Positions 1-57,650 of a stretch of 57,650 nt of DNA are shown here, in pieces. A program made the position numbers and the translations under genes. The stretch comes from Bacteroidales bacterium (lineage in GTDB: Bacteria; Bacteroidota; Bacteroidia; Bacteroidales; GCA-2748055). Numbering within the stretch: the stretch's first letter is position 1; each line of letters starts with the position of its first letter. The notes under the pieces were generated by a model. That model saw only the letters and a list, made by a program, of their open reading frames with translations. It was not told where the DNA came from and ran no database searches. The stretch spans positions 1 through 57,650 of the forward strand of contig JAGLOO010000017.1 in assembly GCA_023138875.1 (NCBI GenBank), read 5' to 3'.

Positions 1-14
1 AATGTCCTGGGAGC

Positions 15-127
15 TGGCTCACTAAAGCTTGAGCCAAAAGGGCGAAATCCAAATTGCGCTAATAATATCCTGCTTTCACGCTTTGCTCAAGACTATATAT
101 TCTAACGGTAAGCAATTTGGATTTGCG
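15..127. repeat. Inverted-repeat cluster at left edge
   Basis: Two hairpins are visible in this non-coding stretch. Positions 15-21 (TGGCTCA) pair with 30-36 (TGAGCCA) around an 8-nt loop. Positions 45-57 (AAATCCAAATTGC) are perfectly complementary to 112-124 across a 54-nt spacer. No ORF is convincing in 1-297. The segment lies outside the cassette that ends at 167, so it probably belongs to the next cassette of the array or to its recombination site. A canonical R''/R' pair could not be identified here, so the role is inferred from position only. Confidence 0.45.
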
Positions 128-160
128 AGCCTTTATGATGATAAACACTATAGCTATTGT

Positions 161-290
161 CGCCAACGTTAAGTATAAGAATAGTAGCCGATTGCGGGCT
201 TCATTCCTATCAAGTTACAAGAAAGTTGAAACGGGCTACAACCCTTGAATTTACTACTATCTCGGCTATTATTTTTATACATTGTTGTGC
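161..290 (-). other. attC-like integron recombination site
   Basis: Read on the minus strand, this 130-bp imperfect palindrome starts with GCACAAC (290-284, R''-like) and ends with GTTGGCG (167-161, R'-like). The arms 163-191 and 262-290 match at 17 of the 19 inner positions and the R-box ends are offset by extra bases, as in folded attC sites. The R'' starts 8 nt after the creatininase stop codon, the usual gene-to-attC spacing. The other end of the cassette begins TTGTGC (1750-1745); joined to the G at 167 it gives GTTGTGC, the exact complement of the R''. That match is predicted by cassette excision and is the strongest evidence. Recombination should fall between 167 and 166. Confidence 0.75.
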
Positions 291-297
291 AAAGTTG

Positions 298-1218
298 TTA
301 CCTGATTTTAATCCATAAGTAGATACTTATTAATACAATAATTAAACCAACTACCCTAAGTACATTTCTAATAAAATTTGTCCTAAGGAATGGGATTTTG
401 TAAAGTGAATGATGCTGATATTTTTTAAAATCCAGCCTTAATGCAAAAGCCAAAGTAACCTTACAAATATATTCAGCCGAATTATTATTTATCAATTTCC
501 CAAGTTCTTTTGTCGCTAATCTGGGAAATCCAATATGTCCTAATCCAGCAATTTTTTTATTGACTTTGTCAGGAAATATCATTTCTTTTTCTTCGACTTT
601 AGTGTCAGGGAGATTTTTATAGTCCTTTTTAACTAAATTCTCATCAATATCTAAAATTGCAGAGGTTTCAATCCAACCAGCATGGAAATCATTAGGGTAT
701 TTTTTTAATTGTTCTTTAACTTGTTCGGGAAAATTTAAATCTATCCCTAATTCATCATATGAAAAAAACGCACCCATCGGTGAAATTGCACAAATCCCAT
801 GTTTCTTGTTAATCTTATCGCATGCTTCTTCAATTGCAATTAAATGCTTAGGTTCTCCATGAGATGCAATTATTACGATATTTTTAATTCCCCATTCTGC
901 AATTTTATCAATTATCTCACAAGACACCCGATAAATTGTCCTTTGTGATACATGTAAATTTCCAGGAAATCCTTTAATGCTGCCTTGTGCAAACGGAATT
1001 GGAGGCATTGTTAATAAATTATAATCTGGATTTCTCGCTGAAATCATTTCAATTGCCTTATTTTTCCATGTTTCTCCTAAAATTAAATCAACCCCTAAGG
1101 GCATGTGATGACTATGCTCTTCTACTGGAGCAAATATCAAAAATAATATGGTTCTATCTTTTGGAAGAGCTTCTATTTCTTTCCAAGTCAGTTTTAAAAT
1201 ATCAGTGGAAGGATTCAT
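298..1218 (-). CDS. Creatininase-family amidohydrolase with C-terminal membrane anchor
   Basis: The 306-residue protein has the creatininase-family metal motif near its N terminus (residues 33-44, EEHSHHMPLGVD: E33, H35 and D44 as likely ligands) and a second ligand region SHGEPKH around residue 118. Family members hydrolyse cyclic or linear amides such as creatinine or formamidopyrimidines, using two divalent metals. The exact substrate cannot be read from sequence. Residues about 284-304 form a hydrophobic helix followed by KIR, so the enzyme is probably tethered to the inner membrane by its C terminus, which is unusual for the family. The gene starts 2 nt after the AbrB-like ORF and is the second gene of an integron-type cassette. 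Low GC supports transfer. Confidence 0.75.
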   Translation of the reverse strand: MNPSTDILKLTWKEIEALPKDRTILFLIFAPVEEHSHHMPLGVDLILGETWKNKAIEMISARNPDYNLLTMPPIPFAQGSIKGFPGNLHVSQRTIYRVSCEIIDKIAEWGIKNIVIIASHGEPKHLIAIEEACDKINKKHGICAISPMGAFFSYDELGIDLNFPEQVKEQLKKYPNDFHAGWIETSAILDIDENLVKKDYKNLPDTKVEEKEMIFPDKVNKKIAGLGHIGFPRLATKELGKLINNNSAEYICKVTLAFALRLDFKKYQHHSLYKIPFLRTNFIRNVLRVVGLIIVLISIYLWIKIR

Positions 1219-1220
1219 AA

Positions 1221-1697
1221 TTAATATATTACCAATTGTTTCATATTCTCTATTGCTTCATATAAGCCTCTGTCTTTGAACTTTTTCTCCCATATTTCTA
1301 TTGGAGTAAAACTCATCGCCATTGTGGTGCTTTTAACAACCATTAATTTATCTCCTTTTTTTAAGTTAAATGTTTGAATTAAAACATCATTTAACACAAC
1401 TTTATCCTGAAATATTTTAGTTAAGGCATATGCTCTATTATTATTCCACATTGCTATATCTGGCATTTTAATTCTATCAATTGCATTTTTAAAAATACTT
1501 TTATATGCCATTTCTAAATTGATTATTGAAAGTCCACCCTCGCCAATATGTGTAGAAGTCAATAATACAGTATCATTATCAGTCAGTTTATATCTTCCAA
1601 ACGCTTTAGGGGGTATAATAATACTTCCATTATCTCTAAGAAGTGAAATTCCATAAGCTTCTTTTGTTCCAGGCATTCCGGGTATTAAACTTGGCAT
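1221..1697 (-). CDS. Small AbrB-like protein, first gene of cassette
   Basis: This 158-residue protein is not confidently recognised. Residues about 22-60 (GSIIIPPKAFGRYKL, then a run ending in an Asp/Val beta strand) resemble the swapped-hairpin AbrB/MazE/SpoVT fold, in which an IP(x)4-8 turn is typical. A second similar stretch (VLIQTFNLKKGDKLMVV, residues about 106-122) suggests a pseudo-duplicated beta domain. No signal peptide or membrane segment is present. It sits 2 nt upstream of the creatininase-family gene and starts 53 nt inside the cassette boundary. It could regulate, or be a partner of, the downstream enzyme; that is inference. Confidence 0.55.
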   Translation of the reverse strand: MPSLIPGMPGTKEAYGISLLRDNGSIIIPPKAFGRYKLTDNDTVLLTSTHIGEGGLSIINLEMAYKSIFKNAIDRIKMPDIAMWNNNRAYALTKIFQDKVVLNDVLIQTFNLKKGDKLMVVKSTTMAMSFTPIEIWEKKFKDRGLYEAIENMKQLVIY

Positions 1698-1744
1698 AGT
1701 TAAAATCCTATTTTAATTTATTGCAGGGTGTTTCTTTCAATTTT

Positions 1745-1806
1745 GCACAACACCGGTGAATGTGTCAGTGGTGTGGTTATTCCTTCCTTATCACCGGTGT
1801 GGTTAT
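1745..1806. other. Candidate attI-like region with direct repeats
   Basis: Between the cassette boundary (1750/1751) and the recombinase stop codon lie two copies of GGTGTGGTTAT (1770-1780 and 1796-1806, period 26 bp) and two copies of the palindrome CACCGGTG (1751-1758 and 1792-1799). Integron attI sites carry direct repeats bound by the integrase beside the crossover point, so this is a reasonable attI candidate. The remainder up to 1916 shows no gene. The region could instead hold a promoter or operator for the cassette. Confidence 0.4.
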
Positions 1807-1916
1807 ACCCCCTAAATTAGGAAGAATTGTGCATGTTTGGAAGGATAAAGTGTGTTTACAACCTCGAAAACGGAAATTTTGGACACCTTTAAGTTGCGGG
1901 ATTAGGTAGGAAAGGG

Positions 1917-2765
1917 CTAATTGAGGGGGGTATCAAGTGGATTTCGGATTTTTCTTAGGGCGTTTGAAGCGACATGGGTATATACTTCTGTGGTTTTTGT
2001 GCTGGCATGTCCAAGTAGCTCCTGAATATATCGTAGATTGGTGCCCTGTTCCAGCAGATGGGTGGCAAAGCTGTGGCGAAGGCTGTGGGGTGTAACATAT
2101 TTCCTGATGTTTGCTCTTGTTACAGCGGCATGAAAAATTTTCTCAATGCTGGTAGCACTATACTGTCCGCCTTCCTGCCCTTCAAAGAGCCAGATTTGCG
2201 GCCGGTATTTTTTATAGTATTTGCGGAGTTCGATCACAAGCTTTTCTGAAAGCAGGGTAAACCTGTCTTTTTTTCCCTTGGCTCCACATACTTTGGTTAG
2301 CATTCGTTGAGAATCGATATCCTCCACTTTTAAGTTGATTAGTTCACTTCTGCGGAGTCCGCCCGAATAAATAGTCATCAGGATACATTTATGTTTCAGG
2401 TTCTCTGTCAGATCAAATATCCTGTTCACCTCTTCCAGTGTTAGTATAGTGGGTAGTTTTGTCTCTTTCCTGGGCCGGCTCAAATGATAATATTCGTTTT
2501 TCCTGTCCAGCACCTTTTCATAGTAGAATTTAATAGCATTGATCCGCTGATTTTGCTGACTCCCCGATATTTTTTTTAATTGGATCAGATCGAAGATATA
2601 AGTGTTGATCTGATGATGTGTGATGGTATTTAGGTCTTGGTCGCGGAAGTAATACATAAATTGCCGGAAATAGTTAGTGTACGTTTTTATGGTGCTCTGG
2701 CTGTACCTTTTTCTCTCGAGTAATTCCAGGTATCCTCGCGGAAGATTTGTAGATCTGTTATGCAT
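1917..2765 (-). CDS. Tyrosine recombinase (XerC/D- or IntI-like)
   Basis: A 282-residue site-specific recombinase. An N-terminal SAM-like core-binding domain (residues about 10-90) is followed by a catalytic domain with the full set R138 (SGGLRRSEL), K163/K165, H227-x-x-R230 (HSLRH), H253 (LGHAS) and nucleophile Y262 (EVYTHV). The extra patch that IntI proteins carry between the lysine and HxxR motifs is not apparent: only about 38 residues separate KYRPQ from HSLRH and they look XerD-like. It lies 166 bp from an integron-type cassette with its 3' end facing the cassette, the reverse of class 1 integrons. It is either an unusual integron integrase or a neighbouring Xer-type recombinase. All catalytic residues are intact. 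Confidence 0.9.
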   Translation of the reverse strand: MHNRSTNLPRGYLELLERKRYSQSTIKTYTNYFRQFMYYFRDQDLNTITHHQINTYIFDLIQLKKISGSQQNQRINAIKFYYEKVLDRKNEYYHLSRPRKETKLPTILTLEEVNRIFDLTENLKHKCILMTIYSGGLRRSELINLKVEDIDSQRMLTKVCGAKGKKDRFTLLSEKLVIELRKYYKKYRPQIWLFEGQEGGQYSATSIEKIFHAAVTRANIRKYVTPHSLRHSFATHLLEQGTNLRYIQELLGHASTKTTEVYTHVASNALRKIRNPLDTPLN

Positions 2766-2840
2766 GAATTAATTTGAACCGGAAAGGATTACGGGTTTTA
2801 TGATTAATGTCATGAGAACCTCTATTATCGTGCTCCACAA

Positions 2841-2857
2841 TTGTCAAAAGTTGACAA
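2841..2857. promoter_or_regulatory. 17-bp palindrome upstream of recombinase
   Basis: TTGTCAA-AAG-TTGACAA is a perfect 7+3+7 inverted repeat in the 203-bp divergent gap between the recombinase (start 2765) and the TPR gene (start 2969). Its size and symmetry suit a dimeric repressor site. It lies 76 bp upstream of the recombinase start, in a position to control it. No regulator can be assigned. Confidence 0.4.
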
Positions 2858-2968
2858 ATCATTAATAAAAAGTTGAAATCTATCTGGTCTCAGGTTCTGG
2901 TCCCGGGATCAGATTTATATATCTTGTAAATATCAATTATCTTTACACCTTCAAAACTGTGGACATAG

Positions 2969-4375
2969 ATGAGTGAGAACAGGGAGCAGGTTTATGAGAA
3001 CGAGGAGTTCCAGGTACTGTTGAGGAAATATGAGGATATGAGGAGTGGGGCCCAGTCCATTTTTTTCGATGTGGAAGAATTCGAGCAGATCATCGATTAC
3101 TACCTGGACGATTTTCAATATGATGAAGCAAAGGAAGCTGCCAGTCTGGGAAAACAACAGCATCCTGCATCTGTTGAGATCAAGTACAAGTTCGTTCATA
3201 TTTATATAGAGCAAGGGAAAGCCAAAAAAGCACTTTCACTTCTCGAGGAGATACCCATGTGGGAGGAGAGTAATCCTGAGCGGTATTTCCTGAAGGGGAC
3301 AGCACTCTGTATGCTTGGTAAATTGAAGGAGGCAGAGACGCAATTTGACCAGGCACTGGAGATTTCCACTGATGATACGTTTGATGCCCTTGTCAATATC
3401 TCCATTGCCTTTGAAAACATCCGGCACTTCGAACTGGCCATCAAGTACCTTTTACAGGCATACAGAAAACAACCCGATAACCTGTCGGTACTATATGATC
3501 TGGGGTATTTCTATGAGAGGCTTCATCGCTATGAAGAAAGCATGAAGTATTATCATAATTACCTGGATATTGATCCATATTCTGACAATGTCTGGTATAA
3601 TGTGGGGATTGTCTACCATAAACTGGAGCAGTATGAGAAGGCAGTCGAGGCTTACGATTATTCCATTGCCATTAACCAGGATTATGCATCCGCCTATTTT
3701 AATAAGGCAAGCGTATGGGTGAATGCCGGAAAATTTGACCGCGCCATTGAAGCTTATAAGGAATTTCTTGAGGTGGAGCCGGAAAGCACCCAGGCCTATT
3801 GTTATATGGGTGATTGCTATGAGCAGATGAATCAACTGGAGGATTCCCTGAAGACCTTTCAGAGGGTCATCGAACTGGATAATAGTGATCCGGAAGGATG
3901 GTTCGGGGCAGGGATGATCTACCATCGCATGGGCATGTATCAGGAAGCCATTACATACATCTTGAAGTCCATTGAATTCGACAATAATAACGTCGATTAC
4001 TGGATCAATCTTGGATATGCTAACGAAGATGCAGGTTTAATTGATGAGGCCATCAAGTGCTATGGATATGTGACCAGGGTTGACGCTGAAGATCTGGATG
4101 GATGGGCTTCACTTACCGGTCTCCTGATGAAAGAAGGTCTCTATGATAAAGCCTTGAATTTCCTGCGTGAAGCCTACATTCACCATCCCAAAGAGGCTGG
4201 GATTAAGCTCAAAATGGCAATTTGTCATTTGAAACTTGGAGAGAAAGAGCTGGCCGCAAAATTTTTAGAAGAAGCGTTGGAAGTAAATAGCTCCCTGGTT
4301 TCCGAATTTGGTTACTATTTTCCTGAGGGATCCTATGATTCCCGGATTGAACGCATTATCGAACAGTTTAAATAA
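2969..4375 (+). CDS. Cytoplasmic TPR-repeat protein
   Basis: A 468-residue protein with no signal peptide, built almost entirely of 34-residue tetratricopeptide repeats. Units with the typical W/Y-G-A-Y-F-A-P pattern, such as SVLYDLGYFYERLHRYEES and NVWYNVGIVYHKLEQYEKA, run from about residue 65 to 440, roughly eleven repeats. Such superhelical scaffolds bind partner proteins; no catalytic domain is attached. A weak promoter resemblance (TATCTTTA, 2938-2945) precedes the ATG. It is followed after 11 bp by the phosphosulfolactate-synthase-like gene and may be cotranscribed with it, aroE and the DUF368 gene. The function is unknown. Confidence 0.85.
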   Translation: MSENREQVYENEEFQVLLRKYEDMRSGAQSIFFDVEEFEQIIDYYLDDFQYDEAKEAASLGKQQHPASVEIKYKFVHIYIEQGKAKKALSLLEEIPMWEESNPERYFLKGTALCMLGKLKEAETQFDQALEISTDDTFDALVNISIAFENIRHFELAIKYLLQAYRKQPDNLSVLYDLGYFYERLHRYEESMKYYHNYLDIDPYSDNVWYNVGIVYHKLEQYEKAVEAYDYSIAINQDYASAYFNKASVWVNAGKFDRAIEAYKEFLEVEPESTQAYCYMGDCYEQMNQLEDSLKTFQRVIELDNSDPEGWFGAGMIYHRMGMYQEAITYILKSIEFDNNNVDYWINLGYANEDAGLIDEAIKCYGYVTRVDAEDLDGWASLTGLLMKEGLYDKALNFLREAYIHHPKEAGIKLKMAICHLKLGEKELAAKFLEEALEVNSSLVSEFGYYFPEGSYDSRIERIIEQFK

Positions 4376-4386
4376 TACATTCCAAC

Positions 4387-5169
4387 ATGAACTTTGATAT
4401 CAGTTTTATTCCTGAAAGGACATCCGGTGAGCGTTCCTATGGGCTTACCATGATGATGGATAAAGGATTAAGCCTTAAAGAATCAGAACACTTTATTGCG
4501 TCCAGCGCCCCCTTTACCGACCTTGTGAAATTTGGATTCGGAACTGCCTTGATTACCAGGGATCTGAAAGAAAAAGTCAGACTCTACGAGACAGCCGGGC
4601 TGAAGCCCTATTTTGGAGGTACACTGTTCGAGATGTTTTTTGTCCGTGGCCAGTTTGATGATTACCGGCGGTTTGTGAAGGAATCCGGACTGAATACGGT
4701 GGAAGTGTCGGATGGAACCATTAAAATGGAGCATGATGAAAAACTGGAATGCATTGAAATCCTGACAAAGGATTTCCGGGTGCTTTCGGAGGTTGGGACC
4801 AAGGTGAAGGGTGTAGAGCTTTCCAATGAAGTATGGGTCTCGAATATGAAGTCCGAGCTTGAAGCAGGAGCCTGGAAAGTGATCGGTGAGGCTAGGGAGA
4901 GCGGTACCATCGGGCTTTACCAGTCAGACGGATCTGCCAACGTGGACCTGATTAATGATATTATGAAGGAGATCTCAGTGAATGATGTATTGTGGGAGGC
5001 TCCCAATAAAGCCCAGCAAACCATGTTTATTAAACTTCTTGGGGCCAACGTAAACCTGGGGAATATTGCACCGGGCGAGGTGGTATCTCTGGAGGCATTG
5101 CGATGTGGCATGCGGGGGGATACTTTTTTTGATGGCCTGCCCGATGAATTTCAATCCAGAAAACTATAG
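4387..5169 (+). CDS. Phosphosulfolactate synthase-like (ComA family)
   Basis: The 260-residue protein matches the ComA TIM-barrel family, which adds sulfite to phosphoenolpyruvate to give (R)-phosphosulfolactate. Family-like blocks visible are DLVKFGFGTALI (residues about 45-56), KPYFGGTLFE (about 77-86), LEAGAWKVIGEARESG (about 158-173) and a C-terminal NLGNIAPGEVVSLEALRCG. In methanogens this is the first step to coenzyme M. No comB, comC or comDE is present here, so in this organism the product may feed sulfolactate or cysteate (for example sulfonolipid) metabolism; that part is inference. Its 3' end overlaps the DUF368 gene, indicating translational coupling. Confidence 0.8.
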   Translation: MNFDISFIPERTSGERSYGLTMMMDKGLSLKESEHFIASSAPFTDLVKFGFGTALITRDLKEKVRLYETAGLKPYFGGTLFEMFFVRGQFDDYRRFVKESGLNTVEVSDGTIKMEHDEKLECIEILTKDFRVLSEVGTKVKGVELSNEVWVSNMKSELEAGAWKVIGEARESGTIGLYQSDGSANVDLINDIMKEISVNDVLWEAPNKAQQTMFIKLLGANVNLGNIAPGEVVSLEALRCGMRGDTFFDGLPDEFQSRKL

Positions 5170-6103
5170 CAATTTGAAAACTATTATTCGCAGGTATTTA
5201 CTCCTCCTGATTAGAGGAATGGGTATGGGTGCAGCCGATGTTGTTCCCGGTGTTTCCGGAGGAACCATTGCTTTCATTACCGGAATTTATGAGGAGCTGG
5301 TCAACTCCATCAAGAGCATCGATATGGAGGCCATCAGGATGTTTTTTACAGGCCGGTGGAAATCTTTCTGGAAGCATATTAATGGCAATTTCCTGCTGGC
5401 AGTTTTCGGTGGTGTTGTTATTTCTGTACTGTCACTCGCCAGAATCCTTGAATATTTACTGGAGCACCAGCCCATTCTGATCTGGTCTTTCTTTTTTGGT
5501 TTGATCGTAGCATCTTCATACGTGGTTTCCAGGAAAATTAAAGAATGGGATTATCCCCGGGTTGTCGCTCTGGTTGGGGGGATTGGGATTGCTTTCTATA
5601 TCACAAGCGTAACACCTGCTACCACAACCGATACTTTTTGGTTCATATTTCTCGCAGGTGCGCTGGCAAGCTGCGCCATGATTCTTCCGGGGATATCGGG
5701 AAGCTTTATCCTTCTCCTGCTCGGGAAATATGTTTTTGCCCTGCAGGCTGTCAATGATCGGATTATTGTGGATCTGCTATTGCTGGGATCGGGAGCTGTT
5801 CTGGGCATTATTCTATTTTCCAATCTGCTTTCCTGGCTTCTTGAAAAGTATTATGACATTACCATCGCAGTTCTGGTAGGCTTCATGATCGGCTCACTGA
5901 ATAAGATCTGGCCATGGAAAGAAACCCTCAAATCGATCATGGTGGAAGGGGAGATTAAACCGCTGATAGAAAAGAACATACTACCCACACTCAGCAATAT
6001 GGATGACCGGGTATGGATGGCCCTGCTGATGGCAGCCATCGGTATTGGCCTTATATTGGTCATCGAATTGCTCCTGGCCAAAAAACCTGTTAAGAATCCT
6101 TAG
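5144..6103 (+). CDS. DUF368 membrane protein, probable polyprenyl-phosphate transporter
   Basis: This DUF368 protein has about eight to nine hydrophobic segments and the family hallmarks GMGMGAADVVPGVSGGTIAF near the N terminus and a repeat-like LPGISGSFILLLLGKY in mid-protein. Members of DUF368 (PopT) recycle undecaprenyl phosphate to the cytoplasmic side of the membrane for cell-wall and polysaccharide synthesis. The open frame extends upstream to 5066, but the ATG at 5144 (or 5132) starts just before the first membrane segment as in homologues. The longer form would only repeat the end of the comA-like gene out of frame. The chosen start overlaps that gene by 26 bp. Confidence 0.85.
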   Translation: MNFNPENYSNLKTIIRRYLLLLIRGMGMGAADVVPGVSGGTIAFITGIYEELVNSIKSIDMEAIRMFFTGRWKSFWKHINGNFLLAVFGGVVISVLSLARILEYLLEHQPILIWSFFFGLIVASSYVVSRKIKEWDYPRVVALVGGIGIAFYITSVTPATTTDTFWFIFLAGALASCAMILPGISGSFILLLLGKYVFALQAVNDRIIVDLLLLGSGAVLGIILFSNLLSWLLEKYYDITIAVLVGFMIGSLNKIWPWKETLKSIMVEGEIKPLIEKNILPTLSNMDDRVWMALLMAAIGIGLILVIELLLAKKPVKNP

Positions 6104-6126
6104 TTTTCAACTTTTAACTTTTCGCT

Positions 6127-6879
6127 TTGGACTTCAGATGTTATGGACTTATCGGTTTTCCCCTGGGACACAGTTTTTCAGTTCCCTATTTCAGTAATAA
6201 GTTTTCTCGTGAGGGCATTAAAGCCAGCTACAGGAATTTCCCACTGAAGAGTATTGCTGAGTTCGAAGAGCTGGTCATATCTGAACCGGGTCTGGCCGGT
6301 CTTAATGTAACGGTTCCGTATAAAGAGAAAGTCATTCCTTACCTTGATGCGCTGAGTGAAACGGCCCAGACTATCCAGGCAGTGAATACCATCTGTTTCT
6401 GCAGAAAAGAAGGTAAGCATACCCTGGTAGGTCACAATACCGATGTAATTGGGTTTGAACGTTCGTTGAAGGAACATCTTATGGATCATCATAAAGCTGC
6501 TCTGGTACTGGGTACGGGTGGCTCTTCCAAAGCCGTTACCTATGTGCTGGAAGGATTGGGGATTGAATTTCGAATGGTAAGCCGCAGCAGGGGAGAGGAT
6601 AGGATTTCATATGATGACCTGGATAAAAGAATGGTCGGGAATCATCCAGTTATTATCAATACAACGCCCCTTGGCATGCACCCGGATACTGATTCTTTTC
6701 CTTCTATTCCATTTGAAGCGATCACTCCGCACCACCTGTTATTTGACCTGGTTTATAATCCGGAAAAGACAGCGTTTCTGTTAAAGGGAGAGGGGAGGGG
6801 AGCCAGGATCGTAAATGGTTACGATATGCTGGTGTACCAGGCTGAAGCATCCTGGGAGATATGGAACAGGAAAAGGTAG
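6127..6879 (+). CDS. aroE: Shikimate dehydrogenase
   Basis: AroE reduces 3-dehydroshikimate to shikimate with NADPH in chorismate synthesis. The 250-residue protein shows the substrate-binding GLIGFPLGHSFS (residues 7-18), NVTVPYKEKV with catalytic K66, D106 in the NTD motif, the nucleotide loop GTGGSSKA (129-136) and NTTPLGMHP. The start is decided by the sequence: an in-frame TAA lies at 6115-6117 and the only plausible initiator before the conserved N terminus is TTG at 6127. It follows the DUF368 gene by 23 bp in what looks like one operon. The length is slightly below the usual 260-280 residues, with no missing motif. Confidence 0.95.
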   Translation: MDFRCYGLIGFPLGHSFSVPYFSNKFSREGIKASYRNFPLKSIAEFEELVISEPGLAGLNVTVPYKEKVIPYLDALSETAQTIQAVNTICFCRKEGKHTLVGHNTDVIGFERSLKEHLMDHHKAALVLGTGGSSKAVTYVLEGLGIEFRMVSRSRGEDRISYDDLDKRMVGNHPVIINTTPLGMHPDTDSFPSIPFEAITPHHLLFDLVYNPEKTAFLLKGEGRGARIVNGYDMLVYQAEASWEIWNRKR

Positions 6880-6886
6880 AAAAGGC

Positions 6887-7645
6887 TTAATCCATTGCAT
6901 CGGGGAATCCCTCATAGCCAATATCCACAAGAAATAATCCCTTGGCCGGGGCAGACTGACCGGCTTTTCCTCGATCCTTTGCATCAACAATAGATTTGAA
7001 ATCCTTCCGGTCAATTTTCCCCTGGCCCACATCAAGCAGCGTACCTACCAGTGACCTGACCATATTTCGCAAAAATCGGTCTGCTTTGATTTCAAACAGA
7101 TAGCCCTCCTTACTTATTTTCCAATCTGCTTGCAATACCCTGCAGTTGTTCGTTCTGACGTCTGTATGGAGTTTACTGAAACTGGTAAAATCGCTGGTTT
7201 CCAAGATGATATTACAGCAGAGATTGATCTCCTCTACATCAAGAGTGCCATAGATATAGTGTGAGTAATTCCTGTTATACAAGGGTTTTATCGTAGAGAT
7301 ATGGTAGTGGTAAGTCCGATATGTGGCTGAGAACCTGGCATGCATCTCATCAGGTACCGGCTGGACCCTGTAAACCACAATATCGGGAGGAAGGATTCGG
7401 TTCAGTTTAAATATGAAGTTTTCAATTTGCAGATTCAGGGTTGTCAGGCTGTCAAAATGTGCTGCAAAAAAGGAAGCATGGACTCCCGTATCCGTACGTC
7501 CGGCACCTGTTACACTAATTTTCTGTTTCAGAAGCGTACTCAGTGCATGCTCTAACACCTGCTGGACAGTTTTGCCGTTGGGCTGAACCTGCCAGCCGTG
7601 ATAATCTGTTCCGTCATAGGCCATATGGATGAAGTACCTGGTCAT
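6887..7645 (-). CDS. truA: tRNA pseudouridine(38-40) synthase
   Basis: TruA isomerises uridines 38-40 in the anticodon arm of many tRNAs. The 252-residue protein begins with the strand and motif YDGTDYHGWQVQP and carries the catalytic motif GAGRTDTGVHA with nucleophile D52. It ends with KADRFLRNMVRSLVGTLLDVG, the family's C-terminal motif. The length is normal. The gene is convergent with aroE, the two stop codons lying 7 bp apart. Confidence 0.96.
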   Translation of the reverse strand: MTRYFIHMAYDGTDYHGWQVQPNGKTVQQVLEHALSTLLKQKISVTGAGRTDTGVHASFFAAHFDSLTTLNLQIENFIFKLNRILPPDIVVYRVQPVPDEMHARFSATYRTYHYHISTIKPLYNRNYSHYIYGTLDVEEINLCCNIILETSDFTSFSKLHTDVRTNNCRVLQADWKISKEGYLFEIKADRFLRNMVRSLVGTLLDVGQGKIDRKDFKSIVDAKDRGKAGQSAPAKGLFLVDIGYEGFPDAMD

Positions 7646-7704
7646 ATTTCAGCATCAAATGCTCAAAATTACCCTTTTCTTAACATTTTTTAACCCCCTA
7701 TCCC

Positions 7705-7735
7705 TTTCTAATGCTATTTTTCACTGCTATTTTTG
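7705..7735 (+). promoter_or_regulatory. Promoter of the moxR-bat operon
   Basis: TATTTTTG at 7728-7735 matches the Bacteroidota -7 consensus TAnnTTTG exactly, and TTTC at 7705-7708 lies 19 bp upstream where TTTG is expected. Transcription would start near 7742, giving a leader of about 52 nt before the moxR ATG at 7794. Confidence 0.6.
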
Positions 7736-7793
7736 TGCTTCGTTAAAATGCAAGAATATAAAGAGATGATTATTAATTTAAAAGAATCCGGTT

Positions 7794-8789
7794 ATGAGTC
7801 AGGACGTAAACATTAAAGAGCTCAATGAAAGGATCAAAAAGGATAGCGAGTTTGTAGATTTGATCACCCTGGAGATCCAGAAGGTGATCGTTGGCCAAAA
7901 ATACCTTGTAGAAAGGCTTCTGATTGGTCTGTTATCGGATGGACATATTTTGCTGGAGGGTGTGCCGGGTCTGGCAAAGACCCTTGCCATCACTACCCTC
8001 TCTCAGACCATCGACTCCAGCTTCAGCAGGATCCAGTTTACTCCGGATCTGCTTCCGGCCGACCTGATAGGAACCATGATCTACAGCCAGAAAAAAGAGG
8101 AGTTTATCGTAAAAAAGGGCCCCATTTTTGCTAACCTGATCCTGGCCGATGAGATCAACCGTTCTCCGGCCAAGGTGCAAAGTGCATTGCTGGAGGCCAT
8201 GCAGGAAAAGCAGGTAACCATAGGCGATGAGACCTATAAACTGGAGCGTCCTTTTCTCGTCCTGGCTACCCAGAATCCCATCGAACAGGAGGGGACCTAC
8301 CCGTTGCCCGAGGCACAAGTGGACAGGTTTATGTTGAAGGTAGTGGTAAACTATCCCAGCAAGGAGGAAGAAAAACTCATCGTCAGGCAGAACCTGAAAA
8401 AGATATTCCCGGAGGCAAACAAGATCCTTAAACCGATAGATATTTTACAAGCCAGGGAGGTTGTTAAAGATGTCTACCTGGATGAGAAGATTGAGAACTA
8501 TATCCTGGATATCGTTTTTGCTACCCGCAACCCGGATCAGGCTGGTCTGGCACAATTTGTGCCGTTGATTCAATATGGAGGATCGCCGCGTGCCAGCATT
8601 AACCTGGCGAAAGCGGCTAAGGCCTATGCATTTATTAAGCGCAGGGGTTATGTGGTTCCTGAAGATGTGAGGGTCATCTGTCATGATGTAATGAGACACC
8701 GTATTGGTTTAACCTATGAGGCGGAAGCTGAAAATATAACTACGGAAAATATTATTTCTGAAATTTTAAATAATGTGGAGGTACCCTAG
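7794..8789 (+). CDS. MoxR-family AAA+ ATPase
   Basis: A 331-residue MoxR ATPase with Walker A GVPGLAKT (56-63), Walker B LILADE (115-120) and a downstream sensor region including QNPIEQEGTYPLPEAQVDRF. MoxR proteins act as chaperone-like ATPases that mature or activate partner complexes with von Willebrand A (VWA) domains. Here the partners are plausibly the DUF58 and BatA/BatB proteins encoded downstream, as in other Bacteroidota. It is the first gene of the operon and is followed after 6 bp by a small secreted protein. Confidence 0.93.
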   Translation: MSQDVNIKELNERIKKDSEFVDLITLEIQKVIVGQKYLVERLLIGLLSDGHILLEGVPGLAKTLAITTLSQTIDSSFSRIQFTPDLLPADLIGTMIYSQKKEEFIVKKGPIFANLILADEINRSPAKVQSALLEAMQEKQVTIGDETYKLERPFLVLATQNPIEQEGTYPLPEAQVDRFMLKVVVNYPSKEEEKLIVRQNLKKIFPEANKILKPIDILQAREVVKDVYLDEKIENYILDIVFATRNPDQAGLAQFVPLIQYGGSPRASINLAKAAKAYAFIKRRGYVVPEDVRVICHDVMRHRIGLTYEAEAENITTENIISEILNNVEVP

Positions 8790-8795
8790 GATTCA

Positions 8796-9203
8796 ATGAA
8801 TACCAGATTAATCATATTCGGAATGTTGTTGACTGCGTGTACGGTTGTGAGTGCACAGTCCATGATAGGACTGACCAAAGAGGAGGTGCTGGTAATCGTG
8901 AAGAAGGAACATAAGGAGTTCAGGAAGGATAATATGGTTGTGAAGCAACGTTTCAATTATTTGAAATATGTCAACGCCAAAAAGACAAGGACATGGATCC
9001 TCTATTTTACCGATGAGGAGATATGTAAAACCTCCAAGCTTGTCTGTGATTACTCCGATTATGATGAAGTTCTTGAGGATTTAAACAGTTCCTTTCAAAA
9101 AGTAGATGATTCCAGATGGGAATATATCCAGGACACTGCTACTTTCGAAGTGAACCTGATCAAGGAAGAGTGGTATTTCATTGTCCGTGAAACCAGGAAA
9201 TAG
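8796..9203 (+). CDS. Small secreted protein of the bat operon
   Basis: This 135-residue protein has a clear signal peptide (about residues 1-20, ending VVSAQS) and a compact mature domain of mixed strands and helices. No known family was recognised. It starts 6 bp after moxR, and its stop overlaps the reading frame leading into the DUF58 gene, so it is translated with the operon. It is probably a periplasmic accessory to the Bat complex; that is inference from position. Confidence 0.75.
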   Translation: MNTRLIIFGMLLTACTVVSAQSMIGLTKEEVLVIVKKEHKEFRKDNMVVKQRFNYLKYVNAKKTRTWILYFTDEEICKTSKLVCDYSDYDEVLEDLNSSFQKVDDSRWEYIQDTATFEVNLIKEEWYFIVRETRK

Positions 9204-9234
9204 AAGGAGAACAGTCATTCTTGAAGCAGCAGAA

Positions 9235-10098
9235 GTGGAAACAAAGGATCTCTTAAAAAAAGTACGGAAGATTGAGATTAAGACACGGGGACTAACCCGT
9301 CAGATCTTTGCCGGAGAGTACCACAGTGCTTATAAAGGCAGGGGGATGACTTTTTCTGAAGTGCGGGAATACCAGTATGGAGACGACATCAGGAACATTG
9401 ACTGGAATGTGACAGCCAGGTTCAATCATCCCTATGTTAAAGTATTCGAAGAGGAGAGGGAGCTGACGGTTATGTTACTGATTGATCTAAGTGCTTCGGG
9501 TGATTTCGGTACGCAACAACATTTAAAGCGGAGCCTGATCACGGAAATCGCTGCAGTACTCTCATTTTCGGCCATTGAAAACAATGATAAGATCGGGGTG
9601 ATCATGTTCAGCGATCGTGTTGAAAAATTTATTCCGCCTCAGAAAGGCCGCAAACATATTCTCAGGATCATCCGTGAATTGCTGGAGTTTCAACCGGAAA
9701 GTAAAAATACTGATATTTCAGAAAGCCTGCGATTTCTTACAAATGCCATCAAGAAACGTTGTACAGCCTTTCTGATTTCCGATTTCAAGGATAAGGGGTA
9801 TGCACGATCCCTGCAAATTGCAAATAATAAACACGATGTGGCTGCCCTTCATATTTATGACCGTCGGGAGACCTCCTTACCTCCGGTGGGATTGATAAGG
9901 GTGCTGGATGCGGAATCGGGACGGGAACTATGGATCGATACATCAAAGAGCAGGGTGCGGGAAAATTATTCTTTGAAGTGGGAGAGCCATGTAGATATGA
10001 TGAAGGAGATATTCACAAGAGCCGGGGTGGATAGTGTCTCGTTGCGCACGGGCGAGGATTATGTGAAACCATTAATGTGGCTGTTCAAGAAAAGATAA
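9235..10098 (+). CDS. DUF58 protein (VWA-like) of the bat operon
   Basis: A DUF58 protein with the family signature YHSAYKGRGMTFSEVREY, then YGDDIRNIDWNVTAR, and a VWA-like domain (LIDLSASGDF as a degenerate MIDAS site, about residues 80-220). Such proteins bind MoxR ATPases. The open frame reaches back to a TTG at 9181, overlapping the previous gene by 23 bp. The GTG at 9235 places the conserved VETKDLLKKVRKIEIKTRG at the N terminus as in relatives and is preferred, although the TTG cannot be excluded. It is followed after 1 bp by the next membrane protein. Confidence 0.88.
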   Translation: METKDLLKKVRKIEIKTRGLTRQIFAGEYHSAYKGRGMTFSEVREYQYGDDIRNIDWNVTARFNHPYVKVFEEERELTVMLLIDLSASGDFGTQQHLKRSLITEIAAVLSFSAIENNDKIGVIMFSDRVEKFIPPQKGRKHILRIIRELLEFQPESKNTDISESLRFLTNAIKKRCTAFLISDFKDKGYARSLQIANNKHDVAALHIYDRRETSLPPVGLIRVLDAESGRELWIDTSKSRVRENYSLKWESHVDMMKEIFTRAGVDSVSLRTGEDYVKPLMWLFKKR

Positions 10099-10099
10099 C

Positions 10100-11074
10100 A
10101 TGAGATTCCCGCGAAATCTGATCATATCTTCTCTGTTGTGCCTGCTGGCCACCTCTGCCCAGGCACAGCTGATCAGTGTTATGTCACAGGTCAGTTCCGA
10201 CTCCATGATGATCGGTGACCAGGTTATTTTTAATATACATGTCGAAGCAGCTGAAAATATTGTATTTACACTGCCTTTGGTTAAAGACACCCTGAATAGC
10301 AACATCGAAGTGCTTTTTTCAATCTCTTCAGATACAACCCTGCTCGCAGGCAGGCAGGTAGTCGATCACAGCTACATGATCACAGGCTTTGAGCAGGGGA
10401 TGCAACTGGTGCCACCACAACCGGTAGTTTATACATTCGACAACACCACCGATACAGCGCTGAGCATGCCGCTGATTATTCATGTCATTGAACCGGCTGT
10501 TGATACCACCCAACAGATCAAACCCATCAAACCTCCCATCAATACTCCGCTTACTTTCAAGGAGGTATTGCCATGGATTGCATTGGGTATGGGCGGATGG
10601 ATGTTGGCAACGCTGATCATAGCACTGGCCTGGATGTATCGGCAACGCAGCAAGGATCCTAAAATATTTGCAATCAAACCACAGGAGCCGGCCCATGTGA
10701 TAGCTTTCCGGGAACTGGACAGGCTTAAGGAAGAAAAGATATGGGAAAGTGGACAAATCAAGCAGTTTTACACAAGGCTTACAGAAATAACACGGCATTA
10801 TATTGAAAGACAATATGGTATTCCGGCCATGGAAAGGACAACAGGGGAGATCCTCGATGCATTTCGCAAATCGAATATAGAAGACAGCCTGCTGGATGAA
10901 ATGCTGAAGGAGTTGCTGGAACTGTCCGACCTGGTCAAGTTCGCAAAGGAGGACCCGTTACCGGTGGACAACCAGACAAACCTGAACGCTGCATACCTGT
11001 TCGTACAGAAAACCTATTCGTTTTTTTATTCGGAAAAACTGGAATTAAAAGAGGAGGATATGCGCAATGATTAA
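10100..11074 (+). CDS. Bat-operon membrane protein with periplasmic N-domain
   Basis: This 324-residue protein has a signal peptide (residues 1-23, ending AQAQL), a periplasmic beta-rich domain to about residue 150, and one membrane helix (about residues 152-175, WIALGMGGWMLATLIIALAW). Its cytoplasmic helical domain resembles the C-terminal part of BatD-like proteins (VIAFRELDRLKEEKIW, FYTRLTEITRHYIERQYGI). Proteins of this layout occur between DUF58 and BatA in Bacteroidota operons. The role is unproven, probably structural. Its 3' end overlaps batA by 8 bp. Confidence 0.75.
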   Translation: MRFPRNLIISSLLCLLATSAQAQLISVMSQVSSDSMMIGDQVIFNIHVEAAENIVFTLPLVKDTLNSNIEVLFSISSDTTLLAGRQVVDHSYMITGFEQGMQLVPPQPVVYTFDNTTDTALSMPLIIHVIEPAVDTTQQIKPIKPPINTPLTFKEVLPWIALGMGGWMLATLIIALAWMYRQRSKDPKIFAIKPQEPAHVIAFRELDRLKEEKIWESGQIKQFYTRLTEITRHYIERQYGIPAMERTTGEILDAFRKSNIEDSLLDEMLKELLELSDLVKFAKEDPLPVDNQTNLNAAYLFVQKTYSFFYSEKLELKEEDMRND

Positions 11075-12062
11075 CCTGGAGTTTGCATATCCTGCATTCT
11101 TTTATGCACTGGTCCTGCTGCCTTTGATGACAGCATGGTATGTTTGGAAAGGTAAAAGAAGTACCGCGGCGTTAAAGCTCTCAGGATTTGAAAATATTGA
11201 TGAGCGCATCGGATCATCCAGGATCTGGCTCAGGCACATGTTGTTCATCCTTCGCCTGCTCGTGGTGGGATTGATCATTGTGGTAATGGCCCGGCCGCAA
11301 TCCTCTAATAAATGGGAACAGGTAACCACTGAAGGCATTGATATTGTGATGTGCATGGACGTGTCAGGTAGTATGCGGGCCATGGATTTTAAACCTAACA
11401 GGCTTGAAGCTTCCAAAAATGTGGGGATTGAATTTGTCAATGCCCGGCAGGATGACAGGTTCGGACTGGTGGTGTTTGCAGGGGAAAGCTTTACCCAGTG
11501 TCCCATGACCACTGACCGGGCGGTAGCGGTTAATTTTCTGAAGGAAATCGACTTTGGCGTGATTGAGGATGGAACGGCCATCGGGATGGGACTGGCAACA
11601 GCTGTAAACAGGATCAAGGAGAGCCGGGCAAAAAGCAAAGTGATCATTCTGCTCACCGATGGAGTGAATAACAGGGGAGATGTGGGACCTGTTACAGCCG
11701 CAGAAATCGCGGCAAACTATGGCATCAGGGTGTATACAATTGGTGTGGGTTCACTTGGCAATGCACCTGTTCCCGTACAGGATGTGTATGGAAGAACGGT
11801 GACCAGGAATATGCCGGTTGAAATTGATGAGGATGTACTTAGAAAGATTGCTGAAACAACTGATGGCTCCTATTTCAGGGCCACCAATAATAACAAATTG
11901 CGGGAGATCTACCAGCAGATCGACCAGATGGAAAAGACAAGACTGGATGTGAAACATTTCAGCAAAAAGAAGGAGGAATATTTTCCATTTCTCCTTGCAG
12001 CCATGCTATTGCTCCTGTTTGAGATCCTGCTGAGATATACAGTTTTCAGAACAATACCTTGA
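11067..12062 (+). CDS. batA: BatA, VWA-domain aerotolerance protein
   Basis: A 331-residue inner-membrane protein with hydrophobic segments near residues 8-24, 56-76 and at the C terminus, and a central von Willebrand A domain. The MIDAS motif is D98-V-S100-G-S102 (DIVMCMDVSGSM), with LLTDGVNNRGD further on. BatA and BatB together with MoxR form the core of the Bat system, named for aerotolerance in Bacteroides fragilis. The molecular role is still unclear. The gene overlaps its upstream neighbour and is followed after 6 bp by batB. Confidence 0.93.
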   Translation: MINLEFAYPAFFYALVLLPLMTAWYVWKGKRSTAALKLSGFENIDERIGSSRIWLRHMLFILRLLVVGLIIVVMARPQSSNKWEQVTTEGIDIVMCMDVSGSMRAMDFKPNRLEASKNVGIEFVNARQDDRFGLVVFAGESFTQCPMTTDRAVAVNFLKEIDFGVIEDGTAIGMGLATAVNRIKESRAKSKVIILLTDGVNNRGDVGPVTAAEIAANYGIRVYTIGVGSLGNAPVPVQDVYGRTVTRNMPVEIDEDVLRKIAETTDGSYFRATNNNKLREIYQQIDQMEKTRLDVKHFSKKKEEYFPFLLAAMLLLLFEILLRYTVFRTIP

Positions 12063-12068
12063 TGATCC

Positions 12069-13112
12069 ATGATTTATTTTACACATAAAGAGATACTATG
12101 GTTTTTGCTGGCAGCAGCTTTTATGCTGGTGGGTTATCAATTGTACTGGAGATACCGCAGACGTTCCCTGGCACAGATGGGTGATAGCTCATTGCTCGAT
12201 TACCTGATGCCAGATGCGTCACGGACAGCCCATCACTGGAAGTTTACACTGCTGTTCTTCGGGACGGCCCTGTTGATTATTGCTGTATCCGGTCCCAGGA
12301 TTGGTACAAAGCTTGAAGAGGTAGAGCAGAAGGGCCGTGAGATCATCATTGCACTTGATGTATCCAATAGCATGCTGGCCGAAGACATTAAACCTTCCCG
12401 GCTTGAAAGGTCGAAACAAATGATCAATCGGATGGTGGACCGGATGTCCAGTGACAAAATTGGACTGATTGTATTTGCAGGGGATGCTTACACCCAGATT
12501 CCAATTACCGATGACTATCCCAGTGTGAAGATGTTTCTTGCCGGTGCGGGTCCGGATATGGTCTCGAAACAGGGAACGGCCATTGGATCTGCCATCAGAC
12601 TGGCTGTCAGGTCATTTTCGTCCTCATCCGCAATTGAGTCCGATGAAAAAGGTTCGCCAGGCAGGGCCGTCGTGGTCATTACTGACGGGGAAAATCATGA
12701 AGACGATGCCGTGGGTGAAGCTACCCGGGCCAGTGACAAAGGTATTCGGGTATATACTGTAGGACTGGGTGATCCAAACGGAGTGCCTGTGCCGGTAAGA
12801 CCGGGAAGTGCTGCAAACCGTAGAGACAAGGATGGACAGGTGGTGGTTAGTAAGCTGAATAAAAAACTACTTGTGGAAGTGGCTGCAGCGGGTAATGGGG
12901 CTTATATTGCAGGTGACAGGATCAACAGCCTGATCGATGAACTGGACCAACTTCAAAAAACCGAACTTAAAACCCGCGTATTTTCAGAATTTGCCGAGCG
13001 ATTTCAGTATTTCGCCGGATTTGCACTTCTATTCCTGGTCCTGGAATTTTTTATCCGTTCCAGGAAAAATTCTTTGCTGAAACGTTTTAACCTATTTCAA
13101 ACCGAACGATGA
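12069..13112 (+). CDS. batB: BatB, VWA-domain aerotolerance protein
   Basis: Paralogue of BatA, 347 residues, with the same layout of two N-terminal membrane segments, a VWA domain and a C-terminal helix. The MIDAS residues are D97-V-S99-N-S101 (IIALDVSNSML), with VVVITDGENHEDD as the second metal-site loop. It lies 6 bp after batA and overlaps batC by 4 bp (ATGA), a sign of translational coupling. All metal-site residues are intact. Confidence 0.93.
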   Translation: MIYFTHKEILWFLLAAAFMLVGYQLYWRYRRRSLAQMGDSSLLDYLMPDASRTAHHWKFTLLFFGTALLIIAVSGPRIGTKLEEVEQKGREIIIALDVSNSMLAEDIKPSRLERSKQMINRMVDRMSSDKIGLIVFAGDAYTQIPITDDYPSVKMFLAGAGPDMVSKQGTAIGSAIRLAVRSFSSSSAIESDEKGSPGRAVVVITDGENHEDDAVGEATRASDKGIRVYTVGLGDPNGVPVPVRPGSAANRRDKDGQVVVSKLNKKLLVEVAAAGNGAYIAGDRINSLIDELDQLQKTELKTRVFSEFAERFQYFAGFALLFLVLEFFIRSRKNSLLKRFNLFQTER

Positions 13113-13861
13113 CAAGGATCAGATTAGTTTGCTTATTTTCTCTGTTTACACTGGCGCTTTATGGGCAAAACGACAGGAAAGCCATACGCCAGGGAGTACA
13201 AGCTTATGAAGACGGTGATTTCAGCGAGGCAGAGGTGCAATTCAGGAAGGCAGGGGATCTTAACCAGGAATCGTTTGAGGCTGAATTCAATACAGGAGCG
13301 GCTATGTATGGTCAGGAGAAATACGAAGAGACTCTGAAACAATATGAAACGCTGGTTGACAGAACCGGTGATCCGAAGACCCTGGCCCATGTATGGCACA
13401 ATATAGGGAACAGCCTCCTGGAAGCACAACAATATGAACAGAGCATCGAGGCCTACAAGAACAGCCTCAGGCTGAATCCCTCCGATGCCGACACCAAGTA
13501 TAACCTGGCCTACGCAAAACAGAAATTGCAGGAACAGCAACAGCAGCAACAGCAGCAAAATCAGGATCAGAATAAGGACCAGCAGGATCAGGACCAGGAC
13601 CAGGACCAGGATCAGCAACAGCAGGAGCAAGACCAGGATCAGCAACAGCAGGAGCAAGACCAGGAGCAGGAGCAGGATCAGCAACAGCAGGAGCAAGACC
13701 AGGACCAGCAACAGCAACAGCAGGCTAAACCCCAGGAAATCTCAAGGGAGGATGCCGAAAGGATGTTGAATGCCATCCAGCAGCAAGAAAAAGACGTGAA
13801 GGACAAGGTCGATAAGAAAAAAGCAGCTGCTGCCAAGGTGAAAACAGAAAAGGATTGGTAA
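13109..13861 (+). CDS. batC: BatC, TPR protein with Gln/Asp-rich tail
   Basis: A 250-residue secreted or periplasm-facing protein: signal peptide (residues 1-19, ending LYGQN), then three TPR units (about residues 20-135). From about 142 to 206 follows a low-complexity region of almost pure Q, D, E and N, and the end is basic and Lys/Ala-rich. The charged tail is encoded by a 27-bp tandem repeat. BatC proteins pair TPRs with acidic low-complexity tails, and the TPRs probably dock other Bat proteins. ATGA overlap with batB. Confidence 0.88.
   Translation: MTRIRLVCLFSLFTLALYGQNDRKAIRQGVQAYEDGDFSEAEVQFRKAGDLNQESFEAEFNTGAAMYGQEKYEETLKQYETLVDRTGDPKTLAHVWHNIGNSLLEAQQYEQSIEAYKNSLRLNPSDADTKYNLAYAKQKLQEQQQQQQQQNQDQNKDQQDQDQDQDQDQQQQEQDQDQQQQEQDQEQEQDQQQQEQDQDQQQQQQAKPQEISREDAERMLNAIQQQEKDVKDKVDKKKAAAAKVKTEKDW
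13533..13726 (+). repeat. CAG/GAC-rich minisatellite inside batC
   Basis: Coding low-complexity DNA. A 27-bp unit beginning GATCAGCAACAGCAGGAGCA occurs exactly at 13610-13636 and 13637-13663 and again at 13676-13702 after a 12-bp insertion. The unit is a multiple of three, so copy-number change would keep the frame and alter only the length of the Q/D/E tail. Confidence 0.85.
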
Positions 13862-13874
13862 ATTCAGATCATCA

Positions 13875-15710
13875 ATGAACTTGAAGCTACTTACATCGGC
13901 TACCATCATTTTACTCTGCACCGGCTTGCTGACCGGGCAGGATAAAATATTTACGGCTTCAGCTCCGGCAGTGGTGAAGGCCGGTGAGCAATTTCAGTAT
14001 GTGATCGAAGGTTCCGAACAGGGAGTTCTTTTACTTCCTCCCCTGAATGGCTTCCAGCTTCTGGCAGGACCTTTCTCGTCATATTCTTCCCATTCACAAT
14101 GGGTCAACGGGAAGATGACAATGAAAACGGTTGTTACATATACCCATGTATTAAGAGCAACAGCGAAAGGTTCTTTTACCATCCCCCCGGCTACAATCAA
14201 GGTTGGAAGGAAAGAGTATAAAACCAATAAGGTACAAATTGTTGTGAATGAAGGTACAGCGGTAGCTCCTCTCCCCGGTTCTAATCAACCTGCAGATGCT
14301 GGCAGCCCTGCGGTGGCGGAAGCTTCAGATGAAAACCCGGTTTTCCTTCGCGTGATCCCTTCAAGAAGAGATGTGTATGTGGGCGAACAATTCGTTTCCG
14401 GGTTAAAGGTCTATACGCGGGTGAATACAAGACCTTCCTCCTCAGCGAAAGACATTCCATATGAAGGATTCTATAAGAAAACAGTTGATCCGGATGCAAA
14501 TGCCCAGCAGCAGGATATTGGTGGACAACAATACATCACCCAGGTGATTCAGAGGCATATCCTGATCCCCCAGAAGTCAGGGGAGATTGTAATTGGACCT
14601 TACGAATCTGAATGGATGGTGCAACAGCGGGTGCAGCGTCGCAGCAGCAATAATATTTTCGACAACTTTTTCGATGATCCGTTTTTTAATGGAATCCAGG
14701 ATGTTCCCATGAAACTGGCAACAAAACCGGTTACCATCGTTGTAAGACCTCTTCCTCCCAATGCACCGGCAGGTTTTACCGGAGGTGTTGGAGATTATTC
14801 ATTGAATGCTTCCCTCTCGGCCGGGGAGATCGAAGTGAATGAAGCACTGAGCCTGATCATTACCATCCGGGGTACAGGAAACCTTCCCCTGCTCGGTGAG
14901 CCCGAGGTGAGCCTTCCGCCTGATCATGATCTCTATGATATAACCAGATCGGTGAATACGAACACATCAGGAAACCTGATCAATGGTTCAGTGACCTTTG
15001 AATATCCTATTGTAGCAAGACATGCCGGTCGCTTCAGGATTGCTCCGGTACAATTTACATGGTTTGATCCGGGAAGTAAACAATACCGTACAAGCACTAC
15101 TGAGGAATTTACTTTTACTGTGCTGAAAGGGGAATCTGAGGAAGGTCAGGGGAGTGTATATGTGCCAGGTGTAATGCATGAGAGTGTGGAGGATATCGGG
15201 ACCGATATCAGGGATATTATCAGGATACCCCAGGTTTTCACACCCCTTGCAAGCTCTTTGTTTGCAAAGACGTGGTATAAATCACTGTATCCACTGTCAG
15301 CACTGATGGGCATATTGACCCTTATCCTGATCCGGTTGGGTGCCAGGAGAAATGCCGATCTGAAACTGGTCCGGAACCGGCAGGCCAACAGGTCGGCACG
15401 TGTCAGGTTGAAAAAAGCCGACAGGTGCAGGAAAGCAGAAGACCGCGATGGATTTTATGAAGAAGTAGGGAAAGCAATATGGGGTTACCTGGCCGATAAG
15501 TTGAATATTGAAACCTCCGGCCTCTCCAGGGATGTGATCATTCAAGAACTGGATCAGCGGGAGATTTCAGAAGAGGTGAGAACCGCGTTTCTCAGGATCC
15601 TCGATGAAAGTGAATTCTCACGTTTTGCGCCATCATCTGAAAAGAGTGAAGTAAATCAGCTATACAAAGATGCTGTGACACTGATTAGAAACCTGGAAAA
15701 CAGCCTGTGA
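13875..15710 (+). CDS. batD: BatD, large periplasmic Bat protein
   Basis: A 611-residue BatD-family protein: signal peptide (residues 1-22), several beta-sandwich domains exposed in the periplasm (KIFTASAPAVVKAGEQFQY starts the first), and one membrane helix near residues 472-490. A cytoplasmic helical domain (LKKADRCRKAEDRDGFYEEV) resembles the C-terminal part of the 10100-11074 protein. It lies between batC and batE, overlapping batE by 4 bp. It is thought to be an envelope component of the Bat complex. Confidence 0.9.
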   Translation: MNLKLLTSATIILLCTGLLTGQDKIFTASAPAVVKAGEQFQYVIEGSEQGVLLLPPLNGFQLLAGPFSSYSSHSQWVNGKMTMKTVVTYTHVLRATAKGSFTIPPATIKVGRKEYKTNKVQIVVNEGTAVAPLPGSNQPADAGSPAVAEASDENPVFLRVIPSRRDVYVGEQFVSGLKVYTRVNTRPSSSAKDIPYEGFYKKTVDPDANAQQQDIGGQQYITQVIQRHILIPQKSGEIVIGPYESEWMVQQRVQRRSSNNIFDNFFDDPFFNGIQDVPMKLATKPVTIVVRPLPPNAPAGFTGGVGDYSLNASLSAGEIEVNEALSLIITIRGTGNLPLLGEPEVSLPPDHDLYDITRSVNTNTSGNLINGSVTFEYPIVARHAGRFRIAPVQFTWFDPGSKQYRTSTTEEFTFTVLKGESEEGQGSVYVPGVMHESVEDIGTDIRDIIRIPQVFTPLASSLFAKTWYKSLYPLSALMGILTLILIRLGARRNADLKLVRNRQANRSARVRLKKADRCRKAEDRDGFYEEVGKAIWGYLADKLNIETSGLSRDVIIQELDQREISEEVRTAFLRILDESEFSRFAPSSEKSEVNQLYKDAVTLIRNLENSL

Positions 15711-16462
15711 TGAAGAAAGCATATGTGATCCTTTTCGTGGTGATGGTAGTGACAGAGGTCTCTGCGACGAGCGATTCTTTGTATCAGAAAGCCAATGGAT
15801 TATACCAGCAAGGGGAGTATGAGACCGCTCTGAATATTTACAGGGACATAATCAATGCCGGGTTTGAGTCTTCCGGTCTTTACTACAACATGGGCAATGC
15901 AGCCTACAGGTCTAATAGCATCGGGTATTCAATTCTTTACTATGAGAAAACCCTGAAGCTGGACCCTTCTCATGAAGATGCAATCCATAACCTGGAATAT
16001 GTTTCCCGGTACCGGGTGGATACATTTGAACAGGTTCCCGAACTATTTATTCGTAGCTGGACCAAAGCAGTCGTCCGAAGCTTTTCAGAACAGGTATGGA
16101 GTATCCTCGCTATTGTACTCTTTATGATGCTTCTGGGGAGTGTATTTATCTATCTGTTTTCACAACGGCTTGTCCTTAAAAAAGCCGGATTTTTCATTGC
16201 TATGATCGGACTGGCACTTTTCATAATTTCACTCTCGTCTGCCCTGGCACAGCACCGGAACATCATTCGGCCTGATGCCGGAATCATACTTTCCCCATCT
16301 GTTATAATCAGAAGCTCTCCAAGTGAATCCGGGACAGAATTATTTATTTTGCATGAAGGAACCAGGGTGAGGGTAAATGAAGAGGTGTCAGGATGGCATA
16401 ACATCCGTGTGATAGACGGAAGGGAAGGATGGGTTCAGGTCAATGATTTTGAAAGTATATAA
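15707..16462 (+). CDS. batE: BatE, TPR and SH3-type domain protein
   Basis: A 251-residue protein with a signal peptide (residues 1-19), two TPRs (about residues 22-95), and two membrane helices near residues 128-148 and 158-180. The C-terminal SH3b-like domain (VIIRSSPSESGTELFILHEG, then WHNIRVIDGREGWVQ) is often found in cell-wall-binding proteins. It overlaps batD by 4 bp and is the last gene of the moxR-bat operon. A short hairpin (AGGTT/AACCT, about 16478-16491) follows, but without a convincing U-tract. Confidence 0.88.
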   Translation: MMKKAYVILFVVMVVTEVSATSDSLYQKANGLYQQGEYETALNIYRDIINAGFESSGLYYNMGNAAYRSNSIGYSILYYEKTLKLDPSHEDAIHNLEYVSRYRVDTFEQVPELFIRSWTKAVVRSFSEQVWSILAIVLFMMLLGSVFIYLFSQRLVLKKAGFFIAMIGLALFIISLSSALAQHRNIIRPDAGIILSPSVIIRSSPSESGTELFILHEGTRVRVNEEVSGWHNIRVIDGREGWVQVNDFESI

Positions 16463-16507
16463 GTTTAACTACCCGGAGGTTGCAGAACCTTCTTAATAAA
16501 CATTTTT

Positions 16508-17656
16508 ATGTCAATCCGTAAGAGTTTTCAGGAGATCAATGAGAAGATAAAAAATGGCAATGCAGTGGTGCTGACCGCCGAAGAGGTATCGGCAATGGGA
16601 AGGAACCAATCTCCTGCTGAAATCGCAAAAAAGGTAGATGTGGTTACCACCGCGACATTTGGTCCCATGTGTTCATCGGGGATGTTTATCAATGTGGGGC
16701 ATTCCAATCCGCCCATCAGGATGGAAAAAGTCACCCTGAATGGTGTTCCTGTTTTTTCAGGCATTGCTGCAGTGGACCTCTATATCGGAGCGACGGAGAA
16801 CCATCCGGAAGATCCGGCCTACGGTGGAGCACATATCATTGAGGAGTTGATTGCCGGAAAAGATGTAGAACTTGTGGCCCATGCAAAAGGTACCGACTGT
16901 TATCCGTTGAGGGACATCCGTACCACCATCAACAGGAACAATATCAATGAAATGATCATGTTTAATCCCCGCAATGCATACCAGAATTATCCCACAGCAG
17001 TGAATACTTCAAAACGTATTAAGTATACCTATATGGGAAGCCTGTTACCAATGCTGGGCAATGCGAATTACAGTACATCCGGTGAACTGAGTCCGTTGCT
17101 CAATGATCCGGAAATGCGGACCATTGGAATGGGGACACGAATTTTCCTGGGTGGAACAACCGGATATGTGAGCTGGTATGGCACACAATTTAAAACAGAT
17201 TCGGAAAACAATGAGTTTGGGGTGCCTGTTTCAAATGCAGCCACACTGGCAGTGATCGGTGATGCTGGCAAAATGGATACTGCGTTCATCAAGGCTGCAT
17301 ATTATGAAAAGTACGGTGTATCCATGTTCGTTGGAATCGGAATACCCATCCCGGTCCTTGATGAGGATATGGCTGCCAGGGTCATGATAAGGAATGATCA
17401 GATCACCACCCGCATACTGGATTATGGTGAACCCCACCATCCCGAGCTGGGAAGAGTGACCTATGAAGCCCTGTTGTCAGGGGAAATCGAACTGGATCAA
17501 AAGAAAATTAAAACAGCTTCCCTCTCAAGCATTCATAAAGCCAGGGAAATCGCTGACCGATTAAAAAAGGAGGTAAGTAAAGGCAGTTTTCTGCTTTCTG
17601 AACCGGTGGAGATGTTTCCCCGGGGGAAAGGCTTAAATTCATTGGAGATCAGGTAA
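16508..17656 (+). CDS. DUF39 homocysteine biosynthesis protein
   Basis: The 382-residue protein matches COG1900/DUF39, the family shown in methanogens (MA1821 type) to form homocysteine from aspartate semialdehyde and sulfide. Visible family features are VVTTATFGPMCSSGMFINVG with a conserved Cys, YIGATENHPEDPAYGGAHIIEE, AKGTDCYPLRD with another Cys, and IFLGGTTGYVSWYGTQ. The methanogen protein has extra CBS domains that are absent here. The next two genes are the other members of this system, so the whole set is likely one operon for homocysteine and methionine synthesis under anaerobic, sulfide-rich conditions. Confidence 0.88.
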   Translation: MSIRKSFQEINEKIKNGNAVVLTAEEVSAMGRNQSPAEIAKKVDVVTTATFGPMCSSGMFINVGHSNPPIRMEKVTLNGVPVFSGIAAVDLYIGATENHPEDPAYGGAHIIEELIAGKDVELVAHAKGTDCYPLRDIRTTINRNNINEMIMFNPRNAYQNYPTAVNTSKRIKYTYMGSLLPMLGNANYSTSGELSPLLNDPEMRTIGMGTRIFLGGTTGYVSWYGTQFKTDSENNEFGVPVSNAATLAVIGDAGKMDTAFIKAAYYEKYGVSMFVGIGIPIPVLDEDMAARVMIRNDQITTRILDYGEPHHPELGRVTYEALLSGEIELDQKKIKTASLSSIHKAREIADRLKKEVSKGSFLLSEPVEMFPRGKGLNSLEIR

Positions 17657-17709
17657 ATAAGCAGATGCAAACCAGTTGCATGCAGCCATTGAGAATAAAA
17701 TATTAATAG

Positions 17710-18132
17710 ATGAACCAAACGAAAAAGAGAATGGTGCTCCGCTTTTCAGCTGACACTGTAAATGAGCCGATCACCTACATATTGATCAAGGAATATGATG
17801 TATTGATCAATATCCTGAATGCTGATATCACGCACGGAAAGGAAGGCAGCCTGTTGATTGAGATGATTGGCCGGAAAAGTGATGTGAATAAGGCAGTGGT
17901 ATACCTGGAGAGTAAGCAGGTTGAAATCTCTCCGGTGGTAAAAACCATACTCTTCAAAGAATCTTTATGTATCCATTGTGGGGCCTGTTCATCGGTTTGT
18001 TTCCGCGGAGCATTAACTATGGACTCCTCCAGCAGGAAACTGGAGTTCTCCCCGGAGAAATGCGTTGCCTGTGAACTGTGTATCAAGGCTTGTCCGCTTC
18101 AGCTCTTTGATCTTAATTTTGGTGCAAACTGA
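17710..18132 (+). CDS. NIL-domain ferredoxin
   Basis: A 140-residue protein: an N-terminal NIL ligand-binding-type domain (residues about 6-78), then a two-cluster ferredoxin with C87, C90, C93, C97 (CIHCGACSSVC) and C118, C121, C124, C128 (CVACELCIKAC). It corresponds to MA1822, the electron or sulfur-transfer partner of the DUF39 protein. It lies 53 bp after the DUF39 gene and directly abuts the UPF0280 gene. Confidence 0.92.
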   Translation: MNQTKKRMVLRFSADTVNEPITYILIKEYDVLINILNADITHGKEGSLLIEMIGRKSDVNKAVVYLESKQVEISPVVKTILFKESLCIHCGACSSVCFRGALTMDSSSRKLEFSPEKCVACELCIKACPLQLFDLNFGAN

Positions 18133-18873
18133 TTGTACGAGCCAAGACTATACAGGGGAGATATGAACCAGGAGCGGTTCCGGTTTTTCCAGTCGACTCA
18201 CCATGAATCTGACTTACTGATCGGTGTGCCTCACAACGATTTCAGCGAGGAGATGAAAAAGAACTCTTTTGAAGAACTGGTCAGACTTAGAAACCTTCTT
18301 CTCAGCTATACAGAAAAGGATCCATCATTCGGCACATCCCTGGTTCCTCTTGAAATTGGATCCTATATGCCTGCTGAGATCGATACCATGCTCAGGTGCG
18401 CCCTGCAATCGGGTACCGGGCCCATGAGTTCGGTTGCCGGATTATTTGCGGAGAGCATCGCCCACCGGTTGATCCTGGAATATGAACTGGATGAGATCGT
18501 GGTGGAGAATGGGGGAGACCTGTTTGTTAAAAATGAGTCAGACCTGATATCCACCATCCATGCCGGAACCTCATCCCTCTCCGATAAGATGGCCTTTGTA
18601 CTAACACCGGGTAGTTGGGGCGTATGCACATCATCAGGTACCATCGGACATTCATTCAGCCAGGGGAAAGCCGATGCAGTAACTGTTATCGCTGAAAGTG
18701 CCCCGCTTGCTGATGCCTGGGCCACAGCACTTGCCAATAGTATTTCAGGTCCGGATGATATCGAACCGGTGCTTGACCGGGTTTCAGACATTCCGGAAAT
18801 CCTCGGTTGTGCTGTCATTATAAATGAGTGGATTGGTATTCAGGGAGAGCTTGAAGTAAAACTGTTATCTTAG
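18133..18873 (+). CDS. UPF0280 (ApbE-like) protein
   Basis: The 246-residue protein belongs to UPF0280/COG2122, related to ApbE-type flavin transferases. Family traits are the N-terminal YEPRLYR, ESDLLIGV, then GTGPMSSVAGLFAESIAHRL and the Gly-rich ENGGDLFV. The initiator is TTG, placed immediately after the preceding TGA; this start includes the conserved YEPR motif and is therefore preferred over the ATG at 18163. In archaea a COG2122 protein works with DUF39 and NIL-ferredoxin in homocysteine formation. The three-gene cluster here repeats that association. Confidence 0.85.
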   Translation: MYEPRLYRGDMNQERFRFFQSTHHESDLLIGVPHNDFSEEMKKNSFEELVRLRNLLLSYTEKDPSFGTSLVPLEIGSYMPAEIDTMLRCALQSGTGPMSSVAGLFAESIAHRLILEYELDEIVVENGGDLFVKNESDLISTIHAGTSSLSDKMAFVLTPGSWGVCTSSGTIGHSFSQGKADAVTVIAESAPLADAWATALANSISGPDDIEPVLDRVSDIPEILGCAVIINEWIGIQGELEVKLLS

Positions 18874-18879
18874 GATCCT

Positions 18880-18981
18880 ATGAACAGTCTTATTCTTGTC
18901 ATTCTTTCCGGTCTGATTCTTATACTTACAGGATGGCTTACCGGAAGCAGCTTCGTTTCCCTGCTTAGAAAGCGAGGTTAG
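18880..18981 (+). CDS. Possible 33-residue single-helix membrane peptide
   Basis: An ATG 6 nt after the UPF0280 stop opens a 33-codon frame: MNSLILVILSGLILILTGWL, then a short polar segment ending LLRKRG. It has one strong transmembrane helix and a basic C terminus, the pattern of genuine small membrane proteins and of positive-inside anchoring. The tight spacing suggests cotranscription with the homocysteine gene set. No homologue was recognised. The alternative is a chance ORF in a short gap. Confidence 0.45.
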   Translation: MNSLILVILSGLILILTGWLTGSSFVSLLRKRG

Positions 18982-18991
18982 TGTCATGACA

Positions 18992-19264
18992 TTAATATCT
19001 TACCACGAATGCTTTTAGATTCCCTGGTTCCTTTTCCTCGATCTCAACCCGTTCTACCCAGCTGTAGCCCGTACCACTCCTGCACCATTGTATATAAGAC
19101 CTGCATGCGTTTTCTTCACCCTGTATGGCAGTACAAACAGATCCATCCGGCCGGTTCTCTACCCAGCCTTTCAGGTTCAGTGATCTTGCCTGGTTCTGTG
19201 CTGCGTATCTGAACCCAACCCCTTGAACCCGTCCAGATACTTTTATCTCGAAATGTCTGATCAT
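18992..19264 (-). CDS. acyP: Acylphosphatase
   Basis: A 90-residue acylphosphatase that hydrolyses carboxyl-phosphate bonds such as acetyl phosphate. The phosphate-binding loop GRVQGVGFR contains catalytic R19, and N37 lies in KGWVENRPDGSV; both are in the normal positions. The gene lies 7 bp downstream of the PAS/GAF sensor on the same strand and is probably cotranscribed with it. Confidence 0.94.
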   Translation of the reverse strand: MIRHFEIKVSGRVQGVGFRYAAQNQARSLNLKGWVENRPDGSVCTAIQGEENACRSYIQWCRSGTGYSWVERVEIEEKEPGNLKAFVVRY

Positions 19265-19271
19265 AAGAGGG

Positions 19272-21527
19272 CTAGAGGATGATCAACGTGTAATGCAGTT
19301 CATCCTTCAGGTCTGTGCGGATAACCATCATGTCTTTGCGATGTAACTTGCCATCCGGAAGAACCAGTTCCTGATCCGAATAGATTCCTGGTGATTTGGT
19401 CTTAGCAGGATCAGTGAAACTGTTAATAACATCTGAGGCATTGCGACGGTGAAATAGTGTTTCCACTTTTGTGCCGATTACATCCTTCTGTTTCAAACCC
19501 CATCTCTTTTCCGAAGACCTGTTAAAGAAAAGGATAAACCCCAGGTTATTAATAGAAATAACCGAATATGGCAATTCATCCAGTACATGTATATATTGTT
19601 TAACTTCCTTTTCAAAACTTGATTTTTCCTGCTGCCGCAATTGATTGGTCTCTTCCAGCTTTTTCTTCAGGTCAAGACTGGCCAGGCGTAGCTCTTCCTC
19701 TTTTCTGATCAACTGATCATGCTGTTTCCTTGAGGCCAGTTCCATCTCTTTTTCCTTGGTAATCTCATTGGCCAGGAAAATCACCTTTTCAACTTCGCCG
19801 TACATATCATCTACAGAAAGGAAGGTAGCCCTGAACCAGAGTTCCTCCTCATATTTGGATTGCATCTTTAACTGTCCCTGGAATGCTTCTCCCAATATGA
19901 CTTTCTCCCAGATCTCATTGAACCGTTCTTGTTCTCCAGTACCGAAAAAATCAAATACATTCATTTGTTCCAGCTCCAGCTCGGTGTACTTGAGCGTTTT
20001 GCTGAAAAGCTGATTGCTCAGCTGCAATTTCCCGTCCGGTGAGAAAACTGCCTTGGCATTGAGCCTGTCAATGGCCTCGATCTGACCTTCATAATCAATA
20101 CTCTGTTTTTTCTGTTCCGTGGAGTCGATACCGAGAAACAGAATCTTTTCAATAGTGCCATCATCCCGTCTTACACATGTGTATGTTGTTATGGTCCAAA
20201 GATCCTGGCCCAGTTTGGTTTCATGTTTCATATACCCTTCAAAATGCCTCCCACCTTTGGCCAGCTTGGTCCAGAGTGTATTGAACCAGGACCGGTCCTT
20301 TTCGTTGATAAACATGGATATGTGCTTCCCTTCCACCTCGCGGTTACCAGAATAACCCAGTTTTTTGAGGAAACGGGTATTGGCATAAAGCAATTTACCT
20401 TCGGTATCATAATCGGCGCGCATCAACGTATGGTTGACCGTATTGGTGAAGCTGATGAAAATCTCAGCCTGTTTCGCCGCTTCTTCCTGGGCAAGTTTCA
20501 GGGCATCCATATTCTGTCGTACCTGTTCTTCCTGACGGGTCAGCTGATCTGCCTGGGCCTGTGTTTCCTTCAACAGCTGTTCGGTACGCAGGTTGCTCTC
20601 CATGGTATTGATGGTGGTAGCGATGTTCTCAGCAACACGGCCCACGAACTGGATCTTGAAATCTTCCATCCGTTTGAACGATGCAATCTCGATGATACCA
20701 AATACCTTTTCATTCCAGATCAAAGGCTCAATGATCAGGAACCTGGGATTGGCTTTGCCCAGTCCGGAGGTAATGGTCAGATAACCGTCCGGGATCTTAT
20801 CAGTATAATAGCCTTTCTTTTCCATGGCCACAGCCCCGATAAGGCCATCACCCCATTTGATTCGCTTGTCGGGAAACTTCTTACGATCATAGGCATGACA
20901 GGCAATCATCTGAAGATAACTATCTGCACTTTCCTCAACTGTCAGGTAAATCGCTCCCTGGTTCGCATCCAGGTATCTTACCATACCCGATATCACAGCA
21001 TACGCCATAGATTCCAGTTCATGTGAATGGGTACGAAGAATATCCCCGAATTCCGCCAGGCCTTCCGAAATCCAGTTCCTCTGCCGATCATCCAGACGCC
21101 GTTGACGTTCCATCTCCCTGTTTCTTATCAGCGTGTCTTTCAACTTGTTCAAAGAGTCGGACAGGGTCTTGTCCATATCAGTAATGGAAATCGAGGTATT
21201 CAGGTCCCCTGCTATCAGAGAGTGTGTAAAACGTTTAATTTCTGTATTCTTCTTTGTTTCCCGGTGAACCCGTTCCGACCATATATCCATCTGTTTAAAC
21301 CGCCAGTTACCCCTGGCCATTCCCAGAAAAATCCCGGGCAAAGGAAGGATATCGATGATGTAAAGGAACCAGAGATCATTGTGAAGAAGAGCGATGCGCC
21401 TGAATGAAAAAGTCACATCAAGTGCGTATAGAAGCATCTGGTAGATAATGACCACCAGCATAGTGCCCAGTACAAATCCAATTGCACTGTAACGGATGAC
21501 TATCTCCTTTTTGTTCAATTCTCCCAT
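19272..21527 (-). CDS. Membrane PAS/GAF sensor without a kinase domain
   Basis: A 751-residue signalling protein. Two membrane helices (residues about 9-35 and 47-70) are followed by a linker (about 75-165) and a GAF domain (about 165-310, with DANQGAIYLTVEE and LIIEPLIWNEKVFGIIEIAS). A Gln-rich coiled coil (315-355) precedes PAS domains at about 360-480, 485-610 and 660-751. No HisKA, HATPase, GGDEF, EAL or phosphatase domain follows, so its output must come through another protein. It is divergent from a lone receiver domain 68 bp away, a natural partner, though a kinase would still be missing. Acylphosphatase follows it. Confidence 0.82.
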   Translation of the reverse strand: MGELNKKEIVIRYSAIGFVLGTMLVVIIYQMLLYALDVTFSFRRIALLHNDLWFLYIIDILPLPGIFLGMARGNWRFKQMDIWSERVHRETKKNTEIKRFTHSLIAGDLNTSISITDMDKTLSDSLNKLKDTLIRNREMERQRRLDDRQRNWISEGLAEFGDILRTHSHELESMAYAVISGMVRYLDANQGAIYLTVEESADSYLQMIACHAYDRKKFPDKRIKWGDGLIGAVAMEKKGYYTDKIPDGYLTITSGLGKANPRFLIIEPLIWNEKVFGIIEIASFKRMEDFKIQFVGRVAENIATTINTMESNLRTEQLLKETQAQADQLTRQEEQVRQNMDALKLAQEEAAKQAEIFISFTNTVNHTLMRADYDTEGKLLYANTRFLKKLGYSGNREVEGKHISMFINEKDRSWFNTLWTKLAKGGRHFEGYMKHETKLGQDLWTITTYTCVRRDDGTIEKILFLGIDSTEQKKQSIDYEGQIEAIDRLNAKAVFSPDGKLQLSNQLFSKTLKYTELELEQMNVFDFFGTGEQERFNEIWEKVILGEAFQGQLKMQSKYEEELWFRATFLSVDDMYGEVEKVIFLANEITKEKEMELASRKQHDQLIRKEEELRLASLDLKKKLEETNQLRQQEKSSFEKEVKQYIHVLDELPYSVISINNLGFILFFNRSSEKRWGLKQKDVIGTKVETLFHRRNASDVINSFTDPAKTKSPGIYSDQELVLPDGKLHRKDMMVIRTDLKDELHYTLIIL

Positions 21528-21595
21528 ACAATCAACACTGTGAGCATTAAAAATAGTTATTATTTTCTATTTTTATCATCGATAGCATTCTTCCC

Positions 21596-21973
21596 ATGGC
21601 AAACTTGAAAATTCTGGTGGTCGACGATATTTTTACCAACCGGTATCTTTTGTCGGAATTGATTAAAATGACGGGTAATGAGGTGGTACTGGCCGAAAAC
21701 GGGGAACAGGCCATAGAGATCCTGAAAAACGAGCAGATCCATATGGTTTTTATGGATATAGAAATGCCGGTGATGAATGGTATTGAGACCACCAATTATA
21801 TCAGGAGCGAGATGCCGGCACCTTTAAATGTGATCCCCATTATTGCACTCACCGCACATAATCCGGAATTGTTTTTCGAGGATTTTTCAGATGTTGGATT
21901 TGATGAGCTGATCACCAAGCCCTATTCCGTAGAAAAGATTAAGAAGAAGATACAGAATTTATATACTGAATGA
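21596..21973 (+). CDS. Stand-alone response regulator receiver
   Basis: A 125-residue CheY-like receiver domain and nothing else: acidic pocket D10/D11, phospho-acceptor D54 (VFMDIEMP), conserved Thr in IALTAHN and Lys in LITKPYS. It may act by protein-protein contact, like CheY or a phosphorelay intermediate. It is divergent from the PAS/GAF sensor, and TATTTTTA-type elements lie in the shared gap. The downstream prfC ATG is 53 bp after its stop. Confidence 0.93.
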   Translation: MANLKILVVDDIFTNRYLLSELIKMTGNEVVLAENGEQAIEILKNEQIHMVFMDIEMPVMNGIETTNYIRSEMPAPLNVIPIIALTAHNPELFFEDFSDVGFDELITKPYSVEKIKKKIQNLYTE

Positions 21974-22026
21974 AGTGCTTTGCAGGCTGGATTCTGCTTG
22001 CTATCTTTGCCGTTCATTTTTTTATC

Positions 22027-23604
22027 ATGAAGCTTTCAGAGGAGATACAGCGACGAAGGACTTTTGCCATTGTGAGTCATCCCGACGCGGGAAAAACAAC
22101 ACTTACGGAAAAGTTTCTTCTATTTGGCGGGGCCATCAATGTAGCCGGAGCGGTTAAATCAAATAAGATCAGGAAGACTGCCACCTCAGATTTTATGGAG
22201 ATTGAGAAGCAGAGGGGGATTTCTGTAGCAACCTCAGTGATGGGATTCGAGTATGGCGAAAAGAAAATCAACATTCTGGACACTCCTGGACACCAGGATT
22301 TTGCAGAGGATACTTTTCGTACACTCACGGCAGCTGACAGTGTGATCATCGTTATCGATGCTGCAAAAGGTGTTGAAGCGCAGACAAGGAAGCTGATGAA
22401 TGTCTGCAGGATGCGCAAAACCCCGGTGATGGTCTTTGTGAATAAGATGGACCGTCCGGCGCTGGATCCATTTGAATTGCTGGATGAGATTGAACAGGAA
22501 CTGGAAATTCATGTGCATCCTTTGAGCTGGCCTGTTGGGATGGGTTCTGATTTCAGGGGAGTATACAACAGGTACGACAGGACGTTTCGGTCTTTCAGCG
22601 GAATCAATAAACAAATCATCGGCGAACTGGTTGAGTACAGGGATCTGACCGACGAACAATTTCAAAAACACATCGGTCCGCATGCTGAACGCCTTCAGGA
22701 AGACCTGGAACTCATCGATGGTGTGTATCCCGGATTCGTTCAAAAAGAGTACCTGGAAGGAGACACAGCACCGCTCTTTTTTGGAAGCGCACTAAATAAT
22801 TTCGGGGTCAGGGACATCCTTGATTGCTTTATCCAGGTGGCACCCTCACCGGGACCTGTTCAAACGGAGGATCGGCTCATCGATCCACTTGAAAACAAGT
22901 TTTCCGGTTTTGTTTTTAAAATCCATGCCAATATGGATCCCAATCACCGGGACCGCATTGCTTTTATAAAGATTGTATCAGGGAAGTTTGAACGAAACAA
23001 AGGATATATCCATGTGCGGACAGGGAGACAAATGAAGTTTTCAAGTCCCACCTCATTTATGGCTGAGAAGAAATCGATCATCTCTGAGGCATACCCGGGC
23101 GACATTGTTGGAGTGCACGATACGGGGAATTTCAAGATAGGTGATGCTGTAACAGAAGGGGAGAAGATTCAGTTTAACGGGATACCCAGTTTCTCTCCGG
23201 AACTGTTCAGGTATGTGGAAAATGCTGATCCGATGAAATTTAAACAACTTGCCAGGGGACTTGACCAGTTAATGGACGAGGGAGTGGCTCAGCTGTTCGT
23301 CAGTGCAGCCAATGGCCGGAAGATCATTGGTACAGTGGGTGCCCTCCAGTTTGATGTGATACAGTACAGGCTCCAGCATGAATATGGGGCCAGATGCAGG
23401 TATGAGCAGCTCCCCATGCACAAAGCTTGCTGGATTGAGACCGGTGATACTGTAAAGCTGAAAGATTTCAGGCTGCGGAAGTACCAGCAGCTGGCCACGG
23501 ATAAAGAGGGCAGGGAAGTTTATATGGCCGAATCTCCTTACGCGCTACAAATGGCACAGGAAAAATTCCCTGAGATCACTTTTCACTTCAACTCTGAATT
23601 CTGA
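22027..23604 (+). CDS. prfC: Peptide chain release factor 3
   Basis: RF3 is the translational GTPase that removes RF1/RF2 from the ribosome. With the ATG at 22027 the protein is 525 residues and starts MKLSEEIQRRRTFAIVSHPD, as RF3 proteins do. The P-loop SHPDAGKTT (residues 17-25), switch motif DTPGHQDF and NKMD are present. The open frame extends upstream to 21970, but that would add a hydrophobic stretch overlapping the receiver gene stop and is not expected in this cytosolic factor. Confidence 0.95.
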   Translation: MKLSEEIQRRRTFAIVSHPDAGKTTLTEKFLLFGGAINVAGAVKSNKIRKTATSDFMEIEKQRGISVATSVMGFEYGEKKINILDTPGHQDFAEDTFRTLTAADSVIIVIDAAKGVEAQTRKLMNVCRMRKTPVMVFVNKMDRPALDPFELLDEIEQELEIHVHPLSWPVGMGSDFRGVYNRYDRTFRSFSGINKQIIGELVEYRDLTDEQFQKHIGPHAERLQEDLELIDGVYPGFVQKEYLEGDTAPLFFGSALNNFGVRDILDCFIQVAPSPGPVQTEDRLIDPLENKFSGFVFKIHANMDPNHRDRIAFIKIVSGKFERNKGYIHVRTGRQMKFSSPTSFMAEKKSIISEAYPGDIVGVHDTGNFKIGDAVTEGEKIQFNGIPSFSPELFRYVENADPMKFKQLARGLDQLMDEGVAQLFVSAANGRKIIGTVGALQFDVIQYRLQHEYGARCRYEQLPMHKACWIETGDTVKLKDFRLRKYQQLATDKEGREVYMAESPYALQMAQEKFPEITFHFNSEF

Positions 23605-23684
23605 TCGATCCAATTTTGACTATTGTTCCAGCCGGCCATCCCAAAATGATTATCTTCGTGAGCTTCAACATTAAATTGAATTCT

Positions 23685-25274
23685 ATGAAGTTCAACCAGA
23701 TAATCACAGGTTTGCTATGCATGGTTTCAATCGCAGTGCTGGGTCAGCACCCCGATTGGGAAGGCGGTTATCCGGATGGTTGTACATCCATTACAGCAGG
23801 CAAGGCAGCAACTGCCGATGGTTCAGTAATAACCTCACATACTGATGATAGTCACAGGACCCGGTCATGGATGAATATCATCCCTGCCAAGAAACATCCG
23901 AAGGGCGCTACAACCACCATGTACAAAAGGGTGGCATGTGATTCATTCATGATGCCCACTTACAGCCATATTCCCATTGGTGAAATACCCCAGGTGAAGG
24001 AGACTTACCAGTTTCTTAATACGGCATATCCTTCCATGAACCAGTATCAGTTGGGTATTGGAGAGTCGACATTTGGAGGAAGGGATGAACTCCAATCGGA
24101 TGCAGGTTTGATCGATTGTCAACGTCTGTGCCAGTTGATGCTGGAGCGAAGTAAATCGGCCAGGGAAGCCATAAAACTGGCCGGGGAGCTCACTGCAGAG
24201 TATGGATGGAATGATTATGGCGAGTGTCTCACCATTGCTGATAAAACTGAAGTATGGCACCTTGAGATTATGGGACCGGGCAAAGGGAAAGTAGGTTCCA
24301 TCTGGGCTGCCCAGCGGGTTCCGGATGACCATATATCGGTCAATGCCAATGCCAGCACGATCAAAGAGATCAACCTGGATGATCCGGATCATTTCATGGC
24401 CAGTAAAAATGTCTACAGCACTGCTGCCGAACAGGGCTGGTGGAAAGAAGGGGAGACCTTTCGGTTTTGTTATGTATATGCTCCGGATAGCCGGACCTCT
24501 CTGGCAGCCAGGCGCAGGGAATGGAGGGTTTTTGACCTGCTTGCCCCCTCCCTTGAACTGAATCCCAATGCTGAAAATCACCCCTTTTCCATAAAACCTG
24601 ATGATCCGGTAACGCTGGCTGATCTGAGGATGGTCTTTTCTGACTATTATGAGGGCACTCCGTTTGATATGACGAAAGATATGCTTGTTCCCGATGCGGA
24701 GGGTAAAAGTGTAATCTCCCCGTTGGCCAATCCACACCTTCCCTATGATATGAATAAACTTTTTCGTATTAACGGAGGATGGGGCTGGCGGGGCGAACGT
24801 ACCATTGCACGCTGGTATACCATGTATGCAACCATCATCCAGTGCAGGGAATGGCTGCCTGATGAGATCGGGGGCGTGGTCTGGCTGGCACAGGACAATG
24901 TGGCCACCTCCATCTATATACCTGTTTATTGCTCAGGGAATGACCTTTCACCCTCCTATAAAACTCCCGGTCGTCCAAATGGATACACGACCGAATCAGC
25001 CTGGTGGGCCTTTAACCGCCTTGGAACCCTTACCGCACAGCGATGGGGAGAGATGAGGTATGATGTGAATCAGGTATGGGAAGAGTGGCAGGAAGAACTC
25101 TTTACCGGTCAGGAGGTCTTTGAAAACAAAGCACTTGAGCTACATGCCAAGGGCAAGCATAAAGAGCTGAACAGTTACCTGACAGACCATTCCATGCTCT
25201 GGGGCAACAAAGTAGTAGAAAAAGCCTGGGAAATGGGGGATATGCTCTGGACAAAGTATGACGAAAAATTTTGA
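23685..25274 (+). CDS. C69-family dipeptidase, exported
   Basis: With the ATG at 23685 the protein (529 residues) has a signal peptide (about 1-20, ending VLGQ). After a short propeptide comes C33, in GCTSITAGKAATADGS, the expected N-terminal nucleophile of peptidase family C69 (PepD-type Ntn hydrolases). Further family blocks are HTDDSHRTRSW and TIARWYTMYATI. The longer frame from 23616 would bury the signal peptide and is rejected. The product probably cleaves dipeptides in the periplasm. It lies 3 bp before the threonine aldolase gene, suggesting cotranscription. Confidence 0.9.
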   Translation: MKFNQIITGLLCMVSIAVLGQHPDWEGGYPDGCTSITAGKAATADGSVITSHTDDSHRTRSWMNIIPAKKHPKGATTTMYKRVACDSFMMPTYSHIPIGEIPQVKETYQFLNTAYPSMNQYQLGIGESTFGGRDELQSDAGLIDCQRLCQLMLERSKSAREAIKLAGELTAEYGWNDYGECLTIADKTEVWHLEIMGPGKGKVGSIWAAQRVPDDHISVNANASTIKEINLDDPDHFMASKNVYSTAAEQGWWKEGETFRFCYVYAPDSRTSLAARRREWRVFDLLAPSLELNPNAENHPFSIKPDDPVTLADLRMVFSDYYEGTPFDMTKDMLVPDAEGKSVISPLANPHLPYDMNKLFRINGGWGWRGERTIARWYTMYATIIQCREWLPDEIGGVVWLAQDNVATSIYIPVYCSGNDLSPSYKTPGRPNGYTTESAWWAFNRLGTLTAQRWGEMRYDVNQVWEEWQEELFTGQEVFENKALELHAKGKHKELNSYLTDHSMLWGNKVVEKAWEMGDMLWTKYDEKF

Positions 25275-25277
25275 AAT

Positions 25278-26333
25278 ATGTCCAACCAGAAGAACCGTCG
25301 CGGATTTGCCAGCGATAACAATGCAGGAGTACATCCATCCATCCTGAAGGCTGTTGAATCTGTAAACGAAGGTCACGTGATCGCTTACGGGGGTGATCCC
25401 TATACGGGAAAAGCCATCTCACGGTTGAAGCAGATGTTTGGCGGGGAAACTGATATTTTCTTCGTATTTATCGGAACGGCTGCCAATGTGCTTGGTCTTT
25501 CCGCTGCCACACAACCCTATCATGCCATCATCTGTCCGGATACAGCCCACATCCATGTGGATGAATGTGGTGCACCGGAAAAATTTTCCGGCTGTAAACT
25601 GCTTGCCGTTGGCACACCGGACGGGAAGCTGACCATTGATCTGATCCGGCAGCATATGCATGGTATCGGTTTTGAGCATCATGTGCAACCGAAGGTGATT
25701 TCCATTACCCAGTCCACCGAACTGGGCACGCTCTACACCATTGATGAGATCAGGAAGATCACATCTTTCGCCCATGAGAACGAGATGATCGTGCATATGG
25801 ACGGGGCCAGGATCAGCAATGCAGCGGTTGCTCTTGATTGTAGTTTCTACGATATGACAGGTGGTGTTGGGGTTGATGTGCTCTCTTTCGGCGGGACCAA
25901 GAACGGTATGATGTATGGTGAAGCTGTTGTATTCTTTGACCGGAACCTGTGCAGGGATTTCAAATACCGGAGAAAGCAGGGAATGCAGCTTGCATCTAAA
26001 ATGCGATACATTGCGGCACAATTTGATGCGTTCCTGGAGGGGGGCCTCTGGAAAAAGAATGCCATCCATGCCAACAACATGGCACAAAAGCTATATGAAG
26101 CTGTCCGTGATATTCCCGGGGTTGAGATTACCCGGAAAGTTGAATCCAATGCAGTTTTTGCCCGGATTCCGGAAGCCATCATTCCTGAATTACAGGAACA
26201 CTATTTTTTCTATGTCTGGGATGCAGAAACGTCAGAGGTCCGGTGGATGTGCTCCTTTGATACCACAGAAGAGGATATAGAGAGATTTGCCTCCCTGCTC
26301 AGGGAAGCAGCAGGGAGCTGTCTCCATAACTGA
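25278..26333 (+). CDS. ltaE: Low-specificity L-threonine aldolase
   Basis: A PLP-dependent fold-type I enzyme of 351 residues that splits threonine or allo-threonine to glycine and acetaldehyde. The PLP lysine is K208 in SFGGTKNG; HMDGARISNA supplies the PLP-contacting Asp and Arg. The gene starts 3 bp after the C69 peptidase gene. Its 3' end overlaps the convergent queA gene by 35 bp. Confidence 0.9.
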   Translation: MSNQKNRRGFASDNNAGVHPSILKAVESVNEGHVIAYGGDPYTGKAISRLKQMFGGETDIFFVFIGTAANVLGLSAATQPYHAIICPDTAHIHVDECGAPEKFSGCKLLAVGTPDGKLTIDLIRQHMHGIGFEHHVQPKVISITQSTELGTLYTIDEIRKITSFAHENEMIVHMDGARISNAAVALDCSFYDMTGGVGVDVLSFGGTKNGMMYGEAVVFFDRNLCRDFKYRRKQGMQLASKMRYIAAQFDAFLEGGLWKKNAIHANNMAQKLYEAVRDIPGVEITRKVESNAVFARIPEAIIPELQEHYFFYVWDAETSEVRWMCSFDTTEEDIERFASLLREAAGSCLHN

Positions 26334-27516
26334 GGAAACGATACTGCCTGTTTATAGCATCGTTATAAACTTTCCTCCAGTCATCCCCAATAAACGCAGC
26401 TATCAGCAGTAGCAGGGTACTTCCCGGCAGGTGAAAATTCGTTACAAGTCCACTGATGGTCCTGAACACATATCCTGGCACAATCATTAATTGCGTGGAG
26501 AAATGAAAATGATCCTGATTGTTGTTCCTGCAGAAATAAATAAGTGCATCGAGACTCTCCCGAAGGGTAATATCCTGGGGTAGGCTTTCATTTTCCCACT
26601 GGTTCATACTGATTTTTCCGTGGACCGGTTTGTCCCCTTTGCATAGCTTTACACCCAGCCAGTAAAGGGATTCAAGGCTCCGGGTGGTCGTTGTTCCTAC
26701 TGCTATTAATCCGGAAGGTTGACCAGCCCACAGTTCCAGGAAAGTACGCGAAACTGAAACTTTTTCAGCATGCATCATATGTTGTCTCGCATCGCTTTCC
26801 TTTACCGGTACAAAGGTACCTGCTCCTACATGCAGTGTGAGTTCACCTTTAGAGATCCCTTCCTTCCCAAACCGGGACATCATCCTGTCTGTAAAATGCA
26901 ATCCGGCGGTTGGTGCTGCCACGGAACCCATGGCTCGACTGTATATGGTCTGATAGCGTTCCCTGTCCGTTTCTTCAGCACTTCTGTTCAGGTAGGGTGG
27001 AATGGGAGTGCTGCCGGCATTTTCAATGATTTCGCCGAATGTGAACCTGCTGTTATCCCAATTGAACTGTATCGTGTAACTATCTCTGAACTGCCCTGTA
27101 ATCCGTGCTTCCAGGAAAACTTCATAACTACCAATGGTCGTTCTGAGAGACACTGGACCCTCTTTCCATTTTTTAGCGTTTCCGACCAGACATTTCCATT
27201 TACACAATCGGGTTGACTGGAATGATTGATGGTAATCAACAGGATCGTCAGGTTCCAGGCAAAAAATCTCTATCCTGGCACCTGTCGGCTTTTTGAATTC
27301 CAGTCTTGCCTGGATCACCCTGGTGTTATTAAAGACAAGCCATGAGCCCGCGGGTATGATCTCCGGAAGCTCACTAAATGCGTGATGACTGATATCACCA
27401 CCCTTATAAAAAATCAATCTGGATTGATCACGATCCGATAAAGGATATTTTGCAATATACGCTTCCGGCAGCGTGTACCTGTAGTTCTCAATATCTATCA
27501 TTTCTATAGCAGACAT
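26299..27516 (-). CDS. queA: tRNA preQ1 ribosyltransferase-isomerase QueA
   Basis: QueA transfers the ribosyl part of S-adenosylmethionine to preQ1 in tRNA during queuosine synthesis. Conserved blocks visible are IAKYPLSDRDQSRLI, LVFNNTRVIQARL, APTAGLHFTDRM, LHVGAGTFVPVK and TNFHLPGSTLLLL. At 405 residues it is longer than the usual 340-350, with extra sequence in the first half (about residues 85-165), as in many Bacteroidota. It is divergent from rnpB. Its last codons overlap the convergent threonine aldolase gene. Confidence 0.95.
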   Translation of the reverse strand: MSAIEMIDIENYRYTLPEAYIAKYPLSDRDQSRLIFYKGGDISHHAFSELPEIIPAGSWLVFNNTRVIQARLEFKKPTGARIEIFCLEPDDPVDYHQSFQSTRLCKWKCLVGNAKKWKEGPVSLRTTIGSYEVFLEARITGQFRDSYTIQFNWDNSRFTFGEIIENAGSTPIPPYLNRSAEETDRERYQTIYSRAMGSVAAPTAGLHFTDRMMSRFGKEGISKGELTLHVGAGTFVPVKESDARQHMMHAEKVSVSRTFLELWAGQPSGLIAVGTTTTRSLESLYWLGVKLCKGDKPVHGKISMNQWENESLPQDITLRESLDALIYFCRNNNQDHFHFSTQLMIVPGYVFRTISGLVTNFHLPGSTLLLLIAAFIGDDWRKVYNDAINRQYRFLSYGDSSLLLP

Positions 27517-27545
27517 GGATCAAATGAAGAGTCAGCAAAATTAGT

Positions 27546-27553
27546 TATTTTTG
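27546..27553 (+). promoter_or_regulatory. -7 element of the rnpB promoter
   Basis: TATTTTTG matches TAnnTTTG exactly and lies 20 bp before the first base of the predicted P1 helix of RNase P RNA. No TTTG is seen at the -33 position. Confidence 0.45.
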
Positions 27554-27572
27554 TACTGAATATTAAAATTTT

Positions 27573-27904
27573 GCAGCAGTTGGTCCTATCGCTGTGGGTT
27601 TATATGATCTGCAGAGGAAAGTCCGGGCAGCAAAGGGTACCGCACTGTTGAAAAACAGATGTCTGTGAAGGCATGGTAGCAAAGAAGAAAAAAACCGCCC
27701 TATTACCGGGGTAAGGGTGAGAAGGTAGGGTAAGAGCCTACCAGTGTGGCGGGTGACCGTTACAGCTGTTTGTCCTGCGGACTGAAAGGCCATGTATACC
27801 GGTGTAAAAAAAGTGACCCGCTTCTGCCGGGGGGTAGGCCGCTCAGATAAATGATAGGAATCCTGGTCAAACAGGATACAGAACCTGGCTTATACAATTG
27901 CTGC
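27573..27904 (+). ncRNA. rnpB: RNase P RNA
   Basis: Catalytic RNA of RNase P, which trims tRNA 5' leaders. Diagnostic conserved blocks are GAGGAAAGTCCGGGC at 27614-27628, AGAGCCTACCAG at 27733-27744, and the 3' CAGATAAATGATAGG with ACAGAACCTGGCTTATAC. The ends pair as helix P1: GCAGCAGTTG (27573-27582) with CAATTGCTGC (27895-27904). The length of 332 nt is normal. An intrinsic terminator follows. Confidence 0.95.
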
Positions 27905-27909
27905 TTTTT

Positions 27910-27942
27910 AAAAAGGCTGTCTCACAAAGGGCGGCCTTTTTT
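27910..27942. terminator. Terminator after rnpB, probably bidirectional
   Basis: AAAAAGGC (27910-27917) pairs with GCCTTTTT near 27935-27942, giving a stem flanked by A- and T-runs, so it can work in both directions. It serves rnpB and overlaps the stop codon of the convergent LolA-like gene. It contains GGCTGTCTCA, which recurs in the hairpin at 56873-56911. Confidence 0.8.
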
Positions 27943-28660
27943 ATTCTACTGCGGGTTTCCCGAACAGTGTTTGATCGATCTTTTTGTTGAATTCCACTTC
28001 CTCTATTTGAATGGTGGTAACAACCTGTCCATTCATTTTCGTGATGATATGATGTGCCACCGGAATACCTTTAATTCTTTTGTAATCCTTCATAATGACC
28101 TCAATCTCAGTTTCAGATCCACCCATGATCTGGCTGGTTTTGAGGGAGGTGATCAGGTGGCTGTTCCTGTCAATGAATAGATGGCGGACATCACCATTAC
28201 CGGTAGTGAGTTTAATGTGATCTGCTGAACCGTCATCCGATTTACCCGCAAGTTCCAGGGTATTCCCCTTCTCCATATAGTTCCAGAGCGGACTCTCAAA
28301 TTCAGTCTGACTCATGAGTGTTTCCAGCTCGTTGCCCTTCATCTCCTGTGGTTCCGATATACCCATCATCGGTGCGTACATCCAACCGGTTTGTCCGTTG
28401 TAGGTTTGGATAACCTTCGAGCCCTGGAAATCACCCTGGACCCTGATATTATTGGGTCTTGACTGGAACAGGGTAAATGAAGATTCAATTCCCGCCATGG
28501 AATAGATGTTCTTACCGGTGGTTATAATGGTTTCCACTTTTTGCATTTTCTCCTGCGCTGCAGCTTTATAATGGTCAGCCAGGATCTTCTCCAGATCCTG
28601 TGCTGTAGTGGATGGAGTGATGAGTATAAAAACAGATATGGAAAACAGTAGTGTGCGCAT
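27941..28660 (-). CDS. LolA-like outer-membrane lipoprotein carrier
   Basis: A 239-residue exported protein: signal peptide (residues 1-20, ending STTAQD), then a LolA/LolB-like half-barrel with strands such as NIRVQGDFQGSKVIQTYNGQ and a C-terminal IEEVEFNKKIDQTLFGKP. LolA carries lipoproteins across the periplasm. This branch is diverged, and the match is of fold type rather than clear orthology. It is the last of a run rarA-kdsA-lolA-like on the minus strand, 30 bp after kdsA. Confidence 0.75.
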   Translation of the reverse strand: MRTLLFSISVFILITPSTTAQDLEKILADHYKAAAQEKMQKVETIITTGKNIYSMAGIESSFTLFQSRPNNIRVQGDFQGSKVIQTYNGQTGWMYAPMMGISEPQEMKGNELETLMSQTEFESPLWNYMEKGNTLELAGKSDDGSADHIKLTTGNGDVRHLFIDRNSHLITSLKTSQIMGGSETEIEVIMKDYKRIKGIPVAHHIITKMNGQVVTTIQIEEVEFNKKIDQTLFGKPAVE

Positions 28661-28690
28661 CTTTTTCAGGATTTCAGGATTTTCTCAAAT

Positions 28691-29533
28691 TTACATATTT
28701 ATTATCACTTCCCTGAGTTGGACCAATTTCTTTAATAGTCCTTCAAGCAGATCCTGGCGAAGCATGTTGGAACCATCAGATTTAGCCAGGCCGGGATCAG
28801 GATGGGTTTCCAAAAAGATGCCATCCACTCCAACAGCAATCCCGGCCCTGGCCATATTTTCTATGAGTCCGGGAGTTCCTCCGGTAATACCGGTAGGCTG
28901 ATTGGGTTGTTGAAGAGAATGGGTTACATCCAGAATCACCGGATATCCAAACTGCTGCATCTCAGGTATGCCACGAAAATCCACCACCAGATCCTGGTAT
29001 CCGAATGTAGTGCCCCTTTCTGTGATCAGCACCTTCTTATTTCCCGATTCAACTACCTTATCTATCGCAAAGTTCATTGCTCCGGGAGAGAGGAACTGTC
29101 CCTTTTTGATTGAAACTGTTTTGCCGGTCTCGGCACATGCAACAAGCAGGTCGGTTTGCCGGCATAAAAAGGCTGGCACTTGCAAAACATCCACATAATT
29201 CGCTGCCATCTCAGCTTCCGCAGGTGTATGCACGTCGGTAATTACAGGAATTGAAAACTGGATACTGATCTCTTTAAGTATTTTTAATGCAGCTTCATCA
29301 CCGATTCCGGTGAAGGAATCGAGGCGTGACCGGTTTGCTTTCCGGTAGGAAGCCTTAAATACATAGGGGATATGGTACCTGTCACTCAGGTGATGAATAT
29401 GTTCGGCAATGCTCATTGCCATATCTCTTCCTTCAACCACACAGGGACCAGCGATCAAGAGAAAGCCGTTGCCATCTACATGATTCAGAGAGGGGATTAC
29501 CGAGCCCAGATTTGCCTTATTTCTTTTTTCCAT
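28691..29533 (-). CDS. kdsA: 3-deoxy-8-phosphooctulonate synthase
   Basis: KdsA condenses arabinose-5-phosphate with phosphoenolpyruvate to KDO-8-phosphate, a precursor of the lipopolysaccharide core. The 280-residue protein shows the expected FKASYRKANRSRLDSFTG, DVLQVPAFLCRQTDLL, FLETHPDPGLAKSDGSNML and GITGGTPGLIENMARAG blocks. Its start overlaps the end of rarA by 17 bp. It implies LPS or lipooligosaccharide in the outer membrane. Confidence 0.96.
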   Translation of the reverse strand: MEKRNKANLGSVIPSLNHVDGNGFLLIAGPCVVEGRDMAMSIAEHIHHLSDRYHIPYVFKASYRKANRSRLDSFTGIGDEAALKILKEISIQFSIPVITDVHTPAEAEMAANYVDVLQVPAFLCRQTDLLVACAETGKTVSIKKGQFLSPGAMNFAIDKVVESGNKKVLITERGTTFGYQDLVVDFRGIPEMQQFGYPVILDVTHSLQQPNQPTGITGGTPGLIENMARAGIAVGVDGIFLETHPDPGLAKSDGSNMLRQDLLEGLLKKLVQLREVIINM

Positions 29534-30845
29534 ATGCTTTCATGTCATTCCAGAGGTGATCGAGTCGTTTACGCATTTCATCTTCTCTCGGATTGACTCC
29601 GGGAGTATAGATCTGGTGATCTTTAAGATCATCGGGTAGATACTGTTCCTGTACAAATTGATCCTGATAATTATGTGCATACTTATAATTCTCGCCATAA
29701 CCCAGTTCTTTCATCAGGGATGTTGGGGCATTCCTTAAATGGAGCGGAACAGTGAGGTTACCGGTTTCACGTACCATATTCTGGGCCAGGTTGATGGCTG
29801 CATAGGCTGAATTGCTTTTGGGTGATGCCGCCAGGTAAATGGCCGTCTCTGATAAAATGATCCGTGCCTCTGGCATACCGATCATATGCACTGCCTGGAA
29901 ACAATTTGTAGCCATCAACAGTGCGTTGGGATTGGCCAATCCAATGTCTTCTGAAGCCAGTATCACCATTCTTCTCGCAATGAATTTGATCTCTTCGCCA
30001 CCTTCCAGCATCCTGGCAAGCCAGTATACTGCCGCATCAGGATCACTGCCACGAACGGACTTAATAAAAGCTGAAATGATGTCATAATGCATTTCTCCGT
30101 TTTTATCATAAAGGGCCATGTTCTCCTGGAGGCGCTCTTTCACCATTTCATTAGTAATGGTAATAATGCTTTCTGAGGTGAAGTCCGGATCAGAACACTC
30201 TGCCTTTACTACAACCTCCAGCGTATTTAAAAGCTTTCGTGCATCTCCCCCGGAATATTGAAGCATGGCTTCGTTTTCCCTGGTATCTATGGTAAGTTTT
30301 TTGAGATATGCATCTTTCTCAATCGCATTCTCCAGCAACTCAATCAGGTTTTCTTTTGAAAGTGCATTCAACGTGTAGACCTGGCAACGGGAGAGCAGGG
30401 GAGATATGACTTCGAAAGAGGGATTTTCTGTTGTAGCTCCAATAAGTGTAAACACACCCTGTTCCACTGCACCGAGGAGGGAATCCTGCTGTGATTTACT
30501 GAAGCGATGGATCTCATCGATAAACAATACGGGATTGGGTTTATCGAAAAATTGCATCTTCCTGGCTTTTTCAATGATCTCCCTGACGTCCTTCACACCT
30601 GACTGAACGGCACTCAGTCTATAGAACGGACGATCCAGTTGTTGCGAGATGATGGTGGCCAGCGTGGTTTTACCAACTCCGGGGGGTCCCCATAAAATAA
30701 ATGAACTAAGGGAACCTGATTGCACCATTTTGCGTATAACAGCATTAGCGCCCACCAGGTGATCCTGACCGATGAAGTCATCAAGCGTTCCCGGACGCAT
30801 ACGGTCAGCCAGGGGTTGGTTGGGAAAATGAATACCTGATGCCAT
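29517..30845 (-). CDS. rarA: Replication-associated recombination protein A
   Basis: RarA/MgsA is a AAA+ ATPase related to clamp loaders that acts at stalled replication forks. The 442-residue protein has [20 protein letters not shown] at the N terminus, Walker A GPPGVGKT with K59, Walker [16 protein letters not shown], sensor region GATTENPSF and the C-terminal helical MgsA domain. It is first in the run with kdsA and the LolA-like gene. Confidence 0.95.
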
Positions 30846-30960
30846 GGGGACAAATTTAGTTTTTTTTTAATTTAGCATCAGAAAACAGAGGAGGAAGAAC
30901 TATGAAACGAACATGAATATTTTTAATCAATTTGTTTTAAAGCAGTTAAAATTTAAACAG

Positions 30961-32058
30961 ATGAAACGTTTTATTCAAAAGGCAGGATTGTTGTTATGTA
31001 CCATTCAATTTGGAATGCTTGTTCCTGTGAGCGGACAGTTGCTTACCATGGATTTTATCTATGGCGGCATTGATGATGCTGAAGAGATCCTTCAGGAGTA
31101 TCTCAGGCCCTATGCAAGTATTATTGGATCCGACCTGAATGCAGGCTGGTACAATACGGCACGGCCCCATAAACTGGGCGGGCTGGATATTACAGCCACA
31201 GTGAGCTGGGCCAAAGCACCCGCATCCGCACTAAGTTATGACATGTCGCAGTTGGAACTCAATGGTGATGTTGACCAGAGCAATACGAGTCTGGCCCCCA
31301 CCATTGCAGGAAAACAGGAAGTGCGCCCCAGGATTTCCTATTCAGAATCGGTGGACCTGGGAGGTGGGGATGTGCAGGATGTGGAATATGCCAGTTACAC
31401 AATGCCTGATGGTACGGGTGTGGATTTCTTTCCTTTGCCCATGGGGCAGCTCACGGTTGGATTGCCTTTTGGAACAGATGTATCGGCTCGTTTTGTGCCC
31501 ATGATGAGAATCGGCGATTATGGCGAGATCGGTTTGTGGGGTGTAGGAGGGAAGCATTCCATTTCCCAGTGGCTTCCGTTTATTAATAAAGTTAAGATCA
31601 TCGACATCAGCCTCCAGGGTGGATACACGAAGGTCACTTCCTCTGCGCATGTGGTGGTTGAACCCCAGCCCGGAGTAGAGGTGGATCCGAGTCCGGATTT
31701 TAACTGGGATGATCAGTTTGTTGTACAGATGGTAGAGGGCTGGACGGTGAACCTGATTGCCTCACAAACCCTGCCTGTGATCACATTTTACCAGGGCATC
31801 GGTTATGCCAGTTCAGTGGTTGAGGTGCTGGTAGAGGGACATTTTCCTATTCATTCTGTAATTACAGAGGGTGATGATCTGGGAAAGACCACCTACGAGG
31901 TTGTCAAAGATCCCATTGCAATGGAATACAGGAATTTTAATAATTTGAGGCTAAACGTAGGTGCACGCATCAAACTGGGGGTATTTACCATTCATTATGA
32001 CTTCACCCATACCCTGTATGCCACCCATTCGGTAGGTGTGGGAGTAAGTTTCAGGTAA
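30961..32058 (+). CDS. DUF6588-like outer-membrane-type protein
   Basis: A 365-residue exported protein: signal peptide (residues 1-25, ending VSGQ), then beta-strand-rich sequence with alternating hydrophobic residues, ending FTHTLYATHSVGVGVSFR. The terminal Phe/Arg and strand pattern suggest a small outer-membrane barrel. It is similar in layout to DUF6588 proteins of Bacteroidota; the function is unknown. The frame is open from 30913, but the ATG at 30961 puts the signal peptide at the N terminus and is preferred. Confidence 0.75.
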   Translation: MKRFIQKAGLLLCTIQFGMLVPVSGQLLTMDFIYGGIDDAEEILQEYLRPYASIIGSDLNAGWYNTARPHKLGGLDITATVSWAKAPASALSYDMSQLELNGDVDQSNTSLAPTIAGKQEVRPRISYSESVDLGGGDVQDVEYASYTMPDGTGVDFFPLPMGQLTVGLPFGTDVSARFVPMMRIGDYGEIGLWGVGGKHSISQWLPFINKVKIIDISLQGGYTKVTSSAHVVVEPQPGVEVDPSPDFNWDDQFVVQMVEGWTVNLIASQTLPVITFYQGIGYASSVVEVLVEGHFPIHSVITEGDDLGKTTYEVVKDPIAMEYRNFNNLRLNVGARIKLGVFTIHYDFTHTLYATHSVGVGVSFR

Positions 32059-32061
32059 CCT

Positions 32062-33663
32062 TTAAAAACCGTTCAGGTTCATTGTAACGGTAGGGATCAG
32101 CAACAGCCAGCCTGTAACGATCATAACGATCATAAATGGCACCACCCATTTCAGCCATTTCTCATAGGGTATTTTTGCCACACCCAGTACCCCGATCAAT
32201 ACCGGTGAAGTAGGCGTGATCATGTTGGTGAATCCATCACCCAGTTGAAATGCCATGACTGTAGCCTGTCTGGATACGCCGATCAGGTCTGAAAACTGTG
32301 ACATGATGGGCATAGTAAGTGCCGCTTTTGCTGAACCACTGGGGATCACAATGTTGATCATGGTCTGGATCAGGTACATCATGCTCACAGAGGCCAGCTT
32401 CCCGAACTCCTGCATAGACTGTGCAATCTGGTACAGCATTGAATCAATCACCTTTCCATTCTCCAGTATGACAAGGATCCCACCTGCAAGACCCACAACA
32501 ACGGCAGCGGAAAGAATGTCTCTCATGCCGTCTATGAAGAGTTTTGTAATGGCATTGGCACCCCGGTTCATCGCCACTCCGGAAAAGATGCCCATTGCAA
32601 AGAACAGGGTGGCAATCTCTTTGACAAACCAGCCATATCCCATAACCCCTATAATCAAATAAATAATGGTGAATACAAGCAGGTTAAGAATAAAGAAATG
32701 CACTGATTTCCGGAGTGTTAGAATGCCCGAAATGGCGAACAATGCAGCGATTACCGGAAGAAAACAGAAGGTGTATTCACTGTTACCGATGCGAAGTGTG
32801 GAAGCAGGTTCAAGAATGGCAAATACAACTATGCCTACTTGCAATAGGGCAAAGGAAATCCAGGCCGAAAGGGGTGTGTGGTATTCCAGTTTATCAAGAT
32901 CAACTTTTTCTTTCCCCCGCCAGTAGCTGTCTGATTGGTAAACCGGGGAGGATTCGGGATTCTTTCGGATCCTCCCTGCATACCGAAGCACCCAGGTGAC
33001 ACCTATGATATTGATTACCAGCCAGACAAACAGCCTGTATTCAATCCCTGAAAAGAGCGGAAGGCTGGATAATCCCTGGGCGATACCGATGGTAAAAGGA
33101 TTCAACAGGGCTCCTGCGAAACCAAGTCCGGCCCCCACAAAACACATGCTGATCCCCACTATGGAGTCGTAGCCCATGGAGATGGCAAGTGGTACAAAAA
33201 TGATAATAAATGCGATGGTCTCTTCACTCATGCCGAAAGTGGCTCCAAATATGCTGAATACAAGCATGATCAAAGCAATGATCATGTTATCCACTCCCAG
33301 CCATCTGAAAAAACGGAGTCTTTCAAGCTTTCTGACCCGGTTCAGGAAGGACTGGATCCCCACATCGATGGCCCTGCTGTCATTCATGATCCAGAAAGCT
33401 CCACCAATAATGAGAATAAACACGATAATGTCTGCCTTCCCTGCAAAACCGTCAAACAGGGCACTGAAGACCTGCCAGGTCTGTGGAGATTTATCGGCAG
33501 CCTGAAAGGAGTCCTGGACAATAACTTCTCTGGGTGTTCCATTCACATCTACTGTTTCCCGTTCGAATTCACCTCCGGGAAGGATCCAGGTAAGCAGTGC
33601 TGCTGCAACGATAAAAGAAAAGACAATGACGTAGGTATGTGGAATTGCAATTTTTCTGGCCAT
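32062..33663 (-). CDS. YfcC-family membrane transporter
   Basis: A 533-residue integral membrane protein with about 12-13 helices, of the YfcC/DcuC-related superfamily, which includes C4-dicarboxylate and aminobenzoyl-glutamate carriers. Typical features are HTYVIVFSFIVAAALLTWIL at the N terminus, ATFGMSEETIAFIIIFVPLA, and the helical-hairpin motif MINIVIPSGSAKAALTMPIM. The substrate is not predictable. It is convergent with the DUF6588-like gene and divergent from the histidine kinase. Confidence 0.88.
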   Translation of the reverse strand: MARKIAIPHTYVIVFSFIVAAALLTWILPGGEFERETVDVNGTPREVIVQDSFQAADKSPQTWQVFSALFDGFAGKADIIVFILIIGGAFWIMNDSRAIDVGIQSFLNRVRKLERLRFFRWLGVDNMIIALIMLVFSIFGATFGMSEETIAFIIIFVPLAISMGYDSIVGISMCFVGAGLGFAGALLNPFTIGIAQGLSSLPLFSGIEYRLFVWLVINIIGVTWVLRYAGRIRKNPESSPVYQSDSYWRGKEKVDLDKLEYHTPLSAWISFALLQVGIVVFAILEPASTLRIGNSEYTFCFLPVIAALFAISGILTLRKSVHFFILNLLVFTIIYLIIGVMGYGWFVKEIATLFFAMGIFSGVAMNRGANAITKLFIDGMRDILSAAVVVGLAGGILVILENGKVIDSMLYQIAQSMQEFGKLASVSMMYLIQTMINIVIPSGSAKAALTMPIMSQFSDLIGVSRQATVMAFQLGDGFTNMITPTSPVLIGVLGVAKIPYEKWLKWVVPFMIVMIVTGWLLLIPTVTMNLNGF

Positions 33664-33758
33664 TACAGGATCATTTTAATTTCTTCCACAAACATGCCTA
33701 TTTTTAATCATAAACTCATAAATTTCTTATTTTTAAGCTACATTAAGTGGCCCCAGCT

Positions 33759-36035
33759 ATGATGAAACTCCGTATTCTTTTCATTTCTCTTCTCTGTTTA
33801 CTGAAATTTCCGGGTACCGGTCAGGATATGTACAAAGTAGATAGCCTGATCACCCGGCTGAGCGATCATGTTCATGACTCCATCCGTTGCCGGATCATGT
33901 TCGATATCGCTGCAGAGTTTAAAGCAACCGATACGATTAACGCTCTGGAATACCTTGAAAGCGGCAAGAACATTGCATCGAGATTGGATGATATGAAGGG
34001 AATGGGACGTTACTTTGAGATTCTGGGAGAGATGCATTCGTATCATGGATATTACAGGTTGTCCATACTGGATTATGACAGGGCACTGGCCTATTACTCT
34101 GAAGCGGATGATGATATTGGTTATTTTGAGACGCTGAAGGATAAGGGAAACGTCTACCTGTTCATGGCGGAATATACCCAGGCAATGAATCATTATAACA
34201 GTGCGCTGGATTTCTACAGAAGAAATAATATGGTGAAAGGTATCAGTCGATGCCTGAACAACATGGGCATTATTTATAAGAACCAGGGAAACTATGTAGA
34301 GGCGCTTACAGTGTATGATGAGTCGGTCAAGTACCTGGACCCGGAAAAAGATCCTATGGATATTGCCGAGGCATATATCAATATGGGGAATGTGTTTGTC
34401 TACCTGGGTAGTTATGAAAAGGCGCTGGAGTATTTTGAGATGGCACTTGAGATCGCTGAAAGGGAAAACAGCCTGAAGAATATCGCCCTTTGCCTGTCAA
34501 ATTCAGGTGTGGTTCAGAATAAATGCAACAATTACAAAGAAGCGTTCAATCTTTACAGGCGATCCCTTGATGTGAGCGAGATTATCAATGACCAAATCCA
34601 GATCTCCAATTGCCTGATCAATCTCGGAACCAATTATGCAGACATGGGTCAGCCGGAATTAGGACTTGAATATGTGCAGAGAGGAATGGCCATTAAAATG
34701 GAACTGGGCGATGAAAGGGCGATCTCGAACTGCTACATTCACCTGGCTGAAATCCATTGCATGCTGGAAGGATATGATCAGGCCATTGATCTGTTCAGGA
34801 CTGCAATTCCGGAAAAAAAGCGGCTCGGTGACCAGGAGGGCCTGGTTCGCTGCTACAATGGAATGGGTTCTGTTCTGCTGGATAGAAGAGAATATGCCGA
34901 AGCCCGCAAAATCGTGGACCAGTCACTCGAATTAGCCATTGAGATCAGCGCCCTTGAACACATAGTCCAGGGTTTCAGGATTAAAAGGGAGATTGCTGTG
35001 GAAGTAGGTGATTTCCGGTCAGCTTACCAGTTTGCTATGCAGCAGCATCAATACGAAGACAGTTTAATGGATGAAGCCACCTCAAAGGCCGTCATGGAGA
35101 TGGAATTCAGGCACAGGGCCAAAGAGTTGGAAAGAGAGAATGAAAATCTTCGCATTCAGTCCAACCTCACCGCAGAGCTGATGGACAAAAGAAATGCCTT
35201 TCTCAAGAGCATTATCGGAATAGCATTTCTGCTTGCGGCAGGATTGATGTTGGTGGTCCATTTCATGCGCAGATTAAGATTGTCATCCCAAAAATTGGAA
35301 GAGAAGAACCTGGTGATCACAAAACAGAACCTCAAACTGGATACACTTAATAGAAACAAAGACCGCATGATGTCGATCATTGCCCACGATCTCAGGGGGA
35401 CCTTAGGTAATCAGCTGACTGCCATCGAAGTGCTTCACCAGATCGAAGGTGATGACAAGGCGGAAATTGATGAAAAAAAGCTGCTGGGTAACCTCAAGCA
35501 TTCTGCATCCTATTCCCTGGAACTACTTGAAAACCTGTTACATTGGTCTCGTCTTGAAGAAAACGATTCCTATTTTCATCCCGAGGAAGTCAATCTGAAT
35601 ACACTCATTACCAGTTGCATTTCCCTGTTTGATGAAACTGCAAGGAACAAAGGTCTCACCTTTCAGCTGCATACCAATGGGACCATCCATTGCCAGGTGG
35701 ACCGGATCATGATGGAGATCATCATCAGGAACCTGGTTTCTAATGCCATCAAGTTTTCAAACAATGGTGGTATCATAGATATCAACGTAGAGATTGAGAA
35801 TGACCAGGTAAATCTCACGGTAACAGACCATGGGATAGGCATGACTGATGAACAGATAGATCAGATTACCAACAATGGAGGTTTTACCCGGAGAGGAACG
35901 GCCAATGAAAAAGGTGCAGGGATAGGATTAACCCTGGTACGGGAATTTACATCCATCCATAAGGGAAAAATAATCATTATCAGTAAACCCGGGGAGGGTT
36001 CCTGTTTTGAAATTGTATTTCCCTGCAGAATTTGA
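33759..36035 (+). CDS. TPR-sensor histidine kinase
   Basis: A 758-residue kinase of a common Bacteroidota type: signal peptide (about 1-23), a periplasmic run of TPRs (about residues 50-400), a membrane helix (about 485-505), a short coiled coil, then HisKA with H543 in IIAHDLRG. The HATPase domain follows, with the N box IIIRNLVSNAIKFSNNGG, G1 DHGIGM and G2 GAGIGL. No receiver is fused and no response-regulator gene is adjacent. The ATG at 33759 is preferred over the GTG at 33747 because it starts the signal peptide. The rel gene follows after 26 bp. Confidence 0.9.
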   Translation: MMKLRILFISLLCLLKFPGTGQDMYKVDSLITRLSDHVHDSIRCRIMFDIAAEFKATDTINALEYLESGKNIASRLDDMKGMGRYFEILGEMHSYHGYYRLSILDYDRALAYYSEADDDIGYFETLKDKGNVYLFMAEYTQAMNHYNSALDFYRRNNMVKGISRCLNNMGIIYKNQGNYVEALTVYDESVKYLDPEKDPMDIAEAYINMGNVFVYLGSYEKALEYFEMALEIAERENSLKNIALCLSNSGVVQNKCNNYKEAFNLYRRSLDVSEIINDQIQISNCLINLGTNYADMGQPELGLEYVQRGMAIKMELGDERAISNCYIHLAEIHCMLEGYDQAIDLFRTAIPEKKRLGDQEGLVRCYNGMGSVLLDRREYAEARKIVDQSLELAIEISALEHIVQGFRIKREIAVEVGDFRSAYQFAMQQHQYEDSLMDEATSKAVMEMEFRHRAKELERENENLRIQSNLTAELMDKRNAFLKSIIGIAFLLAAGLMLVVHFMRRLRLSSQKLEEKNLVITKQNLKLDTLNRNKDRMMSIIAHDLRGTLGNQLTAIEVLHQIEGDDKAEIDEKKLLGNLKHSASYSLELLENLLHWSRLEENDSYFHPEEVNLNTLITSCISLFDETARNKGLTFQLHTNGTIHCQVDRIMMEIIIRNLVSNAIKFSNNGGIIDINVEIENDQVNLTVTDHGIGMTDEQIDQITNNGGFTRRGTANEKGAGIGLTLVREFTSIHKGKIIIISKPGEGSCFEIVFPCRI

Positions 36036-36061
36036 GTATTTTCAGTATGCGGTGATGAAGC

Positions 36062-38269
36062 ATGGAGACATTGGAGAAATTTTCTAAACCTCTTCAGAAA
36101 ATCATTCTGAACCAATTCAGGGGGCTGGTCCGGACCTGCAGGGACGAGTACGACATGGCTTCCATGGCACTCATAAGAAAATCATTTGATTTTCTGGTCT
36201 CCAACTCCGTTGAAGAACAAACCTTCCAGGGAGTTCATCCCATCGAATATTCCACCAATCTGGCAAGGATGACGGTGAAAGAACTTGGAATGGATGCCCT
36301 TGGTGTTTCCGCCACGCTGATCATGCAATGTGTTGAATTGAATGCAATCCCGGCGGAACAGGTAAGGGAAAATGTGGGTGACCGGACGGCTTCTATTCTG
36401 GAAGAATTGTTGAAAATCAGCAATCTGGATACCACCACTACCCAAGGTCAGGCCGAGAACATGCGGAACCTTATCCTTACCCTGGCTACTGATTTTCGCG
36501 TGATCCTTGTAAAGATTGCCGAGAGAATGAACAGGATGCGCCAGATGGACCGGATCAATGAGAAGGAACAGATCCTCCTTGCATGTGAGGCAAAGTTTAT
36601 CTATTCACCCCTTGCTCACAGGCTGGGTCTTTATAATGTTATGTCGGAAATGGAAGATATCTCCATGAGTGTGCTTGATAAAGAGGCCTATCAAACGATT
36701 GCTGAGAAACTCAAGGCTTCAACACCGCGCAGGAACAGGTTTATCCGGGAGTTCGTACAACCCATCAGGGAAGATCTGGAAAAGGAAAAAATTCAGGCAG
36801 AAATCAGGGGCCGGCCGAAAGCCATCTCATCCATCTGGCGTAAGATGCGTAAACAAAAGGTCGAGTTTGAGGAAGTATATGACAAATTTGCCATACGTGT
36901 TATCATTGATACATCGCTGACAAAGGAAAAAGCAGAATGCTGGCGGGCCTATTCCATTATTACCGACCACTATCAGCCCAATCCGGAGCGGTTGCGGGAC
37001 TGGATTTCTGCACCAAAATCAAATGGTTATGAATCGCTGCATACTACTGTTGTTGTTCCAGGCGGTGATTGGGTCGAGGTTCAGATCAGGACCAAACGGA
37101 TGAATGAGATTGCCGAGAAGGGGTTGGCTGCGCACTGGAAATATAAGGGAATCAAAGGTCAGGCCGGGATTGACCAGTGGATAGAAAAGGTGCGTGAAGC
37201 CCTTGACAGCGCCGATGTGGATGCGGCCAATCTTATCGAAGACTTGAAACTGAGTCAGTTCAGCAAGGAAATCTTTGTATTTACTCCCAATGGAGACCTG
37301 AAGAAATTCCCTGAAAATGCCACAGTCCTGGATTTTGCTTTCGACATTCATACGGATGTGGGAACTTCCTGTGTGGGTGCAAAGGTGAACGGTAAGAATG
37401 TGCCTATTCGCTACTCTCTTCAGAATGGTGATAAGGTGGAAGTACTGCGATCAAAGAACCAGAAACCCAAGGTGGACTGGCTGAACGTAGTAGTTACCTC
37501 AAAAGCAAAAGGCAAGATCAAGCAGGCCCTGAAGGAGTCGAAACTGAAAGAATCCGAACAGGGCAAAGAGATCCTTAAAAGGAGGTTCAGGAACTGGAAG
37601 ATTGATTTTAATGATAGCAGCGTTAGAAAGGTCATTCAGCACTTCAAATACAGGGATGCCATCGACCTTTATTATGATGTGGCCACGGAAAAGATTGATC
37701 TGCTTCAGATCAAAGAATTGCTGAGCAGCAGTGAGAAACCTGTAAGAGACAAATCCGGAAAGATCGAGGACAAAGCTGTGGATAGGCTGGTTGGTTCTAC
37801 AATACAGGAGTCAGGTGATTTTCTTGTGATTGATGAGAAGCTGGCCAATGTGGACTTTAAACTGGCCAAATGCTGCAATCCCATCCACGGGGATTCGATC
37901 TTTGGATTTGTGACCATCAGTTCGGGAATCTCCATACACAGGATGAACTGTCCCAATGCTCAACAATTGTTGTCCCGCTATGGTTACCGGGTGGTAAGGG
38001 CCCGGTGGAGCAATGTGGAGAAGGACATGTTTTTCCCTGTTACCCTGCGAATTACAGGGGTGGACGACCTGGGTATTGTGAGTAATATTTCCGGTGTTAT
38101 TTCAAGAGATCTCCAGGTAAACATGCGTTCCATTTCTATCGATTCCAACGATGGGATGTTTGAGGGTAGTATTACCCTGTTTGTAAAAGACACACAGCAC
38201 CTTGAGGCACTGATCCGCAAACTGAAGAAGGTCAAAGGGGTGATGAACATCCGCCGGCTGGATCATTAA
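36062..38269 (+). CDS. RelA/SpoT (p)ppGpp synthetase with degenerate hydrolase
   Basis: A 735-residue Rel/Spo protein with the order HD-like, synthetase, TGS and ACT domains. The hydrolase region is degenerate: where active enzymes have HDVVEDT, residues 88-94 read MQCVELN, and the later ADRLHNM block is AERMNRM (154-160). The synthetase looks intact: RPKAISSIWRKM (251-262), RLRD at 310-313, SNGYESLHT (320-328) and VEVQIRT with E339. It is therefore predicted to make but not degrade (p)ppGpp, so another hydrolase should exist elsewhere. TGS (IFVFTPNGDLKKFPENATVL) and a C-terminal ACT domain support ribosome-linked control. Confidence 0.9.
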   Translation: METLEKFSKPLQKIILNQFRGLVRTCRDEYDMASMALIRKSFDFLVSNSVEEQTFQGVHPIEYSTNLARMTVKELGMDALGVSATLIMQCVELNAIPAEQVRENVGDRTASILEELLKISNLDTTTTQGQAENMRNLILTLATDFRVILVKIAERMNRMRQMDRINEKEQILLACEAKFIYSPLAHRLGLYNVMSEMEDISMSVLDKEAYQTIAEKLKASTPRRNRFIREFVQPIREDLEKEKIQAEIRGRPKAISSIWRKMRKQKVEFEEVYDKFAIRVIIDTSLTKEKAECWRAYSIITDHYQPNPERLRDWISAPKSNGYESLHTTVVVPGGDWVEVQIRTKRMNEIAEKGLAAHWKYKGIKGQAGIDQWIEKVREALDSADVDAANLIEDLKLSQFSKEIFVFTPNGDLKKFPENATVLDFAFDIHTDVGTSCVGAKVNGKNVPIRYSLQNGDKVEVLRSKNQKPKVDWLNVVVTSKAKGKIKQALKESKLKESEQGKEILKRRFRNWKIDFNDSSVRKVIQHFKYRDAIDLYYDVATEKIDLLQIKELLSSSEKPVRDKSGKIEDKAVDRLVGSTIQESGDFLVIDEKLANVDFKLAKCCNPIHGDSIFGFVTISSGISIHRMNCPNAQQLLSRYGYRVVRARWSNVEKDMFFPVTLRITGVDDLGIVSNISGVISRDLQVNMRSISIDSNDGMFEGSITLFVKDTQHLEALIRKLKKVKGVMNIRRLDH

Positions 38270-38285
38270 TCTGTTCCCCGGATTC

Positions 38286-41240
38286 TCAATACCTGGGATC
38301 AGGTTTGTAGGGCAGTTTGGCCATCTTCTCCACAGTCATTCCGGGAAATCCGGCTTCTTCAGTGATCTTCCCAAATACCAGGTAAATACCCTTTCCTTTA
38401 TAGGGATATCGATTCAGGGAATCGGGAAAATTTACCACGTCAAAAAACTCACCTTCGGTATCCAGGAACGTGCCGAAATTCATCCACTGTTTGTGCTTTG
38501 TGCGCACATGCTTTACGGTCACAAGGTTGCCCAGCATACGAACCCTTTTTCCCACATGTTTCAGCATATGGCGGGCCAGGACCTGGCCCCGAAAAGAGGT
38601 TTGAAGCAATTCAAAGGCAGGAATGGTGACGGAGAATCCCAGGATCTCCAGTTCATCATAAGCATTTTCCAGGGCAGTCTGTTCCAGTTTAGGAAGGGTG
38701 AACTCCCGTTTTCGGACGGGAAAAAGCTCGCGTATGGGATCTTTCTTTTTCCGCTTTCCAAGGATCAGGTGTGCATCCCATAACAACTCTTTCTTGCTCT
38801 TTCCGGTAAAACGAAGTGCATTGATCCTCAACAGGATGATTGCCTGTTCCAGTCCGATGGGAACACGCTGAAGAAAATTCTCCAGGCTTTTGTAGTCACC
38901 ATGATCGATCCTTTCGCCAATGATTATTTCGGCAATTTGCTGCTCCAGGTTCTGGAGGTGTATAAAACCGATGAAAATATCCTTTCCTGTAATGGAAGTT
39001 TTGAATTCACTCCGGTTGACACAGGGCAGGTGGATGGTGGCCCCCCATCGCCTGGCTTCATTGAAATAGACCCAGGTCCGGTAAAATCCACCGAAATTAT
39101 TGATTACAGCAGTCATAAATTCAAGGGGAAAATGGGTTTTCAGGTAGAGCGACTGGAAACTTTCCACGGCAAAGGATGCGGAATGTGCCTTGGAAAAAGA
39201 GTATCCGGCAAATGAACTGATCTGTCTCCACACCTCACCGGTCAGTTCGTCGGGATATCCACGGTCGTGGCAATTATCAAAGAACCGCTGAGCAATCCGG
39301 TCAAACTCCTTCCTGGACCTGTACTTGCCACTCATGGCCCGGCGCAGCACATCCGCATCGGCAAGGTCCAGCCCGGCAAAGTGGTGACAGATCTTGATCA
39401 CATCTTCCTGGTAGACCATCACACCGAAAGTTTCTTTCAACTGCTCCTCCATGATGGGGTGCAGGTATTCAAAGTCACCGGGATGATGAAACCTGTGAAT
39501 ATACTCACGCATCATGCCCGATTGTGCCACACCGGGCCGGATGATGGAGCTGGCCGCCACCAGGGTGCGGTAATTGTCACACCGCAATTTTGACAGCAAT
39601 CCGCGCATGGCCGGACTTTCAATATAAAAACAACCGTTGGTCTCTCCCGATTTCAACTGCTCCAGTACTGTTGAGTCCTTCTTAAAGTCATCCACCCTGT
39701 GAACATCCACCCGGATCCCCCTGTTGCGCTGAACAATCTCGGCACACTCCCTGATGTGCCCGATTCCGCGCTGACTGAGGATATCCAGTTTTTCAAAACC
39801 CAGGGTTTCGGCCATGTACATATCAAACTGTGTGGTGAGAAAACCCTTTGGGGGCAGGTCCAGTGCTATGTAAGTGGTGAGTGGTTCTTCGGATATAAGC
39901 ACACCTCCCGCATGGATGCTCCTCAGGTTGGGGAAATCCATCAGCTGACTACCGGCTTCATAGATGCGCCGGGTTACATGATTCTCATTCAGCTTGCTTT
40001 CGGGTTCTTTTACCAGCAGGTCTATCTCTTCTTTAGGCAGGCCATATACCTTACCCAGTTCCCGGAAGATGGAGCGGTCACGAAAGGTAGAAATAGTTCC
40101 GATAAGTGCTGTATGCCTCCGTCCGTATCTTTTAAATATATAATCCAGCACCTGGTCACGCTCTTTCCAGGAAAAATCAATGTCAAAGTCGGGGGGGCTG
40201 GTCCGTTTGGGATTGATGAAACGTTCAAAATAGAGATCCAGGTCGATGGGATCCACATCGGTGATCCGCAGACAGTAGGCTACGATTGAATTGGCACCAC
40301 TGCCCCTGCCTACATGGTAGAAACCCCGCGACATGGAGTACCTGATTACATCCCAGGTGATCAGAAAATAGGAGGAAAAACCAAGCTGGTCGATGATGTC
40401 CAGCTCATGCCTGATCCGCTTTATAGCTTCCCTGTTGTTATGCCCGTAGCGGTACTCCATCCCCTCTATGGCCAGTTTCTCCAGCAGGATCTTGTCATCA
40501 TGAAGTGTGCCAGTGAAGGTCTTTTTGTTCTTCACCGTGGTGAAGTCAAATCCCATCCGGCAATCCTTCACGATCCGCTCACTGTTCTTCAGGATCCCGG
40601 GATAATCCTCGTAAGCACAACGCAGCAGGTCCGGCGACAGCAACACCTCGCTCTCCTGTGCCACCTGGTGTGGCTTTAGCTGGCTCAACAGGATGTTGTG
40701 ATCAATGGCCCTCAGGTGCCGGTGGAGTGCGTGATCCTTTTTATGAAGAAAAGTTACAGGATGCCGGACAACCAGCCTTGAATGGTCTGAGCTCCAACGT
40801 GAGGTAAGTATCCTGTTGACCTCACCCGGCTGTACACCGATTAACTCCTGATCGCGCAACTTCTTCCCGCGATCCTCCCGTCCGGGATGATGATCAAAGC
40901 TGTATATGAACCACACATCATTCAGTGGAGGCGCCCTGTCCGGTAAGGGGAGTCCCGACTCGTTGTGGTAGGAGAGAAAATCATTCAGCTCCCTGAAACC
41001 ACCGGGGTTTCGCGCAATGCCCGTATAGAGGTGCCGGTCCCCGTTGCGGTATTCGATCCCGGCGATGGGGTGGATCCCCTGCTCATTGCAGGTTTTCACA
41101 AAATCCACCATGCCCATGGAATTATTGATGTCTGTCAGCGCCAGCACTTCGATGCCCAGTCTGGCCGCTTCCTCCACCAGCGTCTCCACTGCCATGGTTC
41201 CATACCTCAGACTATAATATGAATGGTTGTTTAAATACAT
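38286..41240 (-). CDS. dnaE: DNA polymerase III alpha-type, short (damage-inducible copy)
   Basis: A 984-residue C-family polymerase, shorter than replicative DnaE (about 1160). It has an N-terminal PHP domain (LNNHSYYSLRYGTMAVETLV), the palm with SPPDFDIDFSW (catalytic Asp pair), GRGSGANSIVAYCL, fingers, helix-hairpin-helix and an OB-fold near VRMLGNLVTVKHVRT. It starts 7 bp after dinB on the same strand and is divergent from a LexA-like regulator. This context points to an error-prone, damage-induced polymerase similar in role to DnaE2/ImuC rather than the main replicase. No imuA-like gene is nearby. Confidence 0.9.
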   Translation of the reverse strand: MYLNNHSYYSLRYGTMAVETLVEEAARLGIEVLALTDINNSMGMVDFVKTCNEQGIHPIAGIEYRNGDRHLYTGIARNPGGFRELNDFLSYHNESGLPLPDRAPPLNDVWFIYSFDHHPGREDRGKKLRDQELIGVQPGEVNRILTSRWSSDHSRLVVRHPVTFLHKKDHALHRHLRAIDHNILLSQLKPHQVAQESEVLLSPDLLRCAYEDYPGILKNSERIVKDCRMGFDFTTVKNKKTFTGTLHDDKILLEKLAIEGMEYRYGHNNREAIKRIRHELDIIDQLGFSSYFLITWDVIRYSMSRGFYHVGRGSGANSIVAYCLRITDVDPIDLDLYFERFINPKRTSPPDFDIDFSWKERDQVLDYIFKRYGRRHTALIGTISTFRDRSIFRELGKVYGLPKEEIDLLVKEPESKLNENHVTRRIYEAGSQLMDFPNLRSIHAGGVLISEEPLTTYIALDLPPKGFLTTQFDMYMAETLGFEKLDILSQRGIGHIRECAEIVQRNRGIRVDVHRVDDFKKDSTVLEQLKSGETNGCFYIESPAMRGLLSKLRCDNYRTLVAASSIIRPGVAQSGMMREYIHRFHHPGDFEYLHPIMEEQLKETFGVMVYQEDVIKICHHFAGLDLADADVLRRAMSGKYRSRKEFDRIAQRFFDNCHDRGYPDELTGEVWRQISSFAGYSFSKAHSASFAVESFQSLYLKTHFPLEFMTAVINNFGGFYRTWVYFNEARRWGATIHLPCVNRSEFKTSITGKDIFIGFIHLQNLEQQIAEIIIGERIDHGDYKSLENFLQRVPIGLEQAIILLRINALRFTGKSKKELLWDAHLILGKRKKKDPIRELFPVRKREFTLPKLEQTALENAYDELEILGFSVTIPAFELLQTSFRGQVLARHMLKHVGKRVRMLGNLVTVKHVRTKHKQWMNFGTFLDTEGEFFDVVNFPDSLNRYPYKGKGIYLVFGKITEEAGFPGMTVEKMAKLPYKPDPRY

Positions 41241-41247
41241 GCTCTCT

Positions 41248-42504
41248 TTACCTATACCAGTACCGCCACCGCCTGTTCTTCAGGTTATCGATCTGTTGCC
41301 GTTTTTCCGGTGAAGTCCCGGCCTTTTGTTGCTCTGACTGCTGTGCCCGCTCTTCCAGGTCGTGAAGCTGTATACCACTGGCCCTTTTTACCGAATCGGA
41401 TCCATAGCGTTTGCGCAGCTTATCCACTGCCAGGTAGAGACGGACCATCTCCGAAGTGTCTTCGAACAGGTTCAACTGCTGTACACCGCGGATCAGGCCG
41501 GAAAACCTGACCCCCACAAGCCGGATCAGCATGCGCCGCTGATAAAGCCGGTCAAATAATTCCCTTGCAACAGGCATCAATACATGATCAAAAGAGGTAT
41601 AAGGAACCCGCTTCTGCAGGGTGTGGGTGTCAAAATTGGAATAACGGATTTTCACCGTGATACAGGAGGTGAGCTTCTCCTCATTGCGCAACTGGAAGAC
41701 CAGTTTTTCCACCATGGAAGTGAGCAGATCGTGCAGTCCCGCCACATCCATGGTATCCCGCTGAAAGGTCCTCTCACTCCCGATGGATTTCCTCTCAGAA
41801 TATTGAACCACGGGGGTGTGATCAATGCCGTTGGCCTTTTTCCAGATCACAATGCCATTTTTTCCCAGCAAGCTGTCCATCATCTCCATCGGGATCTGTC
41901 CCAGGGTGCCGATGGTGGAGATCCCCATGGAACGCAGCAGGTGAAAGGTCTGGTTCCCGATCATGGGGATCTTCCGGATCGAAAGGGGAGAGAGGAAGTC
42001 TCTCACCTGCCTGTCCAGGACCTCGATCTCCCCGTTGGGTTTGGCCTCCCCTGTGGCGATCTTTGAAACTGTCTTGTTGACCGAAAGAGCACAGGAGATG
42101 GGCAGTCCTGTCTCTTTTTTGATGCGCTGTCTCAATTCATGGGTCCACTGCATGCACCCAAAAAAACGGTCCATTCCCGTAATATCCAGGTAGTGCTCAT
42201 CGATGGAAGCCTTCTCATACACGGGAGCCTGTTCGGCGATGATGCCGGTGACCATTCGTGAGTGTCGGCTGTATGCATCCATGTCTCCCCGAATCACAAT
42301 GGCCTCACTGCAGAGCGACCGAGCCATCTTCATGGGCATGGCCGAATGCACACCGAAACGCCTTGCTTCATAACTGCAGCTTGAAACCACACTGCGGTCT
42401 GACATGCCCCCGATGATCACAGGTTTTCCTTCAAGCTTGCTGTTCATCAGCCGCTCCACAGATACAAAAAATGTATCCAGATCCATATGCACAATATTTC
42501 GCAT
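41248..42504 (-). CDS. dinB: Y-family DNA polymerase IV
   Basis: A translesion polymerase. With the ATG at 42504 (a GTG at 42513 is also possible) it begins MRNIVHMDLDTFFVSVERL, with D8 as a metal ligand; the second active-site motif is SIDEH with D102 and E103. All catalytic residues are intact, unlike ImuB. QLNLF near residue 345 fits the beta-clamp-binding motif. The C-terminal tail is long, polar and basic. First gene of the dinB-dnaE operon, it lies just downstream of two operator-like palindromes shared with the divergent S24 repressor. Confidence 0.94.
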   Translation of the reverse strand: MRNIVHMDLDTFFVSVERLMNSKLEGKPVIIGGMSDRSVVSSCSYEARRFGVHSAMPMKMARSLCSEAIVIRGDMDAYSRHSRMVTGIIAEQAPVYEKASIDEHYLDITGMDRFFGCMQWTHELRQRIKKETGLPISCALSVNKTVSKIATGEAKPNGEIEVLDRQVRDFLSPLSIRKIPMIGNQTFHLLRSMGISTIGTLGQIPMEMMDSLLGKNGIVIWKKANGIDHTPVVQYSERKSIGSERTFQRDTMDVAGLHDLLTSMVEKLVFQLRNEEKLTSCITVKIRYSNFDTHTLQKRVPYTSFDHVLMPVARELFDRLYQRRMLIRLVGVRFSGLIRGVQQLNLFEDTSEMVRLYLAVDKLRKRYGSDSVKRASGIQLHDLEERAQQSEQQKAGTSPEKRQQIDNLKNRRWRYWYR

Positions 42505-42539
42505 TATACTCACTTCGGTCCACTTTTTTTACTATTTTT

Positions 42540-42577
42540 GATTAGAATATAATCATTCGTGTGATTACAATATAATC
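42540..42577. promoter_or_regulatory. Tandem operator palindromes GATTA-N5-TAATC
   Basis: Two 15-bp palindromes, GATTAGAATATAATC (42540-42554) and GATTACAATATAATC (42563-42577), lie 23 bp apart (about two helical turns) in the 103-112-bp gap between dinB and the divergent XRE/S24 regulator. They differ at one central base. Position and symmetry make them likely operators for the regulator, controlling both directions. Confidence 0.75.
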
Positions 42578-42616
42578 ATATATCATATTTTACACAACAA
42601 TAAACACTGTTTTAAC

Positions 42617-43432
42617 ATGTATTTTGATTCGAACATTAAACTCCTGCGCAGGCGCAAAAACCGGACACAGGATGAGGTGGCGGAGCAGCTCCGGATGAAA
42701 CGCTCTACCCTGAGCGGATATGAGAACAGGGTGGCACAGCCCGGACTGGAAGTACTGCTGGTGTTTTCAGACTATTACCATATTGCGGTGGATACGTTGC
42801 TGAAGGTGGATCTTTCGAAATTGAGTGAAACTCAGCTTCGGCAGCTGGAACATGGAGAAGATGTGTTTTTACGTGGTGGGAACCTTCGGGTACTTGCATC
42901 CACGGTCAATGCTGCTAACGAAGAGAATATTGAACTGGTACCGGTGAAGGCCCAGGCGGGCTATACCAGTGGTTTTGCAGATCCGGAATACATCAGTGCT
43001 TTGAAGGTGTTCCAGCTTCCTTTCCTGTCAGGAGAGAAGAAGTACAGGACCTTTCAGTTGCAGGGTGACTCCATGCTTCCCATCCCCGAAAAAGCATGGG
43101 TAACCGGTGAATACGTACTGAATTGGAAAGAACTAAAAACGGGGGAAGCCTGCGTGGTCCTGACCATGGATGAGGGTATTGTTTTTAAGATTGTTGAAAA
43201 CAGGATGGAACAGGATGGGATGTTGACCCTCTATTCTTTGAATCCATTGTATGAACCCTATGAGATCAATGTAAATGAGATCAGGGAGATATGGAAATTT
43301 GTACACTTTATCAGTCATGAGATCCCGGAACCAGTAATTCCGGAGAATCAGCTTGTACGGACAGTGGTCAGTCTGAAACAGGACCTGGATCGTTTGAAAC
43401 TGAGTATGCCTGGAGAGGGCAGGGGGGACTAA
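42617..43432 (+). CDS. XRE-HTH / S24 peptidase repressor (LexA-like)
   Basis: A 271-residue regulator: N-terminal XRE helix-turn-helix (residues about 6-62, TQDEVAEQLRMKRSTLSGYE) and C-terminal S24/LexA-type domain. The expected self-cleavage site A114-G115 lies in KAQAGYTSGF, the nucleophile is S152 in LQGDSM and the general base K191 in VFKIVEN, so the dyad is intact. Such proteins are inactivated by RecA-stimulated self-cleavage after DNA damage. It is divergent from dinB-dnaE across two palindromes and probably represses that operon and itself. Confidence 0.9.
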   Translation: MYFDSNIKLLRRRKNRTQDEVAEQLRMKRSTLSGYENRVAQPGLEVLLVFSDYYHIAVDTLLKVDLSKLSETQLRQLEHGEDVFLRGGNLRVLASTVNAANEENIELVPVKAQAGYTSGFADPEYISALKVFQLPFLSGEKKYRTFQLQGDSMLPIPEKAWVTGEYVLNWKELKTGEACVVLTMDEGIVFKIVENRMEQDGMLTLYSLNPLYEPYEINVNEIREIWKFVHFISHEIPEPVIPENQLVRTVVSLKQDLDRLKLSMPGEGRGD

Positions 43433-43442
43433 TGTCATGTCA

Positions 43443-44045
43443 TTAGTTCAATCCGAAATCATTGCCCAGCAGGGTTTCCTGGTTCCGGATTATTTTCAGG
43501 TACTGAAGCTGTCCTGCCAGGTAACCCTCTTTTTGTTCAGCGTCCGGCATGCATATAAACCGGTACTTGTCATCGGAAGAGAGATTGAGCGCTTTGATGA
43601 TATCCTGGTGCGTGATGGCTGAATGATTGCAACAACTGAGAAATTCCGAATCAAATTGATCCGTATAATCCTTAACCAAAAGAATGAGGTCCTGGTTTTG
43701 CACATGATCAGAACCGGGCAAACGCCTGATCGCACTACCGGCATAGAGCTTGCCTTCAAGTTGTCTGGTAATACTGATGATCTGCACCACCGAAACAGAT
43801 TCCACAGTGATCACCATCCTGCCCTTGGAATTTTCCGCCACCACTTCCTTCAATTTCACTTCACACCCAAATTCCTGAACCTCCTGGTCAATCACAAATG
43901 GTATGGCAAATGTGATGCCTTTGGTACGCGCGTCCTCAATAAGCTGTTTATAACGGGGTTCAAAAATCCGCAGGGGGATATCCTCTCCGGGAAAGAGAAA
44001 AACGCCTAAAGGAAAACAGGGGATTATTTCAGATTTTTTTTCCAT
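43443..44045 (-). CDS. LON substrate-binding domain protein
   Basis: A protein of about 200 residues made of the N-terminal (LAN/PUA-like) domain of Lon without ATPase or protease parts: IPCFPLGVFLFPGEDIPLRI, then FEPRYKQLIEDA. Stand-alone versions are widespread and may bind substrates or adapters; the function is not known. The ATG at 44045 gives the usual N terminus; the frame is open to 44072. It is convergent with the S24 repressor gene (10-bp gap) and divergent from the SRAP gene. Confidence 0.88.
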   Translation of the reverse strand: MEKKSEIIPCFPLGVFLFPGEDIPLRIFEPRYKQLIEDARTKGITFAIPFVIDQEVQEFGCEVKLKEVVAENSKGRMVITVESVSVVQIISITRQLEGKLYAGSAIRRLPGSDHVQNQDLILLVKDYTDQFDSEFLSCCNHSAITHQDIIKALNLSSDDKYRFICMPDAEQKEGYLAGQLQYLKIIRNQETLLGNDFGLN

Positions 44046-44154
44046 GCAGTAACTGCTATGCAATTTTAACAATCGATGAATCAGAATTGTTTAACTTTTA
44101 ACTTTCAAACTTTGTATATTTCTAACATTCTAACATTCTAAACATCTAACTCCC

Positions 44155-44880
44155 GTGTGTTTTACCATTGAAGTGCATTTGACGAGAAAGGCCATCGAAA
44201 GCAGGTTTTCGGTGGATACTTCGGCATTATATGATTTTGATTTCAGCTATTTCTACAGGGCATTCAGTCATCCATTCATTCCTGTGATCACTCAGGAGAA
44301 TCCCAATCATATACAATTGATGCAGTGGGGATTGATCCCATCCTGGGCAGGAGACCGTGATAAAGCTATGCAAATCAGGAAAGGTACGTACAATGCAAGG
44401 GCTGAATCTTTGCATGAAAAGCCCTCTTTCAGGGAGCCTCTGCGAAATGGACGTTGCAGTGTCATTGCCCACGGTTTTTTTGAATGGCAGCTTCTGAATG
44501 GAGTGAAGGTTCCCTGGTACATCCGGTTGAAAAACAATGCGCCTTTTGTATTTGCAGGCTTATATGACAGGTGGAACGATCCTGATAGTGGGGAGGTCTG
44601 TAATACATTTTCTATTATTACGACCAGAGCCAACCCACTCATGGAGAAGATCCATAATACAAAGAAGAGGATGCCGGTGATCCTGGATTCCAACGTTGAG
44701 TCTGAATGGATCACAGGTGATATTTCCATTCACAAGGCCAATCAGCTCCTGCTGCCTTTTGATGAGGGGAAGCTTCATGCCCACACCGTCTCACACAGAA
44801 TCTCGCAGGCGAATGCAAATCCTGATGAACCTGATATCATTCAACCTTTCGATCATCCGGTTACAGGATCCTTGTTCTGA
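44155..44880 (+). CDS. SRAP-domain protein (YedK/HMCES-like)
   Basis: SRAP proteins form a covalent thiazolidine link through Cys2 to abasic sites in single-stranded DNA and protect them during replication. The start is decided by this: GTG at 44155 followed at once by TGT gives Met1-Cys2. Other family residues are present: N in YNARAES, E in HGFFEW, and the conserved His near MPVIL (here a Ser/Glu-containing variant follows). It is 241 residues long. It sits beside the dinB-dnaE-S24 module, matching its SOS-associated role. Its promoter may include TATATTTC just upstream (about 44115-44122). Confidence 0.9.
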   Translation: MCFTIEVHLTRKAIESRFSVDTSALYDFDFSYFYRAFSHPFIPVITQENPNHIQLMQWGLIPSWAGDRDKAMQIRKGTYNARAESLHEKPSFREPLRNGRCSVIAHGFFEWQLLNGVKVPWYIRLKNNAPFVFAGLYDRWNDPDSGEVCNTFSIITTRANPLMEKIHNTKKRMPVILDSNVESEWITGDISIHKANQLLLPFDEGKLHAHTVSHRISQANANPDEPDIIQPFDHPVTGSLF

Positions 44881-44903
44881 GAATTCCCACACCATTATCA
44901 ACA

Positions 44904-44932
44904 GGTTGCTTCTTGAAGGCAAGACTGCAACC
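44904..44932 (+). terminator. Hairpin after the SRAP gene
   Basis: GGTTGC (44904-44909) pairs with GCAACC (44927-44932), and inside it TCTTG pairs with CAAGA around an AAGG loop. It lies 24 bp after the SRAP stop. The following bases are ATTTAATAT, without a pure U-tract, so terminator function is plausible but not certain. Nothing else is seen up to the promoter at 45031. Confidence 0.45.
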
Positions 44933-45030
44933 ATTTAATATATAAACGTATACAATTCAGTGTGGCAACCTTATTAACTATTTGTTAATAATTCCTGTTC
45001 ATTCAATGTTCAATTCTTCGATCAAATTAA

Positions 45031-45062
45031 TTTGGACTGAATCAATAAACCATCTAAATTTG
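45031..45062 (+). promoter_or_regulatory. Consensus promoter of the noncoding transcript
   Basis: TTTG (45031-45034), a 20-bp spacer and TAAATTTG (45055-45062) match the Bacteroidota housekeeping promoter TTTG-N19/20-TAnnTTTG at every defined position. Transcription should begin near 45069-45070, where no start codon of a plausible gene follows. Confidence 0.7.
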
Positions 45063-45069
45063 ATACCAT

Positions 45070-45494
45070 CAAGTGAGCGATAAAAGGCCACTCAGTTCTT
45101 TAAATGTTAAATCATTAGCACCCGGGGTAACCCGGATGCGTGGATATGAGTCACGAGAACAGATAACCAGGTATTGATGCTGTTCTCCCCCGATCTTCGG
45201 ATCGGACTGTTGGCTGGAATACCGAATGGGTTGTAAAAGGCTCATTCAGAGATTCAAACGGAAACCGTAGCATACCTGAAAACGCGGTGAAAGTTGTTAA
45301 CAGTTGAGCATTACTTTCTGTCTTCGGACAGCGACGATGCAAGTTACCCGATTCGTCGGGTAGCACGAGGGAATTCAAGACTTCGGTCAGGTTTTCCGGT
45401 CACAATAACAGTAGCTTGGCGCAAATTAGCGACTACGGTAGCTAACGAGTGGAATGGGAACCAGATGCAAATTTGGATCCCATTCGTGTTTTTT
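45070..45494 (+). ncRNA. Candidate large structured noncoding RNA
   Basis: About 425 nt between a consensus promoter and an intrinsic terminator, with no convincing ORF. Local hairpins: CCGGG/CCCGG with GUAA loop (45122-45135), CGTG/CACG (about 45139-45155), GAGAACAG/CTGTTCTC (45154-45187), CCGATC-UUCG-GATCGG (45190-45205), CTGTC-UUCG-GACAG (45318-45331), TACCCGA-UUCG-TCGGGTA (45345-45362), GAC-UUCG-GTC (45379-45388) and TTAGC/GCTAA with a UACG cap (45426-45445). CCACTC-A-GTT (45088-45097) pairs with AAC-GAGTGG (45444-45452), closing the whole domain. It is not tmRNA, RNase P, 6S or SRP RNA by any motif seen. Relation to a group II intron domain I is possible but no domain V was found. Confidence 0.6.
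45452..45494 (+). terminator. Intrinsic terminator of the noncoding RNA
   Basis: GAATGGGA (45452-45459) pairs with TCCCATTC (45478-45485). After one mismatch a further six pairs (CCAGAT with ATTTGG, one G-U) are capped by a GCAA tetraloop. GTG and a run of six T follow (45489-45494). This is a strong rho-independent terminator. Confidence 0.85.
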
Positions 45495-45797
45495 ACCCTT
45501 CATGTCCCAACTTTCCCACTGCCTCACGCTCTAACTTCAACTTTTGACTAACAACTTCCTATAGTTTATTAAAGGACTTAAAACCTCCCATTAAAGTGAG
45601 TTTTTCTGTGCGAAGAGCCGTCATAGTATAAAATATATGATGCATTCGCATCGCTTCTATGTATAATCTAAAAAACTGAAATACAAATTGATACATCTAT
45701 TAACAGAGGAAAGTTAATATCATGGCATTGAACTTTTTTAGTCGGATTGGTTTAATCTATAGTTTTGTTGTTGGAAGCAGATTAATAGTTAGTATTT
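45495..45797 (+). promoter_or_regulatory. Gene-free spacer with promoter for the serine hydrolase
   Basis: No gene was found in this spacer. It holds a small hairpin, GATGC-ATTC-GCATC (about 45641-45654), and near its end TAGTTTTG (45760-45767), an exact TAnnTTTG -7 element about 30 bp before the ATG of the downstream gene. The -33 position is TTTA-like. Transcription would start near 45774, leaving a leader of about 24 nt. Confidence 0.5.
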
Positions 45798-47135
45798 ATG
45801 AGTATTGTGAAGAAATTTCTGTTATTTTTTGGTTTACTGGTCCTTTTCTTTTTTGGAGAAATTGCCATGACCTTTTCCGATAAAGGGTACCCGTCACTTC
45901 TGAACGACGAAGAGGTTCCGTTTTCACTGATGCTGGACAATCAATATTCGGATTTTGAAGAATCCGACATTATTGACAATCAATTAAATGCATTCATTAA
46001 AAAGTGGAAGATCCATGGTGCCAGTCTGGCCATTACCAAAGATGAACGGTTGGTCTATGCCAAAGGATTTGGCATCGCAAATAGTGAGACAGGGGAGGAA
46101 GTGAAACCTGGACACCTGTTTCGAATTGCCTCTGTTTCAAAGTTGATCACCGCTGTTGCTGTAATGAAGCTTCAGGAGGATGGCATTTTGATCCTTGATG
46201 AGCAGGTCTTCGGAGAAAATGGCATATTAAATGATTCTATTTTCAGATCGTACCGGGATAAAAGGATCGAGGATATTACGATCCGGTATCTGCTTAATCA
46301 TACTGCTGGGTGGTCACGGTATGCCGGGGATCCCCTGTTCAATTCGCTTTACATAGCCCGGAAAATGGATATTGAAGCCCCTGCGGGATTTGATAATATC
46401 CTTCAGTTTGTGCTTTCCCGCAGATTGGATTACAAGCCCGGATCCAGGTATAGCTATTCAAACATGGGGTATGCCATTCTGGGAGAGATCATAGAAAGAA
46501 AGAGCGGGATGCCCTACCAGGACTATGTGGTGATGAACCTGTTAAAGCCTCTGGACATTCATGACATGCATGTTGGGAAAAGCTTTTATCATGAGAAATA
46601 TCCCAATGAGGTGCGTTATCACAGCAGTGCTGGAAAAATGACCACATATTCTATGGACGGATCCGGTGAGGTTGTACCTATTTATTATGGGGGAAACAAC
46701 ATTGAGCTTCTGGGACCTGCTGGAGGATGGGTGGCCTCAGCACCGGAACTGATCAAATTCCTGACAGCTATTGATGGCCTCCCTGATCAGCCTGATATTC
46801 TATCACCTGAAACCATTGCCCGGATGTCGGATCCGGACTTAGCTGGAAAAGGGCTGTTTGGATGGCGCGGCAGCGACAGGTATGGTACCTGGTGGCGCAC
46901 AGGTTACCTGACCGGTTCCTCGGCATTGATGGTGCGACAGAAAGACGGACTTAACTGGGTTGTCATGATGAATACAAGTACCTACAAACAATCCAGGATC
47001 CACAGGTATGTGTCGGGTATGATGTTCGGGACGGTCAGCCGTGTAAATGAATGGCCTGCAATAGACCTCTTTGCTATGGAACTCAACAACCCGAATCCCA
47101 TAGCTGAAATACCGGCGACAAATCCAAAACTTTAG
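45798..47135 (+). CDS. Beta-lactamase-related serine hydrolase
   Basis: A 445-residue class C beta-lactamase/esterase-fold protein. An N-terminal helix (residues 6-22) acts as signal anchor. Catalytic S112-V-S-K115 lies in FRIASVSKLITAV, and Y220-S-N222 in YSYSNMGYAILGE. The HxG-like third motif is less clear; GWRGSDRYGTWWRTGYLTG lies in its region. Members hydrolyse diverse peptides and esters and are usually not resistance enzymes. The gene is monocistronic, with its own promoter just upstream. Confidence 0.88.
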   Translation: MSIVKKFLLFFGLLVLFFFGEIAMTFSDKGYPSLLNDEEVPFSLMLDNQYSDFEESDIIDNQLNAFIKKWKIHGASLAITKDERLVYAKGFGIANSETGEEVKPGHLFRIASVSKLITAVAVMKLQEDGILILDEQVFGENGILNDSIFRSYRDKRIEDITIRYLLNHTAGWSRYAGDPLFNSLYIARKMDIEAPAGFDNILQFVLSRRLDYKPGSRYSYSNMGYAILGEIIERKSGMPYQDYVVMNLLKPLDIHDMHVGKSFYHEKYPNEVRYHSSAGKMTTYSMDGSGEVVPIYYGGNNIELLGPAGGWVASAPELIKFLTAIDGLPDQPDILSPETIARMSDPDLAGKGLFGWRGSDRYGTWWRTGYLTGSSALMVRQKDGLNWVVMMNTSTYKQSRIHRYVSGMMFGTVSRVNEWPAIDLFAMELNNPNPIAEIPATNPKL

Positions 47136-47197
47136 TTGTTTTAACAGGACTGCTACGGATATTCCTTTTATATTTGAGGCAACCGTTGAAGGACTTA

Positions 47198-48127
47198 ATG
47201 GAATTATCATCTATACACCATATCGATTCTGAAAAGATTCATGATTTTGACCCAGATCTTTTCATTACCACCCTTGGTTATGAAACGCGATGTACAACAA
47301 TAGCAAGATTGTTCGAAGACCGGGATTGTCGAAAAATCGCACTTTCGCACTCCTATAATCATCTCAAGGAATTCTCGTATGAAAAAAACCTGGATTATTT
47401 CAACGAAAGGAATTATGAGATTATCCCGGTTGAAACTGCAGTGCCTGATCTTGGTGTTATACTGAAACATCTTCCAGAAGAAAATATTAACATCATCTTT
47501 GATTGCACCAGCATGTCCCAAAGATGGTATTACGAATTTTTCAGGTGGTTCACTGAAGATCAGGTTGATTATGCTTCTGCCAATCTGCGGTTTGTGTATA
47601 CCATGGCCAACTATGTGGATCCGGGTCCTGCTCAGAAAGTGAAAAGGATCAAGGAGTTCCTGAAAACCGAGGAGAGGACCAGAAGAAAGAAGAAACGGGC
47701 TCTGATCCTGGGATTAGGACATGAAGAAAATGTTTGCGAGGCAATTTATAATATCGTAAAGCCCGATCTTCTCTATCTATACTACGCCGATCCTCCTGTT
47801 GACAAACAATTTGTGGAGAAAGTATTTGTAAACAACCATGCACTGATCAATGCCACACCCATCAGAAACCTGATTGCTTATCCCCTCCGCAATGGTCAGC
47901 TTATCTACCAAAGTCTGATCGATACCATTCTTCCATTGCGAAATGAGTATGAAATTACCCTTGTACCCGTGGGACCAAAAATATTCTCGGTGGTAGCCAT
48001 GCTGGTACATCTTGGTTATCCCGATACATTGATCAGCTACCCCGTTTTCAAAAAGAGACCATCAGTTGACCGGCATCCCAGTGGTGAACCCGTTGTGCTG
48101 GATGTGCGTTTTGAAGGTGAAGAATAA
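47198..48127 (+). CDS. Unknown protein with GYETR and DCTSMSQR motifs
   Basis: This protein of 309 residues (ATG at 47198; the frame is open from a TTG at 47174) was not assigned to a named family. The N-terminal half looks like an alpha/beta Rossmann-type domain with TTLGYETRC (residues 24-32) and NIIFDCTSMSQRWYYEFF (98-115). The second half (from about 164) starts with KKRALILGLGHEENVCEAIY and includes LYYADPPVDKQFVEKVF and ITLVPVGPKIFSVVAMLVHL, perhaps a second alpha/beta domain. There is no signal peptide. The GYExR and D-x-[TS]-S-M-x-x-R pattern resembles uncharacterised proteins sometimes encoded near defence genes; that is recollection, not a search result. Confidence 0.7.
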   Translation: MELSSIHHIDSEKIHDFDPDLFITTLGYETRCTTIARLFEDRDCRKIALSHSYNHLKEFSYEKNLDYFNERNYEIIPVETAVPDLGVILKHLPEENINIIFDCTSMSQRWYYEFFRWFTEDQVDYASANLRFVYTMANYVDPGPAQKVKRIKEFLKTEERTRRKKKRALILGLGHEENVCEAIYNIVKPDLLYLYYADPPVDKQFVEKVFVNNHALINATPIRNLIAYPLRNGQLIYQSLIDTILPLRNEYEITLVPVGPKIFSVVAMLVHLGYPDTLISYPVFKKRPSVDRHPSGEPVVLDVRFEGEE

Positions 48128-48199
48128 AAAACAATTTCAGGGTATTATTGTTATACCATCGAAATCTGTAATACCACACTACACCCAAATCATTTCAAC

Positions 48200-49372
48200 A
48201 TGGCCAATTTTGAGATTATAATGCCTAAGATGGGTGAGAGTATTGAGGAAGCAACCATTACAAACTGGTTTGTAAAGGAGGGTGATCTGATCGAAGAGGA
48301 CGATGTTCTCCTTGAGATTGCTACAGACAAAGTTGATTCGGAAATACCTTCACCTGTTGCAGGGGTTGTGAAAAAGATATTATTCAACCAGGATGAGGTA
48401 GTTGCAGTAGGAACGGTTATCGCTGTGATCGATTCTGATAATGATATACCCGAAGTCTCAGCAACAGTTGTTTCCATAACCGGTCGTTTCTATTCTCCGC
48501 TGGTAAGAAAGATTGCCGGGGAAGAGAATATCTCCCAGGAAGAACTGGATGGAATTTCTGGAAGCGGAGTGAATGGACGGGTACAGAAAAATGATGTGCT
48601 GCAATTTCTCGAGAATCGAGACGGGGTAGTAGAGAAGGAGGAAACAGCTCCCTCCAGCGACGAGGTTATTGAGATGACCAGGCTTCGGAAATTGATCGCT
48701 GAACACATGATCAGGTCCAAGCAAACATCTGCACATGTAACCAACATGATCGAGGTGGACACTACCAACGTGGTTAACTGGAGGAACAGGGTGAAAGATG
48801 AATTCCTGAAGAAAGAAGGTGTAAAACTCACCTACCTGCCTGTATTCCTTGAAGCAACGGTGAAAGCTTTGCGGGATTACCCCCAGATCAATGCTTCTGT
48901 AGATGGTGATAAGATCATTATTAGGAAGAGGATCAACCTTGGCGTTGCGGTGGCTCTACCGGACAATTACCTGATTGTTCCCAATATCAAAGATGCTGAT
49001 TCACTTAATCTGACGGGTATTACCAAACGGATGAATGAATTGGCACAGGCTGCACGGAATAACAAACTGGGTCCCGATGACATCAGCGGTGGTACTTTTA
49101 CAGTGACCAACTTTGGTACCTTCCGGAACGATATCGGAACACCCATTATCAACCAGCCTGAGGTTGCTATTCTTGCGGTGGGTACCATCAGGAAGAAACC
49201 TGCAGTTCTTGAGACCGAGCTGGGTGATGTGATAGCCATCAGGCAAAAAATGTGGCTATCCCTGACCTACGACCACAGGATCATTGACGGAGCCCTTGGA
49301 GGGGCCTTCCTGAAACGGATGGGAGATTATATTGAATCATTTGATCCGGAGGCCGGTAATTTTAAACTTTAG
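48200..49372 (+). CDS. 2-oxoacid dehydrogenase E2 (dihydrolipoyl acyltransferase)
   Basis: A 390-residue E2 core: one N-terminal lipoyl domain with lipoylated K44 (EIATDKVDSE), a flexible linker, a peripheral-subunit-binding domain (SPLVRKIAGEENISQEEL, about residues 97-140), and the catalytic domain with H359 and D363 in YDHRIIDGALGG. It transfers acyl groups from E1 to CoA. It is followed after 6 bp by the fused E1; together they suggest a branched-chain 2-oxoacid (or pyruvate-like) complex. E3 is not encoded here. The 72-bp upstream gap holds an imperfect repeat GGTAT/ATACC. Confidence 0.93.
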   Translation: MANFEIIMPKMGESIEEATITNWFVKEGDLIEEDDVLLEIATDKVDSEIPSPVAGVVKKILFNQDEVVAVGTVIAVIDSDNDIPEVSATVVSITGRFYSPLVRKIAGEENISQEELDGISGSGVNGRVQKNDVLQFLENRDGVVEKEETAPSSDEVIEMTRLRKLIAEHMIRSKQTSAHVTNMIEVDTTNVVNWRNRVKDEFLKKEGVKLTYLPVFLEATVKALRDYPQINASVDGDKIIIRKRINLGVAVALPDNYLIVPNIKDADSLNLTGITKRMNELAQAARNNKLGPDDISGGTFTVTNFGTFRNDIGTPIINQPEVAILAVGTIRKKPAVLETELGDVIAIRQKMWLSLTYDHRIIDGALGGAFLKRMGDYIESFDPEAGNFKL

Positions 49373-49378
49373 CAAGCA

Positions 49379-51448
49379 ATGTCAAAAGAAAAGAACCGAG
49401 CTTGCGAGCTCAGCGAAGCTAAATACAGCATAAAAAAAACTGATAAAGAGATCCTTGCAAAGTGGTTTAAGCTCATGCTGGTGGGAAGGGCCATTGATGA
49501 CCGTGCCCCCAACTACCTTAAACAGGCCATTGGCTGGTCATACCATGCTCCCTACGCTGGCCATGACGGTATTCAACTGGCTATCGGGCAGGTTTTTGAC
49601 CGTGAAAATGATCACCTGTTTCCCTATTACAGGGATATGCTCACAACTCTTTCAGCCGGTCTGACTGCTGAAGAACTTATTTTAAACGGAATATCGAAAG
49701 CTTCAGATGTGGCTGGTGGCGGCCGCCACATGTCTAACCACTTTGCCAAACCGGAATGGAATGTGCACAACACTTCATCATGTACAGGGAACCATACCCT
49801 GCATGCAGTGGGAGTGGCCAGGGCGCTGAAGAAATATAAGGTATCCGGGGTGGCCATTAGTTCCCAGGGTGAATCTTCCGTTTCAGAAGGTTATGTGTAT
49901 GAAGCTATTAATGGCGCCAGCAATGAAAAATTGCCCGTCATTTTTGTGTTCCAGGACAATGGGTATGGAATATCTGTACCAAAAGCCGACCAGACTGCCA
50001 ATAGAAAGGTAGCCAACAATTTCACGGGCTTCAAGAATTTGAAAATTTTTCATTGTAATGGAAAGGATGTATTCGACAGCATGAATACCATGGCTGAAGC
50101 CAAAGCATATGTAGCAGAAAATGAGCATCCGGTGATTGTGCAGGCCAACTGCGTAAGGATACATTCTCACTCCAATTCTGACCGGCATGATCTGTATCGG
50201 GACGATTACGAACTCAATTATGTGCATGAATATGATCCGTTGGCAAAGTACAGGCGACTGTTGCTCAGGTATGATCGTTTTACAGAAGAAGAAATTGTGG
50301 CGTTGGAAAATGAGGCAAAGGAAATCGTAAAAGCAGCTCATAAAGCAGGGATGAATGCTCCAAATCCGGACCCTGCCTCCATTCATAATTTTGTAATCCC
50401 TGAACCGTATGTGAGTGAGAAGTATCCGGATGGACTGCACCAGCATGAGGGCGAGCCTAAAAAGCTGATCGAAGCCCTGAATGAAACGCTTAAAGCGGAA
50501 TTCAGGAATAATCCGGATACCTATATCTGGGGACAGGATGTGGCTAATAAAGAGAAGGGTGGTATATTCAACGTAACCAAGGGATTGCAGCAGGAATTTG
50601 GAAAAGAACGGGTGTTCAATGCTCCCATAGCAGAAGATTTTATCATGGGGACCGCCAATGGAATGAGTCGGTTCAATGATAAATTACGCATCGTGGTGGA
50701 AGGTGCTGAATTCGCAGACTATTTCTGGCCTGCCATGGAACAATTACTGGATACTTCGCACGATTATTGGCGCACCAATGGACAGTTCTCTCCAAATATT
50801 ACTGTAAGGCTGGCTTCCGGGGGATACATCGGTGGCGGACTTTACCATTCCCAGAACATTGAGGGCACGCTGACTACATTTCCTGGCATCAGGGTAGTGT
50901 ATCCCACATACGCCGATGATGCTGCTGGCTTGCTCAGAACCAGCATTCGATCACGGGGTACCACACTATTCCTTGAACCCAAAGCACTTTACAATTCCTC
51001 CAAAGTGGCCACACCGATACCGGACGACTTCGAAGTACCTTTCGGTAAAGCAAAGGTAAGAAGAGAGGGAACTGACCTGAGTGTCATCACCTATGGAAAT
51101 ACCACTCCCATGTGTGAGGAACTGGCCGTAAAACTCCAAAATGATGGCGTGGCCAGTCTTGAGGTGCTTGATCTGAGGTCTCTGAGTCCCCTCGATACGG
51201 ATGCCATACTGGCAACGGTAAAGAAAACCGGAAAAGCACTTGTCGTACATGAGGATAAGGTGTTTGGTGGATTCGGCGGAGAGGTAACAGCCTTGATTAA
51301 TGAAATGGCATTCGAATACCTTGACGGGCCCGTGAAACGGGTGGGTTCCACATTTACCCCGGTGGGATTCAACCGGATCCTGGAGGCCGCAATTCTGCCC
51401 GATATACAGCGAATTGAAGAAGCCATAATTGAACTGTTGAATTATTAA
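49379..51448 (+). CDS. 2-oxoacid dehydrogenase E1, fused alpha and beta
   Basis: A 689-residue thiamine-diphosphate enzyme in which the alpha subunit (residues about 10-345; GGGRHMSNHFAKPEWN, SQGESSVSEGYVYEA) and the beta subunit (about 350-689; APIAEDFIMGTANGMSRF, RVVYPTYADDAAGLLRT) are one chain, as in many Bacteroidota. It decarboxylates branched-chain 2-oxoacids or related substrates and acylates the lipoyl group of E2. It lies 6 bp downstream of the E2 gene, so the pair is certainly one operon. Flavodoxin follows after 18 bp. Confidence 0.93.
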   Translation: MSKEKNRACELSEAKYSIKKTDKEILAKWFKLMLVGRAIDDRAPNYLKQAIGWSYHAPYAGHDGIQLAIGQVFDRENDHLFPYYRDMLTTLSAGLTAEELILNGISKASDVAGGGRHMSNHFAKPEWNVHNTSSCTGNHTLHAVGVARALKKYKVSGVAISSQGESSVSEGYVYEAINGASNEKLPVIFVFQDNGYGISVPKADQTANRKVANNFTGFKNLKIFHCNGKDVFDSMNTMAEAKAYVAENEHPVIVQANCVRIHSHSNSDRHDLYRDDYELNYVHEYDPLAKYRRLLLRYDRFTEEEIVALENEAKEIVKAAHKAGMNAPNPDPASIHNFVIPEPYVSEKYPDGLHQHEGEPKKLIEALNETLKAEFRNNPDTYIWGQDVANKEKGGIFNVTKGLQQEFGKERVFNAPIAEDFIMGTANGMSRFNDKLRIVVEGAEFADYFWPAMEQLLDTSHDYWRTNGQFSPNITVRLASGGYIGGGLYHSQNIEGTLTTFPGIRVVYPTYADDAAGLLRTSIRSRGTTLFLEPKALYNSSKVATPIPDDFEVPFGKAKVRREGTDLSVITYGNTTPMCEELAVKLQNDGVASLEVLDLRSLSPLDTDAILATVKKTGKALVVHEDKVFGGFGGEVTALINEMAFEYLDGPVKRVGSTFTPVGFNRILEAAILPDIQRIEEAIIELLNY

Positions 51449-51466
51449 GACCCAATCTGAATAAAA

Positions 51467-51970
51467 ATGAATAAGACCGCAATCATTTATAGTTTCAATA
51501 CCAGGAAAACAGGACAAATAGCAGAAAGCATCAAAGAAGCATTCAACGATGATCAGGTTGAGCTGGTGAATGCCGAAGAGATCAATGAAGAGCTGTTCAT
51601 GTCCTACGACCAGATTATTATGGGGGTATCCACCTGGTTTGACGGCGAGCTTCCCAATTATTGGGATGAGTTCGTGCCTGCCCTTGAAGAGATGGACTTA
51701 TCAGGAAAGAAAATTGCATTGTTCGGACTGGGAGACCAGAAGGGATACCCAGAGAATTTTCTGGACGGAGCTGGAATCATGGCCGGGATCCTTGAGCAGC
51801 GGGGAGCAACCCTGGTAGGATTTACAAGTACCGAAGGGTATGAATTTGAAAGCTCGCGTGCGCTACGGGGAAACCAGTTTATTGGATTGGCCATTGACTA
51901 TGAAAACCAGGGTTCCCAGAATACGGAGAGGATTACTGCATGGGTGGATCAATTAAAAACCTCCTTTTGA
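51467..51970 (+). CDS. fldA: Flavodoxin, long-chain type
   Basis: A 167-residue FMN-binding electron carrier. The phosphate loop is YSFNTRKTGQIAESI, a variant of the usual T/SxTGxT. Other FMN-contacting regions are MGVSTWFDGELPNYWDEF and FGLGDQKGYPENFLDG, and the insertion typical of long-chain flavodoxins is present. It follows the E1 gene closely. Flavodoxin often supports anaerobic radical and oxidoreductase reactions or replaces ferredoxin under low iron. Confidence 0.92.
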   Translation: MNKTAIIYSFNTRKTGQIAESIKEAFNDDQVELVNAEEINEELFMSYDQIIMGVSTWFDGELPNYWDEFVPALEEMDLSGKKIALFGLGDQKGYPENFLDGAGIMAGILEQRGATLVGFTSTEGYEFESSRALRGNQFIGLAIDYENQGSQNTERITAWVDQLKTSF

Positions 51971-52055
51971 GTGAATTAATACATGTTGAATAGCATATAT
52001 TGCGTTTAATTTGTTTTTTTTGTGGTTTAAATAATCTACCAGTAAAACTATTCCC

Positions 52056-53555
52056 ATGGCAAAAGATCGTATTTACATATTTGATACCACCCTCAGGGAT
52101 GGAGAACAGGTACCCGGTTGTCAATTGAACACCATTGAAAAGATTGAGGTTGCAAGGGCATTAGAGGAACTTGGAGTTGATGTTATAGAGGCTGGATTTC
52201 CCATCTCTAGTCCCGGAGATTTTAATTCGGTGGTGGAGATCAGCAAAGCAGTCACTGAGCCCATCATTTGTGCACTAACCAGGGCGGTAAAAAAGGACAT
52301 AGAAGTGGCAGCCGAATCCCTTAAGTTTGCCAAAAGACCCCGGATCCATACTGGTATTGGAACCTCATTCCATCACATTTACAATAAACTCAACAGCAAC
52401 CCGGAGGAGATCATCGAACGCGGAGTAGAAGCCGTGAAGTATGCAAAATCATTTGTGGAGGATGTTGAGTTTTATGCTGAGGACGCAGGCCGATCAGAAA
52501 ACAAATACCTGGCCAGGGTTGTGGAAGCCATGATCGATGCCGGTGCCACGGTTGTGAACATCCCTGACACCACGGGTTACAATTTGCCAGAAGAATATGG
52601 TAAAAAGATCAAATACCTGAAGGATCATGTATCCAACATTGATAAGGCGATCATATCCACACACTGCCACAATGACCTGGGTATGGCTACTGCAAATACG
52701 ATGAGTGGGATTATCAACGGAGCACGCCAGGTAGAGGTCACTATCAACGGCATTGGGGAGCGCGCTGGGAATACTTCTCTGGAAGAGATTGCCATGATAT
52801 TGAAAAGCAGGAAGCACCTGAACCTGCAGTCCAATATCAACGCCAGGAAGATCTATCGTACAAGCCGACTTGTATCTACCCTGATGCGCATGCCCGTTCA
52901 ACCCAATAAAGCCATTGTTGGCAGAAATGCTTTTGCTCACTCCTCTGGAATTCACCAGGATGGCGTATTGAAGAAGCGGGAGAACTATGAAATTATCAAT
53001 CCAAAAACGGTTGGGATCAATGAATCCTCGATCCTGCTATCAGCACGTAGCGGAAGGGCAGCATTGAAACACAGGCTGGCGAAACTGGGATATTCCTTCA
53101 GTAAGCCTGCACTGGATACCATCTATGAAGAGTTCCTCAAACTTGCCGACTCCAAGAAGGAAATTGTGGATGAAGACCTGAAGGTGCTGGCCGGAGCAAG
53201 TGCCAGGGATATAAAAAGGAATCTTTACCTCCATCATTTGCAGGTTATCTGTGGCAAAGGAACAACTCCTGTGGCCACAGTAAAACTGGAGTGGAACGGC
53301 AAATTTCATTCTGCCACTGCCGACGGGAATGGCCCTGTAGATGCTGCCATTAATGCGGTGAAGGATATCCTGAAACGAAAAGTAAGAATTGAAGAGTTCC
53401 TGATCCAGGCCATTACACGTGGCAGCGACGACCTTGGTAAAGTGCATATGCAGTTAGAACACAAAGGTGTGGTCTATTATGGATTTTCCGCATCTACAGA
53501 TATTATTACTGCGTCTGTAGAAGCTTTTATTGATGCCATGAACCAAATTGTATAA
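52056..53555 (+). CDS. leuA: 2-isopropylmalate synthase
   Basis: LeuA condenses 2-oxoisovalerate with acetyl-CoA, the first committed step to leucine. The 499-residue protein shows [12 protein letters not shown] at the N terminus, the metal-binding [25 protein letters not shown] and the C-terminal regulatory dimer domain (from about residue 385, with [14 protein letters not shown]) expected for leucine feedback. leuBCD are not adjacent. A strong hairpin follows the stop. Confidence 0.92.
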
Positions 53556-53595
53556 CAGAGCAGTCGCACTCGATAAGTTTTTATTAATTCTGCTT

Positions 53596-53640
53596 CAATT
53601 ATCAGATCAATGCAACTAATTGGTCTGATAATTGTCTTTT
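53596..53640 (+). terminator. Terminator after leuA
   Basis: CAATTATCAGA (53596-53606) and TCTGATAATTG (53624-53634) form an 11-bp perfect stem with an inner CAAT/ATTG pairing, followed by TCTTTT. It lies about 40 bp after the leuA stop. The TTG that would extend the downstream receptor frame (53632) lies inside this stem, which argues for the later ATG start. Confidence 0.75.
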
Positions 53641-53667
53641 ATTGCATCTTCTAGTGATGCATTCCGG

Positions 53668-56004
53668 ATGTTGAGATCGCGATATATTAGTCTGTTTTTT
53701 AGCGTTTGCATTTCTTTCATTGCAATCGAAAGCTTTGGCAAGGTCATTGTCAGTGGTTATGTGCAGGATGCAGCCACTGGAGAGGAGCTGATTGGTGCCA
53801 ACGTGACTATCCTGGAAATTGGGAAAGGAACCATTACCAACACGTATGGGTATTACTCCCTGTCCCTTGATCCGGGTTCTTATACCCTGGTGTATTCCTA
53901 CATCGGGTATGTGGCCCAGAGGCAGTCCGTAAACCTGGATTCGGACATAGTACTCAATATTGAGCTGGGTGAATCGCTGCAGGAACTGGAAGAGGTGACC
54001 ATTACAGCAGAAGCAGGGAATGCAAACATTACCCGTGTGGAAACCGGATCGGTTCAATTACCCATACAATCTATCAGGAAGATTCCGGCATTGCTCGGTG
54101 AAGTGGATGTGATCAAGGCCATTCAGTTGCTGCCAGGGGTGCAGGTAACCAGCGAAGGTTCTTCTGGATTTAGCGTCAGGGGAGGGAGCCATGATCAGAA
54201 CCTGATCCTGCTGGATGAGGCTACTATATACAATGCATCGCATCTAATGGGCTTCTTCTCCGTTTTTAATAATGATGCCATCAAAGATGTAAAGCTATAC
54301 AAAGGGGACATCCCTGCCAGCTCAGGTGGACGCCTGGCATCCCTTCTGGATATTCGAATGAAAAATGGGAACAACAAACGATTCAGCGCCACCGGCGGAA
54401 TCGGTACCATATCAAGCCGGCTCACCCTCGAAGGACCTGTCTTTACTGAAAAGGCCTCCTTTCTGCTATCAGCCAGGCGTACCTATGCAGATATATTCCT
54501 GCCGCTGGCAAAAGATACGGCTGTACGAGATAACTCCCTCTTCTTTTTTGACCTGAACGGGAAACTGAATTACATGGTGAATGATAAAAACAGGATCTAT
54601 CTTTCAGGCTATTACGGTAAAGATGTGTTTGCTAATGATTTTGCCGGCATGTATTTTGGAAACCGCACCTTTACATTTCGATGGAACCATCTCTTCAGTA
54701 AAAAGCTGTTTAGCAATTTCACACTTGTTAATTCCCATTACTTCTATGATCTGGGTACCCCTGAAGGGGAGATCCCTTTTTTCAACTGGATCTCATTCCT
54801 TGAAGATTATGGTTTCAAAGGAGATTTTATCTGGTATCCGTCACCTGAACATACTTTCAGGTATGGATTATCCAGCTTCTATCATGTAATCAAACCCGGA
54901 TCTGTCACTGCCCGGGATCAGGATGGGAATGCTAATGAATCCGAATTATCGAATAACCTTGCCCTCGAAAACGGGATCTATTTCTCGGGAGAATCGAAAA
55001 TTGGGGACCGGTTTGCCATGCGATACGGACTCCGGTACTCCATGTTTCATAATGTGGGTGACGCCACAGTCTTTTCCTATAATGATGTATATGAGGTAGT
55101 TGATTCCACCTTCTATGAAAAAGGGGAGTTCTATAACCTGTATCATGGACTGGAACCCCGCATTGCGCTGAATTGCATGCTAAATGAAAGAAATTCTATC
55201 AAGGCCAGTTATTCCCGAAACCGCCAGTATTTGCAGATGGCCAGCAATTCTACCGCAGGAACTCCTCTGGACATATGGTTTCCGGCTTCTCCCAATATCG
55301 AACCGCAGATCTCCGACCAGTTAGCCATGGGCTATTTCAGGAATTCCCTTGATAACAGGATAGAATCGTCGGTGGAGCTATACTATAAAAAGATGACCAA
55401 TTCAATCGATTTCAGGGATCATGCACAATTGCTGTTAAATCCCCGGCTCGAAGGAGAATTGCGCATTGGGGATGCAACATCCTATGGAGCGGAGCTTTTT
55501 ATAAAATATGAGACCCCTCAATTATCCGGGTGGATTAGTTACACTTACTCAAAGATCACTCGCGATATTCCGGAGATCAATAATGGAATACCCTATCCTG
55601 CCCCTTACGAAAAACCCCATGATCTTGCGTTGGTCTTCAGCTATAACTTAACCGACAGGATTGGACTGGCAGCTAACTGGATCTATTCTACAGGGATTCC
55701 CTTTACCCTGCCATCCGGCAGGTATGAGGTACTGGGGAGCATCCTTCCTCTGTATACCGGAAGAAATGAATACAGGCTCCCTGATTATCACCGGTTGGAT
55801 GTGTCGGTTACTATTACTGGGAAAGAGAAGCCAGGAAGGAGATGGCAGAGTGAGTGGAATTTTTCCGTGTACAATGCCTACGCCAGGAAAAATATATGGA
55901 CCATTAATTTCATCCAGGACAATGATAATCCTGACCTGACCTATGCCGAGATGACCTACCTTTTTTCCATCATTCCGGCCATCACCTATAATTTTAAGTT
56001 CTAA
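53668..56004 (+). CDS. TonB-dependent outer-membrane receptor
   Basis: With the ATG at 53668 the protein has 778 residues: signal peptide (about 1-24), a carboxypeptidase-regulatory-like domain (VSGYVQDAATGEELIGANVT) and a plug domain (RKIPALLGEVDVIKAIQLLP, then GFSVRGGSHDQNLILLDEAT). The beta barrel ends with the aromatic-ended strand ITYNFKF. It imports an unknown ligand using TonB energy. The regulatory-like domain and the adjacent DUF4249-type lipoprotein (ATG overlapping the receptor stop) mimic SusC/SusD pairing. Confidence 0.93.
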   Translation: MLRSRYISLFFSVCISFIAIESFGKVIVSGYVQDAATGEELIGANVTILEIGKGTITNTYGYYSLSLDPGSYTLVYSYIGYVAQRQSVNLDSDIVLNIELGESLQELEEVTITAEAGNANITRVETGSVQLPIQSIRKIPALLGEVDVIKAIQLLPGVQVTSEGSSGFSVRGGSHDQNLILLDEATIYNASHLMGFFSVFNNDAIKDVKLYKGDIPASSGGRLASLLDIRMKNGNNKRFSATGGIGTISSRLTLEGPVFTEKASFLLSARRTYADIFLPLAKDTAVRDNSLFFFDLNGKLNYMVNDKNRIYLSGYYGKDVFANDFAGMYFGNRTFTFRWNHLFSKKLFSNFTLVNSHYFYDLGTPEGEIPFFNWISFLEDYGFKGDFIWYPSPEHTFRYGLSSFYHVIKPGSVTARDQDGNANESELSNNLALENGIYFSGESKIGDRFAMRYGLRYSMFHNVGDATVFSYNDVYEVVDSTFYEKGEFYNLYHGLEPRIALNCMLNERNSIKASYSRNRQYLQMASNSTAGTPLDIWFPASPNIEPQISDQLAMGYFRNSLDNRIESSVELYYKKMTNSIDFRDHAQLLLNPRLEGELRIGDATSYGAELFIKYETPQLSGWISYTYSKITRDIPEINNGIPYPAPYEKPHDLALVFSYNLTDRIGLAANWIYSTGIPFTLPSGRYEVLGSILPLYTGRNEYRLPDYHRLDVSVTITGKEKPGRRWQSEWNFSVYNAYARKNIWTINFIQDNDNPDLTYAEMTYLFSIIPAITYNFKF

Positions 56005-56867
56005 TGGCACGAAATAACAAATATCCAAAAGGAGTTTTGCTGGTTCTGGCCTTAATGGGATTTGCTGCCTGCACTGAGCTTATTGATATTGAACTTGATT
56101 CCACTTTTCAACGCCTGGTGGTATTCGGGACTGTCACATCCGACTCGGTCCGTCACCAGGTGCAATTGACCACTTCAAGTGATTATTTCTCCAACAGGCC
56201 TTCTCCGAAAGTGTCAGGGGCTCTGGTTGAACTTGAGTATGGAAACAATCTGGTCATCCTTGAGGAGCATGATACAATTCCAGGTTTATACCGTACACCT
56301 GCCGCTTTCCGAGGTGAACCTCAAACCACTTACCACCTCCATATCAGTCAGGTGGATGCGGATGGGGATGGTGCTGATGAATCCTATTATGCAGAGAGTA
56401 CCATGCCCTCCGGCCTGAAGCTCGATTCCATCAGGCTGACCTATTTCAAATCCCCTTTCTTTTCAGGGTACCAGGTATTTATGTATGCATTGGATCCACC
56501 TACCAGGGAATGGTACAGTTTTAAGATATGGAAGAATAGTGATCTTTTAACCGACACATTATCAAAGTATTCCATTCAGAGCGATGACTTCTACAATGGA
56601 TCTTATATTTATGGGCTCCCTGTGGGATTTCTAATGGATGAAGATCCCCGTGAGGCCCTCATGCCAGGTGATACGGTCACCTTAGAACTGAATAGTATTG
56701 ATCTGGATTACTATAACTTCATTGTGGATGCTCAGCTGGAGATTATGGGCAACAACCCGCTCTTTTCCGGTCCCGCTGCCAATGTGCGATCCAACATCGA
56801 TAACCAGGGTAAAGGTATTTTCACTGCCTATCCGGTTCAGAGGGTATCCGCAATTCTTTCAGAATAA
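56004..56867 (+). CDS. DUF4249-type lipoprotein
   Basis: A 287-residue protein with a lipoprotein signal: hydrophobic residues 10-21, then GFAAC with lipidated C23. The mature part starts TELIDIELDSTFQRLVVFGTV and is beta-rich, in the manner of DUF4249 proteins that accompany TonB receptors in Bacteroidota. It overlaps the receptor stop by 1 bp, so the two are translationally coupled and probably work together at the outer membrane. The ligand is unknown. Confidence 0.85.
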   Translation: MARNNKYPKGVLLVLALMGFAACTELIDIELDSTFQRLVVFGTVTSDSVRHQVQLTTSSDYFSNRPSPKVSGALVELEYGNNLVILEEHDTIPGLYRTPAAFRGEPQTTYHLHISQVDADGDGADESYYAESTMPSGLKLDSIRLTYFKSPFFSGYQVFMYALDPPTREWYSFKIWKNSDLLTDTLSKYSIQSDDFYNGSYIYGLPVGFLMDEDPREALMPGDTVTLELNSIDLDYYNFIVDAQLEIMGNNPLFSGPAANVRSNIDNQGKGIFTAYPVQRVSAILSE

Positions 56868-56872
56868 AAAAA

Positions 56873-56911
56873 GAGACTGTCTCAATTGGATGATGTTTCT
56901 GAGACAGCCTC
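56873..56911. terminator. Hairpin terminator between convergent genes
   Basis: GAGACTGTCTCA (56873-56884) pairs with TGAGACAGCCTC (56900-56911) with one mismatch, preceded by an A-run that would be a U-tract for the opposite strand. It lies between the DUF4249-type gene and the convergent last gene. It shares the 10-mer GGCTGTCTCA with the rnpB terminator. Confidence 0.7.
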
Positions 56912-56935
56912 GTGTTGGTGAACATAAACGGTCGG

Positions 56936-57650
56936 TTAGTAAATGCCAACCTGGCGCTTATTTTTTACAATGATTTCAGGAATACCGTCGAATGTGGTGA
57001 TCAGACCCGTGATGGTCATGTGCTCTCCCAGGAAGTACCGTTCCGGTCTCCAACTGAAACGTCTTGCAACATTTCCTGGCAATACAACAGTGAACTGCTG
57101 ATATGGGTAGTCTCCGCCAAAGAACAACAGGTAATCATCGGTCTCTTTATTATGCCAGGTGGCATAGACCCGTCCGTATACCATTGCCACCTCACCAAGG
57201 TTGTATTTTGCATCAAACACTGACATGGTCTGGATCGAGTAGCCATACTTATATCTCCAGGTATAGTGCGGGTACCATCTCCGGTAGTTCCTGTACATAT
57301 TCCTTGTCCAATAAATGTTATTGTATGTGGGATAGTACAGTACGTGGTAATTGTGCACGTAGGTATCGTGATGGTAATGAAACTTCACTTTTCGTGTAGG
57401 ATAGGCATAATGGTAATGATTTCCCCCGTAATAATGCATGGTTGAATACTTATTGACTTTGGTGTTGGCAGACCGGTTGTGCTTAACATATACTTTGGAA
57501 TCGGCTTTCCTGTAATTACTCTTCGGATTGTATGGGGTACTGATACTTACAGGTTTCCTATTTCTGTAAGCAGTACCTCCATTCCTGGATGTACCGGAAT
57601 GTGTATTTGCATTCCTCTGCACTTGCTGCTTCTGTACCTGGCGGGCAGGT
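56936..57650 (-). CDS. His/Tyr-rich protein, 5' end beyond window
   Basis: The frame is open to the window edge; a GTG at 57622 exists, but the upstream codons continue in the same Gln-rich style, so the true start lies outside. The visible 237 residues begin basic and Gln/Asn/Arg-rich, then are very rich in Tyr and His (HYHYAYPTRKVKFHYHHD). They end in an ordered domain (FTVVLPGNVARRFSWRPERY, then FLGEHMTITGLITTFDGIPE) that may be OB-fold-like. No family was recognised. It is probably exported or surface-associated; that is inference from composition. Confidence 0.7.
   Translation of the reverse strand, partial: PARQVQKQQVQRNANTHSGTSRNGGTAYRNRKPVSISTPYNPKSNYRKADSKVYVKHNRSANTKVNKYSTMHYYGGNHYHYAYPTRKVKFHYHHDTYVHNYHVLYYPTYNNIYWTRNMYRNYRRWYPHYTWRYKYGYSIQTMSVFDAKYNLGEVAMVYGRVYATWHNKETDDYLLFFGGDYPYQQFTVVLPGNVARRFSWRPERYFLGEHMTITGLITTFDGIPEIIVKNKRQVGIY

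Follow-up and report, generated by a model that had tools for sequence, protein, structure and literature searches.

The window analysed here (the whole stretch of 57,650 nucleotides) is contig C9 of a 4.79-Mb genome, in 87 contigs, of a bacterium of the Bacteroidales. It carries a noncoding RNA gene (45068-45494), which lies between the end of a SRAP gene (44880) and the start of a beta-lactamase-family gene (45798) and is, like its promoter and the array upstream of it, on the forward strand; we infer the start of the RNA from the promoter and its end from the terminator. The promoter (45031-45062), which we take to be of the Bacteroidota type, can be read directly, with a -33 element TTTG (45031-45034), a spacer of 20 bases and a -7 element TAAATTTG (45055-45062); the RNA would start 4-6 bases after the -7 form TANNTTTG. 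At the other end there is an intrinsic terminator (45452-45494), recognized in the sequence and in the genus and 3′-domain comparisons, with a hairpin of 14 pairs (45452-45485) followed by a T run. Neither of these two signals appears in a generic scan, which is designed for sigma-70 hexamers and short hairpins without interruptions. An earlier note had proposed here an undescribed large noncoding RNA with its own 20-bp-spacer promoter and strong terminator, and this proposal has held up well, the RNA being free-standing, conserved, covarying and without a match in Rfam 15. In all 50 members that blastn or the 3′ model had detected without use of the promoter (the window among them), the form TANNTTT[GA] holds the same position, 4-6 bases before an AYC start, vs. 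5 of 3267 control positions; the picking of the 5′ box favoured T-rich upstream DNA, and the count remained 50 of 50 without the promoter bonus. The folding energy of the 429-nt stretch was reached by none of 100 shuffles (z -4.5). As the note had also held, there is no credible ORF: the longest ones inside the RNA have 33-54 codons and none is conserved. The sole recurring frame (from a TTG near base 234) meets a stop after 3, 4 or 19 codons in three of the 13 genus sequences, including that of the window, and is shifted in three others; since no frame kept in all 13 genus members was found, we rejected a peptide gene.

The window was scanned with the 4227 models of Rfam 15, accepting scores at or above the curated gathering threshold. 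These models presumably include those of group II introns, tmRNA, RNase P, SRP, 6S, OLE, GOLLD and ROOL. The only match was a class A RNase P RNA gene (27573-27908, 184.7 bits), with nothing at the RNA. Even at E up to 10, the stretch 44881-45797 gave just two chance-level matches, and the loci of 28 relatives gave tRNA and TPP only. The tmRNA of this genome is on contig C63 and its small SRP RNA on C17, both over the cut-offs. As these genes and that of RNase P are located elsewhere in the genome or window, the RNA is none of the three, in line with the earlier claim that it matches none of the ubiquitous large bacterial RNAs.

The RNA was detected by blastn in 22 of 61 genomes, namely the window's own, 13 of the 17 others of the genus, seven of the 10 others of the family and one of 33 genomes of the order outside the family. 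With a covariance model (R1) built from 21 sequences of the 3′ domain, 84 of the 393 genomes searched in the order had it (E up to 0.01). By the wider model R2, 26 of 28 family genomes carry it, all 10 near-complete ones among them, and 16 of the 28 have at least two matches. In a phylum sample (at least 90% completeness) the RNA is rare, R2 finding it in seven of 392 genomes, the window's own included. The counts for the order and the phylum are lower bounds, as scans of over 40 genomes had stricter filters. A 5′ pattern limited to the end of the promoter and the 5′ box, run on a genome collection, matched at least 118 stretches. Among the matches listed, 80 loci were examined, and the 3′ model, which is blind to this box, recognized the 3′ domain in 69 of them (E below 1e-4). 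Nine of the other 11 have the 5′ box no more than 610 bases from an end of the DNA, past which the RNA would extend, leaving L158 and L159 (Runella), which are not near an end; L158, from a record titled Gammaproteobacteria, suggests a chance match or a mislabelled bin. The record titles among the matches listed include Bacteroidales, Bacteroidetes, Prolixibacteraceae, Cyclobacteriaceae, Draconibacterium, Maribellus, Cecembia, Mariniradius, Aquiflexum, Runella and others, and the RNA is present in at least two orders of Bacteroidota. From 125 matches of the 3′ domain, nine were left out of the pair counts (L039-L042, with a 5′ variant GCGTATAAA not known to the script; L102, L151 and L181, with a 3′ anchor that was not recognized; L120 and L162, with no 5′ box). 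The remaining 116 (106 distinct) are related, and the counts given below are not counts of independent events; 105 entered the BoxA and promoter counts (one is without upstream DNA) and 103 the array counts.

Almost certainly, the RNA of the window belongs to a new Bacteroidota family of large structured RNAs with free-standing genes. By comparison with what has been catalogued, this family, with members of ca. 250-650 bases, is one not previously described. The literature searched on the RNA, BoxA and DnaA boxes, with most subscription papers and supplements lying outside it, does not describe this RNA, nor do the passages and abstracts of PMC5725501, PMC9723704, PMC12286853, PMC2864571 and PMC9723947.

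As the alignment of the members establishes, this is a conserved RNA gene that comprises a closing helix (P1), a conserved internal loop, a variable structured domain and a 3′ hairpin domain with the terminator. A model of 13 genus members (113 pairs) had 97.8% of its cells paired, far lower when slid, and 24 of the pairs had changed on both sides (shuffle mean 9.6, none of 500 as high); further pair types were no better than in shuffles (118 of 500 as high). In the 3′ domain (21 members) 10 of 20 pairs had changed on both sides, with 98.1% of cells paired vs. at most 47.5% when slid. Both structures, which supply the covariation that the note had named as a check, were drawn up with the same sequences in view. 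The note had also proposed an enclosing helix (45088-45097 with 45444-45452), which has to be abandoned: compensatory changes are absent from it, and among 13 relatives one of its pairs is broken in seven and another in eight. The closing helix supported by the comparison is P1, in which UCAAGU (45069-45074) pairs with GCUUGG (45414-45419), followed by P2, in which GGCC (45086-45089) pairs with GGUC (45398-45401). Across the 106 distinct members the consensus is YCARG with CYUGR for P1 and GGCY with RGYC for P2, with 881 of 954 cells paired, a number that falls to 429 or less on sliding. Of the nine pairs, five (three of them in P2) were above all 1000 shuffles and three vary too little to judge, while there is no support for the fourth pair of P2 (paired in 68 of 106, hardly above the shuffle mean). 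Inside the genus (13 members) P1 has no double change. RNAalifold, run with no structure given on nine Cyclobacteriaceae-type members (L128 was left out of the ten), returned P1 and put the 5′ strand of P2 in a local hairpin instead.

The internal loop beside P1 is strongly conserved among the 106 members, both on its 5′ side (GAGCGAUAAAA, 45075-45085; nine of 11 positions at 95% or above) and on its 3′ side (ACAAUAACAGUA, 45402-45413; nine of 12 positions at 93% or above), the consensus being UGAGVGAUAAAA opposite AUAAUAACNGUAR. By eye, its GA/GUA edge suggests something like a loop-E motif. The conservation of the 5′ strand of P1, the 5′ side of the loop and the promoter end reflects in part how members were selected, as the 5′ pattern fixed part of these in the 55 of 105 members found with it. 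The middle of the RNA varies in length, with 145-553 bases between the two conserved boxes. The four UUCG hairpins reported earlier are present there, and each of their helices has changed on both sides in relatives: 45190-45205 (loop 45196-45199; helix 8 of the genus model, three of six pairs), 45318-45331 (loop 45323-45326; helix 15, three of five), 45343-45364 (loop 45352-45355; helix 16, three of nine) and 45379-45388 (loop 45382-45385; helix 17, two of three). As to the other tetraloops claimed, GUAA and GCAA are there, but the UACG is part of a conserved loop of 10 bases (45431-45440). A pseudoknot of 7 bp between CAGGUAU (45168-45174) and AUACCUG (45272-45278) is paired in 13 of 13 genus members with no double change, and has one double change in L037. 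The 3′ domain (45420-45451) consists of a CGC/GUG helix and the hairpin carrying the loop GACUACGGUA (45431-45440), and seven of the eight pairs of these two helices have changed on both sides in the 21 sequences. L089, L147, L178 and L180 do not have the ACUACGG loop and carry a shorter hairpin instead. A pairing of ACUACGG with the upstream NGUAG was considered by eye and dropped.

The position of the gene on the chromosome is stable within the window's family, in which all 20 loci have a beta-lactamase-family gene after the RNA (in one case behind an additional short ORF) and 18 of the 20 have a SRAP gene before it; the other two are L037 and a contig starting at this point. The neighbours in other families are ordinary genes, e.g., relA and, presumably, dnaG, a carboxylase subunit and flotillin-like genes, and no neighbouring gene common to the families was found among the loci compared. 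The next downstream ORF (at least 70 aa) is on the same strand at 20 of 37 loci. As strand and neighbours both vary in this way, there is no common target in cis, which favours action in trans, and regulation of the next gene was rejected as the role of the RNA.

The same alignment establishes two kinds of signal at the gene, a Bacteroidota-type promoter with a DnaA-box-like array at a fixed distance, and a BoxA-like element in about half of the members. The array (44971-45015) lies just upstream of the promoter and is composed of TTATTAACT (44971-44979, inverted), TGTTAATAA (44983-44991), TGTTCATTC (44996-45004) and TGTTCAATT (45007-45015), of which the third and fourth are degenerate in this copy; the spacings of 13 and 11 are also the commonest in other members. 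In the 72 of 103 members that can be anchored on one box, the consensus is GTTATTAACAATTGTTAATAAC, followed by CTGTTNATA and TGTGNATA at 13 and 24 bases, and the commonest box reads TTATTAACA. At least two boxes, each with at most one mismatch, were found in 96 of 103 members vs. six of 364 flanks of the same size, three of 103 AT-rich flanks and a mean of 8.9 (at most 13) of 103 dinucleotide shuffles; the latter two controls were added because the flanks are less AT-rich than the upstream region (0.57 vs. 0.71). None of our searches used the DNA in which the array lies. Strict TTATNCACA occurs in 14 of 103 members (none of 364 flanks, shuffle mean 0.9), the boxes of the window being variants, and canonical TGTGGATAA is repeated in members such as L124 and L241. 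Judged by the DnaA box consensus, we regard these repeats with moderate confidence as candidate DnaA boxes. The array could bind another protein, given that boxes 3 and 4 of the window are degenerate and that strict TTATNCACA is found in only 14 of 103 members.

Like the arrays of oriC, dnaA-type promoters, datA and DARS, this one is made of repeated 9-mers at a spacing of mostly 11-13 bases, but it stands at a fixed distance from the promoter of one RNA and has no GC-skew switch beside it on two long contigs. No lasting switch was seen at the RNA on G600:C2 and G307:C9 (400 kb each), and the locus was rejected as the chromosomal origin. Skew on shorter contigs was too noisy; on G000:C34 a value of about zero turns negative close to the RNA (36.7 kb), but the DNA to one side of it is too short to judge by. 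The dnaA genes of Bacteroidales that were examined have no such array. Within the roughly 340-370 bases upstream of dnaA, a box cluster was seen in only one of 12 genomes, G600 (where the TGTGGATAA cluster lies about 330 bases upstream), and boxes of the form TTATNNACA occur singly in three of the 12 (G490, G292, G600); an array copied from dnaA promoters was rejected.

The BoxA-like antitermination signal GTTCTTTAAAT (45095-45105) came out of the variable part of the RNA, of which GTTCTTT is the most widespread 7-mer (50 of 106 members). It is found in 50 of 105 members vs. a mean of 2.2 (at most six) in dinucleotide shuffles, seven of 105 on the reverse strand and 11 of 173 flanks. Its position differs by lineage: the window's family has it close to the 5′ end, many longer members at about base 150. 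It is missing in about half of the members, including 10 of 10 of the Cyclobacteriaceae type. The 16S leaders of G003 (same genus as the window) and G064 have GTTCTTTGAA, in G003 in the form AGTTCTTTGAAAATATTGAAG, and in G003 the element occurs twice more downstream of 16S; the third leader examined, that of G292, is without GTTCTTT. According to PMC5725501, the gamma-proteobacterial consensus is GYTCTTTAANA, from which the element of the window differs at one of 11 positions. The putative element agrees both with this consensus and with the rRNA leaders of the lineage, but here it sits inside a separate RNA gene, and in about half of the members.

From these DnaA-type and rRNA-protection-type signals, the RNA family may be a growth-linked RNA machine. 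On the anatomy of the gene we lean, with only slight assurance, towards a trans-acting RNA that scaffolds an RNP and whose synthesis is linked to DnaA and protected in the manner of rRNA. DnaA, or a protein with the same site preference, would bind the array just upstream of the -33 element and set the output of the promoter, tying the RNA to replication and growth state. NusB-S10 would then bind BoxA and let the long untranslated transcript escape Rho, the protected transcript would fold while being made, as rRNA does, and the finished RNA would act in trans as an RNP scaffold, with the core of P1 and internal loop as the protein site and the variable domain as the lineage-specific part. There is a parallel in OLE RNA, which works as an RNP. 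Like OLE (and GOLLD, ROOL and the raiA motif), the RNA is large, free-standing and highly structured, with conserved stretches and an unclear biochemical role; unlike them, it has no Rfam match, belongs to Bacteroidota, has ends closed by P1 with a conserved internal loop and carries a DnaA-box-like array. It is also conceivable, but in our opinion unlikely, that the RNA couples replication initiation to ribosome synthesis in many Bacteroidota, through DnaA-set output, rRNA-type antitermination and action in trans via the core.

There are several other ways of reading the locus. One would be a regulatory RNA that base-pairs with mRNAs through its variable domain, which would fit the range of 145-553 bases between the conserved boxes and for which there is a precedent in the phylum, Rfp18 of Flavobacterium. 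We consider it distinctly improbable, as an RNA of this kind would not require so elaborate a conserved core and closing helix. Another is that the RNA is mainly a decoy or sink that titrates NusB-S10 (via BoxA) or ribosomal proteins and in this way tunes rRNA synthesis. The BoxA-like element on the RNA strand of 50 of 105 members, at positions differing by lineage, could be read in this sense, and OLE RNA is reported to hold the ribosomal protein bS21. However, the element occurs once (rarely twice) and in only about half of the members, and the most conserved part, the core of P1 and internal loop, is without BoxA, so that we give the decoy little credence.

We would place no more weight on the view that the DNA is what matters, the array and an active promoter forming a site that titrates or reactivates DnaA, with the RNA secondary. 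Such sites are known, datA titrating DnaA and DARS reactivating it, and an array locked in position in 96 of 103 members, with canonical boxes in some of them, would suit this role. However, the body of the RNA has strong covariation and a highly conserved core, which selection on the DNA alone would not give, and this argues against it.

That the RNA regulates RNA polymerase in the manner of 6S RNA, its apical part being enlarged, appears very improbable. A closing helix followed by a large internal loop does give the RNA a 6S-like outline, and no 6S RNA was over the cut-off in the carrier genomes (RF00013 in none of 10, RF01685 in none of 15), although both models are weak tests, RF00013 being positive in five of 14 control genomes, but not in Bacteroides, and RF01685 in none of the 14. 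On the other hand, there is no 6S or 6S-Flavo covariance-model match at the RNA locus, sub-threshold 6S-Flavo matches lie elsewhere in three of 15 RNA-carrying genomes, and the RNA is far larger and, in the phylum sample, present in few genomes. 6S-Flavo (RF01685) is likewise a noncoding RNA of Bacteroidota, but it differs from the RNA described here, having no match at the locus and only these weak ones elsewhere. Finally, a group II intron remnant, raised in the earlier note, or other mobile element, for which the tandem copies in some genomes could speak, has practically no chance: there is no Rfam intron match, the chromosomal place is the same at 20 of 20 family loci examined, and neither a search of viral contigs with the exact 5′ pattern nor blastn of the window copy against plasmids and phages gave a match.

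To our knowledge, large structured bacterial RNAs are few, and the known ones are either central machines or open puzzles. The RNA described here has a defined core that can be mutated, and 16 of 28 genomes of the window's family have at least two copies. The sites resembling those of the replication initiator and of rRNA antitermination are entry points to the role of the RNA and to the coupling of replication and growth in Bacteroidota.

The genome of the window has two copies of the RNA, on C9 and C34; the second (L083, G000:C34:29000-44000) has its own array and promoter, and its neighbours are, we assume, flotillin-like and SusC-like genes. A third match (E 0.03) was judged by eye to be a chance terminator. 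Tandem copies are found in G181, G098, G064 and G292, and lie roughly 0.5 to 2 kb apart in L087, L088, L089, L090 and L200. The first copy of L089 is at a contig end, and L087, L088 and L090 have a promoter at both copies. The dnaA gene shares a contig with the RNA in seven of 12 genomes and lies within about 20-200 kb of it in six of the 12 (G003, G225, G490, G525, G600, G608), a proximity that is only suggestive, as three of these are from one genus and only shared contigs can be measured. Upstream of the RNA, the window contains a block resembling an SOS-mutagenesis cluster (38286-44880), with a DNA polymerase III alpha paralogue, a Y-family polymerase, an HTH/S24-type regulator, a Lon substrate-binding-domain protein and the SRAP protein, and this block adjoins the RNA in most loci of the family that have a contig long enough to include it. 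Downstream, a 317-aa ORF with no Pfam match (47174-48127) has a homologue after the RNA, again in most of the family loci with sufficiently long contigs.
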